Notes under the pieces: generated by a model
Databases searched by the model: none
What the model was told of the DNA's origin: nothing
What the model saw: the letters and a program-made list of their open reading frames with translations, nothing else
Shown here: piece by piece, positions 1 through 64,000 of the stretch
How positions within the stretch are numbered: the first letter of the stretch is position 1
Layout of the letters: the number at the start of each line of letters is the position of its first letter
NCBI RefSeq assembly: GCF_000622245.1
Contig: NZ_JHXW01000004.1
Span: 1-64,000 of the forward strand
Length of the DNA: 64,000 nt
From: Fusobacterium perfoetens ATCC 29250
Lineage (GTDB): Bacteria > Fusobacteriota > Fusobacteriia > Fusobacteriales > Fusobacteriaceae
Direction: 5' to 3'
Translations under genes and position numbers: made by a program

Positions 1-521
1 AATATTTTTCCATTATTTTGTATTTTTATTTTTTTATTATCTGTTATTAATATTTCACCACTTTTTAATTCATTGTTATCTACTAATAAGGTTCCAGATA
101 TACAAAATACAAATCCTAATAAATCTTTTTCAGAAAATATTATATTTTCTTCTTTTTCTATCTCTTTAAAGAAAAAATCTCCACTACCATCTTTTATCAT
201 AAGATTAAAATCTGTAACTTTACCTTTAGAAAAAGTATCCCAATCTCCTTCAAATCTATCTATTTGATATTTTTCTAAAGTTATATTATGATGATTTTTG
301 TGTTCTAACTCCATTTTTCCATCTAAAATTGATATTACTCTGTGAGTATTTTCTAATTTTGTAAAAGTAGAATTTTCTAATTCTGTTGTAGCTATACTTA
401 TTCTAAATTTAAAATTTCTTTCTTGATAAGTAGAATCTTCTGGATAAATATATAATTGTTTTGTAACTCCTCCACTCCAATTACTAATTACTCTATCTTT
501 TTCTTTTAAAATTTTAAACAT
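1..521 (-). CDS. hutD: HutD/Ves family protein, partial (3' end outside window)
   Basis: The leftward frame opens at an ATG at 521 with an AAGGAG-type site just upstream and stays open to the window edge (about 173 codons seen). The N-terminal part has the HutD pattern: a WSGGVT motif near residue 15, then RISIATTE, then a beta-rich cupin-like core with an FEGD element followed by DFNLMIKDG. HutD proteins are small bicupins found with histidine utilisation genes; their exact role is unclear, though a regulatory or metabolite-limiting function has been proposed. It lies 75 nt downstream of hutI with no clear terminator between, so it is probably the last visible gene of the hut operon. Its C-terminus is cut by the window. 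Confidence 0.85.
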   Translation of the reverse strand, partial: MFKILKEKDRVISNWSGGVTKQLYIYPEDSTYQERNFKFRISIATTELENSTFTKLENTHRVISILDGKMELEHKNHHNITLEKYQIDRFEGDWDTFSKGKVTDFNLMIKDGSGDFFFKEIEKEENIIFSEKDLLGFVFCISGTLLVDNNELKSGEILITDNKKIKIQNNGKI

Positions 522-596
522 CTTTTCTCCTTAATTTTTAATAATTTTATGTAAAAATAACTGTAACATTTAGAAAATTAAGATTATCTTATATTT

Positions 597-1856
597 TTAA
601 AAAACTAATTTCTTATTTTTTACTATAATTTTTCCTTTTTTAAATACATCATTTACATGATTTATCCCTATATTATAAAATATATAATTTAAATTATGAG
701 TATCATATATAATAAAATCAGCTTGTTTTCCTACTTCTAAACTTCCTATTTTATTTTCTTTTTTAATAGCTTTTGCTCCATTTATAGTTGTAGCTTTTAT
801 TATTTCTAATGGGGTCATTTTTATCTGAGCAGAAGCTATATTCATCACAAATTGTATATTTTCACAAGGACAAGAACCTGGATTATAATCTGTTGATAAA
901 GCAACTGTTACACCTTTATTTATCATTTTTCTTACAGGAGCATAATTTTTTCCTAGATTAAAAGATGTTGCTGGTAAAATATTTGCAATAACTTTATTCT
1001 TAACTAATTCATCTATTCCTTTATCACTTATAGCCATTAAATGTTCTGCTGAAACAGTTTGTAATTCTCCAGCAAGCTCTGCTCCTCCTAATGAAACTAT
1101 TTCATCTGCATGTATCTTTAATTTAAAACCTTCTTTTTTAGCCTCATTTAAAATATATCTACTTTCTTCTATATCAAAAACACTATCTTCACAGAATATA
1201 TCACAAAATTCTGCTAAATCTTTTTCTTTTACTTTTTTTAACATTTTTATAATTTCTTCTATATATTTTTTCTTATCATTAATATATTCTTCTGGAACAG
1301 CATGGGCTCCTAAAAATGTAGAAATAATTTCTAATGGATGTTTTTTATTTAATTCTTTATTTACTTCCAATTGTTTTATTTCTGTTTCCATATTTAATCC
1401 ATATCCACTTTTACTTTCTACAGTTGTAACTCCAAATTTAGCCATTCTATTTAAAACTTCATAAGCTTTATTAAACAATTGTTCCTTAGAAGCTTCTCTT
1501 GTATTTCTTACTGTACTTAATATTCCTCCTCCTTGTTTTAATATTTCTAAATAGGGTACTCCCTTTATTTTTAATGGTAATTCATTTTCTCTTGAACCAT
1601 AATGAACTAAGTGTGTATGTGAATCAACTATACCTGGGGTAATAACTTTTCCTTCTGCATTAAATAATTCTGTTTTTTCATCTTTTAATTCTACAGGGTA
1701 ATTCCCTTCTCCTATTGAAATTATATTTTCTTTTTCTATTGCAATATAGGCATTTTTTAAAACTTCTATATTTTCCATATCTCCTATACTTTTCCTTTCT
1801 AATTCTTTAGATGTTACTAAAGTCCCTATATTATACACTATTAAATCAGCTTTCAT
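597..1856 (-). CDS. hutI: Imidazolonepropionase
   Basis: The 419-residue protein matches imidazolonepropionase, which opens the imidazolone ring to give N-formimino-L-glutamate, the third step of histidine breakdown. The amidohydrolase metal motif DSHTH is at about residues 78-82, the HADE motif lies in the middle, and the ALSTDYNPGSCP segment typical of HutI sits near residue 320. Length is normal for the family. It is the fourth gene of the leftward permease-hutH-hutU-hutI-hutD cluster. A hairpin without a strong U-tract separates it from hutU, so it is likely still co-transcribed. Confidence 0.96.
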   Translation of the reverse strand: MKADLIVYNIGTLVTSKELERKSIGDMENIEVLKNAYIAIEKENIISIGEGNYPVELKDEKTELFNAEGKVITPGIVDSHTHLVHYGSRENELPLKIKGVPYLEILKQGGGILSTVRNTREASKEQLFNKAYEVLNRMAKFGVTTVESKSGYGLNMETEIKQLEVNKELNKKHPLEIISTFLGAHAVPEEYINDKKKYIEEIIKMLKKVKEKDLAEFCDIFCEDSVFDIEESRYILNEAKKEGFKLKIHADEIVSLGGAELAGELQTVSAEHLMAISDKGIDELVKNKVIANILPATSFNLGKNYAPVRKMINKGVTVALSTDYNPGSCPCENIQFVMNIASAQIKMTPLEIIKATTINGAKAIKKENKIGSLEVGKQADFIIYDTHNLNYIFYNIGINHVNDVFKKGKIIVKNKKLVF

Positions 1857-1880
1857 AATTCCTCCTTAATTATATTACAA

Positions 1881-1912
1881 GAATAAGAGGCAGATTAATC
1901 TGTCTCTCATTC
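1881..1912 (-). terminator. Intercistronic hairpin between hutU and hutI
   Basis: Arms at about 1881-1894 and 1899-1912 pair across a short TTAA loop with a few mismatches. On the transcribed strand the hairpin is followed by a mixed AT run rather than a clean U-tract. It may be a weak attenuating terminator or an mRNA-processing/stability hairpin that sets hutI-hutD levels below hutHU. Confidence 0.45.
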
Positions 1913-1932
1913 TTTATCATTATGACTTTTTA

Positions 1933-3960
1933 CTATTTAATTTTTTCTTCAACTAATTTTTGAATAAATTTTTCATTAGCTATGTAAGGTAAAGTAATAT
2001 GGTCTGTACCTTTATTATCTTGATTATATTTTATAACTGTTTCTATCGAATGAGAATTTCTTGCCCAAGCTCTTCTTGCCACTCCTCCCATTACATCCCA
2101 AGGCATCGCTTGCATTAATATTTCATCTACTCTATGACTTCCATCAAGAACCATTCCAAATCCACCATTTATAGATTTTCCAATTCCAACTCCTCCACCA
2201 TTATGAAGTGCTATCATTGACATCCCTCTTGCAGCATTTCCAGCAAAACATTGAGTTGCCATATCAGCCATTATATTACTTCCATCTTTAATATTTGAAG
2301 TTTCTCTAAATGGAGAATCTGTTCCTGACACATCATGATGATCTCTTCCCAACATAACTGGACCTATTTCTCCATTTCTGATCATTTCATTGAATTTAAG
2401 AGCTATATTTGTTCTACTCATAGCATCTTGATAAAAAATTCTTGCTTGAGTTCCTACTACTAAACCATTTTCATCAGCATTTTTTATCCACATATAATTA
2501 TCTCTATCTTGATATCTTCTATTTGGATCAACTAATTCTAAAGCAGCTTTATCTGTTTTCAATAAGTCTTCTTTTTTACCAGATAAGCAAACCCATCTAA
2601 ATGGTCCATAACCATAATCAAATAATTCAGGTCCTAATATATCTTCTACATAAGAAGGGAATATAAATCCTCCTTTATCGTCTCTTCCATTCTTAGAAAT
2701 TTCTTTTATTCCTATATCATATAATGATTTTAAGAAACTATTTCCATAGTCAAAGAAATATACTCCTTTTTCAGTAAGATTTTTAATTACATGATAATGT
2801 CTTCTTAATGTTTCATTTACTAATCTATTAAATTCTACTCTATCTTCTGCCAATAATCTTGTTCTTTCTTCAAAACTTATTCCTGCTGGACAATATCCTC
2901 CATCATAAACAGCATGACAGGAAGTTTGATCTGAAAGTAAATCTATATGAATATTATTTTTATCTGCATATTCTAATAAATCAACTATATTTCCATGAAA
3001 TGCTATTGCATAAGGAGTTTTACTTTCTAATTTTTCCTTTGCTACTTCAAAAGCTTTCGCTGGATCTGCAATTATTTCATCTACCCATCCTTGAGATAAT
3101 CTTGTCTGAATTCTTGAAATATCAACTTCTGCTACTATTCCAACTCCTTTAGCTATTACTGTAGCTTTTCCTTGAGCTCCACTCATTCCTCCTAATCCTG
3201 ATGTTACAAATAATTTTCCTGTTAAATCTCCATCATTAGGAACTCCACAGAATAGTCTTGCTGCATTAAGTATTGTTGAATATGTTCCATGAACTATTCC
3301 TTGTGGTCCTATGTACATCCATCCTCCTGCTGTCATTTGTCCATAGTTTGCTACTCCAATTGCTGCTGCCCTTGCCCAGTTATCATAATCATCAAATGCT
3401 CCAACCATTAATGCATTAGTAATTATTGCTCTTGGTGCATCTGGTTTTGATCTAAATAATCCTGTTGGATGTCCTGATGCAACTACAAGTGTTTGATCTT
3501 GTGTTAAATTTTCTAGATATTTTTTTATCAATCTATATTGCATCCAGTTTTGACATACTTGTCCTGTTTCTCCATAAGTTACTAATTCATAAGGATATAA
3601 TGCTATTTCAAAATCCAAGTTATTATCTATCATAACTTGCATAGCTTTTCCTTCTATACATTTTCCTTTATATTCATCAATAGGTTTTCCATAAATTCTT
3701 CCAGCTGGTCTAAATCTATATCCATAAATTCTTCCATGTTCCATAAGTTCATCTAAAAATTCTGGTGCTAATTTTTCATGATATTCTTCTGGTATATATC
3801 TTAAAGCATTTTTTAAAGCTAACTCTATCTCATCTTTTTCTAAATGTACTACTCTTTTTGGTGCTCTTCTATACTTAGGATCTAACTTTGGTATAACCTC
3901 TGGTATATCACAAGCCTCTAATTTTATTGACATATTTTCAAATATTTCTTTATTCATCAT
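1933..3960 (-). CDS. hutU: Urocanate hydratase (long form)
   Basis: The 675-residue protein is urocanate hydratase, the NAD+-dependent enzyme that hydrates urocanate to imidazolonepropionate. Recognisable stretches include YGETGQVCQNW, VASGHPTGLF, GPQGIVHGTY and GLGGMSGAQ in the N-terminal half, and GRDHHDVSGTDSPFRET and ALHNGGGVGIGKS in the C-terminal half. It is longer than the roughly 555-residue proteobacterial form and resembles the about 675-residue type of clostridia, fusobacteria and eukaryotes. The start at 3960 is supported by AGGAGG six bases upstream; a second ATG follows directly. It lies 25 nt after hutH. Confidence 0.97.
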   Translation of the reverse strand: MMNKEIFENMSIKLEACDIPEVIPKLDPKYRRAPKRVVHLEKDEIELALKNALRYIPEEYHEKLAPEFLDELMEHGRIYGYRFRPAGRIYGKPIDEYKGKCIEGKAMQVMIDNNLDFEIALYPYELVTYGETGQVCQNWMQYRLIKKYLENLTQDQTLVVASGHPTGLFRSKPDAPRAIITNALMVGAFDDYDNWARAAAIGVANYGQMTAGGWMYIGPQGIVHGTYSTILNAARLFCGVPNDGDLTGKLFVTSGLGGMSGAQGKATVIAKGVGIVAEVDISRIQTRLSQGWVDEIIADPAKAFEVAKEKLESKTPYAIAFHGNIVDLLEYADKNNIHIDLLSDQTSCHAVYDGGYCPAGISFEERTRLLAEDRVEFNRLVNETLRRHYHVIKNLTEKGVYFFDYGNSFLKSLYDIGIKEISKNGRDDKGGFIFPSYVEDILGPELFDYGYGPFRWVCLSGKKEDLLKTDKAALELVDPNRRYQDRDNYMWIKNADENGLVVGTQARIFYQDAMSRTNIALKFNEMIRNGEIGPVMLGRDHHDVSGTDSPFRETSNIKDGSNIMADMATQCFAGNAARGMSMIALHNGGGVGIGKSINGGFGMVLDGSHRVDEILMQAMPWDVMGGVARRAWARNSHSIETVIKYNQDNKGTDHITLPYIANEKFIQKLVEEKIK

Positions 3961-3985
3961 ATTTTTCCTCCTAATTTTTTTATTA

Positions 3986-5524
3986 TTATATTTTCATTTC
4001 TCCTATTACTTTTTCTACTGCCTCTACTACTTTATTACTTTCTATTAAATTTTCTACTGAATCTATATCTAAATGCATAACTCTATCTGCATCATAATAT
4101 GATACTTTTTCTCTTACTAATCTATATGCATCTCTAGTACCTTCTCCTAATTTATCTTGGGCTTTTCTAAGATCTACTCCTTGACAAGCACATAACATTT
4201 CCATTGCAATTACTTTTCTTGCATTTTTTAATATTTCTCCAGCTTTTCTTGCTGCAATAGTTCCCATTGAAACATGATCCTCTTGATTTGCTGATGAAGG
4301 AATCGAATCTACTGAAGCAGGATGTGCTAAAACCTTATTTTCTGACACTACAGCTGCTGCTGCATATTGAACTATCATAAATCCTGAATTTACTCCCCCA
4401 TTTTCTACTAAAAATGCTGGTAATCCAAAATTTAAATTAGGATTTACTAATCTTTCTATTCTTCTTTCTGAAACATTTGCCATTTCTGATATTGCTATTC
4501 CTAAATAATCAAATATTAAAGCCATTGGTTGTCCATGAAAATTTCCTCCAGATATAACATCATCTGTTTCACAGAAAATAATCGGATTATCTGTTACTGC
4601 ATCCATTTCCATTTCTACTTTATATCTTAAATATTCTAAAGCATCTTTACTAGCTCCATGAATTTGTGGTATACATCTCAATACATATGGATCTTGAACT
4701 CTTAATTGTCCTTGTTTTGTAGTATTTCTACTTCCTTCTAAAATTCTTCTAAAATTTTCTGCTGTTCTTATTTGTCCTTGGTGTCCTCTGATTTCATGAA
4801 CTCTTGGATCAAAAGCACAAGTAATTCCATTTAAAGCCTCTATTGTTAAAGCCCCTGCTAAATCTAAATGTTTCATTAAATTTATTGCATCATATGTTAC
4901 ATGAGCTCCAACTGAAGTCATAACTTGAGTTCCATTTATTAATGCCAATCCTTCTTTTGAAGAAAGTTCAGGTAATATTTTTACTCCACCTTTTTCCATA
5001 GCTTCTTTACCGTCCATTAATACACCTTGATAATAAGCTTTTCCTAATCCCAACATTACTAAAACAATATGAGATAAAGGTGCTAAATCTCCTGATGCAC
5101 CTAAAGAACCTTTCTCTGGAACAAATGGAGTTACTCCTTTATTTAACATTTCAACTAAAGTATCTACTGTAATTTTTCTAGCTCCTGAATATCCTTTTGT
5201 TAGATTTACTACTCTTAAAAGCATAATTCCTCTAACTACATCTATTGGTAAAGGATTTCCAACTCCACAAGAATGACTCATTATTAAATTTTTTTGTAAA
5301 ATACCTGTTTCTTCTTTTGAAACTACTGTATCACAAAATTTTCCAAATCCTGTTGTTATTCCATAAGAAACTCTTTTTTCTTCTACATAAGTATCTACCA
5401 ATTTTCTTGCTCTAGCTATTTTTTCATAAGCACTTTCTGATATTTCCACTTGATAACCTTTTCTTGTAACATTAATTAAATCTTCTAGAGTTAGTTTTTT
5501 ATCTCCTATCATAAGTATTGACAT
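3986..5524 (-). CDS. hutH: Histidine ammonia-lyase
   Basis: The 512-residue protein is histidine ammonia-lyase, which removes ammonia from L-histidine to give urocanate. The Ala-Ser-Gly triad that cyclises to the MIO electrophile is at residues 143-145 in GSLGASGDLAPLSH. The YGITTGFGKF motif near residue 54 is also present. Length is normal. AAGGAGG precedes the start by about ten bases. It is the second gene of the leftward hut operon, 47 nt after the permease. Confidence 0.97.
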   Translation of the reverse strand: MSILMIGDKKLTLEDLINVTRKGYQVEISESAYEKIARARKLVDTYVEEKRVSYGITTGFGKFCDTVVSKEETGILQKNLIMSHSCGVGNPLPIDVVRGIMLLRVVNLTKGYSGARKITVDTLVEMLNKGVTPFVPEKGSLGASGDLAPLSHIVLVMLGLGKAYYQGVLMDGKEAMEKGGVKILPELSSKEGLALINGTQVMTSVGAHVTYDAINLMKHLDLAGALTIEALNGITCAFDPRVHEIRGHQGQIRTAENFRRILEGSRNTTKQGQLRVQDPYVLRCIPQIHGASKDALEYLRYKVEMEMDAVTDNPIIFCETDDVISGGNFHGQPMALIFDYLGIAISEMANVSERRIERLVNPNLNFGLPAFLVENGGVNSGFMIVQYAAAAVVSENKVLAHPASVDSIPSSANQEDHVSMGTIAARKAGEILKNARKVIAMEMLCACQGVDLRKAQDKLGEGTRDAYRLVREKVSYYDADRVMHLDIDSVENLIESNKVVEAVEKVIGEMKI

Positions 5525-5571
5525 AACCCCATGACCTCCTTAAATTTTTTATTATATATTCATTATATTAT

Positions 5572-6879
5572 TTAAAATATTGTTGCTCCTATTAATCCAA
5601 AAATAAATAACAATACTGTATAATGACTAAAAGTAGGTATACATGTATCTGTTATATGTTGATGTTGTCCATCAGCATTCAATCCTGATGTAGGCCCAAG
5701 AGTAGAATCTGATGCAGGAGATCCAGCATCTCCTAACGCTCCTGCTGTAGTTATTAATATTATCATTGCTGTAGGAGAAAATCCTAGTTTTAATGCCAAA
5801 GGACAATAAATTACAGCTAAAATTGGTATAGTTCCAAATGAACTTCCCAAGCCTATTGATACAAAAAGTCCAACTGTTAACATTACAAATGATGCTATTA
5901 ATTTATTTGTTCCAATTATAGATACAACTCCTTCAACTAATACTGGTATCGCATTCGTTTCTCTGATAACATTTCCATATCCAGCCGCTACTAACATTAC
6001 AAATGCTATAAGTCCCATTATCATTACTCCACCATTTAATAAATTATCTATTTCTTTTAAATTTATTACTCTAAAAATCATCATTACTATTAAAGCTGCT
6101 ATTGCTCCCAGAGGTAAAGAACCAGTTATCAATTGAACTCCAAAAGCTAAAATAGCTGCCCCTAATGTTATCCAATGTTCTTTTGTCATATGGTCTGGAA
6201 TATTTTTATCTTCTGTAAAACCTTTTAATGGTAAATCTTGATATTCTCTATCTTTTCTATAAGTTATAAATACTGCTATTAATAATCCTAATAACATTGC
6301 AATTCCCAAAAACCAATTAGATTTCCAAACTTGATCTAATGTTATATTATAACCATTTGCATTTAATTGTTCTTTAACTATAGTATGAAAAATTAATCCA
6401 AATCCTACTGGTAAGACTATATAAGGAACTTTTACTCCAAATGTTAAAGCACATGCAACTGCTCTTCTATCAATCTTCAAATGATTCATCATTTTTAATA
6501 ACGGTGGAATAAGAATTGGTATAAAAGCAATGTGAACTGGTATTAAATTTTGTGAAAAACAAGCTAAAAAAGCTATTAATAATATTAAAACTTTTTTTCT
6601 ACCATTAACTAAATTAGCTATTTTTTTAGACATTATACTAGCTAATCCTGTTTGATTTATTGCTACTGCTAAAGTTCCTAATAAAATATAACTTAGTGCT
6701 GTTTCAGAATTTCCTCCCATTCCAGCAACTAAATATTTCATGGTCAGTCCTAGTCCCATTCCTGACATCATCCCGGCTACTAATGAAGCTACAATCATAG
6801 AAAGCATCACATTCAATCGTAATAAACATAATATTCCCATAACTATAACTGAAATTACTACTGGATTAAATAATAACAT
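5572..6879 (-). CDS. Putative histidine permease (YuiF-like, NhaC/ion-transporter superfamily)
   Basis: The 435-residue protein is highly hydrophobic, with about 11-12 predicted membrane spans. It resembles the YuiF-type transporters annotated as Na+/H+ antiporter-family or histidine permeases; the ALGDAGSPASDSTLGPTSGLNADGQ-like segment near residue 385-410 is typical. As the first gene of the hut operon it most likely brings in histidine, probably by ion symport or antiport. Substrate is inferred from context, not from the sequence. AAAGGGGG lies about six bases before the start. Its upstream region carries three ROK operator candidates. Confidence 0.82.
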   Translation of the reverse strand: MLLFNPVVISVIVMGILCLLRLNVMLSMIVASLVAGMMSGMGLGLTMKYLVAGMGGNSETALSYILLGTLAVAINQTGLASIMSKKIANLVNGRKKVLILLIAFLACFSQNLIPVHIAFIPILIPPLLKMMNHLKIDRRAVACALTFGVKVPYIVLPVGFGLIFHTIVKEQLNANGYNITLDQVWKSNWFLGIAMLLGLLIAVFITYRKDREYQDLPLKGFTEDKNIPDHMTKEHWITLGAAILAFGVQLITGSLPLGAIAALIVMMIFRVINLKEIDNLLNGGVMIMGLIAFVMLVAAGYGNVIRETNAIPVLVEGVVSIIGTNKLIASFVMLTVGLFVSIGLGSSFGTIPILAVIYCPLALKLGFSPTAMIILITTAGALGDAGSPASDSTLGPTSGLNADGQHQHITDTCIPTFSHYTVLLFIFGLIGATIF

Positions 6880-6900
6880 TCTAAACCCCCTTTATAATTT

Positions 6901-6925
6901 TTAAAATCATTTTAATAATTGTTTA
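6901..6925. promoter_or_regulatory. ROK operator candidate, copy 1
   Basis: The core 6901-6915 reads TTAAAATCATTTTAA, a perfect palindrome about one central base, followed by TAATTGTTTAA. It lies just upstream of the permease gene and shares the core and right flank with copies at about 6987 and 7057. Confidence 0.6.
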
Positions 6926-6985
6926 AAAAAAATAATTATTTATATTATTTTTTTATTACATTTCAGTCCTTATATATTTCATTTT

Positions 6986-7010
6986 TTTAAATCATTTTAA
7001 TAATTGTTTA
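6986..7010. promoter_or_regulatory. ROK operator candidate, copy 2
   Basis: TTAAATCATTTTAA at 6987-7000 followed by TAATTGTTTA repeats copy 1 with one base missing from the left arm. Spacing to copy 1 is about 85 bp, close to eight helical turns. Confidence 0.6.
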
Positions 7011-7056
7011 GCAAATAAATATTTATATCATTGATATCAAAAGATTGATCATTCAT

Positions 7057-7079
7057 ATTATTAAAATGATTTTAATAAT
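7057..7079. promoter_or_regulatory. ROK operator candidate, copy 3 (perfect 23-bp palindrome)
   Basis: Ten bases plus one (7057-7067) and their exact complement (7069-7079) flank a central G at 7068; the core is TTATTAAAATGATTTTAATAA. It is the best copy of the motif found also at about 6901 and 6987, about 70 bp from copy 2. It sits between the hut operon and the divergent ROK gene, so it could control both. Confidence 0.65.
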
Positions 7080-7195
7080 TCTGTTATATTTATATCATTA
7101 TTTTTTATAAAACTCAAATATAAAAAATATATTTTGAACATATTTTAAATATATAATTCAAAATATATACAATAAGATTATAATTAGAGTTGCAT

Positions 7196-7224
7196 TTGAA
7201 TATTTTATCTAAATGTTATATAAT
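7196..7224 (+). promoter_or_regulatory. Promoter of the ROK regulator gene
   Basis: TTGAAT at 7196-7201 and TATAAT at 7219-7224 are separated by 17 bp. The predicted start of transcription near 7231 would place the AAAGGAG ribosome site at the very 5' end of the mRNA. Confidence 0.6.
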
Positions 7225-7243
7225 ATGAAAAAAGGAGAATATT

Positions 7244-8374
7244 ATGTATCAGAAAAAAGTAAAAGAATCTAACAAAAATAATATTTTTAAATATATCTTT
7301 GAAAAGAAAAAATCTTTTGTAATAAATGATATTGCTGAAAATCTCAATATTACATTTCCAACTGTAAAAAAAATTATTAACTCTTTTTTAAAACAAAATA
7401 TAATTTTTGAAAGCCAGAAAGTTGGAACTGGTGTTGGAAGAAAAGCAATGGAATATGAACTTAATGAAAACTTTTGTTATTCGATAGGAATTTTGGCTTC
7501 TTCTACAAAAATTAAATTTATCCTAACTAATGCAATTGGAAAAATTCTAAAACAACAAATTTATGAATTACAAACATCTGATCGAAGAAATGAACTTTTA
7601 AATTCTACTAAAGATTTTTTGAATGAAATTAATCCTAATATAAAAAAGAAATTAATAGGTATAGGAATATCTGTTCCAGGGATTGTTAGTGAAGAGTATA
7701 ACTTTATAGAATTTTCTTCTAAAGAAAAAATTGTTCTTTCTTTTATTGAAGAACTTAAAAATTTATTTCACATTCCTGTATTAATAGAAAATGAATCAAA
7801 TTTGTCTGCCATTGCTGAAGCATTTTTAACTAATAATTATATTTATTCAAGCTTTACAGTTTTAACTATAAATGAATATGTTGGAATTAGCAGTTTCCAT
7901 CAAGATTCTTTAAATAATACTCTCTTTTTTAAAGCTGGAAGACTTCATCATATGGTTATAGAATCAAATGGCAAATTATGTGAATGTGGAACACATGGAT
8001 GTTGGGGAACTTATGTTTCAGATAAAGTTTTACTTAATGACTTCCAAAAATATTTTCCCTCTATTAAAACTTATAATGAAATTTTTGATTTAAAATATCA
8101 TGAAACTAATATAGGTGCTTCTCTCATAGATAATTATTTAGAATACCTAGCAATTGGAATAAAAAATATTTTATTCTTTTCAAATCCAGAAAAATTAATA
8201 ATTTCTGGTAATATTTCTATTTATAAAGAATATATAGCTGATAAATTAATTGAAAAAATATATAAAAATCATATTTTTTATCGTGGTAAAGAAACCATAG
8301 TGTTTTCATCTTTAAATGAAAATGGAAGTATCATAGGAGCTGCTATGTTTCCTATATTAGATAAAATAATTTAA
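7244..8374 (+). CDS. ROK family transcriptional regulator
   Basis: The 376-residue protein has an N-terminal winged helix-turn-helix (about residues 12-75) followed by a ROK sugar-kinase-like fold. The zinc-binding ROK signature CECGTHGCWG lies near residue 245. No clear ATP phosphate-binding DxGxT motif is seen at the start of the ROK domain, as expected for a regulator rather than a kinase. It is transcribed away from the hut operon with three shared palindromic sites in the gap, so it is the likely hut repressor. Most ROK regulators sense sugars or sugar phosphates; a histidine-pathway ligand would be unusual. GGAG lies eight bases before the start. Confidence 0.85.
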   Translation: MYQKKVKESNKNNIFKYIFEKKKSFVINDIAENLNITFPTVKKIINSFLKQNIIFESQKVGTGVGRKAMEYELNENFCYSIGILASSTKIKFILTNAIGKILKQQIYELQTSDRRNELLNSTKDFLNEINPNIKKKLIGIGISVPGIVSEEYNFIEFSSKEKIVLSFIEELKNLFHIPVLIENESNLSAIAEAFLTNNYIYSSFTVLTINEYVGISSFHQDSLNNTLFFKAGRLHHMVIESNGKLCECGTHGCWGTYVSDKVLLNDFQKYFPSIKTYNEIFDLKYHETNIGASLIDNYLEYLAIGIKNILFFSNPEKLIISGNISIYKEYIADKLIEKIYKNHIFYRGKETIVFSSLNENGSIIGAAMFPILDKII

Positions 8375-8384
8375 TTTTTTATAT

Positions 8385-8405
8385 AAGAGCCTTTTCTAGG
8401 CTCTT
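8385..8405 (+). terminator. Hairpin after ROK gene, weak terminator
   Basis: AAGAGCC at 8385-8391 pairs with GGCTCTT at 8399-8405. The following bases are AT-rich without a clean T-run, so termination strength is uncertain. The AT-rich stretch from here to 8736 shows no gene or other structure that I can recognise. Confidence 0.4.
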
Positions 8406-8736
8406 AATAAAAAATAATTTAGTTATTAAAACTTCTCTCTAATCTTTTCTATAATTTTAATATTTTCCCTTCTATTTTATCTATTAACTAAAAAATAATT
8501 ATTAAAATTTATTATTTTTTACTTAAAATAAGTCTGAAAATCTTATAAATAATTCAATATTCTTCTCTTAAATAATATCTAATATTCTCAAAATATTTTA
8601 TAATATTCTATTAAATTATAATTTTTACTTTTTAATTTTTTATAATACTTTTTATACTTTATAATTTATATTAAAAATTATAAATATTCAAATTTATTAT
8701 TTTTTAATATAAAAGGATTCAAAAATACTAGAAAAT

Positions 8737-9337
8737 AATATAGAACTGTTAATAGAAATGGCGAAGTTTCAAGAGGTTATTTGTGTAGAAGAAGAAAAGA
8801 TAAAGTAAATAAATGTACCAATACAGCTATTAGAAAAGAAATTTTAGAAACTTTAGTTATAGAAGCTTTAAAAGAAAATATCTTTACACCTACACAAATG
8901 AATATAATTTCTGATAAAGTTTATAATTATTTAAAAGAAAATTATCTAAATACACAAAAGAAAATAATAAGAATAAAAAAAGAAATAGAAAAATTACAAC
9001 TTCAAAAAGATAAAATTTTAAATTATAATTTGAATGGTGTTTTAAATAATAAAGAATATATCAAGAAAAAAACACTTTTTGACGAAGAAATTTTAAATCA
9101 TAAAGAAAATTTAATAAAATTGGAATTTGATACGAAATTCTTGAATCGTGATAAAGTCTTTAAATACCTTGAAAAACTTGCAAAAAAATAGAATCATCAG
9201 ATATGACAATTTTACAAAATATTATATTTACATTCATTGAGAAAATAATTCTCTTTAAAGATACTATTCAAATAAACTTAAGATTATTTCCTCTTGATGA
9301 AAAAATTGCTAAGGTTGGTGGAGATGACGGGAATTGA
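8737..9337 (+). pseudogene. Serine recombinase remnant (C-terminal part, frameshifted)
   Basis: The readable frame begins after a stop at 8736 and has the second half of a recombinase zinc ribbon (NGEVSRGYLCRRR...KCTN around 8757-8825), then a coiled-coil-rich tail with IKKEIEKLQLQKDK, as in large serine recombinases. The catalytic domain, the DNA-binding recombinase domain and the first zinc-ribbon cysteines are missing. The frame stops at TAG 9189-9191. Adding one A to the seven-A run just before it would rejoin a second frame (IESSDMTILQNIIFTFIEK onward) that ends at TGA 9335-9337. The tail therefore overlaps the 3' end of ssrA on the other strand. A TTG at 8781 gives a spurious 136-codon open frame. 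Confidence 0.8.
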
Positions 9338-9664
9338 ACCCGTGTCCAAAACAATAAGCACCATAAGCTTCTACAAGCTTAGTCTGCTATTAAATTTCGC
9401 AATAGTTACTCCCACAGACAGGGCTAACTAAAGCTATCCTCTAAAATGTCCCTAATTGTTTAGAGAAATCACAATAGGTAATCTGTGTATTGGTAACACC
9501 TCGAAAGTTTTCTCCCACAGAACAGAAAAAACAGAGGTGAGCTGACAACTAAGCAGCTAAAGCGTATTCGTTATTTCCATCTAAACGATGAGTTGATCTC
9601 TCACAGCGATCATCCTGGCCTGCTACCTATGACCTCATGGCCCTGTCGAAACCTTTGCATCCCC
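9316..9664 (-). ncRNA. ssrA: tmRNA (transfer-messenger RNA)
   Basis: The transcript starts GGGGAUG at 9664 and ends CAUCUCCACCA at 9316; these ends pair as the acceptor stem with an encoded CCA. The T-arm GGGTTCAATTCCC-type sequence precedes the 3' end. The tag frame runs from 9578 to the stop at 9549 and reads GNNEYALAA, giving the tag (A)GNNEYALAA after the tRNA-like alanine. The RNA rescues stalled ribosomes with SmpB. The length of about 349 nt is normal. The 3' end abuts and slightly overlaps a serine recombinase remnant. Confidence 0.97.
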
Positions 9665-9683
9665 ACATATAATTTAGAAATAT

Positions 9684-9712
9684 ATTATACTATTTTTAAT
9701 TTTTTTTGTCAA
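9684..9712 (-). promoter_or_regulatory. ssrA promoter
   Basis: On the minus strand TTGACA (9712-9707) and TATAAT (9689-9684) are spaced by 17 bp, a perfect consensus housekeeping promoter. Transcription would begin about 10-14 nt before the mature tmRNA 5' end, consistent with 5' processing. Confidence 0.85.
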
Positions 9713-9761
9713 ATAAATTATATTAAGCACATTATAAGTAAAAATAAAAATTTTTCTAATT

Positions 9762-9947
9762 TTATTTTAAAGAAAATTGATTTTTGCTTTCATCATAAAT
9801 ATAACCATTTTTTTCGAAATGTTCTACAAGTTCATTTTTATCAATATCCATATCTTCACATAGACTATCAAGTGATGAATAAAAATCTCTCAATTTCATA
9901 TTTATCATACTATAAGCTATATTTATATCCATTTTTATAAAATTCAT
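9762..9947 (-). CDS. DUF4250 domain protein
   Basis: The 61-residue protein matches the small DUF4250 family: MxxxKLRDFYSSLDSLCEDMDIDKxELVEHF, followed by NGYIYDESKNQF. The function of the family is unknown. AAAAGGAG lies just before the start and directly follows the thrS terminator, so it may be expressed from thrS read-through or from its own weak promoter. The ORF sits between thrS and ssrA. Confidence 0.8.
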   Translation of the reverse strand: MNFIKMDINIAYSMINMKLRDFYSSLDSLCEDMDIDKNELVEHFEKNGYIYDESKNQFSLK

Positions 9948-9965
9948 TTTATTTTTCTCCTTTTA

Positions 9966-10000
9966 AAAAACTGCTGACTAAAATTTAATCAGCAGTTTTT
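9966..10000 (-). terminator. Terminator after thrS
   Basis: AACTGCTGA (9969-9977) pairs with TCAGCAGTT (9989-9997), with further pairing in the loop. On the minus strand it is followed by six T, and the DUF4250 ribosome site begins right after. Confidence 0.85.
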
Positions 10001-10009
10001 ATTATAATA

Positions 10010-11929
10010 TTATAAATTTTCTTTTATTTTTAAAGTAGCTTCATCAATAGCATAAGGAATGAAATCTTCTAATTTCATAGTTTTTTGGTCTTTTTCTCCA
10101 AATCTTCTTACATTAACCTCTCTATTTTCAGCTTCTGCTTTTCCAATTACAAGTTGCATAGGAATTTTATATTTTCCATTTGCTTCTCTAATTTTGTAAC
10201 CTATTGTTTCAGCTCTATCATCTAATTCTACTCTTATATTTTTCTCTTCTAACATAGCCATAACTTCTTTTGCATAAGGAATTACTTCGTCGTTAAGAGT
10301 TAATATTTTAACTTGAGTAGGTGCTAACCACATAGGGAAAGCTCCAGCATAGTGTTCTATTAAGATTCCTATAAATCTTTCTATTGAACCATAAACAACT
10401 CTATGAATCATTACTGGTCTATGTTTTTCTCCATCTTCACCAATGTAGTTAATATCAAATCTTTCTGGTAAGTTGAAGTCTAATTGAATTGTTCCACATT
10501 GCCAAGTTCTTCCAATAGCGTCTTTAATTTTGAAGTCTAATTTAGGTCCATAGAAAGCTCCATCTCCAGGATTTAATTTATAAGGAACACCTATTTTTTC
10601 TAAAGCTCCTTTTAATCCAGCTTCTGCTTTATCCCAAATTTCTTGAGCTCCAATAGCTTTTTCTGGTTTTGTTGATAACTCTATTGAATAATCAAATCCA
10701 AATATTCCTCTATAGAATTTATCTATTAATTGTACAACTCCTATAATTTCATCTTGAATTTGGTCTGGAGTCATAAATATATGAGCGTCATCTTGAGTAA
10801 ATGCTCTAACTCTCATTAATCCATGTAAAGCTCCTGAGAATTCATGTCTATGTACATGTCCTAATTCTCCAACTCTTTCTGGTAAATCTTTATAAGAGTG
10901 AATTTTATTTTTATAAGTTATAACTCCACCTGGGCAGTTCATTGGTTTTATAGCAAAATCTGTTTCATCTATTGAAGTAGTATACATATTTTCTCTGTAG
11001 TTAAACCAGTGTCCTGAAGTTTCCCATAACTCTTTATTTAACATTGTAGGAGTTTGAATTTCTACATATCCAGCTTTTTTATGCTCTCTTCTCCATAAGT
11101 CTATTAGAGTATTTTTTAATACCATTCCTTTTGGTAAGAAGATTGGGAATCCTGGTCCATATTCACTTACAAAGAATAATTCTAATTCTTTTCCTAATCT
11201 TCTGTGGTCTCTTTTTTCAGCTTCTTCTAAGAATACTAAATAATCTTTTAATTTATCATTATTTGAAAATGCTAAACCATATATTCTTTGAAGCATTTTA
11301 TTTTTTGCGTCACCTCTCCAATAAGCTCCAGCAACTGATTTTAATTTGAATGCTTTAATATATGATGTTGATGGAACATGAGGTCCTCTACAAAGGTCCA
11401 TAAACTCTCCTTGTTTGTAGAAAGAAAGTTCATCTCCTTTTGCAATTTCTTTTATAATTTCAACTTTATAAATTTCTCCTAACTCTTCAAAATGTTTTAT
11501 AGCTTCTTCTCTAGTCATCATAACTCTTTCGATTTTTAAATCTTCTTTAGCTATTTTTTTCATTTCAGCTTCAATTTTTTCTAAGTCTTCTGGAGTAAAT
11601 TGTTCTTCTGAATCAAAGTCATAATAGAAACCATTTTCTATAGCTGGTCCTATTGTTACTTTTGTTCCTGGGAATAATCTAACAACTGCTTGAGCCATTA
11701 AGTGAGCTGCTGAGTGTCTGATTATATGTTCTCCCTCTTCTGTATCCATAGTTACAAATTCTACTTTTGCGTCATGGTCTAAAACATAAGACATATCTTT
11801 TAGTTCTCCGTCAACTTTAGCAGCAACAGATTTTTTTACTAAAGAATTACTTATAGATTTAGCTATGACAAACATATTTTCTGCTTTTTCAAATTCTTTT
11901 ATGCTTCCATCCATTAATTCTACTTTCAT
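10010..11929 (-). CDS. thrS: Threonine--tRNA ligase
   Basis: The 639-residue protein charges tRNA-Thr with threonine. Domain order is TGS (about 1-62), the editing domain with HSAAHLMAQ (near 73), the class II catalytic core with the MNCPGG motif 2 region (near 332) and GDGAFYGPKLDF, and the C-terminal anticodon-binding domain from about 540. Length is typical. It is 40 nt downstream of the LptD-like gene with no visible terminator between, and a strong terminator follows it. Confidence 0.98.
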   Translation of the reverse strand: MKVELMDGSIKEFEKAENMFVIAKSISNSLVKKSVAAKVDGELKDMSYVLDHDAKVEFVTMDTEEGEHIIRHSAAHLMAQAVVRLFPGTKVTIGPAIENGFYYDFDSEEQFTPEDLEKIEAEMKKIAKEDLKIERVMMTREEAIKHFEELGEIYKVEIIKEIAKGDELSFYKQGEFMDLCRGPHVPSTSYIKAFKLKSVAGAYWRGDAKNKMLQRIYGLAFSNNDKLKDYLVFLEEAEKRDHRRLGKELELFFVSEYGPGFPIFLPKGMVLKNTLIDLWRREHKKAGYVEIQTPTMLNKELWETSGHWFNYRENMYTTSIDETDFAIKPMNCPGGVITYKNKIHSYKDLPERVGELGHVHRHEFSGALHGLMRVRAFTQDDAHIFMTPDQIQDEIIGVVQLIDKFYRGIFGFDYSIELSTKPEKAIGAQEIWDKAEAGLKGALEKIGVPYKLNPGDGAFYGPKLDFKIKDAIGRTWQCGTIQLDFNLPERFDINYIGEDGEKHRPVMIHRVVYGSIERFIGILIEHYAGAFPMWLAPTQVKILTLNDEVIPYAKEVMAMLEEKNIRVELDDRAETIGYKIREANGKYKIPMQLVIGKAEAENREVNVRRFGEKDQKTMKLEDFIPYAIDEATLKIKENL

Positions 11930-11969
11930 TTTTTTCTCCTTCTATAAAATTTTCTTAAATTTTTATTTT

Positions 11970-14900
11970 TTATTCAATATCTTCTACTTCTATTCCACTA
12001 AGAATATTTCCATCTAAAGATAGTTTTCCATTTTCTCCTCTATTATCTTTAGCACCAATACTAAATATTGTATTGTCAGGGAAAGTAAGAAGTGTAAATT
12101 GAAGAGCTGCTCTCCATTCATAATCTCTTGTAGAGATACTGTAATCTCTTATATAAGCAACAGACCATTCATAGTATCCCATCTCTTTTCCAATTTCAAT
12201 TCCTGCTTCATCTATAAAGTTATTAACTTCTCTTACTGTATCTACATTATCATAGAATTGAATATACATTTTAGTTCTCCATCCCTCACTAGGTTTTCCT
12301 ATCTTAGCATGGAAACTAAATTCATGTTCTTTCTCGGTTACTTTTCTAATTCCATTAGTATTAAAATCAGCTGCTTCTGAATAAGTATATCCTAATCCAA
12401 TTCTATTTTGTGAATAGAATAATCCAACTTTAAATTCTTTTAAAGCATCCCAATAATCTCCAGAAATTTTATCACTCTTATCTCTTTCAAGAGATAGAGA
12501 TAAATCTAAACTTCTTTTATAATCTCCATAATAATTTATTCTTTCATCAATAGACTTTCCTAAATTAAACATTGTAGTTCTAGCTTCATTTCTTTCAAAA
12601 ATCTCTCTCATTCTAGAAATATCAAATGGAGTTACTTCGTCTTTAGATTTTCCAAATTCTTTACTTGCATAATATCTTAATTCTTCTTCTGATAATCTCT
12701 TATCTTTAAAACTGTATCTTAAAGAAATTATATCACTATTATATTGAGTATTCATTCCTTCAGAAGTTTTCTTAATATCAACATAATTACCTTGATAATC
12801 TCCATAAGTTGTGCTTATAAAATGTTGAACTTCTGTTCCTGTCTGATATGCTACTGTATAAAGTCTATTTTTTATATCTAAAACATCATCTTTATCTAAT
12901 TTGGCTTTATCTGTACCCTCAGTATATTGTAATGTAAGTTTTTTATCTTTACTAAATGAATAAGCATATCCATAAATATTTTCTCTAATTTCTTCATTCA
13001 AATCATCATAAATTTTATTATCAGAATTTTTTATTTTTAAATCTACAGCTAAATAATCAATACTTTGATTTTTATAATAGAATGAATGATTTCCTTTATA
13101 TAAGGTTACACCATAATCTTTATTTGATAAATCATTATAATTTTCATTATTTAAAGAATTATAATCATATGGTTTTTTATATGAATATCTATCATTTTCA
13201 TTATAGTAGAAAGATATAACTTTTTCATCATTATATTTAAAGTCTAAAGTATTTTTTAAGCTATCAAAAGCCTTGTCATTTGAATATGCTTTTTCAGCCT
13301 TTTCATACTCTCCACTATAAACAGTTTCTAATTTTCCTGTTGTTATGGAAAAATCTTCATTAACTTTTAAAGTACTATTTTTATTAATAAGTCTTCCATA
13401 CTCTTGAGAATCTTCTCCATCATATGTATAATCTTGATAATAAACACCTAATTTATTTTCAAAATTTTCACTAGAAATATTATGATTAATTCCAGCATCA
13501 TATTTTGTTATTGAATCATTATTTATAGTTCCTTTACCATCTGTAAAATCATCTTTTCTAATATCTCCATAAATATCTACAGTTCCTAATTTTTCTAAAG
13601 AGATATCTTTTTTAGATAATCCTAAACCATAAAAATCAGATTCATTTTCAAAAACTCTAGAAGTTCCATTATAACTTCCCTCTCTAGTTTCAATAGTTTC
13701 TTTATAATTTCCACCAAAGAAAGCTACATCAAATATTCCAGAATAAATATCTATAGTTGCTTTATTTTCTTCTATCTCTTCATAAACAGTATTTTCATAT
13801 TTATTATATTGGCTAACTCTATTATTTCCAAAAACTTTTTCTCTAAATGGGTCATTATTTTGGTTTAATTTTTTTTCTGAATAATCATGAGTTAATGTAA
13901 GCTTAGTATCAGTATTTCCAACAAAATCATATTCTCCAAAAGATGCTCCATATTTTTGAGAATTATATTCATCATACTCTGCTACAGTCCAAGGAGTATA
14001 AGTTATTTTTAAATTTGGAATTAAGTATTCAGTTAAATCTCCTAAGTTAGGGTTTCTTTCCCAAGAGTTAAGTTTTCTAAATTTATCTCCATTTACTTCA
14101 TCAAAATATAAAGATACTTTATTTTTCTTATCAGTAAATCCAAATCCAAAATCTTCTCCTCTACTTCTATCATCATTTATATTAGAACCTTTATCCATAT
14201 CATATAAATAATTATAGTAAGTACTAAAAGTATAATTATCATTATCTTGAGTAAGTTTTATATTTGAAAATAAATCATTATCTATTTGAGAGGTAAATCC
14301 CATATCATTAATTTGGTCTGAAACTATATATTTATAAGCCTCTTTATCATCAGTTAATTTAACTTTTGCTTCAATAGATATATCTTGATTTTTTCCAAGC
14401 TTTGATAAAGATGTATCAAGTGTATAGAAGTTTGAATAATCTCCCATATCTGGAATATTTCCTAAAATTCCTTCTCGTTTTACTCCATCTTTGTCATAAT
14501 AAGTAAATTTACCTTGAGCATCATAATCTTCTATAACATCTTTTAAAGCATCATTCATATTATAAGTTAAACTTTGAAATCCAAAATCAAAATGACCTTT
14601 TTCACCATTATATTTATGAGTATATTCTACATCCCATCTATCATCAAAACTTTCATCTTCTCTTCCAATGTCATTTTTCTTATTATCATCTTCTTTTCTC
14701 CAAATCAGAAAATCTGTGACATTTAATTTTGATTCTCCAATATTATCAAATTTATACCAATTTTCCCATCTTCCTATTAATATTCCCATTTCATCAGCAA
14801 ATTTTGGAGCAAATCCACCTCTGAATTTTTTATCTTTACTTTCATAAAGAGTTCCCCAAGCTATATTCCATCCATATTTTTCATCAGTTCCCCACTCTGG

Positions 14901-15539
14901 GAATAATGGTACTTCAGAACCTTGTCTTATATTAAAACGGAACCATGGAAATTTATAAGGAAAAATATTAAAATCTTGAATATATAAATCAGCACCTCTT
15001 AAGGTTACTTGCTTATCTGGTTCAATATAAATACTATCTAATGTTAAATAGTATCCTAAATCTTTTCTATCTCTATTGGTATTTACTTTAGGGTCTGTTG
15101 TTAACCAAGCATTTTCTACTGTAATTTTTTCATCTTTTATAACAGTTCTTTGTCCACCAAAATATATTTTATCATTTGGTTTCTCTGCTCCTGTTGCTTG
15201 TCCAATTTCTAGCCAACTAAAACTTTCACCAAATATACCATCTCTATTTTTTGTAGATAATTCAGCATTTTTAGCTTCTATTTTAAAATTTCCAGAAATA
15301 AAATTGGTTTCTAATGTAAAATCTTTATTAATATATATTTTTTCTGCTTTTTCATCTCTTCTAGCATCATAAACTTTAAGAGTAGCATCTCCATAATTAA
15401 TATCTATCCCTTGAGTAGCTTGAATTTGTCCTGTTGTTAAATCAATTTCTACTTCATTTTCATTAGGATTAATATCATTTGAAAAAGATTTCATTCCTAT
15501 TAAAGCAAGAGCTAATATTAAATAATATCTTTTTTTCAT
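11970..15539 (-). CDS. lptD: LptD-like LPS-assembly outer membrane protein
   Basis: The chosen start at 15539 is preceded by AAAAGGGG and gives a 1189-residue precursor with a classic signal peptide (MKKRYYLILALALIGMKSFS). A longer frame from 15566 has no ribosome site. After the signal, about 120 residues have OstA/LptA-like beta-strand repeats, then a segment with PWFRFNIRQGSEVPLFP, as in LptD N-termini, and a very long beta-strand-rich C-terminal region with alternating aromatic/polar residues typical of a barrel. It is larger than the roughly 780-residue proteobacterial LptD and lacks the obvious conserved cysteines of that protein. It would insert LPS in the outer leaflet of the outer membrane. 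Confidence 0.82.
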   Translation of the reverse strand: MKKRYYLILALALIGMKSFSNDINPNENEVEIDLTTGQIQATQGIDINYGDATLKVYDARRDEKAEKIYINKDFTLETNFISGNFKIEAKNAELSTKNRDGIFGESFSWLEIGQATGAEKPNDKIYFGGQRTVIKDEKITVENAWLTTDPKVNTNRDRKDLGYYLTLDSIYIEPDKQVTLRGADLYIQDFNIFPYKFPWFRFNIRQGSEVPLFPEWGTDEKYGWNIAWGTLYESKDKKFRGGFAPKFADEMGILIGRWENWYKFDNIGESKLNVTDFLIWRKEDDNKKNDIGREDESFDDRWDVEYTHKYNGEKGHFDFGFQSLTYNMNDALKDVIEDYDAQGKFTYYDKDGVKREGILGNIPDMGDYSNFYTLDTSLSKLGKNQDISIEAKVKLTDDKEAYKYIVSDQINDMGFTSQIDNDLFSNIKLTQDNDNYTFSTYYNYLYDMDKGSNINDDRSRGEDFGFGFTDKKNKVSLYFDEVNGDKFRKLNSWERNPNLGDLTEYLIPNLKITYTPWTVAEYDEYNSQKYGASFGEYDFVGNTDTKLTLTHDYSEKKLNQNNDPFREKVFGNNRVSQYNKYENTVYEEIEENKATIDIYSGIFDVAFFGGNYKETIETREGSYNGTSRVFENESDFYGLGLSKKDISLEKLGTVDIYGDIRKDDFTDGKGTINNDSITKYDAGINHNISSENFENKLGVYYQDYTYDGEDSQEYGRLINKNSTLKVNEDFSITTGKLETVYSGEYEKAEKAYSNDKAFDSLKNTLDFKYNDEKVISFYYNENDRYSYKKPYDYNSLNNENYNDLSNKDYGVTLYKGNHSFYYKNQSIDYLAVDLKIKNSDNKIYDDLNEEIRENIYGYAYSFSKDKKLTLQYTEGTDKAKLDKDDVLDIKNRLYTVAYQTGTEVQHFISTTYGDYQGNYVDIKKTSEGMNTQYNSDIISLRYSFKDKRLSEEELRYYASKEFGKSKDEVTPFDISRMREIFERNEARTTMFNLGKSIDERINYYGDYKRSLDLSLSLERDKSDKISGDYWDALKEFKVGLFYSQNRIGLGYTYSEAADFNTNGIRKVTEKEHEFSFHAKIGKPSEGWRTKMYIQFYDNVDTVREVNNFIDEAGIEIGKEMGYYEWSVAYIRDYSISTRDYEWRAALQFTLLTFPDNTIFSIGAKDNRGENGKLSLDGNILSGIEVEDIE

Positions 15540-15627
15540 AAAAAATCCCCTTTTATTATTATCCATACTATTGAATTATATCATAATTAAGATTTTTTTT
15601 ATATATCATCTAAAAAATTTCTTAAAA

Positions 15628-16305
15628 TTATTTTTCCTTTTCTCTTTCTGCTTGTGATTTACTTAAATATATAGGTTCCATTGTATAGATATTATCTTCT
15701 CTATCTTTTGAAATTTCACATAAAACTCCTGCTCTAGGTAAATTTAAAGAATTATTTGTAAAAATACAATTATCTTTTCCTACAATCTCCTCAATCAAAC
15801 TTCTATATTTTATAGCTCCATCACCTAAATAAAGAGTTTTTTTATTTTTTCTAGTTTCTAAATATTCTCTTAATTCTCCAACTTGATACTCTTCTAATTG
15901 TTTTAAAGTTTCATTTTCATATCTAAAACTACAGTAATATCCTCTTTCTTTTCTAGCGTCTATTATTGAACAAATTTCACAATCATTATTTGTTGAATTT
16001 CCTGCAATAATATCAAGTTCGTTAACTCCAACTATTTTACAATTATTTGCAAAAGCTAATCCTTTGGCAACAGCTACTCCTATTCTTATTCCTGTAAAAG
16101 AACCTGGTCCTATACTTACAGCAATTTTTTCTATATCTTTTATATCTATTTCTAAAAGATTTAATAAATTGTCAACCATTACCATAATGTTTTCAGAATG
16201 AGTTTTATTAATATTTACTGTTATTTCTCCTAGTAATCCTTTTTTATCAGAATATACTCCTATACTTCCAACATTTGTAGAAGTATCAATTCCTAAGATT
16301 AACAT
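15628..16305 (-). CDS. tsaB: tRNA threonylcarbamoyladenosine biosynthesis protein TsaB
   Basis: The 225-residue protein has the actin-like ASKHA start LGIDTSTNVGSIG, and the VSIGPGSFTGIRIGVAVAKGLAF motif typical of TsaB near residue 65. TsaB dimerises with TsaD and works with TsaE to transfer the threonylcarbamoyl group to A37 of ANN-reading tRNAs. It overlaps tsaE by 7 nt, and the lptD-like gene follows 88 nt downstream. Confidence 0.95.
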   Translation of the reverse strand: MLILGIDTSTNVGSIGVYSDKKGLLGEITVNINKTHSENIMVMVDNLLNLLEIDIKDIEKIAVSIGPGSFTGIRIGVAVAKGLAFANNCKIVGVNELDIIAGNSTNNDCEICSIIDARKERGYYCSFRYENETLKQLEEYQVGELREYLETRKNKKTLYLGDGAIKYRSLIEEIVGKDNCIFTNNSLNLPRAGVLCEISKDREDNIYTMEPIYLSKSQAEREKEK

Positions 16306-16757
16306 AATTCTAACAACTCCTTTTCTCTTACTTTATTTCCAATAAAAGAAATATTTAATTTTCTTGTATTTTCACCAAAATATTCAAATTTTATTTCAAT
16401 ATATTCTTTTGGAAGTTCTGATTCGATTATATTAGCCCATTCTATTAAAATTACTCCATCACCATTTATATAATCTTCATAACCTACTTCATAAATTTCT
16501 TCTGGGGTAGATAATCTATATACATCAAAATGATAAAGAGGAAATTTTCCAGAAAAATATTCTAACACATAGTTAAAAGTTGGACTTTTTAAATTTTCTG
16601 TAACACCAAATTCTTTTGCAAAATTTTGACTAAAAGTTGTTTTACCTGTTCCTAAATCTCCAATTAAAGCAACTGTATCTCCAGGCATAACATAGTTTGC
16701 CAATTTTTTAGAAAAATCATTTATTTCGGCAAATGACATTATTTTTTCCATATACAT
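16299..16757 (-). CDS. tsaE: tRNA threonylcarbamoyladenosine biosynthesis ATPase TsaE
   Basis: The 152-residue protein has the Walker A motif GDLGTGKTTF (near residue 34), SPTFNYV, and LYHFDVYRL, all family hallmarks. TsaE is the ATPase that resets the TsaBD complex in t6A synthesis. The start at 16757 is two bases after the hldE2 stop, with AAGGA within the end of that gene. Confidence 0.95.
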   Translation of the reverse strand: MYMEKIMSFAEINDFSKKLANYVMPGDTVALIGDLGTGKTTFSQNFAKEFGVTENLKSPTFNYVLEYFSGKFPLYHFDVYRLSTPEEIYEVGYEDYINGDGVILIEWANIIESELPKEYIEIKFEYFGENTRKLNISFIGNKVREKELLELC

Positions 16758-16759
16758 CC

Positions 16760-17221
16760 CTATCCTTGAATTTTTTTCACTATATTTGTAGTAGATTTTC
16801 CCTCTACAAAAGATAAAATTCTAACTTCTCCACCATAACTTTCAACTATTTTGGTTTCAGGAAGGTCATCTTTTGTATAATCTCCACCTTTTACATGAAT
16901 AGAAGGTTTTAAACAAGCAATTAATTCTTCTGGAGTATCTTCTTCAAAAATTACAGTAAAATCTACTGCTTTTAATCCTCCTAACATTTCTGCTCTATCA
17001 TATTGGTTATTTATTGGACGAGATTCTCCTTTTAATTTTTTTACAGAACTATCTGAATTAACTCCTACAATAAGTACATCTCCTTGTCTTTTAGCTTCAT
17101 TCAAATATCTTAGATGACCTACATGTAAAATATCAAAACATCCATTTGTAAAAACAACTTTTTTATTTTGAGCTTTTAACATTTCTACTAATTGTTTTCC
17201 AAATTCTCTGTCTATTAACAT
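16760..17221 (-). CDS. rfaE2: D-glycero-beta-D-manno-heptose 1-phosphate adenylyltransferase (HldE C-domain type)
   Basis: From the ATG at 17221 (AAGGAGG four bases upstream; a GTG at 17239 lies inside that site and is unlikely) the protein has 153 residues. FTNGCFDILHVGHLRYL contains the HxGH nucleotidyltransferase motif, and HVKGGDYTKDDLPE plus GKSTTNIVKKI close the family pattern. It makes ADP-heptose for LPS inner core. Only the adenylyltransferase half of HldE is present here, so the kinase must be a separate gene outside the window. It heads the hldE2-tsaE-tsaB-lptD-thrS run. Confidence 0.93.
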   Translation of the reverse strand: MLIDREFGKQLVEMLKAQNKKVVFTNGCFDILHVGHLRYLNEAKRQGDVLIVGVNSDSSVKKLKGESRPINNQYDRAEMLGGLKAVDFTVIFEEDTPEELIACLKPSIHVKGGDYTKDDLPETKIVESYGGEVRILSFVEGKSTTNIVKKIQG

Positions 17222-17263
17222 TTTTCCTCCTTGAGACACATTTTTTTAGAAAAACTTTTATCC

Positions 17264-17275
17264 TTTATTGTACCA
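17264..17275 (-). promoter_or_regulatory. Extended -10 promoter candidate for the hldE2-tsaE-tsaB-lptD run
   Basis: On the minus strand TGGTACAAT carries an extended -10 (TG, one base, then TACAAT at 17272-17267), about 46-51 bp before the hldE2 start. No good -35 is seen, as is usual with extended -10 sites. Confidence 0.4.
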
Positions 17276-17444
17276 TAATATTAAAAATTATAAAACTATT
17301 TTTATAAAATAAAATTTATAATTTTTAGAAATAAATTGAAATAACTTTTATTTCATTAATTTTTTTAAAATTTTCTCTTTAATTTTTTTGATTTTTAATG
17401 TATTATATAGTTATAAGAATTTTTTTGAAATAAAGGGGGACTTT

Positions 17445-18260
17445 ATGGAAATTTTATCTAAATTAGGATTTAAAAAAGTAGGTGAATGGAAAAAATTACA
17501 AAATAATCTATATTTTGATGTTAATGACTTTAAAAAAGAAAATAAAGTTGTATTTGCTTTTGTTGTAAATTCTTTTGTAAAATTTATTTCATCTACTGAT
17601 GAAGTTTTAGAATTTGCATTAAATTGTTATGTGTCTCCAAAAGAATTTGAAGGGGAAGAAGTTAGAGTAAAAGAACTTATTTTAAAAACATTAGATAATG
17701 GACCTGTTGAAATTTATGCTTTAAAAAATACTAAATTTTTTGGTTTCAAAACTAGATTTGATAAACAAGATATACTTAAACTTATAAAAGAATTTAATGC
17801 TGATTGGAATGATGAAAATCTTGTAGACCGTATGAAAAAAATCATTGGTAAAGATAGAGTAGCTATCCAAAAAGATGTAGAAGAAAAAGAAAAAATACAA
17901 ACTATTATTGAAGAAAAACCTGAAATGAAAGAGGTATTAAAACCTGAAAAACCTAAAAAAGAATATGAATCTTATATATTTATTTTAGGAAAAAGCTATC
18001 TTGATAGAGGATTCTTCAATTTAAAAACTTCTCACTCTAATTTAGTTGGTGGAGACAAAGAGGAAATACAAATAGTTGTTGGGGATAAACAAGTTATCTC
18101 TGGTAGAATAAGTAGAACTGCAAACTCTTCTGGTACTCCTAGAATCATTGGAAATAAACCTTTAAAACTTTGGTTTACAGAACATTCTCAAGTTAATGGT
18201 GAAATTAAAATAACTTTCATTAATAAGAAAAAAATTAAACTTGAAGCTCTTAGTAAGTAA
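17445..18260 (+). CDS. Degenerate GIY-YIG-like protein of unknown function
   Basis: The start at 17445 follows AAAGGGGG; the protein has 271 residues. Residues 1-115 match the layout of bacterial GIY-YIG nuclease-family proteins (LGFxxVGEW, then a FAFVVNSFVKFI strand pair, then a WND close), but the active-site positions look lost: the second motif reads KFISST instead of YIGKT and the catalytic Arg region reads FALNCY. A charged linker (about 140-170) joins a C-terminal domain (about 172-265) with ILGKSYLDRGFFN and ISRTANSSGTPRI, resembling DNA-binding modules attached to restriction-type proteins. Function is not known; a nucleic-acid-binding role is inferred. Confidence 0.6.
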   Translation: MEILSKLGFKKVGEWKKLQNNLYFDVNDFKKENKVVFAFVVNSFVKFISSTDEVLEFALNCYVSPKEFEGEEVRVKELILKTLDNGPVEIYALKNTKFFGFKTRFDKQDILKLIKEFNADWNDENLVDRMKKIIGKDRVAIQKDVEEKEKIQTIIEEKPEMKEVLKPEKPKKEYESYIFILGKSYLDRGFFNLKTSHSNLVGGDKEEIQIVVGDKQVISGRISRTANSSGTPRIIGNKPLKLWFTEHSQVNGEIKITFINKKKIKLEALSK

Positions 18261-18265
18261 TTATA

Positions 18266-18310
18266 AAAAAAGGACTATTACAAATTTTTGTAACAGTCCT
18301 TTATTATTTT
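18266..18310. terminator. Bidirectional terminator
   Basis: AAAGGACT-A-TTACAAA pairs with TTGTAA-C-AGTCCTTT between the converging genes at 18260 and 18309. A-runs on the left and T-runs on the right allow it to work on both strands. Confidence 0.9.
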
Positions 18311-18707
18311 ATTCAGGAACTATCATTACTATACAAGGAGCATGTTTTACTACATAACTAGTTACAGAACCAATCATACGAGTAAGTCCTTTTTTAGTAG
18401 ATTTAGTCATTATTATAATATCAACTTTATTCATTGCAGCTGATTTTAGAATTTCTTTTCCTGGCTCTACAAATCCAACTTCACAAGCAACTTTATATCC
18501 TTCTAGTTGTTTTATAGCTGGAGCTACTATATCTTGCATCTCTTTTTCAGCTTCTAAAAAATCTTTTTCTTCAATAAAAAGTTTGGCATCTTCTTTAACA
18601 TACATCAATATTAATTCTATCTCATCAGTAGTATACAAATTTTTTACCAAATCAATAGAATGCATACTTCTTTCTGTTCCATCTAATGGTATAAGAATTT
18701 TTTTCAT
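18309..18707 (-). CDS. Universal stress protein (UspA family)
   Basis: The 132-residue protein has the UspA fold pattern: MKKILIPLDGTERSMHSID at the start and a C-terminal GSVTSYVVKHAPCIVMIVPE strand-helix. The ATP-binding G2xG9xG(S/T) pattern is partly present (MIGSVTSYV). The role is general stress adaptation. It stands alone with its own AGGGAGG ribosome site. Confidence 0.92.
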   Translation of the reverse strand: MKKILIPLDGTERSMHSIDLVKNLYTTDEIELILMYVKEDAKLFIEEKDFLEAEKEMQDIVAPAIKQLEGYKVACEVGFVEPGKEILKSAAMNKVDIIIMTKSTKKGLTRMIGSVTSYVVKHAPCIVMIVPE

Positions 18708-18799
18708 AACTAGCCCTCCCTTTAAACAATAGATAATAAATAAATTTTTATTATTTATTTTTCTCTATTAGACTCTTTTTTCCTTTAAATTTCTAAAGA

Positions 18800-19468
18800 T
18801 TATTTTTTAGCTATAAAATATCCTATTGAATAAGTTAACTCTCTTGTTTTATATGATTTTATTTTTTCTATAGATGTTTTTGTGTTCTTTAAAGATACTC
18901 CTGTATTTTTAATATGTTTTAATGCTTCTAATGGAGTAAAAAATTCTAAAGTTTTTTTCTCATTAAAATATTTAATTTCATTAAAATATTTTTTTAATAT
19001 TTTTGTAATTTCTCCTAATGTTTTATAATTAAGACCAACTCCAAAGTGTTTTTGAATTTCTTCTAAATTTCCATCAATATACATAGAAAAAAATAATTTA
19101 TCAGTTTTCTTTGAAATATTCTTAATTAATTTTTCTAAATCATCTATCCATTGAAAACTAGAACTTGAAATTATAATATCATAATCTTCATTTATAGAAT
19201 TTACCATATCTCCAACTATAAAATTATTATAATTTATATCTTTAAAATAATTTTTTGTATCATAATAATCATTTAAATCTAAATTTTTTATTTGAAATTT
19301 TTTTAAAACTTCTTTAGTAAAAAGTCCCGTTCCACATCCTAATTCAAAAACTCTATTAAACTTTTTTTCATTAATATTTTCTTCAATTATCTTAACTAAT
19401 TTTTTAGCTACTTCTTTTTGAATTATTGCATTACTATCATATGTTGAAAAATTTTTTTCAAAATTCAT
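18800..19468 (-). CDS. bioC: Malonyl-[acyl-carrier protein] O-methyltransferase BioC
   Basis: The start at 19468 overlaps the end of bioG and is preceded by GAGGGA; earlier ATGs at 19483 and 19480 are inside bioG without a better site. The protein has 222 residues. It is a class I SAM methyltransferase (VFELGCGTGLFT near residue 40, IISSSSFQWIDD near 100), with FEKNFSTYDSNA at the start, typical of BioC. BioC methylates malonyl-ACP so that fatty acid synthesis can build the pimeloyl chain. It is the last gene of the bioDAFGC operon. Confidence 0.92.
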   Translation of the reverse strand: MNFEKNFSTYDSNAIIQKEVAKKLVKIIEENINEKKFNRVFELGCGTGLFTKEVLKKFQIKNLDLNDYYDTKNYFKDINYNNFIVGDMVNSINEDYDIIISSSSFQWIDDLEKLIKNISKKTDKLFFSMYIDGNLEEIQKHFGVGLNYKTLGEITKILKKYFNEIKYFNEKKTLEFFTPLEALKHIKNTGVSLKNTKTSIEKIKSYKTRELTYSIGYFIAKK

Positions 19469-20069
19469 TTTGTCCCTCATCAATATTTATAATTTTTTCC
19501 CAACTATCTAAATAATAAAAAGGAAAGTGGGAAATAGGTAATTTTATAATATTAACTTTTTCTTTTTCATAATATTTTATTTGATTCTTAGCTGGAATTG
19601 TAATATCTTTTTCTCCAATTATTGCAGTTGAAATATAATTTTTTTGTGGTTTATAATTTTCTTTCAAATATTTCAATTCCTCTATTAAACTCTCAATACT
19701 TTTTTCATTATTTTTTCTTTTATATCCTATATTTATATAGAATTTTTCAATATTTTTTTCATTTATATTTTTTAAAGTCAAATTATAAACTCTCTCATCT
19801 ATTCCAAATTTTCCAATAACTTCTGGTGTTCCATTTATTGCAATAACTTTTTTATATTTTATTTGAAAATTTTCTGATAAAAATTTACAAAGATAATATA
19901 CTCCAAAAGACCAACCTATAAAATAAATATTTTTAAATTCTTTTAATTCTTCTACATTTAATAAATATGGAAAAGTTATATTTTTTACAATAAAATTTTC
20001 TGGAATTTTTAAATCTTTTATTGCATTTTCATTCATTCCCCAGCCATTAAAAAAGATTATTGCATTCAT
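19458..20069 (-). CDS. bioG: Pimeloyl-ACP methyl ester esterase BioG
   Basis: The 203-residue alpha/beta hydrolase belongs to the BioG (DUF452) family. FFNGWGMN near the start is a family signature, the nucleophile Ser lies in GWSFG (near residue 53), an Asp in GEKDITIP (near 155), and the catalytic His in PISHFPF near the end. BioG cleaves pimeloyl-ACP methyl ester, ending BioC-primed chain growth; it replaces BioH. It overlaps bioF by 23 nt and bioC by 11 nt, a sign of translational coupling. Confidence 0.93.
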   Translation of the reverse strand: MNAIIFFNGWGMNENAIKDLKIPENFIVKNITFPYLLNVEELKEFKNIYFIGWSFGVYYLCKFLSENFQIKYKKVIAINGTPEVIGKFGIDERVYNLTLKNINEKNIEKFYINIGYKRKNNEKSIESLIEELKYLKENYKPQKNYISTAIIGEKDITIPAKNQIKYYEKEKVNIIKLPISHFPFYYLDSWEKIINIDEGQNEF

Positions 20070-21180
20070 TTTTAAACTCCTCTAAAAATATTTCAATCTC
20101 ATTTTTTGAAATATTTGGATTTAATCCCAATCTTATTCTTTCACTTCCTTTTAAAACTGTTGGACTTTTTATTGGATAAACTACATATCCTTTTTCTCTA
20201 AGATTTTTACAAACAATATCTGCCTTTTCATTATCCCCTATTATTAAACTTATAATATGTGAAGTTGAAGTTGTTTTTAAATTCATCTCTTTTATTTTAT
20301 TTAAAGTAAAATTTTTTAATTTTTCTAATTTTTCTCTTCTTTCTTGAAAATTTTTCATATTTTTTAAAATAAATAAATTCCATAAATTATTTACAGGAGG
20401 TAAAGCTGTAGTATAAATAAGTTCTCTTCCAAAATTTATCAAATAATCTCTATGAATATCTGAGCAAATTGTATATGAACCTATTGAACCTCCTCCTTTT
20501 CCTAAAGGAATTGTTATAAAGTCAATATCTTCTATTAAATTTTCTTCATAAGCTATTCCATAACCAAAAACACCATAAGAATGAGCTTCATCAACCATCA
20601 AATCAAATTTATATTTTTTCTTTAAATTTACAATTTCTTTTATAGGTGCAATATCTCCATCCATACTATAAACAGTTTCTGTTACAACTAAAATGTCTGA
20701 ATAATCTTTATGATATTTTTCTAATATACTTTCTAAATGATTTATATCTAAATGTTTATACCTTATTATTTTACTGCCACTAGCTAAAATTCCATCATAT
20801 ATACTAGCATGATTTAATCTATCTGTTATTATTAAAGAATCTTTATTATAAAATGTTTCTATTATTGTTTTATTAGCTGAAAAACCACTATTCATAACAA
20901 GAGATTTTTTTCCATAAATTTTATTTAATTCCTCTTCTAACTCCCTAACTATTTTATAATTTCCTGTTATAAGTCTTGAGGAACTAGAAGAAAAACTTAT
21001 TTTATCTCCAAATTCCTCTAAAAATTTATCTTTTAAATTTTTATCTTGACCAATTCCTAAATAATCATTTGAAGATAAATTTAAATTATTCTTGTCAATA
21101 ATTTTTAAACTTCTAAAATTTTTTTCCTCTTTACTTTTTCTTAATCTCTCTTCTATTTTATTTATTTCCATTTTCATCAC
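20047..21180 (-). CDS. bioF: 8-amino-7-oxononanoate synthase
   Basis: The 377-residue PLP enzyme condenses pimeloyl-ACP and L-alanine to 8-amino-7-oxononanoate. LSSNDYLGIG (near 36), MNSGFSANKTI, VDEAHSYGVFG and the PLP-lysine region PLGKGGGSIGS (near 228) are visible. The start overlaps the end of bioA by 23 nt. Three in-frame ATG-type starts within the first four codons have no strong ribosome site, so coupling with bioA is likely. Confidence 0.95.
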   Translation of the reverse strand: MMKMEINKIEERLRKSKEEKNFRSLKIIDKNNLNLSSNDYLGIGQDKNLKDKFLEEFGDKISFSSSSSRLITGNYKIVRELEEELNKIYGKKSLVMNSGFSANKTIIETFYNKDSLIITDRLNHASIYDGILASGSKIIRYKHLDINHLESILEKYHKDYSDILVVTETVYSMDGDIAPIKEIVNLKKKYKFDLMVDEAHSYGVFGYGIAYEENLIEDIDFITIPLGKGGGSIGSYTICSDIHRDYLINFGRELIYTTALPPVNNLWNLFILKNMKNFQERREKLEKLKNFTLNKIKEMNLKTTSTSHIISLIIGDNEKADIVCKNLREKGYVVYPIKSPTVLKGSERIRLGLNPNISKNEIEIFLEEFKNECNNLF

Positions 21181-22534
21181 TATTTCTTAAGCTTAGATAT
21201 TCTTCAATAGATTTTTTACAAATTTCTAACATTTTATCTATTTCTTCATAAGTTATTATATATGGAGGCATAAAATACATAGTATCCCCTAATGGTCTTA
21301 AGATAGCTCCATTTTTCAAAGCTATTTTATATATTTCATATCCTACTCTCTCTTTAGATGCATATCTTTCCTTTGTATTTTTATCTTTTACAATTTCTAA
21401 AGCTCCCATAAGTCCAATTTGTCTTATTTCTCCAATATAATCTTTATCTTTAAAAATTTCTAAAGCTTTTTTCTTTAAATAATCACCTTTAGCATTTATT
21501 TTTTCTAAAAGATTTTCTTCTCTAAAAATTTTTAAAACTTCCAAAGCTATTCTACAGCCAATTGGATTTCCAGAAAAACTATGAGAATGTAAAAAAGATT
21601 TTCCCTCTAAATATTCAGAATAAAAAGATTGAAAAATTTCTTCAGTCATTAAAACTATAGACATTGGATAATATCCTGCTGTTAGAGCTTTTCCAACACA
21701 CATAATATCTGGAGATATTCCAGCCCATTCACTAGCAAACATCTTTCCTGTTCTTCCAAATCCCATAGCAATTTCATCTACTATCATTGTAATATTTAAC
21801 TTTTTAGTCAATTCTCTCAATTTTTTCATATAAATTGGAGAATAAATTTTCATACCTCCAGCCCCTTGGACTATAGGTTCTATTATAGTTGCTACAATTT
21901 CTTCATTATTTTCTGTTAAAACTTTTTCCATTTCACAAAAACATTCAGCTTCACAGTTATCATAATTTTTCTTGAAAGGACAATTAAAACAATCTGGACC
22001 TTGAACTTTTATAGCCTCTTTTATAAGTGGTTTATATTTCTGAGTAAAAAAATCTATATCCCCAACTGCTAAAGCTCCTATTGTTTCTCCATGATAAGAA
22101 TTTTTTATTGTCACTAATTTATGTTTTTTTGTATATCCTCTTTGATGTTGTGATTGTAAAGCTAATTTTAAAGCTATCTCCACACCAGAAGAACCATTAT
22201 CAGCAAAAAATAATTTTGTAAGTCCTTCTGGAACTAATTTTATAAGTTCTTCTGATAATTCTATTGCTGGTTTATGAGAAAAATTTGCAAAAATAATATG
22301 TTCTATTGTATTTATTTGTTCATTAATTACTTTATTTATTCTTGGATTACAATGTCCTAAAGGATTAAGCCACCAACTTCCCACACAATCCATATATTTT
22401 TTTCCAAACTCATCATAAACATAAAGTCCCTCTCCTTTAGTTATAACTATTGGAGGAAATTTCTCGTAATCTTTCATTTGTGAACAAGGGTGAAAAATAT
22501 ATTTTAAATCTCTTTTTTGTAAATCGCTTAACAT
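21158..22534 (-). CDS. bioA: Adenosylmethionine--8-amino-7-oxononanoate transaminase
   Basis: The 458-residue class III aminotransferase uses S-adenosylmethionine as amino donor to make 7,8-diaminopelargonate. The N-terminal FHPCSQMKDYE, CVGSWWLNPLGH, FADNGSSGVEIALK, DEIAMGFGRTG and the PLP lysine in CVGKALTAGYYP agree with BioA rather than other class III enzymes. It overlaps bioD by 7 nt. Confidence 0.96.
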   Translation of the reverse strand: MLSDLQKRDLKYIFHPCSQMKDYEKFPPIVITKGEGLYVYDEFGKKYMDCVGSWWLNPLGHCNPRINKVINEQINTIEHIIFANFSHKPAIELSEELIKLVPEGLTKLFFADNGSSGVEIALKLALQSQHQRGYTKKHKLVTIKNSYHGETIGALAVGDIDFFTQKYKPLIKEAIKVQGPDCFNCPFKKNYDNCEAECFCEMEKVLTENNEEIVATIIEPIVQGAGGMKIYSPIYMKKLRELTKKLNITMIVDEIAMGFGRTGKMFASEWAGISPDIMCVGKALTAGYYPMSIVLMTEEIFQSFYSEYLEGKSFLHSHSFSGNPIGCRIALEVLKIFREENLLEKINAKGDYLKKKALEIFKDKDYIGEIRQIGLMGALEIVKDKNTKERYASKERVGYEIYKIALKNGAILRPLGDTMYFMPPYIITYEEIDKMLEICKKSIEEYLSLRNSDENGNK

Positions 22535-23202
22535 AAACTATCCTCCAAATTAAAAAAATTAAATAATTGATTTTTTTCTATCTCATTTTGATTTTCTTTT
22601 ATAACTAAATAATTTTTAATACCACTATCTTTTAAAACAACTTTTATATTGTCATCTTCAAAATCTTTTTCTGTATATCCATTAAAAACTATTCCATGAA
22701 TTTTTATATTTTTACTTCTTAAAAATTCTATACTAAGCATTGCATGATTTATTCCACCAACTTTTGTATTTGCCACTAAAATTACAGGATAGTCAATTTT
22801 TTTCATAAAATCAAACATATAAAATTTATCTCTTATAATTGGTACATATACACCACCAGCTCCCTCTACTAATAAAATAGAAGTTTCTTTTTCTTTTCTC
22901 TCTATCTCGTCATAAATTATTTTCATATCTATATTTTTATTTTCTATTTCACTAGCTAAATGGGGAGATACTTCTGGAATTAACATATAACTACACATTT
23001 TTGAATCATAAGAGATTCCACTAAAATTAGATAAAAATTTTAAATCTGGTGCTGTTAATTTCTCTCTCTCATAAAAACACCCACTTTGAATTGGTTTATA
23101 ATAATCTGTTTTTATATATTTTCTCAACTCTTTAAAAAATAATGATGAAATATAAGTTTTTCCTACATCAGTCCCTACTCCTGTAATAAAAAATCCTTGC
23201 AT
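22528..23202 (-). CDS. bioD: ATP-dependent dethiobiotin synthetase
   Basis: The 224-residue protein closes the ureido ring of dethiobiotin from diaminopelargonate, CO2 and ATP. The P-loop GVGTDVGKTYIS is at the N-terminus, YKPIQSGC follows, and VEGAGGVYVPI lies in the middle. It is the first gene of the leftward bioDAFGC operon, behind a consensus promoter and a BirA-like half-site. Confidence 0.95.
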   Translation of the reverse strand: MQGFFITGVGTDVGKTYISSLFFKELRKYIKTDYYKPIQSGCFYEREKLTAPDLKFLSNFSGISYDSKMCSYMLIPEVSPHLASEIENKNIDMKIIYDEIERKEKETSILLVEGAGGVYVPIIRDKFYMFDFMKKIDYPVILVANTKVGGINHAMLSIEFLRSKNIKIHGIVFNGYTEKDFEDDNIKVVLKDSGIKNYLVIKENQNEIEKNQLFNFFNLEDSLC

Positions 23203-23236
23203 TTTTTATATCACTCCCTTTAATAAAATTAAATTT

Positions 23237-23265
23237 ATTATAAAATAAACAGGTTGATATTTCAA
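23237..23265 (-). promoter_or_regulatory. bioD operon promoter
   Basis: On the minus strand TTGAAA (23265-23260) and TATAAT (23242-23237) are spaced by 17 bp, 35 bp before the bioD start. Confidence 0.75.
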
Positions 23266-23281
23266 AATAAAAATCTCTATA

Positions 23282-23290
23282 GGTTAACAA
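23282..23290. promoter_or_regulatory. BirA half-site candidate upstream of bioD promoter
   Basis: The minus-strand TTGTTAACC matches the left half of the BirA biotin-operon box. The partner half, expected 14-15 bp on and overlapping the -35, is poor (about four of nine matches). A direct-repeat AGGTT lies 30 bp away. Support comes from the better BirA-like box at bioB. Confidence 0.4.
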
Positions 23291-23314
23291 TTAGAAATAT
23301 TTTTACAATAAAAA

Positions 23315-23352
23315 AAGAGAATATTGTAAAGTCAAATACAATATTCTCCTTT
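23315..23352 (-). terminator. Terminator after elaA-like gene
   Basis: GAGAATATTGTA (23317-23328) pairs perfectly with TACAATATTCTC (23337-23348). On the minus strand it is followed by a T-run, so it ends the acetyltransferase transcript and insulates the bio operon. Confidence 0.88.
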
Positions 23353-23383
23353 TAATAAATCTTAATCTTTTATTAAATAATTT

Positions 23384-23833
23384 TTATTTTTTTAATTTCA
23401 TAGTGACATGTGGGATTCCATCTTCATCATAAACTTCTGATATAGGAATAAATCCCAAAGATGAATAAAACTTTCTCAAATAATTTTGAGCTCCAATAGT
23501 TATTTCTTTTTCTCTAAATTTTTTCTCTATTATTTCAATAGCTTTTGTTAACATTTCTCTTGTATATCCCATTTTCCTATATTTTTGATTAGCAACTATT
23601 CTTCCTATTGAAGCAGTAGTATAAGTTATTCCTTTTGGAATAATTCTACAATAACAAATAATTTCATTTTCCACATCATCAAAAAAATATAGGTGTAGAC
23701 ATTTTTCATCATTTCCATCTAAATCTAAATAGGGACAATTTTGTTCTACTATAAATATTTCATTTCTTAATTTACAAATTTCATAAACTTCTTTACCACT
23801 AAGTTCCTCAAAAGTTTTTAAAACTTCTACCAT
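23384..23833 (-). CDS. GNAT family acetyltransferase, ElaA-like
   Basis: The 149-residue protein has the ElaA pattern: LSGKEVYEICKLRNEIFIVEQ, then CPYLDLDGNDEKCLHL, and the acetyl-CoA loop IGRIVANQKYRKMGYTREML near residue 77. GNAT proteins acetylate small molecules or protein amines; the ElaA substrate is not known. A GGAGGAG site precedes the start. It lies 29 nt after the PRD regulator gene and may be co-transcribed with it. Confidence 0.9.
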   Translation of the reverse strand: MVEVLKTFEELSGKEVYEICKLRNEIFIVEQNCPYLDLDGNDEKCLHLYFFDDVENEIICYCRIIPKGITYTTASIGRIVANQKYRKMGYTREMLTKAIEIIEKKFREKEITIGAQNYLRKFYSSLGFIPISEVYDEDGIPHVTMKLKK

Positions 23834-23862
23834 CTCTCCTCCAATATATATTTTCTTTCCAC

Positions 23863-25962
23863 TTATATTTTATTTTTTCCAAAATGTATTAAAAATTCAT
23901 ATTTCTTAATAGTATCCATTATTTTCTTTTTAGAAGTAGATTTTTCTAAAACACTTAAAAAATTATATTTTTTTAATAAATCAACAAATTGGACAATGGC
24001 ATTAAGATGAGATTGATTATCTTGTGAACAAAAAGCTAAAATAAATTTAACTTTAACATCATCTGGAAATAAAACTTCTCTATCTAAACACAATAATCCC
24101 ATACCCGTATTATAAATATTGTTTTCATTTTTAGCATGAGGAATAGCCACTAAATCACTTACAACAACATAGGACCCATTTTTTTTAATTGAACTAATCA
24201 TCCCATCAATATATGTTGGAGTGACATATCCATTTTCAATCAATATTTCTCCAGCCATTTTTATTGCCTCTTCCCAAGTATTTACTTTCTGGTTAAGAAG
24301 GATATTTTTTTCTTCTAAAAAACTAGAAAGATTTTTTGAAATAGTGGTTGTATCATCTATAATTATATCTTTAAAATTTTCTTTTAAATTATCAATAATA
24401 ATTTTTTCATCAAAAATTTCTGCTCCTAACTTAATACTGCTTAATATTTTTGATAGAGATACAACTTTATTATATTTTGGAAGATTATAACTATCTAAAA
24501 GATTAAAATCCTCATTAGTAAGTAAAGTTTTTATATAAACTACAGGTATTTTTGAATTGACATTTAAATTTTTTAAATTTGTAATTATCATATCAACATT
24601 TTTTGTTTCAATAAATTTTTCAACTTGATAATAAGGAATTGTACCAACAATATTTATATTGTATCTATTTTTTATCTGTTGAGCCATAAGTTTTGAAGTT
24701 CCATATCCTAATCCGCAAACAATAACAATATTTTTAATATTTGTAGTATTTTTTTGACATCTATCTAAAGCTGATTTAAAATGTACTCCTATAAAGGCAA
24801 TCTCACTATCTGGAATAGTCTCTCCTAAAAATTTTTCTAAAATATCTAAAGAATTTTTAGTAATAGTAAAAATTTCTAAATATGAAGCTAGAAACTCTTC
24901 TAAAATTGAATTTTCTAATTCTATTTTATTTTTTATTCTATAAACAGTAGGTTTTATATGATTAACTAATCCTTCTAATAAAATAGTATCATCATTAAGA
25001 TTAACTCCAGCAATTACACTAAATTGAATAATTATTTTTTTTATAAGAATATCTATTTCTATCCAATTATCTAAGGATGAGAATGATATTGAATAGCTAT
25101 GACTTCCTAAAAGATAATCAGTAAATTTAATAATCTCATTTATATTAAATTTAATATTTTCTGATACTTCTAACAATGAAATAGCTTTATTAACAATTTC
25201 AAATTCTAAACTATGTTGGAAAAAATTACTATTTTGTGAATAACTTAAAGTTTTATTTTCTCTTACTCTTTCAATTACAATAACTGTATAGTTAAGTAGA
25301 GTAACATATGCCTCATCAGAAATAACTTTTCCCAACGAATTAATAATATAATTTATAAAAATTTTAATATTATTTAAATCAATTTTTTCAAAATATTTAC
25401 TAATATATTTCTTTAAAAAATCAAATTTATAATTACTATTTTCTTGATTAAATCTAAATTGGTTAAGTAATTTAAGTTGAAATTTTCTGATATTTTCTTC
25501 TGAGCCAGATAATTTTAAACCTTTTTGCGGATTTAGAATAAGTTTTAATTCATAATTCTCCAATATTTTTTCATTATTTTTTAAAGTTATTTTAATAGTA
25601 GACCTACTTAAATTAAACTCTTCACAAATATTAGAAATATTTATATTTTCTTCAAAAGCAATTTTAATAAGAATTAATTCTTCTCTATATTGATTATAAA
25701 AGTTTTCATTATTATCAGAAGTATAGAATAAAAGTTTTTTAATATCTATTTTTGAATAATCAAGAAACCCTTTACTCTTTTTTTCAATCAGACTCAAATT
25801 AACTTTCTTTAAATAAAAATTAATATTTTCAATATCATATCTAATGCTTCTATCACTTACTTCTAATATTTGACTTAATTCTTTTATATTTATATCATCT
25901 TCTGATTTTAATAAAATTTCTAAAATTTTAATTTCTCTTTTATTAATTTTAATTACCTCCAT
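23863..25962 (-). CDS. PRD-domain transcriptional regulator with EIIB/EIIA-like domains (BglG/MtlR class)
   Basis: The 699-residue protein has an N-terminal HTH (residues 1-65), a second HTH-like segment (about 95-150), two PRD regions (about 180-400), an EIIB-like domain with the Cys motif IVCGLGYGTSKLM (near 418), and a C-terminal EIIA-2-like domain with the phosphorylatable His in IPHAKNE (near 615). Such regulators are switched by PTS phosphorylation. It diverges from the PTS/GH13 operon and is its likely activator. The start is odd: GGAGGT lies at codons 1-3 and could instead serve an ATT start at 25947; the true N-terminus is uncertain by five residues. Confidence 0.88.
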   Translation of the reverse strand: MEVIKINKREIKILEILLKSEDDINIKELSQILEVSDRSIRYDIENINFYLKKVNLSLIEKKSKGFLDYSKIDIKKLLFYTSDNNENFYNQYREELILIKIAFEENINISNICEEFNLSRSTIKITLKNNEKILENYELKLILNPQKGLKLSGSEENIRKFQLKLLNQFRFNQENSNYKFDFLKKYISKYFEKIDLNNIKIFINYIINSLGKVISDEAYVTLLNYTVIVIERVRENKTLSYSQNSNFFQHSLEFEIVNKAISLLEVSENIKFNINEIIKFTDYLLGSHSYSISFSSLDNWIEIDILIKKIIIQFSVIAGVNLNDDTILLEGLVNHIKPTVYRIKNKIELENSILEEFLASYLEIFTITKNSLDILEKFLGETIPDSEIAFIGVHFKSALDRCQKNTTNIKNIVIVCGLGYGTSKLMAQQIKNRYNINIVGTIPYYQVEKFIETKNVDMIITNLKNLNVNSKIPVVYIKTLLTNEDFNLLDSYNLPKYNKVVSLSKILSSIKLGAEIFDEKIIIDNLKENFKDIIIDDTTTISKNLSSFLEEKNILLNQKVNTWEEAIKMAGEILIENGYVTPTYIDGMISSIKKNGSYVVVSDLVAIPHAKNENNIYNTGMGLLCLDREVLFPDDVKVKFILAFCSQDNQSHLNAIVQFVDLLKKYNFLSVLEKSTSKKKIMDTIKKYEFLIHFGKNKI

Positions 25963-25986
25963 TTTTCAAAAAAAGTTGAAAAAAAG

Positions 25987-25996
25987 TAACTGGTTA
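25987..25996. promoter_or_regulatory. Operator candidate, left copy (PRD/PTS divergent region)
   Basis: TAACTGGTTA is the inverted copy of TAACCAGTT at 26151-26159. Each copy lies 25-30 bp upstream of one of the two divergent genes, so each faces its gene in the same way. Confidence 0.45.
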
Positions 25997-26150
25997 AAAA
26001 TACTAAAATATATTTTTTATTTTATTAATATGTTTATTATAACATTAAAAGGCTTAAAATTGAACTATAAGCTTTAATATTTCAAAAAAATATGAAAAAA
26101 ATAACAAAGTTACAAGTAAAAAAAACTATGATATTATTAAAAATATAAAA

Positions 26151-26160
26151 TAACCAGTTT
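26151..26160. promoter_or_regulatory. Operator candidate, right copy (PRD/PTS divergent region)
   Basis: TAACCAGTTT is the mirror of the site at 25987. Its position close to the expected transcription start of the PTS gene suggests a repressor or antitermination-linked role, though a chance repeat in AT-rich DNA cannot be excluded. Confidence 0.45.
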
Positions 26161-26186
26161 AAATATTTCAAAAAAAGGAGGAAAAT

Positions 26187-28106
26187 ATGAAGTTTGAAAA
26201 TCTATTAAATGAAAATTTAATATTACTTGATTTAGATTTACAAAAGAAAGAAGAAATAATAGAAAAATTAGTAGAAAAATTATATGAAAATGAGGGTATT
26301 ACTTCTAAAGAAAACTTTTTTAAAGCTGTAATGAAAAGAGAATCAATTTCCCCAACAGGATTAGAAGAAGGATTAGCAATACCTCATGGAAAAGATGAAA
26401 GTGTAATAAAACCTATGATAGCTGTTGCTAGATTAAAACATCCTATAAAAACTTGGGAATCTGTAGATGAAGATAATGAAGTTAATATGATATTTTTAAT
26501 TGCAATCCCTAAAAAAGAAGAAGGAGATAGTCACATAGAAGTGTTAAGTAAATTAACAACTTCTTTTATGAAAGAAGGATTTATTACTAAATTACAAGAA
26601 GCCAAAACTAAAAAAGAAATGTTAGAAATAATATATTCTGTTGAAGATAATGAAAAAGAAGAAAAAATTGAATTATCAGAAGAAAGTAAATTTGTTATAG
26701 CTATAACTGCTTGTGCTACAGGAATAGCTCATACATATTTAGCTGCTGAAGCTTTAGAAAAAGCTGCTAGAGAACTAGGAATTAGAATCCATGTTGAAAA
26801 ACAAGGAGCAAAAGGAATAGAAAATAGATTAACTAGAGAAATGATAGAAAAAGCTGAAGTTGTTATTTTTTCTACTGATGTTTCTGTGAAAGAAATAGAG
26901 AGATTTATTGGAAAAAAATACCTTCAAACAAGAGTGGCTGTTCCTTTAAAAGCTGGTAAAGAAGTTATAAATAAAGCTCTTGCTTCTCCAGACGGAATTG
27001 TAGAAGCTGTAGTTAATAAAAAAGAAGAAATAAAAAAAATTGAAGAAAAAATAATTAGTTTCTCAGAAATTAAAAGAGCATTTTTAACTGGTATATCTTA
27101 TATGTTACCTCTAGTTGTTGCTGGAGCTGTTATTATGGGACTTGCTAGAATTGGAGCTTCTTTTTATGGAATTGGAGATATTTGGATGGCAAATTATGGT
27201 ATATCTGATAATTTAATAATAAGATTTTTACACACTATAGATAGTCTTGGAGGAAAAACTTTAGGACTTATGTTACCTTTTATTGGAGGATATGTGGCTT
27301 TTGCTATTGGAGATAGAGTTGCCATTGCTCCTGGATTTGTTGGAGGAGTTTTAGCTAGTGAATTTAATAGTGGTTTTATAGGAGCTCTTATAGCTGGTAT
27401 TATAGCTGGATATACAGTAAAAATAACCCTAAAAAAAATAAAACTTCCTAAATTTGCTTCTGGTATGACATCTATTTTTATCGCTCCTGTTTTAGGAGTT
27501 TTAATTACAGGACTTATTTTATTATATTTAATAGGTGACCCTGTTTCTGCAATAAATAAAGGACTTGAAGAATGGTTAAAAGGAATGAGTGGCTCAAATA
27601 AAGTTCTTCTTGCTGCCATTGTAGGAGGAATGATGGGATTTGATTTAGGAGGTCCTGTTAATAAAGCTGCTTTAACAACAGCTTTAGCTTTAGTAGTTTC
27701 TGGAATTACTACTCCAAATACTGCTGCTATGATAGGAATTGTTGTTCCACCATTAGGTTTAGGATTAGCTACCATTATTGGTAAGAAAAAATACAATAAA
27801 TCTTTACAAGAAGCTGGAAAATCTGCAATTTTAATGGGACTTGTTGGAGTAACAGAAGGAGCTATTCCTTTTGCTATAGAATCTCCATTTCTTGTAATTA
27901 CAACTACTGTTTTAGGTTCTAGTCTTTCAGCAGCAATGGCAGTATTTTTAGGAGTTGATAATCCTCTTCCAATTTCTGGATTTTATGGTTGGTTTGCAGT
28001 TTATAAGTGGCATCTTTATATTTTATCTATCTTTGTAGGAGCTCTTTTTATAGCTATTGTTAATATTCTAATTAGAAAAAATATCTCAGAAGAGGTGGTA
28101 AAATAA
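26187..28106 (+). CDS. PTS fructose-family transporter subunit EIIABC
   Basis: The 639-residue protein carries all three domains: EIIA (1-150, phosphorylatable His67 in AIPHGKD), EIIB (about 167-265, active Cys176 in ITACATGIAHTYLAA) and EIIC (about 288-635, many hydrophobic spans with FDLGGPVNKAA and TEGAIPFAIESP). This is the fructose/mannitol-type fusion order A-B-C. The linked GH13 enzyme, two bases downstream, suggests that the transported sugar is an alpha-glucoside rather than fructose. AAGGAGG lies before the start. Confidence 0.93.
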   Translation: MKFENLLNENLILLDLDLQKKEEIIEKLVEKLYENEGITSKENFFKAVMKRESISPTGLEEGLAIPHGKDESVIKPMIAVARLKHPIKTWESVDEDNEVNMIFLIAIPKKEEGDSHIEVLSKLTTSFMKEGFITKLQEAKTKKEMLEIIYSVEDNEKEEKIELSEESKFVIAITACATGIAHTYLAAEALEKAARELGIRIHVEKQGAKGIENRLTREMIEKAEVVIFSTDVSVKEIERFIGKKYLQTRVAVPLKAGKEVINKALASPDGIVEAVVNKKEEIKKIEEKIISFSEIKRAFLTGISYMLPLVVAGAVIMGLARIGASFYGIGDIWMANYGISDNLIIRFLHTIDSLGGKTLGLMLPFIGGYVAFAIGDRVAIAPGFVGGVLASEFNSGFIGALIAGIIAGYTVKITLKKIKLPKFASGMTSIFIAPVLGVLITGLILLYLIGDPVSAINKGLEEWLKGMSGSNKVLLAAIVGGMMGFDLGGPVNKAALTTALALVVSGITTPNTAAMIGIVVPPLGLGLATIIGKKKYNKSLQEAGKSAILMGLVGVTEGAIPFAIESPFLVITTTVLGSSLSAAMAVFLGVDNPLPISGFYGWFAVYKWHLYILSIFVGALFIAIVNILIRKNISEEVVK

Positions 28107-28107
28107 T

Positions 28108-29751
28108 ATGAGTTTTAAAAATAAAGTTGTTTATCAAATTTATCCAAAATCTTTTTACGATTCTAATAATGATGGAATTGGAGATTTAAAAGGTATTACT
28201 AAAAAACTAAAATATTTAAATTTTTTAGGAATTGATTACATTTGGATAACTCCATTTTTCGTTTCACCTCAAAGGGATAATGGTTATGATGTAGCTGATT
28301 ATTATAATATTGACCCTCTTTATGGAACTATGGAAGATTTAGATGAATTAATCTTAGAAGCTTCAAAATATGGAATTAAATTAATGCTCGACATGGTTTT
28401 TAATCATACTTCTACAGAACATATTTGGTTTAAACAAGCAATTCAAGGAAATAAAAAATATCAAAATTATTATTTTTTTAAAAAGTCTATTGATAATAAA
28501 CTTCCTACAAATTGGGTTTCTAAATTTGGAGGAAATACTTGGGAATATTGTAAAGAACTTGATATGTATTATTTACATCTTTTTGATAAAACACAAGCCG
28601 ACTTAAATTGGGAAAATCCTGAGGTTAGAAAAGAAATGACAAAAATTGTAAATTTTTGGATAAATAAAGGTATTGAAGGATTTAGATTTGATGTAGTTAA
28701 TTTAATTTCAAAGCCTCAAATTTTTAAAGATGATTTCATTGGAGATGGAAGAAGATTTTATACTGATGGACCTAATATTCATTCTTATTTAAAAGAATTG
28801 AATAAAAATTCTTTTGGAAAATTAAAAAATATAGTTACAGTTGGAGAAATGTCATCAACAACTATAGAAAATTGTTATAAATATTCTGGAGAAAAAGAAA
28901 ATGAATTATCTATGGTATTTAGCTTTCATCATTTAAAAATTGATTATAAAAACAAAAATAAATGGGAACTTCAAGAAGCAGACTTTGAAGAACTAAAAGA
29001 AATTCTTAATACTTGGCAATTAGGAATGCAAAAAAATAATGCTTGGAATGCTCTCTTCTGGTGTAATCATGACCAACCAAGAATAGTTTCTAGATTAGGT
29101 GACGATAAAATTTATTGGAAAAAATCAGCAAAAATGTTAGCTACTATGATACATTGTTTAAGAGGAACTCCTTATATTTATCAAGGTGAAGAAATAGGAA
29201 TGACTAATACTTATTTTGAGACTATAAATGATTTCAAAGATATTGAATCTTTAAATTATTATGATATTTTTCTAAAAGAAGGAAAATCTCCAGAAGAAGC
29301 ATTAAAAATTATTCAAGAAAGGTCACGTGATAATGGAAGAACTCCTATGCAATGGAATAATAAAAATTTTGGCGGGTTCAGTAATATAATTCCTTGGATA
29401 AATCCAATTAAAAATTTTAAACAAATAAATGTTGAAAATCAAATAAATGATTGTGATAGTATTTTACATTATTATAAAAAATTAATTCAACTAAGAAAAA
29501 ATTATCTTCCTATTAGTGAAGGAGAATTTATTCCAGTTATAACAGAAAAAGATATTTATATTTATAAAAGAAAATATAATTCTGAAGAAATATTAGTTAT
29601 TTTAAATTATAAAAATAAAAAAGAGATAACTTTACCTAAAGAAGAAATTGAAAAAAATTATTCTTGTATACTTTCTAATAATAATATTATAAAGCTTACT
29701 TCTAAATTAACTTTAGAACCTTTTGATACTTTTGTTTTTTATAAAAAATAA
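28108..29751 (+). CDS. GH13 alpha-glucosidase, trehalose-6-phosphate hydrolase-like
   Basis: The 547-residue protein is a GH13 enzyme. VVYQIYPKSFYDSNNDGIGDL opens the TIM barrel; the nucleophile Asp is in GFRFDVVN (near 194), the acid/base Glu in TVGEMSST (near 247) and the third acid in WCNHDQPR (near 318). GDGRRFYTDGPNIHSYL and GEMSST are typical of TreC, which splits trehalose 6-phosphate into glucose and glucose 6-phosphate. Its PTS partner is of the fructose family instead of the TreB type, so another phosphorylated alpha-glucoside is possible. Confidence 0.85.
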   Translation: MSFKNKVVYQIYPKSFYDSNNDGIGDLKGITKKLKYLNFLGIDYIWITPFFVSPQRDNGYDVADYYNIDPLYGTMEDLDELILEASKYGIKLMLDMVFNHTSTEHIWFKQAIQGNKKYQNYYFFKKSIDNKLPTNWVSKFGGNTWEYCKELDMYYLHLFDKTQADLNWENPEVRKEMTKIVNFWINKGIEGFRFDVVNLISKPQIFKDDFIGDGRRFYTDGPNIHSYLKELNKNSFGKLKNIVTVGEMSSTTIENCYKYSGEKENELSMVFSFHHLKIDYKNKNKWELQEADFEELKEILNTWQLGMQKNNAWNALFWCNHDQPRIVSRLGDDKIYWKKSAKMLATMIHCLRGTPYIYQGEEIGMTNTYFETINDFKDIESLNYYDIFLKEGKSPEEALKIIQERSRDNGRTPMQWNNKNFGGFSNIIPWINPIKNFKQINVENQINDCDSILHYYKKLIQLRKNYLPISEGEFIPVITEKDIYIYKRKYNSEEILVILNYKNKKEITLPKEEIEKNYSCILSNNNIIKLTSKLTLEPFDTFVFYKK

Positions 29752-29804
29752 GATAAAAAAATTCTTTCTTTTATCAATTAAAATTGATAAAAATTTAGTT
29801 AATA

Positions 29805-29858
29805 TAAGTGTTATAAATTGATAATTTTTAATCATTAATTTATGACACTTTTTTTTTA
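29805..29858 (+). terminator. Terminator after the PTS/GH13 operon
   Basis: AAGTGTTATAAATT (29806-29819) pairs with AATTTATGACACTT (ending 29850), followed by eight T. Confidence 0.85.
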
Positions 29859-29944
29859 TTGTCTGAAATAAAATTTTATTAATTTTTCTTTTTTATTTAT
29901 TTTTTACTAATTTGAAAATCTCCTTATTTTTTTAAAAAGAAAAA

Positions 29945-29976
29945 AAGCTGAAAGGATTAATAATCCTTTCAGCAAT
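29945..29976 (-). terminator. Terminator after rplS
   Basis: GCTGAAAGGATT (29947-29958) pairs perfectly with AATCCTTTCAGC (29962-29973); on the minus strand a T-run follows. Confidence 0.88.
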
Positions 29977-30024
29977 TTTTTCAATTTAAAGCCATTTAAA
30001 TTTATAATAGCTCTTCTTTTTCTA

Positions 30025-30375
30025 CTACTTTCTAAGTTCTTTGATTCTTGCTTTTTTACCAGAAAGTCCTCTTAAGTAGTAAAGTTTAGATCTTCTTACT
30101 CTTCCTACTTTAACAACTTCTATTTTATCTATCATTGGAGAGTTTAAAGGTATTATTCTTTCTACTCCAATTCCGTCTACTACTTTTCTTACTGTACAAG
30201 ATTTAGCAATTCCAGAACCAGCTACTCTGATTACAGTTCCTTGGAATAATTGTACTCTTTCTTTGTTTCCTTCTACAACTTTGTAGTAAACTCCTACTGT
30301 ATCTCCTGCTTTAAATTGAGGGATATCAGTTCTTAGATAATTTTGCTCAACAAGAGCGATTAATTTTTCTTTCAT
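30025..30375 (-). CDS. rplS: 50S ribosomal protein L19
   Basis: The 116-residue protein matches L19: [50 protein letters not shown] and [17 protein letters not shown]. It sits at the subunit interface of the ribosome. AGGGAGG precedes the start, a strong terminator follows. The usual partners rpsP-rimM-trmD are not adjacent. Confidence 0.98.
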
Positions 30376-30514
30376 TTATAAATCCTCCCTTTAGATATTC
30401 ATAATAATTTTTATAATTTTCAGCGGAATATCTAGTTATTAACTTTGTTATTTTATCATAAAAAACCAAATTTGTCAATACACAAGACTCTTTATTTTTA
30501 TCTATATATTCCTT

Positions 30515-31474
30515 TTATTTCCATATATTTTTTTCTTTATAATATCTTATAGCTCCTTCATGAAAGGGTATTTCTACATTTTTTGAATAATTTTCTAATG
30601 AAACATTTCTTTTTACTGAGATATGAGTTTCTTTAATTCTATCTAAATTTTCAAAAAAAGCTTTTGTTATATCATAAACCACATCTTCAGATAAATTCCC
30701 ATCAACTAATAATAAATTTTGTACAGCAACAGTTTTTACTGATTTATCAATATTATAATCATTTTTAGAAATAATTCCTCTAAAGAAAAAAGGCCATTTT
30801 TTCTTTAGATTTTTATATCCCTCATCACTAATTTCAACAAAACTTATAGGAACTTCATTAGCTAAATTATAGATTATTTCATTAGGTATTGTATTTGTCA
30901 AAAAAATTGCATCTAAAAGATTACTTTTTAATTGTTCTATAATTTCACCAGGAGTTGAATATATTATATCACTATCCTTATAATTCATATTATGAATTTC
31001 ATATAATAATCTTGCATTTAATTCTACTCCAGAGTTATATATTCCAATTCCTATTCTCTTCCCTTTTAAATCTTCAAAAGTTTTTATTCCTGAATCTCTC
31101 AAAGTTACTATTTGAGTAAAATTTGGATGTAATCCTGTAATACATTTCAAATTTTTCATAGGACCCTTTATTTTATAAGCACCTACTCCATTATATGCTT
31201 GATGGACAGAGTCCGACATAGATATAGCCATCTCCACTTTTTTAAAATATAAAAAATCTATATTTTCTCCAGAACCAGCTGTAGATTGAGCAGAAGAATT
31301 ATACCCTGCTTCTTTTATAACCTCTGCAATTACAACTCCTGTTGGATAAAAAACTCCATCAATTGGTCCTGTTCCAATACTTATAAAAGGTTTCTTTTCT
31401 TCACTATATCCAATTAAATTAAATATTAAAATTAATATACCTATTATCAATTTTTTATTATAAATTATATTCAT
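30515..31474 (-). CDS. TAXI family substrate-binding protein
   Basis: The 319-residue protein has an N-terminal signal sequence (about 23 residues) and then SIGTGPIDGVFYPTGVVIAEVI, the opening signature of TAXI-type TRAP binding proteins. QSTAGSGENIDFL and GIGIYNSGVELNARL are also family-like. TAXI proteins deliver solutes to TRAP permeases. No TRAP membrane subunit lies in this cluster. The gene overlaps the response regulator by 17 nt and follows the sensor kinase, so it may be a sensor accessory. The ligand is unknown. Confidence 0.85.
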   Translation of the reverse strand: MNIIYNKKLIIGILILIFNLIGYSEEKKPFISIGTGPIDGVFYPTGVVIAEVIKEAGYNSSAQSTAGSGENIDFLYFKKVEMAISMSDSVHQAYNGVGAYKIKGPMKNLKCITGLHPNFTQIVTLRDSGIKTFEDLKGKRIGIGIYNSGVELNARLLYEIHNMNYKDSDIIYSTPGEIIEQLKSNLLDAIFLTNTIPNEIIYNLANEVPISFVEISDEGYKNLKKKWPFFFRGIISKNDYNIDKSVKTVAVQNLLLVDGNLSEDVVYDITKAFFENLDRIKETHISVKRNVSLENYSKNVEIPFHEGAIRYYKEKNIWK

Positions 31475-32810
31475 TTATTTTATTCCTTAATCCTCTTTCA
31501 CTAATTCCAAGCATATCAGCAGTTTTTTTTCTATGTCCATTATTTTTCTTTAAAACAACTTCAATTAAAAGTTTTTCTACTTCTTTTAAGGTCATTGCTG
31601 TTAAATCTTTTCCTTCTATTGTATATCCCTTATCTTTATTAAATCTTTCTATAAAATTACTAGGTAATGAATCTTTTTCTATAACTTCCTTTTGAGTCAA
31701 TAAAACTCCACATTCTATAATATTTGATAGTTCTCTTACATTCCCTGGATAATCATATTCTAATAAGAGTTTTTCTACTTCTTTACTTATTCCTTTAACA
31801 TTTTTTGACATTTCTTTATTAGAAATATTTATAAAATGATTAAATAAAAGTGGTAAATCTTCTTTTCTATCTTTTAATGGAGGAATTTTTAATTCTATAA
31901 CATTTAATCTAAAATATAAATCCTTTCTAAAAGTTCCCTCTTCTACCATTTTTCTTAAATCTTTATTTGTAGCAGCTATAATTCTAACATCTATATCTAT
32001 TGGTTCATTTGCTCCTAAAGGAATAAAACTTTTTTCTTGAATAACTCTTAATAATTTTGATTGAAGATTAAGACTCATATCTCCTATTTCATCTAAGAAA
32101 ATTGTTCCTTTATTAGCATATTGAAATTTTCCAATTTTATCAGATATAGCATTTGTAAAAGTTCCTTTTTTATGTCCAAAAAATTCTTCTTCTAATAACC
32201 CTTCTGGTATAGCAGCACAGTTTACCTCTACAAATTTATTATTTTTTCTCTTTCCAGAAAAATGAATAGCCCTAGCTACTAACTCTTTCCCTGTTCCACT
32301 TTCTCCTGTAATCATAACACTAGTTTCTACATCTTTTAATTTTTCAATTAAATTAAAGATTTTTTTCATTCCTTCACTTTTTCCAATTATTCCCCCATAT
32401 TGATATTTATTTTGTAATTCTTTATTAAGATATTGAATCTCTTCTGTCATTCCTTGATATTCTAGAGCTTTCCCTATAACTATATACAATTCTTCTAAAT
32501 TCATTGGTTTTGTTAAATATGTATAAGCCCCTTTTTTCATTGCCTCAACAGAAGATAATATAGACCCATAAGCTGTCATAACTATTACTATAACTTCTTT
32601 ATTTATTTCTTTTATTCTTCCTAAAACTTCTAATCCATCTACATCTCCAATTTTTAAATCTAACAGAACTAAATTTATATTTTTATTTTTTATAATTTCT
32701 AATCCTTCATCTGGATTTAATGTAGAATATACTTTATATTTATCTTCTAAAGCAAAAGTTAAAGAAGAACAAATTCCTATTTCATCATCTATTATAAGTA
32801 TATTTTTCAA
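31458..32810 (-). CDS. NtrC-family response regulator (receiver, AAA+, Fis HTH)
   Basis: The 450-residue protein has a receiver domain (1-118, phospho-Asp in VLLDLKIGDVDG near 52), an AAA+ domain (about 140-375, Walker A GESGTGKE, Walker B TIFLDEIGDM) and a C-terminal Fis-type HTH (KTADMLGISERGLRNKI). It starts at a TTG overlapping the TGA of the kinase gene, with GAGGTGA upstream. The sigma-54 contact loop, normally GAFTGA, reads GTFTNA here. The pair with the upstream kinase is a two-component system; targets are unknown. Confidence 0.93.
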   Translation of the reverse strand: MKNILIIDDEIGICSSLTFALEDKYKVYSTLNPDEGLEIIKNKNINLVLLDLKIGDVDGLEVLGRIKEINKEVIVIVMTAYGSILSSVEAMKKGAYTYLTKPMNLEELYIVIGKALEYQGMTEEIQYLNKELQNKYQYGGIIGKSEGMKKIFNLIEKLKDVETSVMITGESGTGKELVARAIHFSGKRKNNKFVEVNCAAIPEGLLEEEFFGHKKGTFTNAISDKIGKFQYANKGTIFLDEIGDMSLNLQSKLLRVIQEKSFIPLGANEPIDIDVRIIAATNKDLRKMVEEGTFRKDLYFRLNVIELKIPPLKDRKEDLPLLFNHFINISNKEMSKNVKGISKEVEKLLLEYDYPGNVRELSNIIECGVLLTQKEVIEKDSLPSNFIERFNKDKGYTIEGKDLTAMTLKEVEKLLIEVVLKKNNGHRKKTADMLGISERGLRNKINEYNL

Positions 32811-34807
32811 TTCATCACCTCAAAAACAATTGTAAATTTTGAATATTTTTCCTTTTTACTTTCAACATATAGTTGTCCATTATTTTTTTCTATTAATTGT
32901 TTAGATAAAGATAAACCTAATCCTGTCCCTTTACTTTTAGTTGTATAGAAAACTTCAAAAATATTTACTAATTCTTCTTTTGTCATTCCTATTCCTTCAT
33001 CTAAAATTTCTATGATAACATAATTTTCTGCTATATAACCACTAATTTTTATTTTTAATTCCTCTTCTAATTTCAATTTTTCTCTTTTTTCTTTAATAGC
33101 ATCAATAGCATTTAAAAGTAAATTTATTATAACTTGCTTTATTTGTCCTGCATCACCTTTAGTTGTAAGTTTATCCAATACATTTAATTCTAATTTTATT
33201 TTATTTTTATTCAAAGTAGGTTTCAATAAAATAATTGAAGAATTTATAATTTCATATATATTTATAATATTTATTAGATTCTGTTTTGGTCTTACATAAT
33301 CTATTAAATTCTCTATTAATTTATTTACTCTCTCTACCTCTTTAGGAACTATAGTCACTAATTGCTCTCTGAATTTTTCATTATCTTTCTTAAGAGGAAG
33401 TAATTCTATATAAGTTTTTATTGCAGTCATTGGATTTCTTATTTCATGAGCTATTCCTGCTATTATAGTAGTTATAGCTGCATCTTTTTCTTTTCTCATT
33501 ATTTTATCTTTATATCTTTTTTCTTCTGTAAATTCTTCCATTGTTAAAAAAACACCAATATTATTTTTTTGATAATCTAATAAAGGATACAAAGTATATC
33601 TATAATATTCTTCTTTCTCTTTATTTGATACTTTTATTTCCCTAGTGATATGAGCTTTATTTTTAAATATAGTTTCTTCAAAAATCCCATTTCCTAATAT
33701 TTTTTCCATTATTGGATAATTATAAAAAGTTTTTCCTTTAAAATCACCATTAGGACAAAATAAATTAATAGCATTTTTATTCATAAAAGTTATTCTTTTA
33801 TATCTATCTAAAATAGTTATGCATCTAGGACTACTTTCACAAATTATACTATTTAACTCATTATTGTTTCTAATTTCTATAATTTTTTTCTCTAATTCTT
33901 CATTACTTTTTCTAAGTTCAGAAGTTTTTTCTTTTACTACTTTTTTTAATTGAAAATTTAAAAAAGAAATTATTAGTAAAATAAATACTAAAAAAATAAC
34001 TACTATTGATATAGTTTTTAATTTTTTTAACATTTCTTTTTCTCTTTCTAATTCAGCTTCTTTATTCCATTTTAAAAATAATTTTTCATATTCACCATTT
34101 ATTTTTAAATTTTTAATCTCTTCATTTAATACTTTTAAAAGTTTTTCATTTATATATGAAACTCCAATATAATAACTTACAGGAGCTGTATAACTATTAA
34201 CTATCTCATATTTACTTTTAAATTCATCAGTTAAAAGCATATACTCTGCAATTTCCTTAACTCCAATTATAAAATCCGCTCTATTTAATTTTAAAAGTTC
34301 ATAAAGAGATTTTTGGTCAAAAACAATATTAAAATTTATTTTTTTCATTGTTTTTAAATAATTGTATTCTGAAGAATCTTTTTCTACTCCAACTAAAAAA
34401 TTAGAGTTTCCAAATCCTTCTTTTAATTTTTTTATTTTATTTTTAGGTGCAACTATACAAACAGTATAATCACCTATACTTTCTGTATGTCTATATCTAT
34501 TTTCTAATTCTTTTTCAAATCTAATTCCTAAAATAAGGTCTACTTCTCTTTTTTTTAATTTTTCTAAAGATTTATTTTTATCCATTTGAATAAATTTAAA
34601 ATCTATATTACATTTTTCTCCTATTAAATTCAATAAATCTATATTAAATCCTTTTATTTCTCCATCTTCTATAAATTGTAAAGGTGGCTGTTTTCCCTCT
34701 ACAGCCACAATATATTTTTCTTTTTCTTGATTATCTTCTTTTTCTATCAAAACTGCATTTATCAAAATAGAATAAAAAAAGAAAATAAAAATTATTGTTT
34801 TTTTCAT
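32807..34807 (-). CDS. Hybrid sensor histidine kinase with periplasmic SBP_bac_3-like domain
   Basis: The 666-residue protein has a signal peptide (1-20), a type 3 amino-acid-binding-protein-like periplasmic domain (about 30-248, with GFNIDLLNLIGEKCNIDF), one membrane span (about 264-285), a coiled coil, a PAS domain (about 312-430), a HisKA domain with the phospho-His in GIAHEIRNPMTAIKTY, and a HATPase domain with LLNAIDAI, DEGIGM and GTGLGLS. The architecture is BvgS-like but without receiver. It likely senses an amino acid or related acid directly and phosphorylates the adjacent NtrC-type regulator, whose TTG start overlaps its stop. Confidence 0.92.
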   Translation of the reverse strand: MKKTIIFIFFFYSILINAVLIEKEDNQEKEKYIVAVEGKQPPLQFIEDGEIKGFNIDLLNLIGEKCNIDFKFIQMDKNKSLEKLKKREVDLILGIRFEKELENRYRHTESIGDYTVCIVAPKNKIKKLKEGFGNSNFLVGVEKDSSEYNYLKTMKKINFNIVFDQKSLYELLKLNRADFIIGVKEIAEYMLLTDEFKSKYEIVNSYTAPVSYYIGVSYINEKLLKVLNEEIKNLKINGEYEKLFLKWNKEAELEREKEMLKKLKTISIVVIFLVFILLIISFLNFQLKKVVKEKTSELRKSNEELEKKIIEIRNNNELNSIICESSPRCITILDRYKRITFMNKNAINLFCPNGDFKGKTFYNYPIMEKILGNGIFEETIFKNKAHITREIKVSNKEKEEYYRYTLYPLLDYQKNNIGVFLTMEEFTEEKRYKDKIMRKEKDAAITTIIAGIAHEIRNPMTAIKTYIELLPLKKDNEKFREQLVTIVPKEVERVNKLIENLIDYVRPKQNLINIINIYEIINSSIILLKPTLNKNKIKLELNVLDKLTTKGDAGQIKQVIINLLLNAIDAIKEKREKLKLEEELKIKISGYIAENYVIIEILDEGIGMTKEELVNIFEVFYTTKSKGTGLGLSLSKQLIEKNNGQLYVESKKEKYSKFTIVFEVMN

Positions 34808-34877
34808 TATTTTTCCCCTAAAATTAATTATCTAATTAGTTCATTATATAATATAGTATAATTTTTGTCAAAATTAT

Positions 34878-34906
34878 AAAAAGGGAATTAAAAAATTCCC
34901 TTTTTA
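34878..34906 (-). terminator. Terminator after the C_GCAxxG_C_C gene
   Basis: AAAAAGGGAATT (34878-34889) pairs with AATTCCCTTTTT (34894-34905), with a T-run on the minus strand. Confidence 0.85.
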
Positions 34907-34909
34907 ATA

Positions 34910-35311
34910 CTATTTTTTATATTCTGGAGCTACCTCTTCTATAAATTTTTCAAAAACATCAGATGCAATTTCTACAGTTTTCCAACATCTTTCTTTTTCT
35001 GTTTTATATCTTATTTTCAATTCATCACACACACTTGTTTCTAATTCTTTTTCATAATCTTCTATTAATTTTGTACATACTTGATGAAATGGTTCTTTCT
35101 CCATATGTACCATAACTCCTAATATAGCCAACGCTCCTGTTAAAGCTCCACAAGTTCTACCACAACCCATTCCACCACCAAAAGCTGTTACGACTTCTCT
35201 CATTTTTTCATTTAATCCTAAATTATAATACTCATTACTTGCTAAAAATATACTCTCAGCACAATTATATGATTTTTCTAAATAATATTTTTTTGCTATA
35301 TCTTTTAACAT
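34910..35311 (-). CDS. C_GCAxxG_C_C family protein
   Basis: The 133-residue protein shows the family's conserved cysteine layout: YNCAES near 17, GGGMGCGRTCGALTGA near 47-62, then two more cysteines near 80 and 115 (KERCWKTV). The family is a putative redox or metal-binding protein of unknown function, common in anaerobes. It has its own ribosome site and terminator; it stands between the AGCS symporter and the sensor kinase gene. Confidence 0.88.
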   Translation of the reverse strand: MLKDIAKKYYLEKSYNCAESIFLASNEYYNLGLNEKMREVVTAFGGGMGCGRTCGALTGALAILGVMVHMEKEPFHQVCTKLIEDYEKELETSVCDELKIRYKTEKERCWKTVEIASDVFEKFIEEVAPEYKK

Positions 35312-35467
35312 ATTTCCTCCCTATTTTTTATAAATTATAACATATTTTTATAAAATAGAAAAAAATATCTAAAAAATTATATTTTAACAAATTATTTTTA
35401 TAAAAAAATAATTTAACTTATTAAAAAATATAGAAAATTTTTTAATTAATTTTTATTTCTAATATAA

Positions 35468-35500
35468 AAAAGGTTATTGTAAAATTCTACAATAACCTAA
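35468..35500 (-). terminator. Terminator after the AGCS symporter
   Basis: AGGTTATTGTA (35471-35481) pairs with TACAATAACCT (35488-35498); minus-strand T-run follows. Confidence 0.88.
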
Positions 35501-35508
35501 AAATTTAC

Positions 35509-37002
35509 TTACTCTTTATTTTTTCTTCTTTCTTCATAATCTTTTAATGAAGCTATTGCTTGGTTGGATAATGGAATTATAGCTATCATATTAAATACTG
35601 TCATTAACGCTACTCCTAAATCTCCCAAATCCCAAACCCAATTATATTGAGCTATTCCTCCAAAGAATAACATTAATAATCCTACTAATTTATAAGCATG
35701 TTGAGCCCACCACTTGTCTCCAAATAAAAATGCTAATATTCCTCTTGAATAAAACATAACTCCTAAGAAAGTACTAAAACTAAATAAAAATAAGATTACA
35801 GCTATAAATATAACTCCAATTTCTCCTATATGATAATTCATAGCAGTTTGTAATAAATCCATTCCCATTAAACCTTTTGTTAAATCACTAGGGGCTAACA
35901 AAATTATAAAAGCTGAACAACTACAAATAAATAATGTATCAATAAATACACCAAAAGCTTGAATCAATCCTTGTTTTGAAGGATGAGAAACATGGGCTGC
36001 TGCTGCAGCATTAGGAGCTGAACCTGAACCAGCTTCATTAGAAAATAATCCTCTTTTTACTCCATTCATTATTACTGCACCAAATCCTCCAGAGACAACT
36101 TGCTTAATTCCAAAAGCTTCTTCAAATATTTGTACAAACATACTTGGTAACGAACCAATATTTTTTAACATAATAAATATTGTGATTAAAAGATATAAAC
36201 ATGCCATTACTGGAACTATTTTATCTAAGATATTTACTACTGTATTTTTCTTAAAAATAATAATACCAGAAATAATTACTAAAGCTATTGTCGTTTTTAA
36301 TGGTGGAATTGAAAAAGCATTTACAAATGATTGTGACACTGAATTAGCGACTATTTGACTTATCCCAGCCCAACAAATTAAAGCTGATATTGAAAATAAA
36401 ATTGCCACTGTTTTAAATCCACAAGATTGTCTATAGTGAGTTCCATACTTTGTTGAAGCTACATCTGATTCATCAAGATTTTTTTCTATACATATATCAT
36501 CTTCTCTTACTTCTGTCATTAATCTCATTCTACTGATATAATAAGATGGTCCACCTCTAAATCCCCCATATAATGGGTCTTTTTCTTTATATATTTGTGC
36601 CAAAGTAGATTCTATAAAAGATGTAGCAGCTCCAAACAAAGCTACTATCCACATCCAAAATACAGCTCCAGCTCCTCCAAAAGAAACAGCAGCTGCTACA
36701 CCAGCTAAATTACCCATTCCAACTCTTGTAGCTGTAGCTACTATTAAAGCTTGTAAACCAGAAATTGCTTTTTCTTCATTAGATTCTTTAGGCTCTAAAG
36801 TAACTCTTATCATTTCAGGAAATAATCTAAATGGTAAAAACTTAGTTCTTATCGTAAACATTATTCCTACTGGTAATAAAATTAATACCATTATACTTAA
36901 TCCTATTTTAGTATTTCCAATATTAACTGTAAAAAGGTCTCCCCATAGAAGATTGTTTAACCCTCTTACAATAGCAACTATAAAATTTTCTATAATTTCC
37001 AT
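35509..37002 (-). CDS. Alanine/glycine:cation symporter (AGCS family)
   Basis: The start at 37002 follows GGGGGAG; an upstream TTG at 37014 has no site. The protein has 497 residues with about 10-11 membrane spans. GGFRGGPSYYISR, ATRVGMGNLAGVAAAVSFGG and LFSNEAGSGSAPNAAAAA are AGCS signatures. The family imports alanine, glycine or related amino acids with Na+. Residues 165-200 hold a polar loop with an unusual acidic insertion (EVREDDICIEKNLDE). It is monocistronic by its terminator. Confidence 0.95.
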   Translation of the reverse strand: MEIIENFIVAIVRGLNNLLWGDLFTVNIGNTKIGLSIMVLILLPVGIMFTIRTKFLPFRLFPEMIRVTLEPKESNEEKAISGLQALIVATATRVGMGNLAGVAAAVSFGGAGAVFWMWIVALFGAATSFIESTLAQIYKEKDPLYGGFRGGPSYYISRMRLMTEVREDDICIEKNLDESDVASTKYGTHYRQSCGFKTVAILFSISALICWAGISQIVANSVSQSFVNAFSIPPLKTTIALVIISGIIIFKKNTVVNILDKIVPVMACLYLLITIFIMLKNIGSLPSMFVQIFEEAFGIKQVVSGGFGAVIMNGVKRGLFSNEAGSGSAPNAAAAAHVSHPSKQGLIQAFGVFIDTLFICSCSAFIILLAPSDLTKGLMGMDLLQTAMNYHIGEIGVIFIAVILFLFSFSTFLGVMFYSRGILAFLFGDKWWAQHAYKLVGLLMLFFGGIAQYNWVWDLGDLGVALMTVFNMIAIIPLSNQAIASLKDYEERRKNKE

Positions 37003-37124
37003 CTTCTCCCCCAAAAACTTATTTTTTTAATGAATTTATTATAGAATAATTTTATTTATATGTCAACATTTTTTTTTAAACATTTTTTATTTTTTTGTTT
37101 TTTTTATTTTATAACACTAAAATA

Positions 37125-37169
37125 AAAATAAGTTTTTATTACATACTTTTGTAACAAAAACTTATTTTT
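37125..37169 (-). terminator. Terminator after the 2-hydroxyacid dehydrogenase gene
   Basis: AAAATAAGTTTTTATTAC pairs with GTAACAAAAACTTATTTT with one mismatch (arms about 37125-37142 and 37151-37168). Confidence 0.82.
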
Positions 37170-37175
37170 CTACTT

Positions 37176-38129
37176 TTATAATTTTACAATATTTATTGGA
37201 GTTCCTTTTAAATAATTAACTACATTATCAAAAGTTATTTCGGCTCTTATTTTCATTGATTCATGTGAAGCAAAAGCCACATGTGGAGTTAAAATTGTAT
37301 TTTTTGCATTTAGTAAAGGATAATCTGATGGAATAGGTGGTTCCATATCAAATACGTCTATTCCAGCTCCAGCTATTTTTTCTTCATTTAATATTTCAGC
37401 TAAAGCTTTATTATCTACTACTCCACCTCTAGCACAATTTATTAATACACTTGTTTCTTTCATCAATTCTAATCTTTCTCTTGAAATAAATCCTTTTGTA
37501 GTTTCATCTAAAGGAAGATGAAGAGAAACTATATCTGAATTTTTCATCAACTCATCTATTTCAACATATTTCATACCTAATTTTTTAGCTTCTTCATTTT
37601 CTACTACATCATAACCTAATAAAGTAGCTCCCATACACTTAAATAAATTAGCTGTCATTGTTCCAATTCTTCCTGTTCCTACAATTCCAACAGTTTTTCC
37701 TTTTATTTCTCCACCAATAAGTCCAGCTATAGTTCCACCTTTTCTTATAACTGAATTACATTTATTTATATTTCTCATTAAATCTAGTGTTAATCCGATT
37801 ACTAATTCAGCCACAGCATTATTAGCATAACCAGCGGCATTACATACAGTTATATTTTTTTCTTTGGCTAATTTTCCCACATGGTCAAATCCTGTAAAAG
37901 CTATTGAAATCATTTTTAAATTAGGAGCAGTTTCAATAACTTCATTAGGTAATGGATTATTAGCTATCATTAAAATATCAGCATCAGAAACTCTTTTTTT
38001 CATCTCTTCTATATCTGTTGTTTTTGTATCATAATAAATAAATTCATGACCCATATTTATTATTTCTTCACTTAACTTATCTATTACTTCTTTTGGTACA
38101 ACTAATGGTTCTATTAATTTTACTTTCAT
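37176..38129 (-). CDS. D-isomer specific 2-hydroxyacid dehydrogenase
   Basis: The 317-residue NAD(P)-dependent enzyme has the Rossmann motif GKTVGIVGTGRIG (near 150), LHLPLDETTKGFISRE, INCARGGVVDNKAL with the catalytic Arg, and the catalytic His in LTPHVAFAS (near 285). It is related to phosphoglycerate and hydroxypyruvate dehydrogenases. The precise substrate cannot be told. It has its own AGGAGG site and terminator and lies between HPF and the AGCS symporter. Confidence 0.93.
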   Translation of the reverse strand: MKVKLIEPLVVPKEVIDKLSEEIINMGHEFIYYDTKTTDIEEMKKRVSDADILMIANNPLPNEVIETAPNLKMISIAFTGFDHVGKLAKEKNITVCNAAGYANNAVAELVIGLTLDLMRNINKCNSVIRKGGTIAGLIGGEIKGKTVGIVGTGRIGTMTANLFKCMGATLLGYDVVENEEAKKLGMKYVEIDELMKNSDIVSLHLPLDETTKGFISRERLELMKETSVLINCARGGVVDNKALAEILNEEKIAGAGIDVFDMEPPIPSDYPLLNAKNTILTPHVAFASHESMKIRAEITFDNVVNYLKGTPINIVKL

Positions 38130-38149
38130 ATCTCCTCCTATTTCATTAA

Positions 38150-38175
38150 AAAGCAGGTCTTAAAAGACCTGCAAA
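38150..38175 (-). terminator. Terminator after hpf
   Basis: GCAGGTCTT and AAGACCTGC form a perfect nine-bp stem between 38153 and 38172 with a T-run on the minus strand. Confidence 0.88.
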
Positions 38176-38186
38176 ATTGTTTTTTA

Positions 38187-38732
38187 TTATTCTATTGCTG
38201 GCTCAACATGAGCATAGTTTCCATCTCTTTTTTTGTAAACAACATTCATTTGTTGTGTTTCTTCATTATTAAAGATATAGAAATCTTTTCCTAAAGTTTC
38301 CATTTGAAGAATTGCTTCATCTAATGTCATAGGTTTTGATTCCATAGAAACTTTTACTATTTGTTTAGTTGCTTCTGTTGAAACTGTATTAGTTGCTAAA
38401 TCAAACTTAAATACTCTTTGAGAAACAACATCATTATTATCTCTTAATTTTTCTTTATATTTTCTTATTTGTCCTTCTAATATACTTGTTGCTTTATCTA
38501 TAGCTACATAAAGGTCTCCTTCTGTTGAAACTGCTTTTAATACTGTTCCATTTATATGAGCTCTCATTTCAGCAGTATGTGAAGGTCCTTTTTTTAATTT
38601 TACAGCTGATAATGTAACTACAATTTCACTAATACGGTCGAAAAATTTATCTAACTTTTCTACTCTTTTTACTGCATAATCATTAATAGGGTCTGTAACA
38701 ACTAAATGTCTTCCGTTTATAGATATTTTCAT
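38187..38732 (-). CDS. hpf: Ribosome hibernation promoting factor, long form
   Basis: The start at 38732 lies eight bases after AAGGAG; an earlier GTG is inside that site. The 181-residue protein has the RaiA/YfiA N-terminal domain (MKISINGRHLVVTDPINDYA, KLDKFFDRI) and the C-terminal dimerisation domain (VKVSMESKPMTLDEAILQMETLGKDFYIF), so it is the long form that makes 100S ribosome dimers in resting cells. It is a single gene with its own terminator. Confidence 0.96.
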   Translation of the reverse strand: MKISINGRHLVVTDPINDYAVKRVEKLDKFFDRISEIVVTLSAVKLKKGPSHTAEMRAHINGTVLKAVSTEGDLYVAIDKATSILEGQIRKYKEKLRDNNDVVSQRVFKFDLATNTVSTEATKQIVKVSMESKPMTLDEAILQMETLGKDFYIFNNEETQQMNVVYKKRDGNYAHVEPAIE

Positions 38733-38847
38733 AAACACCACTCCTTCTAGTACCTCTAGTATAATCTTGATGTACCATTTTTATAACTCTCTCCCTCTTC
38801 TAGAGAAGTTATTTATAACCTTTAGACGGATTTTTTGTTTTTTTTGT

Positions 38848-39531
38848 TTAATTTTCTAAAAATAATTTACCATTTTTTACAGAATAACTTTTATCCGTTA
38901 TATTTGCCAATTCTCTAGAGTGAGTTACAACAATTATTGTCTGTTTATTTTCCTTATTTATCTTCTTTAAAAGATTGTGAATTTCATTACTTGTTTCCTC
39001 ATCTAAATTTCCTGTAGGCTCATCAGCTAAAATTATTTTTGGATTATTTATTAAAGCTCTAGCTATGGCAACTCTTTGTTTTTCTCCACCAGATAACTGA
39101 TTTGGTTTATGATGATACCTTTCTCCTAAACCAACCTTATTCAAAATATCTTTAGCTTTTTTTTCTATATTTTTTTTATCACTATAATTTGTAAGTAAAG
39201 CTGGTAACATTACATTTTCTAAAGCTGTAAACTCTGGTAAAAGATAATGAAATTGGAAAACAAAACCAATATCTTTATTTTTTAATATATCTATTTTTTT
39301 ATGATTTCCTCTATCTATCTTCTCTCCACATATATAAATTTCTCCACTATTGATAGTGTCTAAAAGTCCTATTACATTTAAAAGAGTAGATTTTCCAGAA
39401 CCTGATTTTCCCACAATAGATATAAATTCTCCCTCTTCAATCGTTAAATTTAAATCTTTTAATATATGTAAAGTCTCACTAACTCCTTTGTATTCTTTAT
39501 AAATATTTTTTAATTCTAGTATATTACTCAT
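38848..39531 (-). CDS. lolD: ABC transporter ATP-binding protein, LolD-like
   Basis: The 227-residue ATPase has Walker A GKSGSGKSTLLNVIG, the signature LSGGEKQRVAIARAL and Walker B IILADEPTGNLDEETS. The MacB/LolD class partners FtsX-fold permeases. It overlaps the permease gene by 8 nt. The likely role is release of lipoproteins from the inner membrane in this outer-membrane-bearing cell. Confidence 0.88.
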   Translation of the reverse strand: MSNILELKNIYKEYKGVSETLHILKDLNLTIEEGEFISIVGKSGSGKSTLLNVIGLLDTINSGEIYICGEKIDRGNHKKIDILKNKDIGFVFQFHYLLPEFTALENVMLPALLTNYSDKKNIEKKAKDILNKVGLGERYHHKPNQLSGGEKQRVAIARALINNPKIILADEPTGNLDEETSNEIHNLLKKINKENKQTIIVVTHSRELANITDKSYSVKNGKLFLEN

Positions 39532-40687
39532 ATCTCAATGCCTCCATTGTTTCCATTTTTCCTGCTCTATAAGCTGGGAATATACTTGATAAAAATATTA
39601 CTATAAAGTTTATAAATACTATTATAAAAATTTCTTTTGCTGATATTTCTATAGGTACTTTACTTAAATAATAAATACTTGTTATCCCTGCTATTGAGTA
39701 ATTTTTTATATACCATAAAATTCCTAAAGAAAGTATTACTCCTATAAAAATTCCTATAACTCCTAAAAGCATTCCCTCTATTAAAAATATTTTCATTATA
39801 TTTTTTTTCGTAAATCCCATAGCTCTCATTATTCCAATATCTTTTATTTTTTCTCTAACCAACATATTCATTATGACCCAAACAACAAATCCAGCTATAA
39901 CAACTATTAAAGAAAATACAATTATCATTACAGTTTTCTCCAAAGCTAAAGCAGATAATAAATTTTTATTCTGAGAACCCCAAGTTCTATTAAATACTCC
40001 AAATTTTTCAAATAACTCGTTAGAAATTTTTTCAGCTTCATAAGGATTATAAAGAGTTATTTCTAAATTTGTAATTCTATCCTCCATATACATCATATAT
40101 TGAGCTGTTTCTAAAGGAATAATCACCATATTTATATCATATTCATAATAACCACTTTCAAAAACTCCAGCTATTTCAAAAGGTAACTCTTGATTTTCTG
40201 CTGATACTACAGTAATTTTATTTCCAATTTTTGCTCCAAGTTGTTTATATAATTCATTTCCTATATAAATTCCATTTTTCTTTTGATAATCCATTTTTCC
40301 AGCAACTATCTTTTTATCTAATTCAATAGCTTCCTGAGCTTTTTTTATATCAAATCCTTCTATTTTTACTCCTGAAATATAATCTCCATAAATACCTTTA
40401 TATTTAATAAGTCCTTGAGTAGAAATTTTTGGTAAAACTCCCTTTACTTCTGGAATTTTTCTTATTTCTTTTTCTAATTTTTCATATTCTTTTTTATCAT
40501 TTACATCATAAACACTAACATGACTGCTAAGAGATAAAATACTATCAATCATATTTTTATCAAGTCCATTAGAAATACCAATAGAAACTATTAATACAGT
40601 AATTCCTATCATTATTCCTATAATTCCTATGATACTTTGTTTCTTTTTTTCTAGTATATGTTTTTTTGCTATAAAGAATTCAAACAT
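39524..40687 (-). CDS. FtsX-fold ABC permease, LolC/LolE-like
   Basis: The 387-residue protein has one N-terminal span (about 22-42), a large periplasmic domain (45-260) and three C-terminal spans, the LolC/E layout. FEFFIAKKHILEKKKQSIIGIIGIMIGI at the start and GIMRAMGFTKKNIMKIFLIEG near 290 are typical. Only one such permease gene is present with the ATPase, so it may work as a homodimer (LolF-like). Confidence 0.87.
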   Translation of the reverse strand: MFEFFIAKKHILEKKKQSIIGIIGIMIGITVLIVSIGISNGLDKNMIDSILSLSSHVSVYDVNDKKEYEKLEKEIRKIPEVKGVLPKISTQGLIKYKGIYGDYISGVKIEGFDIKKAQEAIELDKKIVAGKMDYQKKNGIYIGNELYKQLGAKIGNKITVVSAENQELPFEIAGVFESGYYEYDINMVIIPLETAQYMMYMEDRITNLEITLYNPYEAEKISNELFEKFGVFNRTWGSQNKNLLSALALEKTVMIIVFSLIVVIAGFVVWVIMNMLVREKIKDIGIMRAMGFTKKNIMKIFLIEGMLLGVIGIFIGVILSLGILWYIKNYSIAGITSIYYLSKVPIEISAKEIFIIVFINFIVIFLSSIFPAYRAGKMETMEALRYE

Positions 40688-40704
40688 TTATTCTCCTTTA
40701 AAAT

Positions 40705-41148
40705 TTATATATATTTTTCCAAATCTTCATCTAATTCTGAAAACCAATCTTGTAATTTTATTTTTGCTTTATTTTTTACATCTTCATCAATATATTGATT
40801 TAATTTTTTTATTACTATTGTCAAAGCTGCAATATCATCAACAAATCCAATTCCTAAAAGTAAATCTGGTATTAAATCTATAGGTGCTATTAAATAACCT
40901 AGAGCTCCAACTATTAAAGCTTTATCTTGGATAGAAATATCATCTCTTTGTAAAATATAATACAATATAAGAGCATAATAAATTCCTTTAACTCCTATTT
41001 TAGTAGCAAATTTTTTAATTTTTTCCCAGAAATTATCTTCTTCAAAAAATTTTCTATATTCATCATTATTAAAATTATCTTCTGTTAATTTATCTTCTTC
41101 AAATTTTCCTTCTAATATTTCATATTCTTTTTCTTTATTTATTTCCAT
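40705..41148 (-). CDS. YkvA/DUF1232 family protein
   Basis: The 147-residue protein has the DUF1232 core LVGALGYLIAPIDLIPDLLLGIGFVDDIAALTIVIKKL-type segment (about residues 80-118) with its DLIPD motif. Function is unknown. An acidic N-terminal region precedes it. It lies 17 nt upstream of the LolC-like gene and may be co-transcribed. Confidence 0.88.
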   Translation of the reverse strand: MEINKEKEYEILEGKFEEDKLTEDNFNNDEYRKFFEEDNFWEKIKKFATKIGVKGIYYALILYYILQRDDISIQDKALIVGALGYLIAPIDLIPDLLLGIGFVDDIAALTIVIKKLNQYIDEDVKNKAKIKLQDWFSELDEDLEKYI

Positions 41149-41235
41149 AATCTTCCTCCTATTTTTATTTTATTATACAAATTTTTTTTAATTTTTAAAA
41201 GGTATAATTTTTATGATATAATATTAAAAAAATTT

Positions 41236-41296
41236 AGGAGGATAGAGTATTACATTTTATAAATTCATTTTTATAACAATACTCTTAAAAATTATG
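41236..41296 (+). promoter_or_regulatory. Leader with SD-hairpin-AUG arrangement (aminopeptidase gene)
   Basis: AGGAGG at 41236-41241 is 52 bases from the ATG at 41294. Between them AGAGTATT (41244-41251) pairs with AATACTCT (41278-41285), and inside it TTATAAA (41257-41263) pairs with TTTATAA (41270-41276). Folding the hairpin leaves about ten bases between SD and AUG, a normal spacing. An alternative is initiation at the in-frame ATT at 41249, seven bases after the SD. Confidence 0.6.
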
Positions 41297-43072
41297 GAAA
41301 ATTTAACTAATAAAAAAATTAATGAAATAAGAAATTTAATGAAAAAAAGTCAAATAGACTTTTTTATTTTACCACTTTCAGATTATCACAATAGTGAGTA
41401 TCCTTGTGATTATTTTAAAGCTCTAAAATTTATATCAGGCTTCACAGGCTCTAATGGAACTCTTTTAATTTCTCAAAAGGAATCTTTTCTTTGGACTGAT
41501 GGAAGATATTTTAGCCAATGTAAAAAAGAATTAAAAGGTAGTGAAATAAAATTAATGAAAATGGCTGTTACAGGTTATCCATCTCTTTTAGAATTTATTG
41601 AAAAAAATATTTCAATAAATCAAATCTTAGGTTTTGATGGAAGATTATTTTCATATGATACTTATTCAAAAATATCTAAAATTTCTAAAAAAAATACTTT
41701 TAAAATAAAAAACAATATAGATTTTATTGATGAAATATGGAAAGATAGACCAACTCTTCCAAAGGAAAAAGCATACATTTTAGAAGAAATTTACACAGGA
41801 ATATCTTTTTCTAAAAAATTAGAATTAGTAAGAGAAAGTATGAAAAAAAATAATACTACTGTTTATATTTTATCTTCATTAGAAGATATTGCTTGGTTAT
41901 TTAATTTAAGAGGAAATGATATTAAATATAATCCTTTTATTTTATCTTATTCAGTAATAACTTTAGATAAAGTTTTACTTTTTGTTGATATTTCAAAAAT
42001 TGATGCTAAAGTAGAAAATTACTTAAATAAAAATTTAGTAGAAATATTTGATTATTTTGAAATATATAATTATATAAAAAAGATTCCTATTGATGAAAGT
42101 ATTTTAATAGATTATCAAAATACAAATAGTTTTATTATTGAAGGTATAAATAAAAATATAAAAGTTATAAATAAAGAAAATCCTACAATACTACTAAAAG
42201 CAATAAAAAATGAAATTGAAATAAATAATACAATAAAAGCTCATATAAAAGATGGAGTTGCTTTAACTAAATTTATGTATTGGTTAAAAAATATAAAAGA
42301 TGAAAAAATTTCAGAACTTGATATAGTTGAAAAAATAGAAGAGTTTAGAAAAAAAGATAACAGTTATCTTGGAAATAATTTTAGTACTATTGCTGCCTTT
42401 GGAAAAAATTCTCCTATGATGCACTATTTACCAAGTGAAAATTCTTATTCAAATATAGAAAAAGGAAATTTTTTACTTGTAGATACAGGAGGACATTATT
42501 TATTTGGAAGTACTGATACCACTAGAACTTTTGCAATAGGTGAAGTTACTCAAGAAATGAAAAAACATTATACTTATGTTTTAAAAAGTTTAATTTCTCT
42601 TTCTAAAGCAAAATTTCCTGAAGGGACTCTTTGTGGAAACTTAGATGCTATTGCTAGAAATATTATTTGGGATTTAACCCTTGATTATAGATGTGCTACA
42701 GGTCACGGGGTTGGGTATGTAGGAAGTGTTCATGAAGGACCTAATATTTTAAGAGGAACTAGTCAAGTTCCTATAAAAAAATCTATGATAACAACTGTGG
42801 AACCAGGAATATATTTAGAAAATCAATATGGTATTCGTCTTGAAAATGAAATTTTAACAAAAGAATTCTGTAAAAATGAGTACGGAACTTTCCTAAATTT
42901 TGAAACTATCACTTTTGTTCCTTTTGATTTTGAAGCTATTGATTTAGATTATTTGACTAGAGATGAAATAGAATGGTTAAATTCTTTTAATAGTCATATT
43001 TTTAAAACATTAAGACCTTTTTTAGAAGAAAAAGAAGTTTTTTGGTTAGAAAATTTTACTAAAAAAATTTAA
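41294..43072 (+). CDS. Aminopeptidase P family protein (M24B)
   Basis: The 592-residue protein has an N-terminal creatinase-like domain, a linker domain and a C-terminal pita-bread metallopeptidase fold. Metal ligands are visible in LVDTGGHY, STDTTRTF, GHGVGYVGSVHEGP, TVEPGIY and RLENEILT. It cleaves Xaa-Pro N-terminal bonds and is about 590 residues, the three-domain type. The N-terminus matches the family from the ATG at 41294. The leader is unusual (see separate entry). Confidence 0.94.
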   Translation: MENLTNKKINEIRNLMKKSQIDFFILPLSDYHNSEYPCDYFKALKFISGFTGSNGTLLISQKESFLWTDGRYFSQCKKELKGSEIKLMKMAVTGYPSLLEFIEKNISINQILGFDGRLFSYDTYSKISKISKKNTFKIKNNIDFIDEIWKDRPTLPKEKAYILEEIYTGISFSKKLELVRESMKKNNTTVYILSSLEDIAWLFNLRGNDIKYNPFILSYSVITLDKVLLFVDISKIDAKVENYLNKNLVEIFDYFEIYNYIKKIPIDESILIDYQNTNSFIIEGINKNIKVINKENPTILLKAIKNEIEINNTIKAHIKDGVALTKFMYWLKNIKDEKISELDIVEKIEEFRKKDNSYLGNNFSTIAAFGKNSPMMHYLPSENSYSNIEKGNFLLVDTGGHYLFGSTDTTRTFAIGEVTQEMKKHYTYVLKSLISLSKAKFPEGTLCGNLDAIARNIIWDLTLDYRCATGHGVGYVGSVHEGPNILRGTSQVPIKKSMITTVEPGIYLENQYGIRLENEILTKEFCKNEYGTFLNFETITFVPFDFEAIDLDYLTRDEIEWLNSFNSHIFKTLRPFLEEKEVFWLENFTKKI

Positions 43073-43177
43073 TTTTTTTATAATAAAACACTTGAAATTT
43101 AAAAAAAATATAGTATAATATTTACTGAATGTTATTTTTAAAAATCAAAATAAAAAGGAGAAAAAATTTAAAACAAA

Positions 43178-43546
43178 ATGGAATTGTTAACGTTTTTGGA
43201 AAACAACGATATTGAAAACTTTGAGGAAAATTTAAGCATTATTACTGTAGAAGAAAAAAATTCAAAAGGATTTACTATTCTTCATTTAGCTGTTGAAGAG
43301 GGAAAATATGAATTTGTAGATGCTCTTATGTATCATGGAGCTGACCCTAATGTTGAAAATAAAAATCATGAAACTCCATTACATATTGCAGCTAAAAAAG
43401 ATTTCCACAAAATTTTCAAATTACTTTGGGAATATGGAGCTGACCTTGGTCAAGAAGATTATAAAGGAAGAACTCCTAAAGATATAGCTTTAGAAAATTC
43501 TAGTAAAAAAGTTTTAAAAGAAATTGAAGAAATAGAAGAAGATTAA
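43178..43546 (+). CDS. Small ankyrin repeat protein
   Basis: The 122-residue protein has about three ankyrin repeats: FTILHLAVEEGKYEFVDALMYHGADPN, then ETPLHIAAKKDFHKIFKLLWEYGADLG, and a last partial RTPKDIALEN. The repeats form a protein-binding surface; the partner is unknown. GGAG is 17 bases upstream of the ATG, longer than usual. It ends at a bidirectional terminator. Confidence 0.88.
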   Translation: MELLTFLENNDIENFEENLSIITVEEKNSKGFTILHLAVEEGKYEFVDALMYHGADPNVENKNHETPLHIAAKKDFHKIFKLLWEYGADLGQEDYKGRTPKDIALENSSKKVLKEIEEIEED

Positions 43547-43581
43547 AAAATTTGGTGTTGGATTAATCCAACACCTTTTTA
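43546..43581. terminator. Bidirectional terminator carrying a stop codon
   Basis: GGTGTTGGATT (43554-43564) pairs perfectly with AATCCAACACC (43565-43575) and is flanked by an A-run and a T-run. The stop codon of the leftward DUF4015 gene (43563-43565) lies in the loop of this hairpin. Confidence 0.88.
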
Positions 43582-45008
43582 TTATCTTCTAAAATTTTAT
43601 CAGGTATTAAATTTTCTAATTTTCCATTATAAGATGGTAAAGTTTTGATATCTATATCCCCTTTGAAAATATTTTCTTTTATATTTTCAGAAGTTTTATC
43701 TTGTAATAGATAATATAACTCTCTTTCGTTTTTATAATTTATTAAATTGTATTCATTAGAAGCATTCCATATTAAATATTCCTCTATTCCTAAATCTTCT
43801 AGTGCTTTTATCTGCTCATTAATTTCAAAGTCAGTATAAGTATTATGATTTTTTCTCCATTTTGCTGAAAAACCTTGTATCCATGGTCTTATAATTGCTG
43901 GATTATCAATCTTAGAATTTCTTTCTATTGAATCTTTTGTAGTTTCATAAACTATTTTATAAGGATTAAAATCTGGAGTATCTACTCCATAAGAATTATT
44001 TGCATAATGACTAGGATACATCATAGGAGAAATATAATCAGAATAACCACTTATAGCTTCCCAATATTGTCCAAGCCCCATATCATCTTTAAAAGTTCCA
44101 ACTTGTCCAAAGACATCTATATTTAAACAAATATTTTTTTCTTCTGTAGTTTCATAAATCTTTTTTATAAATTCTTGAATTATTTTAGGTTTTGCTAATT
44201 CTTTTTCTTCAATATTTATTTCAGGAAATCTTATATAATCAAGTTGAATTTCATCAATTCCTAATTTTATTCCCTCTTCACATAAAAATCTTATATATTC
44301 TAAAAATTTTTCACTTTGAGGAGAAACCCATAACTCTTTATTTTTATCTAATTTTATTTTTTCATTTGAAAAAGATTTTGAATAAACTTCATCTTTAAAA
44401 ACTACTATTCTACCTATCAAATATATATTATTTTCTTTTAATTTTTTTATAATTTCTTCTGGATTTTTTAGATAATATTTTTTTCTAGCATTAGGATTTA
44501 AAATTTCTAATTTCTCTCCCATATCCCATAAAATTTTTCCACTTTCATCTTTTATATCTATAACAAAAGTATTTATATCTGTATATTTAGTCAATTCTAT
44601 AAGCTTATTTAATTTTTCTCTATTTCTTAAAGAATAAGAATTTACATAAATTCCTCTTACATCATTTTTAAAATGTTTATCTGAAATATTTTTTTCTGGG
44701 AATTTATCAATTTGTAAATTTTCCCATTTTTCTAAATAATTTTCCTGTCTATCAAAAGATATATTTTTTTTATCAATCCAACCAACTTTTATATTAAAAT
44801 CTTTGTAATATATAATTTGAACCTTGTTATTTTTTTCTCTTATTACTTTTACTAATAAATTTTTATCAATATCATCAATTTTATTTTTATCATTATATCT
44901 TTCACTTACAGGAACTTTATAATTTGTTACATAATATAAGTAATCTACTTTTAGCATATTTAAAGGAATTAAAATAGTTATTATGTATATAATTATCAAG
45001 TTTATCAT
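43563..45008 (-). CDS. DUF4015 putative glycoside hydrolase-like protein
   Basis: The 481-residue protein has an N-terminal membrane-type signal (1-20), an SH3-like segment (about 30-85) and a TIM-barrel-like DUF4015 domain starting with VRGIYVNSYSLRNREKLNKLI (about 120-440). VIDIKDESGKILW, ELWVSP, DEIQLDYIRFPEI and the PMMYPSHYANNSYG segment are typical. The family is thought to be polysaccharide-degrading or binding, but no member's substrate is clear to me. AAAGGAGG precedes the start. Confidence 0.85.
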   Translation of the reverse strand: MINLIIIYIITILIPLNMLKVDYLYYVTNYKVPVSERYNDKNKIDDIDKNLLVKVIREKNNKVQIIYYKDFNIKVGWIDKKNISFDRQENYLEKWENLQIDKFPEKNISDKHFKNDVRGIYVNSYSLRNREKLNKLIELTKYTDINTFVIDIKDESGKILWDMGEKLEILNPNARKKYYLKNPEEIIKKLKENNIYLIGRIVVFKDEVYSKSFSNEKIKLDKNKELWVSPQSEKFLEYIRFLCEEGIKLGIDEIQLDYIRFPEINIEEKELAKPKIIQEFIKKIYETTEEKNICLNIDVFGQVGTFKDDMGLGQYWEAISGYSDYISPMMYPSHYANNSYGVDTPDFNPYKIVYETTKDSIERNSKIDNPAIIRPWIQGFSAKWRKNHNTYTDFEINEQIKALEDLGIEEYLIWNASNEYNLINYKNERELYYLLQDKTSENIKENIFKGDIDIKTLPSYNGKLENLIPDKILEDNKKVLD

Positions 45009-45128
45009 TTTATTCCTCCTTTAAAATATTTATTTTATTTGACAGTAAAATATAAAAAAAGTTTAGATTCACTTTTAGAAAATTATGTTATAATTAATAA
45101 ATACTATATTTTAAAAAAGAGGGATTTT

Positions 45129-46841
45129 ATGATTAAAAGATTTTTAAGTTATTACAAACCATTTAAAAAAATTTTTATTTTAGATATGTTAGCTTCTTTT
45201 TTAATTGCTTGTTTAGGTATGCTTTATCCTATAACTACAAGAGTAATGTTAAATAATTTAATTCCAAATAAAAATTATAAAATGATTTATATATTTGGAT
45301 TTATTTTACTTGTAACTTATGTTATAAGAATGTTACTTAGATATTTTGTTCAATACTATGGACATATTATGGGTGTAAAAATGCAAGCTCAAATGAGAAG
45401 TGAAATGTTTAAAAAAATTCAAAAATTACCATACTCTTATTATGATAACCATGAAACAGGAAAAATTATGTCCAGAATGACAAATGATTTAATGGATATT
45501 AGCGAATTAGCTCATCATGCTCCTGAAAACTTTTTTATTTTTGGAATTATGATTGTGGGTTCTTTTATCTATTTACTAACTATTGAAAAAACTCTTACTC
45601 TTATTATTTTTACTTGTGTTCCTGTAATGATAATAGTTTCTGCCACTTTTAAAAATAGAATGAGAGATGCTTTTATGGAAAGTAGAAAAAGTATTGCTGT
45701 TATTAATGCTTCCCTAGAAAGTAGTATTTCTGGAATAAGAGTTACAAAGGCTTTTAACAACTCAGAGATTGAACAAGAAAAATTTGAAATTGGAAATAGT
45801 GAATTTGTAGAAGCTAGAAGAAAAGCTTACAAAGCTATGGGACAATTTTTTTCATCTACTACTTTTATAACAGATTTTTTCAATGTTATTGTACTTATAG
45901 CTGGTGGGATTTTTCTTTTTCAAAATAAAATAAGCTCTGGAGATTATGCAACTTTTATTATATCTGTAAATCTTTTTATAACTCCTCTTACAAAACTTAT
46001 TGATTTTACAGAACAATACCAAAATGGTATTACAGGATTTAAAAGATTTTTAGAAATTATGGATGAAACTCCTGAAAAAAATCCTGAAAATCCTATTGAA
46101 TTAAAAAATGTAGTTGGAAATATAGAGTTTAAAAATGTTTCTTTTTCTTATAACGACTCTAAACAAATATTAAAAAATCTTTCTTTCTCTATTCCTGCTG
46201 GTAAAAAAATTGCCTTAGTTGGACCTAGTGGAGAGGGTAAAACTACCATCTGCCATTTAATACCTAAATTTTATAAAATAAATTCTGGAGAAATCACTAT
46301 AGATGGAATTGATATTAATAAAATCAGTTTAGAATCCTTAAGAAGTCATATAGGAATTGTTCAACAAGATGTGTATCTTTTTGGTGGAACTATAAAAGAA
46401 AATATTCTTTATGGAAATCCTAAAGCTACTGATGAAGAAATTTATGAAGCTGCTAAAAAGTCTAATATTCATGATTATATTATGTCCCTAGAAAAAGGAT
46501 ATGATACTGAAATTGGAGAAAGAGGGGTAAAACTTTCTGGTGGACAAAAACAAAGATTATCTATTGCTAGAGTTTTCTTAAAAAATCCAGCTATATTGAT
46601 ATTAGATGAAGCTACAAGTGCTTTAGATAATACTACAGAAATATTTATTCAAAAAGAATTAGAAGAACTTTCTAAAGGTAGAACTACTTTAGTAGTTGCT
46701 CATAGATTATCCACTATAAAAAATGCTGATGAAATCTTTGTTATTTTAAATGGCGATATTCAAGAAAGAGGAAATCATCAGGAATTATTAGATAAAAAAG
46801 GAATTTATTTTGATTTATATTCTTCTATGTTTAATAAATAA
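45129..46841 (+). CDS. ABC exporter, fused permease and ATPase
   Basis: The start at 45129 follows AGAGGG; the longer frame from a TTG at 45039 has no ribosome site. The 570-residue half-transporter has six membrane spans (about 15-300) and a nucleotide-binding domain (from about 335) with Walker A GPSGEGKTT, signature LSGGQKQRLSIARVF and Walker B ILILDEATSALD. It is of the MsbA/multidrug export type; the substrate is not clear. A partner gene is not adjacent, so it is likely a homodimer. Confidence 0.93.
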   Translation: MIKRFLSYYKPFKKIFILDMLASFLIACLGMLYPITTRVMLNNLIPNKNYKMIYIFGFILLVTYVIRMLLRYFVQYYGHIMGVKMQAQMRSEMFKKIQKLPYSYYDNHETGKIMSRMTNDLMDISELAHHAPENFFIFGIMIVGSFIYLLTIEKTLTLIIFTCVPVMIIVSATFKNRMRDAFMESRKSIAVINASLESSISGIRVTKAFNNSEIEQEKFEIGNSEFVEARRKAYKAMGQFFSSTTFITDFFNVIVLIAGGIFLFQNKISSGDYATFIISVNLFITPLTKLIDFTEQYQNGITGFKRFLEIMDETPEKNPENPIELKNVVGNIEFKNVSFSYNDSKQILKNLSFSIPAGKKIALVGPSGEGKTTICHLIPKFYKINSGEITIDGIDINKISLESLRSHIGIVQQDVYLFGGTIKENILYGNPKATDEEIYEAAKKSNIHDYIMSLEKGYDTEIGERGVKLSGGQKQRLSIARVFLKNPAILILDEATSALDNTTEIFIQKELEELSKGRTTLVVAHRLSTIKNADEIFVILNGDIQERGNHQELLDKKGIYFDLYSSMFNK

Positions 46842-46870
46842 TTCATATAAATTTATTTTTTTATAAAATA

Positions 46871-47075
46871 AAGGGACTACATATAAAATTGTTAATAAAA
46901 AATAAAATTTTCGTAATTGAAAAATATTTTCGTAATTTATGAAATGAGCTGAACGCTAAAAAATGACACTGTTTGAACGAAGTGAGTTTGTCATTTTTAG
47001 TGAAGCGAATAAAATAAATAGAAAATATTTTTATGGAGATAAATTTTATTTTTATAACATAATTTATAGTCCCTT
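46871..47075. repeat. Palindromic element copy 1 within a terminator hairpin
   Basis: Positions 46882-47058 form a 177-bp sequence that recurs in reverse at 50998-51174 with one visible difference. Its two halves are imperfectly complementary, so it folds as a long hairpin with the tip at about 46958-47002. The unit is framed by GGGACTA (46873-46879) and TAGTCCC (47067-47073), a stem not shared with the other copy. It lies between convergent genes. Confidence 0.9.
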
Positions 47076-47080
47076 ATTTT

Positions 47081-47863
47081 TTATCTATCTTTCATATGAA
47101 TTATTTTTTCTTTTTCATTTTTTACTGATAATATTTCTGATAAAATATCCACAGCAATTTCATAAGGAGTTCCATCTGATAAGTTTAAACCTATTGGAGA
47201 AAAAAATCTATCTTCTGGTATTTCATAGCCATCTTTTATAAGATTATCTCTCATCTCTTGAACTTTTTTTCTACTTCCAATTACTCCTAAATATCTAAAT
47301 TGTTTTTTTAATATTTTCTTTACTGCTATTAAATCAGATTTATGTCCTTTTGTCACAACTACATAATAACTTTCACTATTTTCTGGAAGATTCTCTAATA
47401 AATTTTCAAAATCTCCAACAATAATATTTTCTATATTTTCAGAATCTTCTCTATCATCTAAAATAACAGTTTCAAAACTAGATTCTTTTAAAAGTCCATA
47501 TAATTTTTTACCAACATGACCTGCTCCAACTATTATTATTCTTTCACTTGGTTTTAAAAATTTTATAAACCCTTTTATTCTTCCACCACAAGTCATACCA
47601 ATTGTATTTTTTCCATCTTGAGTTAAATCAAAATCAAAAATTTTATTTTCACCTTTTTCTATACACTCTCTTGATAACTCTATAGCTTTATACTCTGCCA
47701 TTCCTCCACCAATAGTTCCTATTGTTTTATCTTTTGTAACTCCCATTATAGCTCCAGATTTTCTTGGAGTAGCCCCAAAAGATTCTACCAAAGTTACAAG
47801 AGCACATTTTTCTCCCTTTTTTACATTATCATAAAGATTTTTTAATATATCAATTTCAGTCAT
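47081..47863 (-). CDS. XdhC/CoxI family protein
   Basis: The 260-residue protein has an N-terminal XdhC_CoxI domain (VTLVESFGATPRKSGAIMGV, near 22) and a C-terminal Rossmann-like XdhC domain (RIIIVGAGHVGKKLYGLL, near 108; YLGVIGSRKK). XdhC-type proteins insert or sulfurate the molybdenum cofactor of xanthine dehydrogenase-family enzymes. It is 15 nt from the YqeB-like gene, so they form an operon. No hydroxylase genes are in the window. Confidence 0.93.
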   Translation of the reverse strand: MTEIDILKNLYDNVKKGEKCALVTLVESFGATPRKSGAIMGVTKDKTIGTIGGGMAEYKAIELSRECIEKGENKIFDFDLTQDGKNTIGMTCGGRIKGFIKFLKPSERIIIVGAGHVGKKLYGLLKESSFETVILDDREDSENIENIIVGDFENLLENLPENSESYYVVVTKGHKSDLIAVKKILKKQFRYLGVIGSRKKVQEMRDNLIKDGYEIPEDRFFSPIGLNLSDGTPYEIAVDILSEILSVKNEKEKIIHMKDR

Positions 47864-47878
47864 TTTTATATCTCCTAT

Positions 47879-48685
47879 CTAAAATATCTTTTCATTTTTT
47901 TCTTTCAATCTTATCATTATTCCATGTAATACAGCTCCACCTAAAGTTCTTGCCTTATCAGAAATAGTGAAACAATTTTCTTTTTCCTCTTCTCTAGGAT
48001 CAATATCTCCTATTTTCATTTTATCTTTTACATAATAACCATCTCTTATTAAACCTCTTAAAACTCCTGAAATAGTTCCATAAACAGGTTCTCTATCAAC
48101 ATATCCTAATATTTCTCTAGCTTCTACCCTATCACCTATTTTTTTTACTCCTCTAAATATTCCCTCTTTTGGAGAATAAATAACTCTTTCTTTAGAAACT
48201 CCCTTTATTTCTCCAGGAATTCCTGTATTTTTCAAAGCTTCTCCCTCTCTTATAATTCTTCCTAATTTATGTCCTCTCATTGTTTCAACAACAATATCTA
48301 CATCTTTTCCAGCTATAAATCCTGGGCCTAATCCTATTGTTATTGGAGCCATCTCTTTTTTAGTTCCAAGATTTTTTTTTGCAATTATACAATCTACTAA
48401 TATATTTGGTTTTATTTTTTCAATAATTTTACAATCTTCATCAATCATTATAGGAACAATATTTTCTTCCCAAGCTTTGTATATTTCATTTTCATTTTCA
48501 ACTTTTCTACAAATTATATTTTCAACCTCTGTTTCCCCATCATAAATTGCTTCTGAAAAAGCAACTGTTCTTCTTATAGCACTTGGTTTTTCTATTTCTA
48601 AAATTAAAACTTTAAATCCTGAAGTATGAAGAACTTCTACAACTCCTGTAGCTAAATCTCCTCCACCTCTAACTATAACTTTCAT
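47879..48685 (-). CDS. EF2563-family selenium-dependent Mo hydroxylase maturation protein (YqeB-like)
   Basis: The start at 48685 is preceded by AAAGGTGAGG; a GTG at 48697 is inside that site. The 268-residue protein begins KVIVRGGGDLATGVVEVLHTSG, the family signature, and has LGPGFIAGKDVDIVVETMRGHKLGR in the middle. This family is linked to selenium-dependent molybdenum hydroxylases. With XdhC it forms a cofactor maturation pair, whose client enzymes would lie elsewhere in the genome. Confidence 0.92.
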   Translation of the reverse strand: MKVIVRGGGDLATGVVEVLHTSGFKVLILEIEKPSAIRRTVAFSEAIYDGETEVENIICRKVENENEIYKAWEENIVPIMIDEDCKIIEKIKPNILVDCIIAKKNLGTKKEMAPITIGLGPGFIAGKDVDIVVETMRGHKLGRIIREGEALKNTGIPGEIKGVSKERVIYSPKEGIFRGVKKIGDRVEAREILGYVDREPVYGTISGVLRGLIRDGYYVKDKMKIGDIDPREEEKENCFTISDKARTLGGAVLHGIMIRLKEKNEKIF

Positions 48686-48756
48686 TTTATACCTCACCTT
48701 TTTATTTTATTTTTTATTATACCATAAAAAAATTTTTTTGTATTTTACAAAAAATT

Positions 48757-48792
48757 TAAAAAGGGCATTACTATTTTAGTAATACCCTTTAA
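48757..48792 (-). terminator. Terminator after glmS
   Basis: AAAGGGCATTACT (48760-48772) pairs with AGTAATACCCTTT (48778-48790) with one mismatch; a minus-strand T-run follows. Confidence 0.85.
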
Positions 48793-48807
48793 TTATTAAA
48801 TTTATTT

Positions 48808-50634
48808 TTATTCAACAGTAACAGATTTTGCTAAATTTCTTGGTTTGTCAACATCTAATCCCTTATGAACTGCTGTATAATAAGCTAATAATTGTAATGG
48901 AACTACTGATAATACAGGAGTTAATAACATTCCATTATTATTTACTATTATAACTTCATCAGAAACATCTATAACTTCTTTATGAGTTTCTTTTGTAACA
49001 GAAATTACATAGGCCCCTCTTGCTCTAACTTCTTTAATATTAGAAGCAACTTTCTCTACCATAGAATCTTGTGTAGAAACCACAACAACCATAGTTCCTT
49101 CTTCTATGAGAGCTATTGGTCCATGTTTTAATTCTCCAGCAGGGAAAGCCTCTGTATGAATGTAACTTATCTCTTTCATTTTTAGAGAACCTTCTTTTGC
49201 TGTTTTATCATCAATTCCTCTTCCTAAATAAAATCCTCTATCTTTTTTATAAATATTTTTAGCTATATTAGAAATTTTTTCTTTTTGAAGAAGAATATTT
49301 CCAACATTTTCAGGTAATTTATAAACATCATCTAAATATTTTTGTAATTCTTCTTCTGTTATTTTTTTATTTCTATAAGCAAGATATAGAGAAATTAAAT
49401 ACATTGTAACAACTTGTGTTGTATAAGCTTTTGTAGAAGCTACTGAAATTTCAACTCCAGCTAATGTATAGATTACAACATCAGCTTCTCTTGAAATAGT
49501 AGAACCAAGTACATTTGTTATAGCTATTGTTGTTGCCCCTTTACTTTTTGCAAGTTTTAAAGCCATTAAAGTATCTAAAGTTTCTCCAGATTGACTTAAA
49601 AATATGACTAAACTTTTTTCATCAAGGAATGGGTCATTGTATCTAAATTCAGAAGCTATATCAACATTTGTTCTCAATCCATTTATTTTTTTAAAGAAAA
49701 ACTCCCCTTGAAGTCCAGCATGATAAGCTGTACCACAAGCAATAATATGAATTTCATTAAATTTATTAAAATCTATATTATCAAAAGCTTTTCCAAAATT
49801 AATATGCCCCTCTACATCTATATAAGCTGATAAAGTTTTTTCTATCATTTGAGGTTGTTCTTCTATTTCTTTTAACATAAAATGTGGATAACCATTTTTT
49901 GTAGCTTGGTCCATATCCCACTCTATTTTTGTAATCTCTTTATTTACAATATTTTTATTTTTATCTAAAACTGTAACCTTATCTTCTTCTATAAGAGCTA
50001 CTTCTCCATTATCTAAGAAAATTACATCTCTAGTATATTTTAAAATTGCTGGTACATCAGAAGCTATAAACTTTTTATTTTCTCCAATTCCAATAATTAA
50101 AGGACTTTCTTTTCTAGCACAAATTATTTTATTTGGATAGTCTTTATGAATAATTCCTAGAGCATAACTTCCTCTAATTCTTTCTTTTACTTTAAACATA
50201 GTTTCAATTAAATCACCTGTATAAAGTTCAGAAAAAAGTTGTGATACAACTTCAGTATCTGTATCAGAATTAAAAATATATCCTTTTTTTATAAGTTCAT
50301 CTTTTAATACAGAATAATTTTCTATAATTCCATTGTGAACAACAGCAACTTTCCCATCATTACTACAATGTGGATGAGCATTTCTGTCTGTTGGATTCCC
50401 GTGAGTAGCCCATCTTGTATGTCCAATTCCTACATTAGAAAAAACATCTTTTTCTTTTAATGAGTTTACAAGATTTTCTAATTTTCCACTTTTCTTTTCT
50501 AAAAATATCTCTCCATTTTCTACAACAGCAATTCCAGCTGAATCATAACCTCTATACTCTAACTTACTAAGTCCGTCTAAGATTATTTCAACAGCCTTCT
50601 CATCATTTCCTACATATCCTACAATTCCACACAT
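48808..50634 (-). CDS. glmS: Glutamine--fructose-6-phosphate transaminase (isomerizing)
   Basis: The start at 50634 follows GAGGAGGA and gives the required N-terminal Met-Cys (MCGIVGYVG), where Cys2 is the glutaminase nucleophile; the upstream extension to 50670 is rejected. The 608-residue protein has the Ntn glutaminase domain (GHTRWATHG, HNGIIENY) and two SIS isomerase domains (ACGTAYHAG, SQSGETLDT, ELKHGPIALI). It makes glucosamine 6-phosphate for peptidoglycan and LPS. A glmS ribozyme lies in its leader. Confidence 0.98.
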   Translation of the reverse strand: MCGIVGYVGNDEKAVEIILDGLSKLEYRGYDSAGIAVVENGEIFLEKKSGKLENLVNSLKEKDVFSNVGIGHTRWATHGNPTDRNAHPHCSNDGKVAVVHNGIIENYSVLKDELIKKGYIFNSDTDTEVVSQLFSELYTGDLIETMFKVKERIRGSYALGIIHKDYPNKIICARKESPLIIGIGENKKFIASDVPAILKYTRDVIFLDNGEVALIEEDKVTVLDKNKNIVNKEITKIEWDMDQATKNGYPHFMLKEIEEQPQMIEKTLSAYIDVEGHINFGKAFDNIDFNKFNEIHIIACGTAYHAGLQGEFFFKKINGLRTNVDIASEFRYNDPFLDEKSLVIFLSQSGETLDTLMALKLAKSKGATTIAITNVLGSTISREADVVIYTLAGVEISVASTKAYTTQVVTMYLISLYLAYRNKKITEEELQKYLDDVYKLPENVGNILLQKEKISNIAKNIYKKDRGFYLGRGIDDKTAKEGSLKMKEISYIHTEAFPAGELKHGPIALIEEGTMVVVVSTQDSMVEKVASNIKEVRARGAYVISVTKETHKEVIDVSDEVIIVNNNGMLLTPVLSVVPLQLLAYYTAVHKGLDVDKPRNLAKSVTVE

Positions 50635-50689
50635 AAAAAAATCCTCCTCAATATAAATTTTTGTACACAAAAAAATACTTTAGGAGAAT

Positions 50690-50820
50690 ATTGTGGTTAT
50701 CCTTTTGTCCTACAAATCACTCTGTAGTTTTGTAGATAACGGTTACAACTACCTCTGAGACACCCGCCGAATTTTCGATAATCTCAGTCCTCGTCAACTA
50801 TAAAAATAGTTCTGGCGCTT
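50690..50820 (-). ncRNA. glmS ribozyme riboswitch
   Basis: The minus strand reads AGCGCCAGAACU, then UAGUUGACGAGGACUGAG, UAUCGAAAAUUCGGCGGGUGUCUCAG, the conserved core of the glmS ribozyme (P1, P2, P2.1 region). Further pairs (GUUAUC/GAUAAC and CUACAAA/UUUGUAG) form the peripheral stems to about 50690. Cleavage is expected between A50819 and G50818. Glucosamine 6-phosphate acts as cofactor for self-cleavage, which lowers glmS expression. Confidence 0.96.
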
Positions 50821-50824
50821 CTAT

Positions 50825-50840
50825 TTACATTTTCTCCTCA
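50825..50840 (-). other. Start-stop mini-ORF (ATG TAA) ahead of the glmS ribozyme
   Basis: A strong SD (GAGGAGA, minus strand 50840-50834) is followed by ATGTAA at 50830-50825, about six bases before the ribozyme cleavage site. It could park a ribosome on the 5' fragment or be accidental. Confidence 0.35.
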
Positions 50841-50863
50841 AGATTTTTAACAATGTTTTTTTT

Positions 50864-50892
50864 ATTATATCAATTTTTTATTGGCATTTCAA
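50864..50892 (-). promoter_or_regulatory. glmS promoter
   Basis: On the minus strand TTGAAA (50892-50887) and TATAAT (50869-50864) are spaced by 17 bp, about 45 bp before the ribozyme cleavage site. Confidence 0.8.
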
Positions 50893-50979
50893 CTAAAAAA
50901 CAAATAGATAGTTGAAAATCAAATAAAATTAACAAATAATTTTTATAAAAATTTAATAAAAAATTATTTCTATAAAAAA

Positions 50980-51186
50980 GTTGTTGTAAAATTTTTGGTT
51001 ATAAAAATAAAATTTATCTCCATAAAAATATTTTCTATTTATTTTATTCGCTTCACTAAAAATGACAAACTCACTTCGTTCAAACAGTGTCATTTTTTAG
51101 CGTTCAGCTCATTTCATAAATTACGAAAATATTTTTCAATTACGAAAATTTTATTTATTATTAACAATTTTATAAATACAACAACC
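50980..51186. repeat. Palindromic element copy 2 within a terminator hairpin
   Basis: Positions 50998-51174 are the reverse complement of 46882-47058 (one visible mismatch in 177). The unit is framed by GTTGTTGTA (50980-50988) and TACAACAAC (51177-51185). On the minus strand the outer stem is followed by a T-run, so the frame looks like the terminator of the class V aminotransferase gene with the element in its loop. Confidence 0.9.
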
Positions 51187-51198
51187 TATTTTATTTTT

Positions 51199-52293
51199 TT
51201 ATTTTAGAATTTCTTTGATAGCCTCAACTACTCTATCAATATATTCTAACTTAGCTCCCTCTCCCATATGCCCTATTCTTAAAATATATTTTTCATATTC
51301 TCCATATGAGCTAGCTATCATTATTTTATATTCATCTTTTAATTTTTTTATAAATTCTTTTGTAGTATACCCTTCTGGCACATAAAAAGCTGTCACTGTT
51401 GAAGCATAATCATTTTCTAAATAAAGTTTTAAACCTAATTTTTCTATATTTTCTCTACAATATTTAGAAACTTCTTTATGTCTTTTTACAACTTTTTCTA
51501 TTCCCTCATCTAAAAGATTATCTATAGCTTTATCTAATCCCATTATATCACTAGCAGGCATTGTATATGGAAAAAGTTTTTCTTCAACACAATTTTCCCA
51601 ATAAGATAAATTACAATAGAAAGAGTTTATTGGAGTTCTTCTATTTTTTATAATTTTCCAAGCTTCATCACTTACTGATAAAATTGTTAATCCTGGTGGT
51701 GCTGAAAAAACTTTTTGAGAACCACCTAAAGCAATATCTACTCCCCAATCTTTAACATTAAAAAATTCTCCACCAATAGCAGCTACTGTATCTACTACTG
51801 TTAATATTCCTTTAGATTTTAATAATTTACAAATATTTTCAACATCATTTAAAACTCCTGTAGGAGTATCACAATGTACAACAGTAGCAAATTTAAAGTT
51901 ACTATCTTTTTCTAAAAACTCTTTTAATTTTTCAATATCAATCCCACATTTTGTATCTCCAAGAAATTTTACAACCTCTCCACCATATGGTGTAATAAGT
52001 CCTTCAAATCCCTCTCCAAAAAGTCCATTGGCTATAACAAGAACTCTATCTCCTTTTTCTGTAAGTGAAGCACAAGCAGCATCTAATCCTACCATTCCTT
52101 CTCCACTCATTATAACTATATTTTTCTTTTCACTTCCAAATACTTTTGAAAATTTTTCTCTCAATTCATCATAAAAAATAAAAAAATCTTCATCAATATC
52201 TGGATTTCCGAAAAATTTACTTCTAGCTTCTAAGACATTTTCTCTAACAATAGTTGGTCCTGGTGTCATCATTAAATAATTTGGTCTATACAT
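51199..52293 (-). CDS. Class V PLP-dependent aminotransferase (alanine-glyoxylate/serine-pyruvate type)
   Basis: The 364-residue protein starts NYLMMTPGPTIVRENVLEAR, the common opening of this family. VDTVAAIGGEFFNVKDWGVDIALGGSQKVFSAPPG contains the PLP lysine (near 197). PHB family members transfer amino groups between alanine, serine or ureidoglycine and glyoxylate or pyruvate; the exact reaction is not settled. AGGAGG precedes the start. It is 44 nt from bioB, and a terminator/element follows it. Confidence 0.9.
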   Translation of the reverse strand: MYRPNYLMMTPGPTIVRENVLEARSKFFGNPDIDEDFFIFYDELREKFSKVFGSEKKNIVIMSGEGMVGLDAACASLTEKGDRVLVIANGLFGEGFEGLITPYGGEVVKFLGDTKCGIDIEKLKEFLEKDSNFKFATVVHCDTPTGVLNDVENICKLLKSKGILTVVDTVAAIGGEFFNVKDWGVDIALGGSQKVFSAPPGLTILSVSDEAWKIIKNRRTPINSFYCNLSYWENCVEEKLFPYTMPASDIMGLDKAIDNLLDEGIEKVVKRHKEVSKYCRENIEKLGLKLYLENDYASTVTAFYVPEGYTTKEFIKKLKDEYKIMIASSYGEYEKYILRIGHMGEGAKLEYIDRVVEAIKEILK

Positions 52294-52337
52294 CTTTCCT
52301 CCTAAAGTTCAAAATTTTTCTTATTATAGCATATTTT

Positions 52338-53306
52338 TTATGATTTCCAAATCTTTTTTAAATTTTCTATAAATTTAAAATCATCTTCTACACTTCTTCC
52401 TTTTATTGTTAAATACCCACCAATCATAAGTCCATTGGCTCCAGCTAAAAAGGCACTTCCCATAAAATCTTTTAAGATACTCTCTCTTCCAGCTACAACT
52501 TTTATATTTTTATCTTTAAGAATAAGTCTGTATATAGCAATAGTTTTTAAAATTTCATCAACACTTAAAACTTCTCTATCTCCATGTGGAGTTCCTTTAA
52601 TTGGATTTAAAATATTAAGAGGAATAGCATCAACACCTAATTCTTTACAAGTAAATGCCATATCAATTCTATCTTCCCAAGTTTCTCCCATTCCAATTAT
52701 TCCACCACAACAAACTTTCATTCCAACTTTTTGAGCTGCTTTAATTGTTTCTACTCTATCTAAAACATTATGAGTTGTGGCAACTATATCTTTATATGCT
52801 TTTATAGAAGTTTGTAAATTTGAATGAAATCTTACAACTCCAGCTTCTTTTAAAGTTTTTAATTCATCTTCATTTAAAAGTCCTATTGAACAACAAATTT
52901 CTATATTTTCCTTTGACATATCTTCAGCAAATTTTTTTATTGTTTCATAATCTTTTGTTCCCTTTTGTATCCCTTTACCACTTGTTACAATAGCAAATCT
53001 ATCACTATTATGGGCAATAGCCTCCTTACACTCATTTTCTAAAACTTCTAAATCTTTTAATGGATAAGTCTCTATACAAGTATTATATTTTTCTGACTGA
53101 GCACAGAATTTACAATCTTCTGAGCATTTTCCAGATTTTGCATTTGTTATTGTACAAGTTTCTATTTTATTTCCACAATATTTTTCTCTTACTTCATTGG
53201 CTACATTAAATAATTCTAAAAGTTTACTTCCTTTTAATTGGCATAACTCCAAAGCTTCTTCTTTTGTAATCTCTTCATCTATATATTTTCTAATATTTAA
53301 TTCCAT
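52338..53306 (-). CDS. bioB: Biotin synthase
   Basis: The 322-residue radical SAM enzyme inserts sulfur into dethiobiotin. The SAM cluster motif CSEDCKFCAQS (near 61-71) and NLQTS, CCGGIIGMGETWEDR and GANGLMIGGYLT are visible. It is far from the bioDAFGC operon but has its own BirA-like box and is followed by an aminotransferase gene, perhaps in the same transcript. AAGGAGTG precedes the start. Confidence 0.97.
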   Translation of the reverse strand: MELNIRKYIDEEITKEEALELCQLKGSKLLELFNVANEVREKYCGNKIETCTITNAKSGKCSEDCKFCAQSEKYNTCIETYPLKDLEVLENECKEAIAHNSDRFAIVTSGKGIQKGTKDYETIKKFAEDMSKENIEICCSIGLLNEDELKTLKEAGVVRFHSNLQTSIKAYKDIVATTHNVLDRVETIKAAQKVGMKVCCGGIIGMGETWEDRIDMAFTCKELGVDAIPLNILNPIKGTPHGDREVLSVDEILKTIAIYRLILKDKNIKVVAGRESILKDFMGSAFLAGANGLMIGGYLTIKGRSVEDDFKFIENLKKIWKS

Positions 53307-53354
53307 ATGACACTCCTTAATTATTTTTTTATATGATATATTATTTGAAAAAAA

Positions 53355-53386
53355 TAGTAAACCAATTTTATTTTAAAAGTTAACAT
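53355..53386. promoter_or_regulatory. BirA operator candidate upstream of bioB
   Basis: TAGTAAACC (53355-53363) and AGTTAACAT (53378-53386), 14 bp apart, match the inverted BirA box halves TTGTAAACC and GGTTTACAA in eight and six of nine positions. On the minus strand a TTTACT/TATCAT pair spaced by 17 bp overlaps the right half, giving a simple repression model. Confidence 0.6.
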
Positions 53387-53468
53387 TTAGAAAAATAAAT
53401 TTTTTTATTTATTTTTTTAGAAAATATATGTATAATATTTTATATTGATTTTATTTTGGAGGTTTTTT

Positions 53469-53852
53469 ATGAAAGACGGTTTAAAAGAAGGAATGAAACT
53501 TACTCATACTAAAATAGTTGGTTCTGAGGAAACAGCAGCAAAAATAGCTTCTGGTACTTTAGAAGTTTATGGTACTCCATATTTAGTAGCTTTTATGGAA
53601 AAAACTTCTCTTGATATTGTTGCTCCTTTCTTAGATGAAAATGAATCAACTGTTGGGATTGCAATGAATATGAAACATTTAAGAGCTAACAAAGTTGGGG
53701 ATGAAATCTCTTGTGAATCTACTCTTGTAAAAATAGAGGGAAGAAAGTTAACTTTTGAAGTTAAAGCAATGTATAAAGATATTGTTATCGGTGAAGGTAT
53801 ACACGAAAGATTTGTTATTGATGTAAATAAGTTTCTTTCTAAATTAAATTAA
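53469..53852 (+). CDS. FlK-like hotdog thioesterase
   Basis: The start at 53469 follows GGAGG; an upstream start at 53445 lies before that site. The 127-residue hotdog protein has GTPYLVAFMEKTS and NMKHLRANKVGDE. Thr36, Glu44 and His70 have exactly the spacing of the FlK catalytic residues Thr42, Glu50 and His76 (fluoroacetyl-CoA thioesterase). It should hydrolyse a short acyl-CoA; the natural substrate is not known. It diverges from bioB. Confidence 0.85.
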   Translation: MKDGLKEGMKLTHTKIVGSEETAAKIASGTLEVYGTPYLVAFMEKTSLDIVAPFLDENESTVGIAMNMKHLRANKVGDEISCESTLVKIEGRKLTFEVKAMYKDIVIGEGIHERFVIDVNKFLSKLN

Positions 53853-53862
53853 TAAAAATAAA

Positions 53863-53902
53863 TAAGCTGTTACATTTTATAAAATTGTAACAGCTATATT
53901 TT
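53863..53902. terminator. Bidirectional terminator
   Basis: AGCTGTTACA (53865-53874) pairs with TGTAACAGCT (53886-53895) between convergent genes, with AT runs on both sides. Confidence 0.85.
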
Positions 53903-54952
53903 TTATATTTTTTTATACCAATTTATAAAATTTTTAATTCCATCTTTAAAAATTGTTTGAGGATTATATTTTATCATCTCTTTAGCTTTTGAAATATCAG
54001 CAAAAGTTCTATCTACATCCCCACTTTGTTTTGGCATTTCCTTTATTTTTGCTTTTTTATTTAATGTTTCCTCTATTGTAGAAATCATCTCTTTTAATGA
54101 AACAGTATTTGAATTTCCAAGATTTAATATTTCATAAACTCCTTTATTTTTATCAAGGTAATCAATGGATTTTTTTATTCCTTGTACTATATCTTTTACA
54201 TAAGTATAATCCCTTGAGCTACTTCCATCACCATACATTTCAATTTCTTCATCATTTATTATTTTCTTTGTAAATTTATGAATTGCTAAATCTGGTCTTT
54301 GTCTTTCTCCATAAACAGTAAAAAATCTTAATTGAATCATATTAACTCCATAAAGATGGGAATAAACATGACCTAAAATTTCTCCAGATTTTTTAGTAGC
54401 TGCATAAGGTGAAATTGGAAAGTCCACTATATCCTTTTCAGAAAAAGGTACTTTTTTATTATTTCCATAAACAGAAGAGGAAGAAGCTTGAATAAATTTT
54501 TTTATTTGAAATTTTTTACAATTTTCTAAAAGATTTAAAAAACCTTTTATGTTTACATCTTCATATTCCATTGGTTGTAATAGTGACGGTCTTACACCAG
54601 CAAGTCCAGCTAAGTTTATAATAATTTCTGGCTTTTCAACAGAAAAAATATTCTCTACTATTTTTTCATCTCTAATATCTCCATAATATAATTTATAATC
54701 TTCACTATTTATCTCTTGAGAAACTTTTTTAATAATCTCATCTTTTGATAAATTGGAATTTTCTATATCAATTTTTTTTAAATCTTCTAATCTGTTTAAA
54801 CTTTCAAAAATATTTCTTATTTTAATTTTATAAGAATAAAATTCATGAAAATTATCAAGACTTATTATTTTATAATTTTCTTTTAACAACTCTTCACAAA
54901 GATGAGAACCAATAAATCCAGCTCCCCCTGTTATTAATATAGTTTTTTTCAT
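53903..54952 (-). CDS. NAD-dependent epimerase, likely UDP-glucuronate 4-epimerase
   Basis: The 349-residue SDR enzyme has GGAGFIGSHLCE at the N-terminus, an SSSVYG motif, YAATKKSGE (catalytic Tyr and Lys) and RFFTVYGERQRPD. The pattern fits UDP-glucuronate 4-epimerases (LspL-type), which give UDP-galacturonate. It directly follows ugd, whose product would be its substrate. It is the last gene of the six-gene operon from 60265. Confidence 0.87.
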   Translation of the reverse strand: MKKTILITGGAGFIGSHLCEELLKENYKIISLDNFHEFYSYKIKIRNIFESLNRLEDLKKIDIENSNLSKDEIIKKVSQEINSEDYKLYYGDIRDEKIVENIFSVEKPEIIINLAGLAGVRPSLLQPMEYEDVNIKGFLNLLENCKKFQIKKFIQASSSSVYGNNKKVPFSEKDIVDFPISPYAATKKSGEILGHVYSHLYGVNMIQLRFFTVYGERQRPDLAIHKFTKKIINDEEIEMYGDGSSSRDYTYVKDIVQGIKKSIDYLDKNKGVYEILNLGNSNTVSLKEMISTIEETLNKKAKIKEMPKQSGDVDRTFADISKAKEMIKYNPQTIFKDGIKNFINWYKKI

Positions 54953-54961
54953 TTTTTCTCC

Positions 54962-56185
54962 TTAATCTCTTTTAAAAATATCTCTTGTATATACTTTATC
55001 TCTTACATCATCAAGTACTGAATCATATCTGTTTGCTAAAATACTTCCACTTAATTTTTTAAATTCTTCTAAGTCATTTACAATTTTATTACCAAAAAAT
55101 GTATCTTCATCTTTTAAAGTCGGCTCATAAATAATAACAGAAACTCCTTTATCTTTAATTCTTTTTATTATTCCCTGAATACTACTCTGCCTAAAATTAT
55201 CACTATTACTTTTCATTGTTAAACGATAAATTCCAACAGTTGAATTTTTTATATTTTCAAAATCTAAATTTTCTAACACACGACTTGCTATAAAATCTTT
55301 ACGAGTATGATTAGATTTTACAATAGCTCCTATAATATCTTGAGGAATTTCATCATAGTTAGCTAAAAGTTGTTTTGTATCTTTTGGTAAACAATAGCCA
55401 CCATAACCAAAAGATGGATTATTATAATATGTCCCTATTCTTGGGTCTAAACAAACTCCATCTATAATATCTTTTGTATTCAAATTTTTCATTTCTGCAT
55501 ATGTATCAAGTTCATTAAAATATCCAATTCTTAAAGCTAAATATGTATTTGAAAAAAGTTTTACAGCTTCAGCTTCTGTAAATCCCATAAACAAAGTTTC
55601 TATATCTTTTTTTATAGCTCCCTCTTGTAATAATTTTGCAAAAAGATGAGCTTTTTCAGTTAAAAATTCATCATCTTTATCAGTTGAAACTATTATTCTT
55701 GATGGATATAAATTATCATACAAAGCTTTTGATTCTCTTAAAAATTCTGGACTAAAAATTATATTTTTACTATTATATTTTTTTCTGATTGATTCTGTGT
55801 ATCCAACAGGAATTGTAGATTTTATAACTATAATTGCTTTGTTATTAACTTTTAATATTTCCTCTATAACTTTTTCTACTGTAGAAGTATCAAAATAATT
55901 TGTTTTTACATCATAATTTGTTGGAACAGCCACAATTATAAAATCAGCATTTTTATAAGAATTTTCACTATCTAAAACTCCTTGTAAATTTAATTTATGA
56001 TTTTTTAAATATTCTTCTATATAATCATCTTGAATAGGAGATATTTTGTTATTTATCATTTTAATTTTTTCTTCATCTACATCTAAAGCTGTAACTTTAT
56101 TATGTTGAGCTAGCAATATCGCTATTGATAATCCAACATATCCTGTTCCAACCACTGTTATATTCAAAGAATTTTTATTTTCCAT
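54962..56185 (-). CDS. ugd: UDP-glucose 6-dehydrogenase
   Basis: The 407-residue NAD-dependent enzyme oxidises UDP-glucose to UDP-glucuronate. [13 protein letters not shown] (Rossmann), [20 protein letters not shown] and the catalytic Cys in [15 protein letters not shown] (near 265) are present. It lies 22 nt after an ArnT-like gene and 9 nt before the epimerase, giving a UDP-GlcA to UDP-GalA module. Confidence 0.94.
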
Positions 56186-56207
56186 ACCCTAAACTTCCTT
56201 TCTAATC

Positions 56208-57677
56208 CTAAAATTCAAAGATAAAATATTTTTTATTTTTATAAATAATATTTAGATTTTTATCTTTTAAATCATCTATATATTTTGTTTTAGATATAAA
56301 TATTTTTTTATCTATTGAAATATTTTCGCCAAAATTATCTGTTATTATAATCTCTTTATTTATTACATCTTTTAAATTTACAATATCTTCAAATCTATAA
56401 GATATAATTTGATTTCTTGCATCTTTATTTATTATTTTTATAGGATATTTCAATGTATAATTTTTATTGTAAAACTCTATATTAAAGTTGATAAATACAA
56501 AAATTATAAACAGAGAAATTGGAGTTATTAATAATCTTTTATAAAAATTTTTCTCCTTATTAAAAATCAAATTAAAAGGAATAGAGAAAATTGATAAAAC
56601 TTCCATTACTATTAATAAAATCTTTCCAATTTTTTTATCTCTCATTTTCATAATAAAGCTTAATAATAATAAAATTGCTCCTGGAGATATTGGTAAAAGA
56701 TATATTTCTAATTTTCCACTTGCAATAGAAAGTAAAACTATAACCACTATTGTCCAAACAAAACCTATTTTTTCTAAAATATCCCATTTGTTATAAGATT
56801 TTATATTTTTTAAATAATAAACTATTGAGAATAATATTGTAATTCCATAGGGATATAATATAGCTGGTAATTTTTTTATATAATAATAAAAAGGTCTTAC
56901 ATGAGCTTTTGATTTTACAATTCTTCCTACTGTTTCCTGTCCAAATAAAAGATTTACATACTCTTTTCCTTCTGGATAAGTAAAAAGTTTTCCTATCCAT
57001 ATTCCTAAAAGAAACAATATTAAAAGAATTCCTCTAAAAAATTTTATCTTTTTTAAAAATTCTATATTTTTTTCAAAAATAAGAAAAACCAATATAATTC
57101 CTACAGGAATTCCAAATCCTGCTGGTCCTTTTGTAAAGATAGCCAAAAATATAAATATATATATTGCAAAAATATTTATATTATTAAATTTAATTTTTCC
57201 ATAATATAAATTAAAGAAAAAATAAAGAGATAAAAATATGAAACAACTCATAAGCATATCCATTCTTATAAAAGCTGATGTCCCTATAAAAAATGGGATA
57301 GAAATTAAAAATATAGTAAATATAAAAGCTTCCCTTTCACTTTTAAATCTTTTTATAAATTTATAAAAATAAGTTGTTATAAAAAATGATGGAATAAGAC
57401 TTCCTAATATTATTGTTCCCTGTATAAAAAAATCTTTCATATATTTTCTAGCTAAAAATAATATGAAAAAATATAAAGGTGGTTTATCTGGATATAGCTC
57501 TCCTAAATATTTTAAAATAAATAAATTTTTACTTTGAATCATATTATCAACTATAACAAAATATTTAATTTCATTTTTTATATCTGGAAAACGAAATATA
57601 GCTAAAGGGAGAAATACAAAAATATATATTCCTAAAAAAATTAGATAATTTTTATCTATTTTTAACTTTCTTTCCAT
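56208..57677 (-). CDS. ArnT-like membrane glycosyltransferase, second copy
   Basis: The 489-residue protein has about 11-12 membrane spans and the PMT/ArnT-type first loop with LGELYPDKPPLYFF (near 60). Such GT-C enzymes move a sugar from undecaprenyl phosphate to lipid A or core. The acidic residue of the first loop is less clear than in the neighbour, so it may act on another acceptor or in a pair. It overlaps the previous gene by 16 nt. Confidence 0.83.
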   Translation of the reverse strand: MERKLKIDKNYLIFLGIYIFVFLPLAIFRFPDIKNEIKYFVIVDNMIQSKNLFILKYLGELYPDKPPLYFFILFLARKYMKDFFIQGTIILGSLIPSFFITTYFYKFIKRFKSEREAFIFTIFLISIPFFIGTSAFIRMDMLMSCFIFLSLYFFFNLYYGKIKFNNINIFAIYIFIFLAIFTKGPAGFGIPVGIILVFLIFEKNIEFLKKIKFFRGILLILFLLGIWIGKLFTYPEGKEYVNLLFGQETVGRIVKSKAHVRPFYYYIKKLPAILYPYGITILFSIVYYLKNIKSYNKWDILEKIGFVWTIVVIVLLSIASGKLEIYLLPISPGAILLLLSFIMKMRDKKIGKILLIVMEVLSIFSIPFNLIFNKEKNFYKRLLITPISLFIIFVFINFNIEFYNKNYTLKYPIKIINKDARNQIISYRFEDIVNLKDVINKEIIITDNFGENISIDKKIFISKTKYIDDLKDKNLNIIYKNKKYFIFEF

Positions 57678-59278
57678 AAAGGCTCCTTATTTTTTTCTAA
57701 AAAGTAAATTTCTACAAGTTCATTAACCTCATTAAAATATAATTCTTTTTTTAAAATAGTATAATTTTCTTTTACATCTTCTGGTAAATCAGAGAAAAAT
57801 ATTAATTTTTCTGGTAAGGATTCTATATTTTTATAATCTTCTATTTCTTTTCCAACTCTCCAAACATCCATAATTCCATAAGAATCTGAATATATTTCTT
57901 CTTTATTAGAAGCTTTTACAAATTCTTTAATATTCTTTGCATTTATAAATTTTTGTTGTTTATCTACAAAGTTTTTAGAAATAAAACCGCTAGATATTGA
58001 ATAAACTATCAAAAAGAAAATTCCACTTCCTAAAGTAATATATTTTAAGAAATATTCTTTTTTATCCTTTAAATTTTTAAAAGAAAAATATATAAATGGT
58101 ATTAAAAAAATAATTAATAAAAAAGTATATTTTATTTGAAAATTTTTATTTAAATATTGAGTTATAAAAATAAATCCTAAAAGCCCACAAGATAACAATA
58201 AAATAAAACCATTTTGAACATTTAAAAGAAATCTATCTGATTTTTTTAATTTATCCAATGTTAAATTGTAGTAATAATAACAGATATTTCCAACTCCTAT
58301 ACTAGAGACCATAAATATTGGAATTCCATATCTTTTCTTTTTCATCTTGATTATAGAAAGAAAAACTATCACTAAAATATTCCAGAAAAATATTAATTTT
58401 GAAAAATTTTTATTTTCATTTCTTTCTTCATTCCATTTTTTAAAAAATAAACTTATGGAAAAAAATAACCATATTCCCATATAGATAAAATAATCTAAAT
58501 AATAGAAAAAACTTTTTTTATGAGAATTCATCCAAGTATTTTCCTCTTTTTTAAGAACTGATAAAAAGAAATCTGGATATTTAAAATAAACTATACTTGG
58601 CCAAATTAAAGCTAAAACAATTCCAACTAAAATAAAAATTATTATATTTTTTAAATTTTTCTTATACTCATTTAAACCAAAAATAAATATATGTGCCAAT
58701 AAAAATGGAATAAAAAGCCCATAAACTCCTACAGGACCTTTACTCATAATAGAAAGAGCCAAAAATATTCCAGCAAATATAAACTCTCTTGTTTTTGATG
58801 ATTTTAATCCTTTTACAAAAAAAGTTATGCTTCCAAAAATAAGTACATAAGTAAACATATCCCAAGTATTTTCATTTCCAACTTTTATTATCATAAAAGT
58901 TGTACTTGCTACAAAGCTTCCCAAAAAACTTAAAAAGATATTTTCAGTAAAATTTTTTATAAAATAATAAACTAAAAATATAAAAATTATTCCTAATATT
59001 CCTACAGGAATACGAAGGAGCCATTGATTAGTAAAATTTTCTGTAAGTTTCATTATAATAGCTGTTAACCATGTTGGAAAAGGTGGTTTTTCAAATCTTA
59101 ATATCCCATTTAAAGTTGGTATTAAAAAATTATTATTTAAAACCATCTCTCTAGCTGTTATAAAATTTCTAGCTTCCATAAGTCCCACAGGTCTTATCCC
59201 TAAATTTATAAAAAAACTTATAAAAGATACAATTCCAAGCAAAGATAAATATATTTTTTCATTTTGTTTACTTAACAT
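57662..59278 (-). CDS. ArnT-like membrane glycosyltransferase, first copy
   Basis: The 538-residue protein has about 12 spans and the ArnT/RgtA opening GIRPVGLMEARNFITAREMV followed by FEKPPFPTWLTAI (about residues 25-75); the catalytic acidic residue is the Glu of LMEARNF. It is a PMT-like GT-C enzyme for lipid A or LPS core. It is two bases from the LAB_N gene and overlaps the second ArnT-like gene. Confidence 0.87.
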   Translation of the reverse strand: MLSKQNEKIYLSLLGIVSFISFFINLGIRPVGLMEARNFITAREMVLNNNFLIPTLNGILRFEKPPFPTWLTAIIMKLTENFTNQWLLRIPVGILGIIFIFLVYYFIKNFTENIFLSFLGSFVASTTFMIIKVGNENTWDMFTYVLIFGSITFFVKGLKSSKTREFIFAGIFLALSIMSKGPVGVYGLFIPFLLAHIFIFGLNEYKKNLKNIIIFILVGIVLALIWPSIVYFKYPDFFLSVLKKEENTWMNSHKKSFFYYLDYFIYMGIWLFFSISLFFKKWNEERNENKNFSKLIFFWNILVIVFLSIIKMKKKRYGIPIFMVSSIGVGNICYYYYNLTLDKLKKSDRFLLNVQNGFILLLSCGLLGFIFITQYLNKNFQIKYTFLLIIFLIPFIYFSFKNLKDKKEYFLKYITLGSGIFFLIVYSISSGFISKNFVDKQQKFINAKNIKEFVKASNKEEIYSDSYGIMDVWRVGKEIEDYKNIESLPEKLIFFSDLPEDVKENYTILKKELYFNEVNELVEIYFLEKNKEPLWKES

Positions 59279-59280
59279 AT

Positions 59281-59550
59281 TTACTCCTCAGTTTTAAATT
59301 TTTTAATTAAATAAATATTTCTACTATAAATCAATACATTTGGAGCTTGTCCTAATATAAATACAGGGTCTTTTTTATAAATAGCATAAATCAATAAAAG
59401 TGTGCTTCCTCCTAAACTAAAAACCCAAAATGAAAATGGAATTACACTTTTCTTTGCCTTTTCACTTGCAATCCATTGAATTATAAACCTCATTGAAAAA
59501 AGTCCTTGTCCGATTAGTCCTAATAAAAACCATATATTCCACTTAAACAT
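59281..59550 (-). CDS. LAB_N domain small membrane protein
   Basis: The ATG at 59550 overlaps the GT2 stop, with GGGAGAAG upstream; a TTG at 59571 is less likely. The 89-residue protein has three short spans and the stand-alone lipid-A-disaccharide-synthase N-terminal motif (GLFSMRFIIQWIASEKAKKSVIPFSFW, about 14-40). Such proteins accompany GT2/ArnT clusters and are thought to move polyprenyl-phosphate sugars across the membrane. Confidence 0.85.
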   Translation of the reverse strand: MFKWNIWFLLGLIGQGLFSMRFIIQWIASEKAKKSVIPFSFWVFSLGGSTLLLIYAIYKKDPVFILGQAPNVLIYSRNIYLIKKFKTEE

Positions 59551-60265
59551 TTTTATCTTCTCCCATTTCAACTTGATATCTCAATCTTCTTTTTTTCATC
59601 CATCTAACAGCAAAAGCATCTTTTAAACCTTTAAAAAGTCTATTAAAAACTCCATATTTAGAATATCCAAATTCTCTGTCATAATGTTTTACAGGAATTT
59701 CAACTACTTTAAATCCATTTATTTTTGCCAAAGTTGGAAGAAATCTATGCATTCCCTCATAAAGATAAAAGCTTTTAACAACTTCTTTTTTAAAAAGTTT
59801 TAATGGACACCCTGTATCTTTAATATCATCTCCTGTAATATAATTTCTAACTGAATTTCCTACAACAGAAGATATTTTTCTTTTTAATCCATCTTCTCTT
59901 GTCTCTCTTTTTCCATTTACCATATCATATTCTTTTATATATGGTAAAAGTGTATATACATCTTCTGGGTCTGTCTGTAAATCTGAATCCATCATTAAAA
60001 CTAAATCTCCACTAGCTTTTTTAAAAGCAAAATCTAAAGCTGCTGTTTGTCCATTATTTTTTGTAAAATGAAATACTTTTACATGTCCATTTTTTTTCGC
60101 TTCTTCATTTAAAATCTCTTTACTTCCATCTGTACTTCCATCATTTACTAAAATTATTTCATAAGAATCAAAACCTTTTTTCAAAGAGTTTTCCACTTTC
60201 TCTATAAATCTTGAAATATTATCTTTTTCATTATAAACAGGTGCTACAACTGAAATTCTTTCCAT
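59543..60265 (-). CDS. Polyprenyl-phosphate glycosyltransferase (GT2, ArnC/RgtE-like)
   Basis: The 240-residue GT2 protein has VVAPVYNEKDNISRFIEKVE, LVNDGSTDGSKEIL and the DxD motif LMMDSDLQTDPEDV. It lacks the two C-terminal membrane spans of ArnC, so it is of the soluble DPM1-like type. It would load a sugar nucleotide (here likely UDP-GalA) on undecaprenyl phosphate for the ArnT-like transferases. It is the first gene of the leftward operon. Confidence 0.88.
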   Translation of the reverse strand: MERISVVAPVYNEKDNISRFIEKVENSLKKGFDSYEIILVNDGSTDGSKEILNEEAKKNGHVKVFHFTKNNGQTAALDFAFKKASGDLVLMMDSDLQTDPEDVYTLLPYIKEYDMVNGKRETREDGLKRKISSVVGNSVRNYITGDDIKDTGCPLKLFKKEVVKSFYLYEGMHRFLPTLAKINGFKVVEIPVKHYDREFGYSKYGVFNRLFKGLKDAFAVRWMKKRRLRYQVEMGEDKNV

Positions 60266-60316
60266 ACCTTTATCTCCTTTTTTATTTTTTTGAATTATAT
60301 AATAGTATTATTAAGA

Positions 60317-60344
60317 TTTGGTAAAGAAAATTTAATTAACCAAA
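60317..60344. promoter_or_regulatory. Inverted repeat in the divergent region
   Basis: TTTGGTAAA (60317-60325) and TTAACCAAA (60336-60344) pair in eight of nine positions with 10 bp between. It sits between the lipid A operon and the response regulator gene and may be the binding site of that regulator. Confidence 0.4.
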
Positions 60345-60387
60345 AAAATTTTTTTAAAGTCTAATTCAAAAAAAGAAAGGATTTAAT

Positions 60388-61062
60388 ATGAAAAAAATTT
60401 TAATAATAGAAGATGATAAAAAAATAAGAAGATTATTAGAACTAGAATTAGAACATGAAGGTTATTTAGTAGAAAGTTATGAAGAGGGAGAAAAAGCTAT
60501 AGAAAAATTTAAAAATAGTTTTTTTGATGTTATTTTACTTGATTTAATGCTTCCTAATCTATCTGGAGAAGAAATTTGTAAAATTATTAGAAAAATATCT
60601 GAAATTCCTATAATTGTTATAACTGCAAAAGATAGTATAATTAGTAAGGTTGAATTATTAGATATGGGTGCTGATGATTATATCACAAAACCTTTTAATA
60701 TAGAAGAACTTTGTGCTAGAATAAGAGTTGTTTTAAGAAATAAAAAGAATTATAATACAAAAGATATTTTACGATATGGAAATTTAAGTCTTAATACTTC
60801 TTTAAAAGTTTTGAAAAGAAATGATGAAGAAATCTCTTTAACAAAAACAGAATATAAATTATTAGAAATTTTCTTTTTAAATAAAGAAATAGGATTAAGT
60901 AGAGAAAAAATTATAGAAGAAGTATGGGGATTTGATTTTGATGGTGATAATAAAATAGTTGATGTCTTTATTAACTCCTTAAGAAAAAAAATAGATTTAG
61001 AAAACGAAAAATATATTTCCTCTATGCGAGGATTTGGATATATTTTTAAGTTAAAAAATTAG
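60388..61062 (+). CDS. OmpR/PhoB-family response regulator
   Basis: The 224-residue protein has a receiver domain (phospho-Asp in ILLDLMLPNLSGEE near 53; IITAKD; ITKPF) and a C-terminal winged helix (LTKTEYKLLEIF, VWGFDFDG, RGFGYIFKL). It is encoded with a histidine kinase and diverges from the lipid A operon, so by analogy with PmrA it may control that operon. Confidence 0.95.
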   Translation: MKKILIIEDDKKIRRLLELELEHEGYLVESYEEGEKAIEKFKNSFFDVILLDLMLPNLSGEEICKIIRKISEIPIIVITAKDSIISKVELLDMGADDYITKPFNIEELCARIRVVLRNKKNYNTKDILRYGNLSLNTSLKVLKRNDEEISLTKTEYKLLEIFFLNKEIGLSREKIIEEVWGFDFDGDNKIVDVFINSLRKKIDLENEKYISSMRGFGYIFKLKN

Positions 61063-61075
61063 TTGGAGAAAATAT

Positions 61076-62437
61076 ATGAAAAGATTAGCTCATGAACTTC
61101 ATAAAAATTATAAACTTTTAATAGTCATTTTTATACTTCCATATATAACATTTTTACTTTTTTTTGCTTCATATATAAAAAAAGTTTCTTTTGATGATAT
61201 ATATTCTGTAGATAGTTTTTTAAGTTATGAATTAACAGAGTTTAAAGAAGAAATAGTTTCTAAAGAAAAAACTGTAGACCAATTTTTTTATGAAGCTTTG
61301 GAAGAATGTCCAGATGTTCCTGGAGTAACTGTTTTTTTTAAATTTAATAATAAAATTTATTCAGATGATAAAGTTTTAGAAAATTTTTATAAATTTGAAA
61401 AGAAAAAATTCTCTAATGAAATTCAAAAAATAGATTTTTATAAATATCATTTTTTAAAAAAGATTGTTAGTGCTGAAGATTTTGGAAATATTGAAGTTCT
61501 AATAGTAAAAAATTTAATTGATGATAGACTTTTACTTTTTAATGTTATCATAGTTTCTACTATTTTAATAACTATTGCTTTTTTAATAAGTATATTTGTA
61601 TCTAAAAAGTTTTATAATGAAGTGGTTACCTCTATAAATAATTTACAAAAAATCACTAATAATATAAATCTTAATAATATTAATCCCCAAATAAAATCAA
61701 AAAATTACTTTATTGAAATAGAAAAAGTTATGTTATCTTATGAAAATATGTTAGAAAGATTATATACTCAAACAAATGCCCAAATAGAGTTTGTCAATAA
61801 TGCTTCTCATGAATTAAAAACTCCTCTTTTTATAATTAAAGGTTACTTAAATTTAATTGAAAGATGGGGAATTGAAAAGAAAGATATTTCTTTAGAAGCA
61901 CTTGTTTCTATAAAAGAAGAAGTTGAAAATATGGATACTCTTATCAAAAAATTATTATTTCTTGCAAAAGATGATAATGAAAATTTAGAATATATTGAAT
62001 TGGATATTTCAGAAGTTATTTCAAATATTATTTCAGAATTAAAAGTTGTTTATCCTAAACAAAAAATATCTTTTAATGGTAGTGAAAATTACATAAACTC
62101 TGATTATTTTTTAATAAAACAACTATTTTTCAATATTATTGAAAATGCAATAAAATATGGAAATAATAATGAAATAAATGTGTCTATTGTCAATAATAAA
62201 AATATTTCAATTATAATTGAAGATAATGGTATTGGAATATCAAAAGAAAATCTAAATCATATCTATGATAGATTTTTTAGAGTTGATAAAAGTAGAAATA
62301 GAGAAATAAAAAGTCATGGTTTAGGTTTATCAATAGTTAAAAAAATTACTAGAATATTAAAAATTGATTTGAATATTGAAAGTGAAATAAATAAAGGCAC
62401 AAAGGTTACAGTAACAATTCCTACTACAAAAATATAA
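61076..62437 (+). CDS. Sensor histidine kinase
   Basis: The 453-residue kinase has two membrane spans (about 15-35 and 160-182) around a periplasmic domain of about 120 residues, then a HisKA domain with FVNNASHELKTPLFIIKGY and a HATPase domain with NIIENAIKYG, EDNGIGI and SHGLGLSIVKKI. GGAG precedes the start. It pairs with the OmpR-family regulator 14 nt upstream. Its signal is unknown. Confidence 0.95.
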   Translation: MKRLAHELHKNYKLLIVIFILPYITFLLFFASYIKKVSFDDIYSVDSFLSYELTEFKEEIVSKEKTVDQFFYEALEECPDVPGVTVFFKFNNKIYSDDKVLENFYKFEKKKFSNEIQKIDFYKYHFLKKIVSAEDFGNIEVLIVKNLIDDRLLLFNVIIVSTILITIAFLISIFVSKKFYNEVVTSINNLQKITNNINLNNINPQIKSKNYFIEIEKVMLSYENMLERLYTQTNAQIEFVNNASHELKTPLFIIKGYLNLIERWGIEKKDISLEALVSIKEEVENMDTLIKKLLFLAKDDNENLEYIELDISEVISNIISELKVVYPKQKISFNGSENYINSDYFLIKQLFFNIIENAIKYGNNNEINVSIVNNKNISIIIEDNGIGISKENLNHIYDRFFRVDKSRNREIKSHGLGLSIVKKITRILKIDLNIESEINKGTKVTVTIPTTKI

Positions 62438-62458
62438 ATTTTTTATATCTTTTATAAT

Positions 62459-62503
62459 AAAAAGAGGCTATTGTATTTTATATTTACAATAACCTCTTTT
62501 TTT
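62459..62503. terminator. Bidirectional terminator between kinase gene and thiE
   Basis: AAAGAGG-C-TATTGTA (62461-62475) pairs with TACAATA-A-CCTCTTT (62485-62499) followed by T-runs. Confidence 0.88.
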
Positions 62504-62529
62504 ATTTAAAGAGTCTTTTAGGAATAAAT

Positions 62530-63162
62530 TTATTTTTTTAATTTGCTTATTAAAGATTTTACTTTTTCTGAAATATTTTCAGCTCCCACAATATCACTTA
62601 CTAAGCAAATTCTTTTTGCCCCTCTCTCAATTATTTTATCAATGTTATAATCTTTTATTCCTCCAATGGCAACAAAAGGAATATCTAAATTATTTACAAC
62701 ATATTCTAAATATTCTAATCCTACAGGAGCAGTATCTTTTGTTGTTGTAGGAAATATTGGCCCAACTCCAATATAATCTACATCATTATTTTCATAAGCT
62801 TTTTTTCCTTGTTCTGGAGAATGAGTTGATAGACCAATTATTTTATTTTCTCCTATAAGTTTCCTTACTTCACTAGGAGGAATATCATCTTGTCCCACAT
62901 GAACCCCATCTGCATCAACTAAAATTGCTATATCAATATTATCATTTACAATAAAAGTAACTCCATTTTTTTTACAAATTTCCCTTATCTCTCTAGCTTC
63001 TTTTAATTTTTCGCCCAAACTTTTATTCTTTTCTCTATATTGAATTATTTTTATTCCACCACGAATCATCTCTTCTACACATTGTATATTAGTCTTTCCA
63101 TTAGTAAAATTTTCACCTGTAATTCCATAGATTCCTTCAGGAATAATTATTCTATTTCTCAA
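62530..63162 (-). CDS. thiE: Thiamine-phosphate synthase
   Basis: The 210-residue TIM-barrel enzyme joins the thiazole and pyrimidine units of thiamine. VQYREKN, VNDNIDIAILVDADGVHVGQDD and YIGVGPIFPTTTKDTA are ThiE signatures. It overlaps thiF by 11 nt and is the last gene of the leftward thiamine cluster. Confidence 0.97.
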   Translation of the reverse strand: MRNRIIIPEGIYGITGENFTNGKTNIQCVEEMIRGGIKIIQYREKNKSLGEKLKEAREIREICKKNGVTFIVNDNIDIAILVDADGVHVGQDDIPPSEVRKLIGENKIIGLSTHSPEQGKKAYENNDVDYIGVGPIFPTTTKDTAPVGLEYLEYVVNNLDIPFVAIGGIKDYNIDKIIERGAKRICLVSDIVGAENISEKVKSLISKLKK

Positions 63163-63694
63163 AATATCCTCCTATCTCTAAAACTTTTTCACTCATTAAA
63201 GCTGCAACTATTCCAACTTTATGAGAATAAGTCTTATAATCATCAGTATCTTTTTTGAAATCTCCTACTACAATTAAATTTTTTCCAATATTTTTTATTT
63301 CAATTGATTTTGTATCATAATCTCCTATTCCAGAAGCTGAAATAATCTTTTTTCCAAGTGGTAAAAGTTCTTCCACTAAAATACTTTTATATTCTTTTTT
63401 ATCAAAAGCTTCTACTACAATATCACAATCTTTAAAAAATTCAGAAATATTATTTCTATCAAATTTAATTATTTCAAAATCAATTTTTATTTCAGGATTT
63501 ATAAGGGTTAAATTCTCTTTTAAAGTTTCACTTTTATATTTTCCAATTTGATTTTTGAAATAAAATTGTCTATTCAAGTTTGATTCTTCAATCTTATCAA
63601 AATCTCCAAACTTTAAATATTTTACCCCTGTTCTCACCAAATGATAAGCTACATTACTTCCGATTCCACCACAACCAGCTATACCTATTATCAT
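63152..63694 (-). CDS. thiF: Sulfur carrier adenylyltransferase ThiF
   Basis: The ATG at 63694 overlaps the thiH stop (ATGA), with GGGAG upstream; an earlier TTG at 63709 is unlikely. The 180-residue protein has the nucleotide motif GIAGCGGIGSNVAYHL and FGDFDKIEESNLNRQFYF, typical of short ThiF enzymes that adenylate the ThiS C-terminus. It is shorter than E. coli ThiF (about 250 residues) and lacks the C-terminal zinc region. It belongs to the short ThiF class of clostridia and fusobacteria. Confidence 0.92.
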   Translation of the reverse strand: MIIGIAGCGGIGSNVAYHLVRTGVKYLKFGDFDKIEESNLNRQFYFKNQIGKYKSETLKENLTLINPEIKIDFEIIKFDRNNISEFFKDCDIVVEAFDKKEYKSILVEELLPLGKKIISASGIGDYDTKSIEIKNIGKNLIVVGDFKKDTDDYKTYSHKVGIVAALMSEKVLEIGGYFEK

Positions 63695-64000
63695 TTGATT
63701 TGCTCCCAATCTTTAAATATTGGTTGGTATCCATTATCTCTAATTGCTTGTATTGTTTCTTCAGCACTTCTATTATCACTTATTTCAAATTGACAAGTAG
63801 ATGGGTCATTCTCTGTATATCCTCCAACATCTGTTTTAGAACCAACAGACATTTTTGTAATTCCCATATGCATTAAATGGTCTCTAAATGAAGCTACCTC
63901 TCTTGTAGAAATATTTATATCCGCTTTTATTTGGAAAATTCTAAAAGCTGTCATAAATTGTACAAAAGTTATATCATCTAGTGGATGGTCTGGTTGGAAT
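63691..64000 (-). CDS. thiH: 2-iminoacetate synthase ThiH, partial (5' end outside window)
   Basis: The frame is open from the right edge and ends at 63691, giving about 102 C-terminal residues. NISTREVASFRDHLMHMG, MSVGSKTDVGGY and GYQPIFKDW are typical of ThiH. ThiH is a radical SAM enzyme that splits tyrosine to dehydroglycine and p-cresol for thiazole synthesis. The radical SAM cluster itself is outside the window. Its stop overlaps thiF. Confidence 0.95.
   Translation of the reverse strand, partial: FQPDHPLDDITFVQFMTAFRIFQIKADINISTREVASFRDHLMHMGITKMSVGSKTDVGGYTENDPSTCQFEISDNRSAEETIQAIRDNGYQPIFKDWEQIK

Follow-up and report, generated by a model that had tools for sequence, protein, structure and literature searches.

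How can a gene be translated when its Shine-Dalgarno (SD) sequence lies far outside the normal distance from its start codon? This question is raised by an aminopeptidase P-type gene (pepP) of Fusobacterium perfoetens ATCC 29250, located in a 64,000-nucleotide stretch of contig NZ_JHXW01000004.1 (hereafter the window; the genome is termed G000). An earlier note pointed out that a perfect AGGAGG is separated from the ATG by 52 nt, that a two-part hairpin fills this space, and that folding would bring the two elements to about ten bases, as in phage T4. It further suggested that temperature or a ligand could switch translation, and that an in-frame ATT seven bases after the SD offers a second model with a 15-residue hydrophobic extension. 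We find that the arrangement described in the note is present. In contrast, the note's interpretation is supported only in part, because the spacing function is supported whereas the thermal switch is not, ligand control has no evidence, and the ATT extension is not conserved.

To examine the arrangement itself, we folded the leader and compared it with controls. The spacer is predicted to form one hairpin (an 8-bp outer and a 7-bp inner stem; dG −8.5 kcal/mol) that leaves 10 unpaired nucleotides (2 + 8) between SD and ATG, and no SD match of 4 nt or more lies at normal distance from this ATG. When 86 nt around the site are folded, the result is unremarkable (z −1.57, with 16 of 200 shuffles as good). 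However, the spacer alone is matched in energy by only 2 of 2000 dinucleotide shuffles. A single domain that leaves 5-13 nt and has an outer helix of 8 bp or more appears in 34 of 2000 shuffles and in 50 of 2000 random 52-nt pieces of the window. Among same-length stretches upstream of 347 genes with a normal SD, 94 bridge in some way and 8 bridge with equal or better energy. In a 96-nt fold, four of the six SD bases are predicted to be paired more often than not, with unpaired probabilities of 0.21-0.42.

Features of the pepP leader, and other RNA features, in the 64,000-nt window
Position	Strand	Feature	Basis
41217..41222	+	probable -10 box (TATAAT), 13 nt before the SD	read directly; conserved in the sister species; promoter inferred from sequence
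41236..41241	+	SD AGGAGG, displaced 52 nt from the start codon	identical in the sister species
41244..41251	+	5' arm of outer stem (8 bp)	predicted fold
41257..41263	+	5' arm of inner stem (7 bp)	predicted fold
41270..41276	+	3' arm of inner stem	predicted fold
41278..41285	+	3' arm of outer stem	predicted fold
41286..41293	+	8-nt A/U-rich linker to the start codon	
41294..43072	+	592-aa aminopeptidase P-type protein (Creatinase_N, Creatinase_N_2, Peptidase_M24, Peptidase_M24_C); ATG at 41294-41296	start supported by orthologue N-termini
41249..41293	+	open 15-codon in-frame extension from ATT, rejected as the likely start	open here, stopped in the sister species
9316-9664	-	tmRNA	search of the window against Rfam
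50685-50830	-	glmS ribozyme	search of the window against Rfam

To assess whether relatives maintain the arrangement, a comparison proposed in the earlier note, we examined the leaders of the orthologues in seven species of the genus, this one included. The sister species (G005; 90% protein identity) keeps the promoter region, AGGAGGATAG, the AGGAGG and a hairpin, although its spacer is 101 nt. This longer spacer folds into a 16-bp outer stem that leaves 9 nt, and its energy is matched by 0 of 200 and 1 of 2000 shuffles. The counterparts of the eight outer pairs of the window still pair in the sister: two one-sided substitutions turn G-C and U-A into G-U and U-G, and an inserted G is taken up by re-pairing at the foot of the stem, whereas the interior of the spacer turns over freely. 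There is no two-sided substitution, and evidence for compensatory change within the pepP stem is thus weak. The two species are also close (117 of 143 four-fold sites identical), so that conservation is only modest evidence. The other five congeners have a normal SD with no room for a hairpin: 10 nt separate SD and ATG in G001 (where the SD is a G-rich AGGGGG) and G003, and 6-7 nt in G006, G004 and G002.

To test whether the anatomy is isolated, we scanned 996 kb of G000 (889 ORFs of 90 aa or more, taken as longest ORFs; loci below are given as contig:position). This genome uses SDs: 684 of the 889 ORFs have 5 nt or more of SD at normal distance and, for SDs of 6 nt or more, 347 of 395 lie 4-9 nt from the start within a search range of about 3-14. 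Five ORFs had an SD match of 6 nt or more only far upstream in intergenic DNA and no match of 4 or more near any start in the first 50 codons. Four of them (pepP; a PTS EIIBC gene, C24:156641; galE, C24:330740; and a 321-aa gene, C1:119165) have a single predicted hairpin that fills the gap and leaves 9-12 nt. The fifth (C2:172090) is an antiporter whose conserved frame begins with ATA 7 nt after the SD. Outside the window at C2:172006 (extracted stretch L155, position 8006), this Na+/H+ exchanger-type gene shows the apparent AUA start as AAGGAGGT, 7 nt, ATA, with ATA also in G005 and G001 and ATG at the same place in G002. With weaker criteria C24:206634, a gpsA-like gene (C24:116495, named from its N-terminus) and C1:122180 join, such that six genes other than pepP show the anatomy. 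Equal or better bridging in matched controls was seen in 8 of 347, 0 of 382, 6 of 367 and 10 of 378 cases, and gpsA is the weakest at 29 of 413. Sister orthologues were compared for pepP, galE, C24:206634 and gpsA but not for the two C1 genes, and these four keep a hairpin, two with changed loops. The PTS gene had no match in G005. galE has a normal SD in G001, G003, G004 and G006, and the PTS gene has one in G002.

Not every scan favored this view. When a 4-nt match near the start was allowed, three more ORFs had a distant SD of 6 nt or more and only one of them bridges; C2:22528 and C1:88832 do not. In a first ORF scan, three ORFs with a distant SD of 6 nt or more (C24:270931, C24:339468 and C24:182064) had no single bridging hairpin of fitting span; they are absent from the later scan because spacers overlapping another ORF by more than 10 nt were dropped. 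A loose scan of all GGAGG sites gave 53 of 1111, no excess over the two control motifs for which counts were obtained (37 of 536 and 41 of 600), because it counts sites inside genes, and it was replaced by the ORF-based scan. A hairpin-centered scan of six segments of three genomes found 6 of 824 intergenic hairpins in SD-start context, not all of them convincing. In G005, C1:390648 leaves 17 nt to its ATG or 12 to a TTG and is ambiguous, as is C1:8276 in 340 kb of G023, and 220 kb of G002 gave no displaced SD of 6 nt or more.

A pattern built on these leaders revealed galE-like hairpins after GGAGG at other genes, defining what we term the TTGTAT..ATACAA RBS-hairpin family (models R1 and R2). 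Six were aligned, and a covariance model of the hairpin alone, lacking SD and ATG, was searched in 61 genomes of the family Fusobacteriaceae. Eighteen genomes had hits at E <= 0.1, giving 40 rows and 32 distinct loci after removal of 8 antisense duplicates of the palindrome. Thirty of the 32 lie between an SD and an ATG in sense; the exceptions are the two weakest hits (in G016 and G010). SD is used broadly here, since in a few the match is short (GAGG in one G069 copy, GGGGG in G075), and in G075 (L306) the ORF after the ATG is shorter than 50 codons in the stretch examined. The space left after folding is 4-13 nt in 27 of the 29 with an ORF, 15 in G074 and 20 in G072. Six of the 32 were seeds, so 24 of 26 were not selected on GGAGG, although several are repeats or orthologues of one another. 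A 25-member model searched in 98 genomes of the phylum Fusobacteriota gave 33 distinct loci at E <= 0.05, 31 of them in SD-ATG context. The union of both searches is 37 loci, 34 in that context, in 18 genomes, 7 genera and 2 families, including a YchF-type leader (named from the N-terminus of the gene) in another family. The third exception, in G052, lies in a stretch that looks coding. Three stem pairs change on both sides (0 of 500 shuffles), on an alignment fitted to the model; the same control for the first six members was weak (37 of 500 for two-sided pairs).

The genes preceded by these hairpins, among them hcp, aroA, queF, guaA and galE, are functionally unrelated. Ten proteins were scanned for domains: an IS110 transposase, eight served genes (Prismane/hcp, EPSP synthase, QueF, M42 peptidase, GidA/MnmG, GMP synthase, UDP-glucose dehydrogenase and a metallo-beta-lactamase fold) and one without a family. 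The window hairpin shares the anatomy of this family, being placed between SD and ATG in sense orientation, but not its sequence: model R1 gave no hit at 41244-41285 with E up to 10 under default filters. Common descent is possible, given a shared GAGTATT next to the SD (read by eye), but is not shown.

In one genus (G011 and G023) the SD-hairpin forms the last bases of a repeat of about 1.58 kb that has a long frame on the other strand. Two G011 copies are 99.5% identical, two of three G023 copies have lost parts, and similarity ends 1-17 nt after the hairpin. The related frame beside the G029 copy is an intact IS110 transposase by Pfam; nucleotide similarity between the two is about 68%. In the IS110-type repeats (L350:2518-4094; L351:2904-4477 of the reverse complement; L353; L310) the outward end carries SD plus hairpin directly before a host ATG, and the other end, also RBS-like, begins AATAAGGAGACCAACTATG (or near it) in four of five copies. 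Of five family loci whose ORFs were examined, L298 and L310 have such frames and L302, L306 and L319 do not; for the others only 60-100 nt of flank were read. The hairpin might belong to the IS110 element or to its preferred target.

We also searched for other origins of these hairpins. Searches for the pepP leader as a dispersed repeat or MITE in seven congeners gave no second copy among the 40 candidates scored of 65-117 per genome, and the remaining hits were short AT-rich pieces. No Rfam match covers the hairpin in the window at gathering score, or the hairpin in nine family loci at E <= 1, where two unrelated weak matches lie elsewhere. A transcription-factor operator was considered for the dispersed family, but the gap between half-sites varies, which argues, on sequence grounds alone, against a dimer site. 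A terminator was also rejected, the stem being AU-rich and not followed by a U-run (read by eye). The exact pattern was absent from viral contigs, and a phage blastn search gave two weak hits. A plasmid blastn search gave 468 records with a match, none covering 80% of the query. The one record examined, a Cetobacterium somerae plasmid, has a similar stretch (L344:1501-1558) before an annotated M81 metallopeptidase gene. The hits in G062 (L349) and G065 (L345) precede one and the same gene start, perhaps the same gene.

We therefore favor, with good though not complete confidence, the view that the pepP leader is a split ribosome binding site and one case of a recurrent class in this bacterial group. 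In this view the hairpin takes 42 nt out of the path between AGGAGG and AUG, so that the 30S subunit would pair with the SD and find the AUG about 10 nt away, as at the hairpin-free sites of G001 and G003. What the computations establish is the sequence, the predicted fold, its presence in the sister, its absence alongside a normal SD in the other congeners, and the recurrence at other genes. That the ribosome accepts the folded spacer, that start and expression depend on it, and that the hairpin arose between an existing SD and ATG are inferences from sequence and modeling.

Other explanations appear unlikely to us, but not to an equal degree. The hairpin could be an inserted or decaying palindrome that disconnected the SD, leaving AGGAGG as a relic and the gene to initiate without an SD at its A/U-rich leader. 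The AT-rich linker, the freely changing spacer interior and a sister too close to prove constraint on the SD are compatible with this possibility. However, AGGAGG is intact in both species, 10 and 9 nt remain after folding despite spacers of 52 and 101 nt, and the same anatomy occurs at many other genes. About as unlikely is a regulatory switch, whether a thermometer or a ligand or protein site. Its position would suit such a role, and stem sequences of the related family are conserved at unrelated genes, which spacing alone would not require. Conversely, the SD lies outside the stem (although weaker pairing of some SD bases elsewhere is predicted), and the modeled outer stem goes only from 97% to 84% formed between 20 and 50 °C. 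Melting would lengthen the spacing rather than expose a hidden SD. The absence of Rfam matches over the hairpin (in the window at gathering score, in nine family loci at E <= 1), the variation of the loops in length and sequence, and the unrelated gene functions also argue against a switch.

Initiation at the ATT is very unlikely. It has good spacing and an open frame here, and a probable AUA start exists at another gene of this genome and of two congeners. In the sister, however, the same ATT meets a stop after six codons and an in-frame TAG lies 33 nt before the ATG, while the N-termini of orthologues align from the ATG.

A more far-reaching possibility, which we raise tentatively and consider less likely than not, is that this bacterial order carries a portable, hairpin-tagged ribosome binding site. 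Such a short cassette (SD, palindromic stem and start-proximal linker) would spread between unrelated genes, in part as the outward-facing end of IS110-family elements, and would be tolerated or favored because the folded stem keeps SD-AUG spacing correct. Older copies such as the one at pepP would survive only as an anatomically conserved hairpin.

As far as our searches show, structure-mediated SD spacing rests on a couple of phage genes. The literature examined (PMC3014915, PMC4611024, PMC11005410, and otherwise titles and the beginnings of abstracts, with most subscription papers outside the search) includes a review of the T4 cases but no report of a dispersed bacterial class of hairpin-split ribosome binding sites. 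A recurrent chromosomal class gives dozens of natural test cases for how the 30S subunit accommodates a folded spacer. It also suggests that gene finders and RBS predictors that demand contiguous spacing can miss real starts, and points to a way for mobile elements to insert directly upstream of a gene without silencing it.

Among known systems, IS110-family elements are linked to the hairpins through the repeats of G011 and G023 and the G029 transposase, although such elements are not known to us to end in an outward RBS-hairpin. The window locus has no IS110 beside it, its neighbors being DUF1232, the aminopeptidase and an ankyrin-repeat gene. REP elements are likewise short dispersed palindromes with a fixed motif at one end, but their reported tags are GTAG and CGTC and their usual abundance is above 100 copies per genome. 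Here the foot of the stem follows the SD, at most 6 family loci per genome were found, and 34 of 37 sit between SD and ATG in sense. The closest parallel is with phage T4 genes 38 and 25, in which a structure shortens SD-AUG distances from 22 to 5 nt and from 27 to 11 nt, respectively (PMC3014915). As at pepP, a strong SD lies too far from the AUG and a structure between them leaves functional spacing, which for pepP is a prediction. The gene 25 structure is, like that of pepP, present in close relatives and absent in distant ones. The cases described here differ from those of T4 in that they concern chromosomal bacterial genes, have longer spacers (52 and 101 nt at pepP), and recur at many genes, with one hairpin family dispersed across genera.
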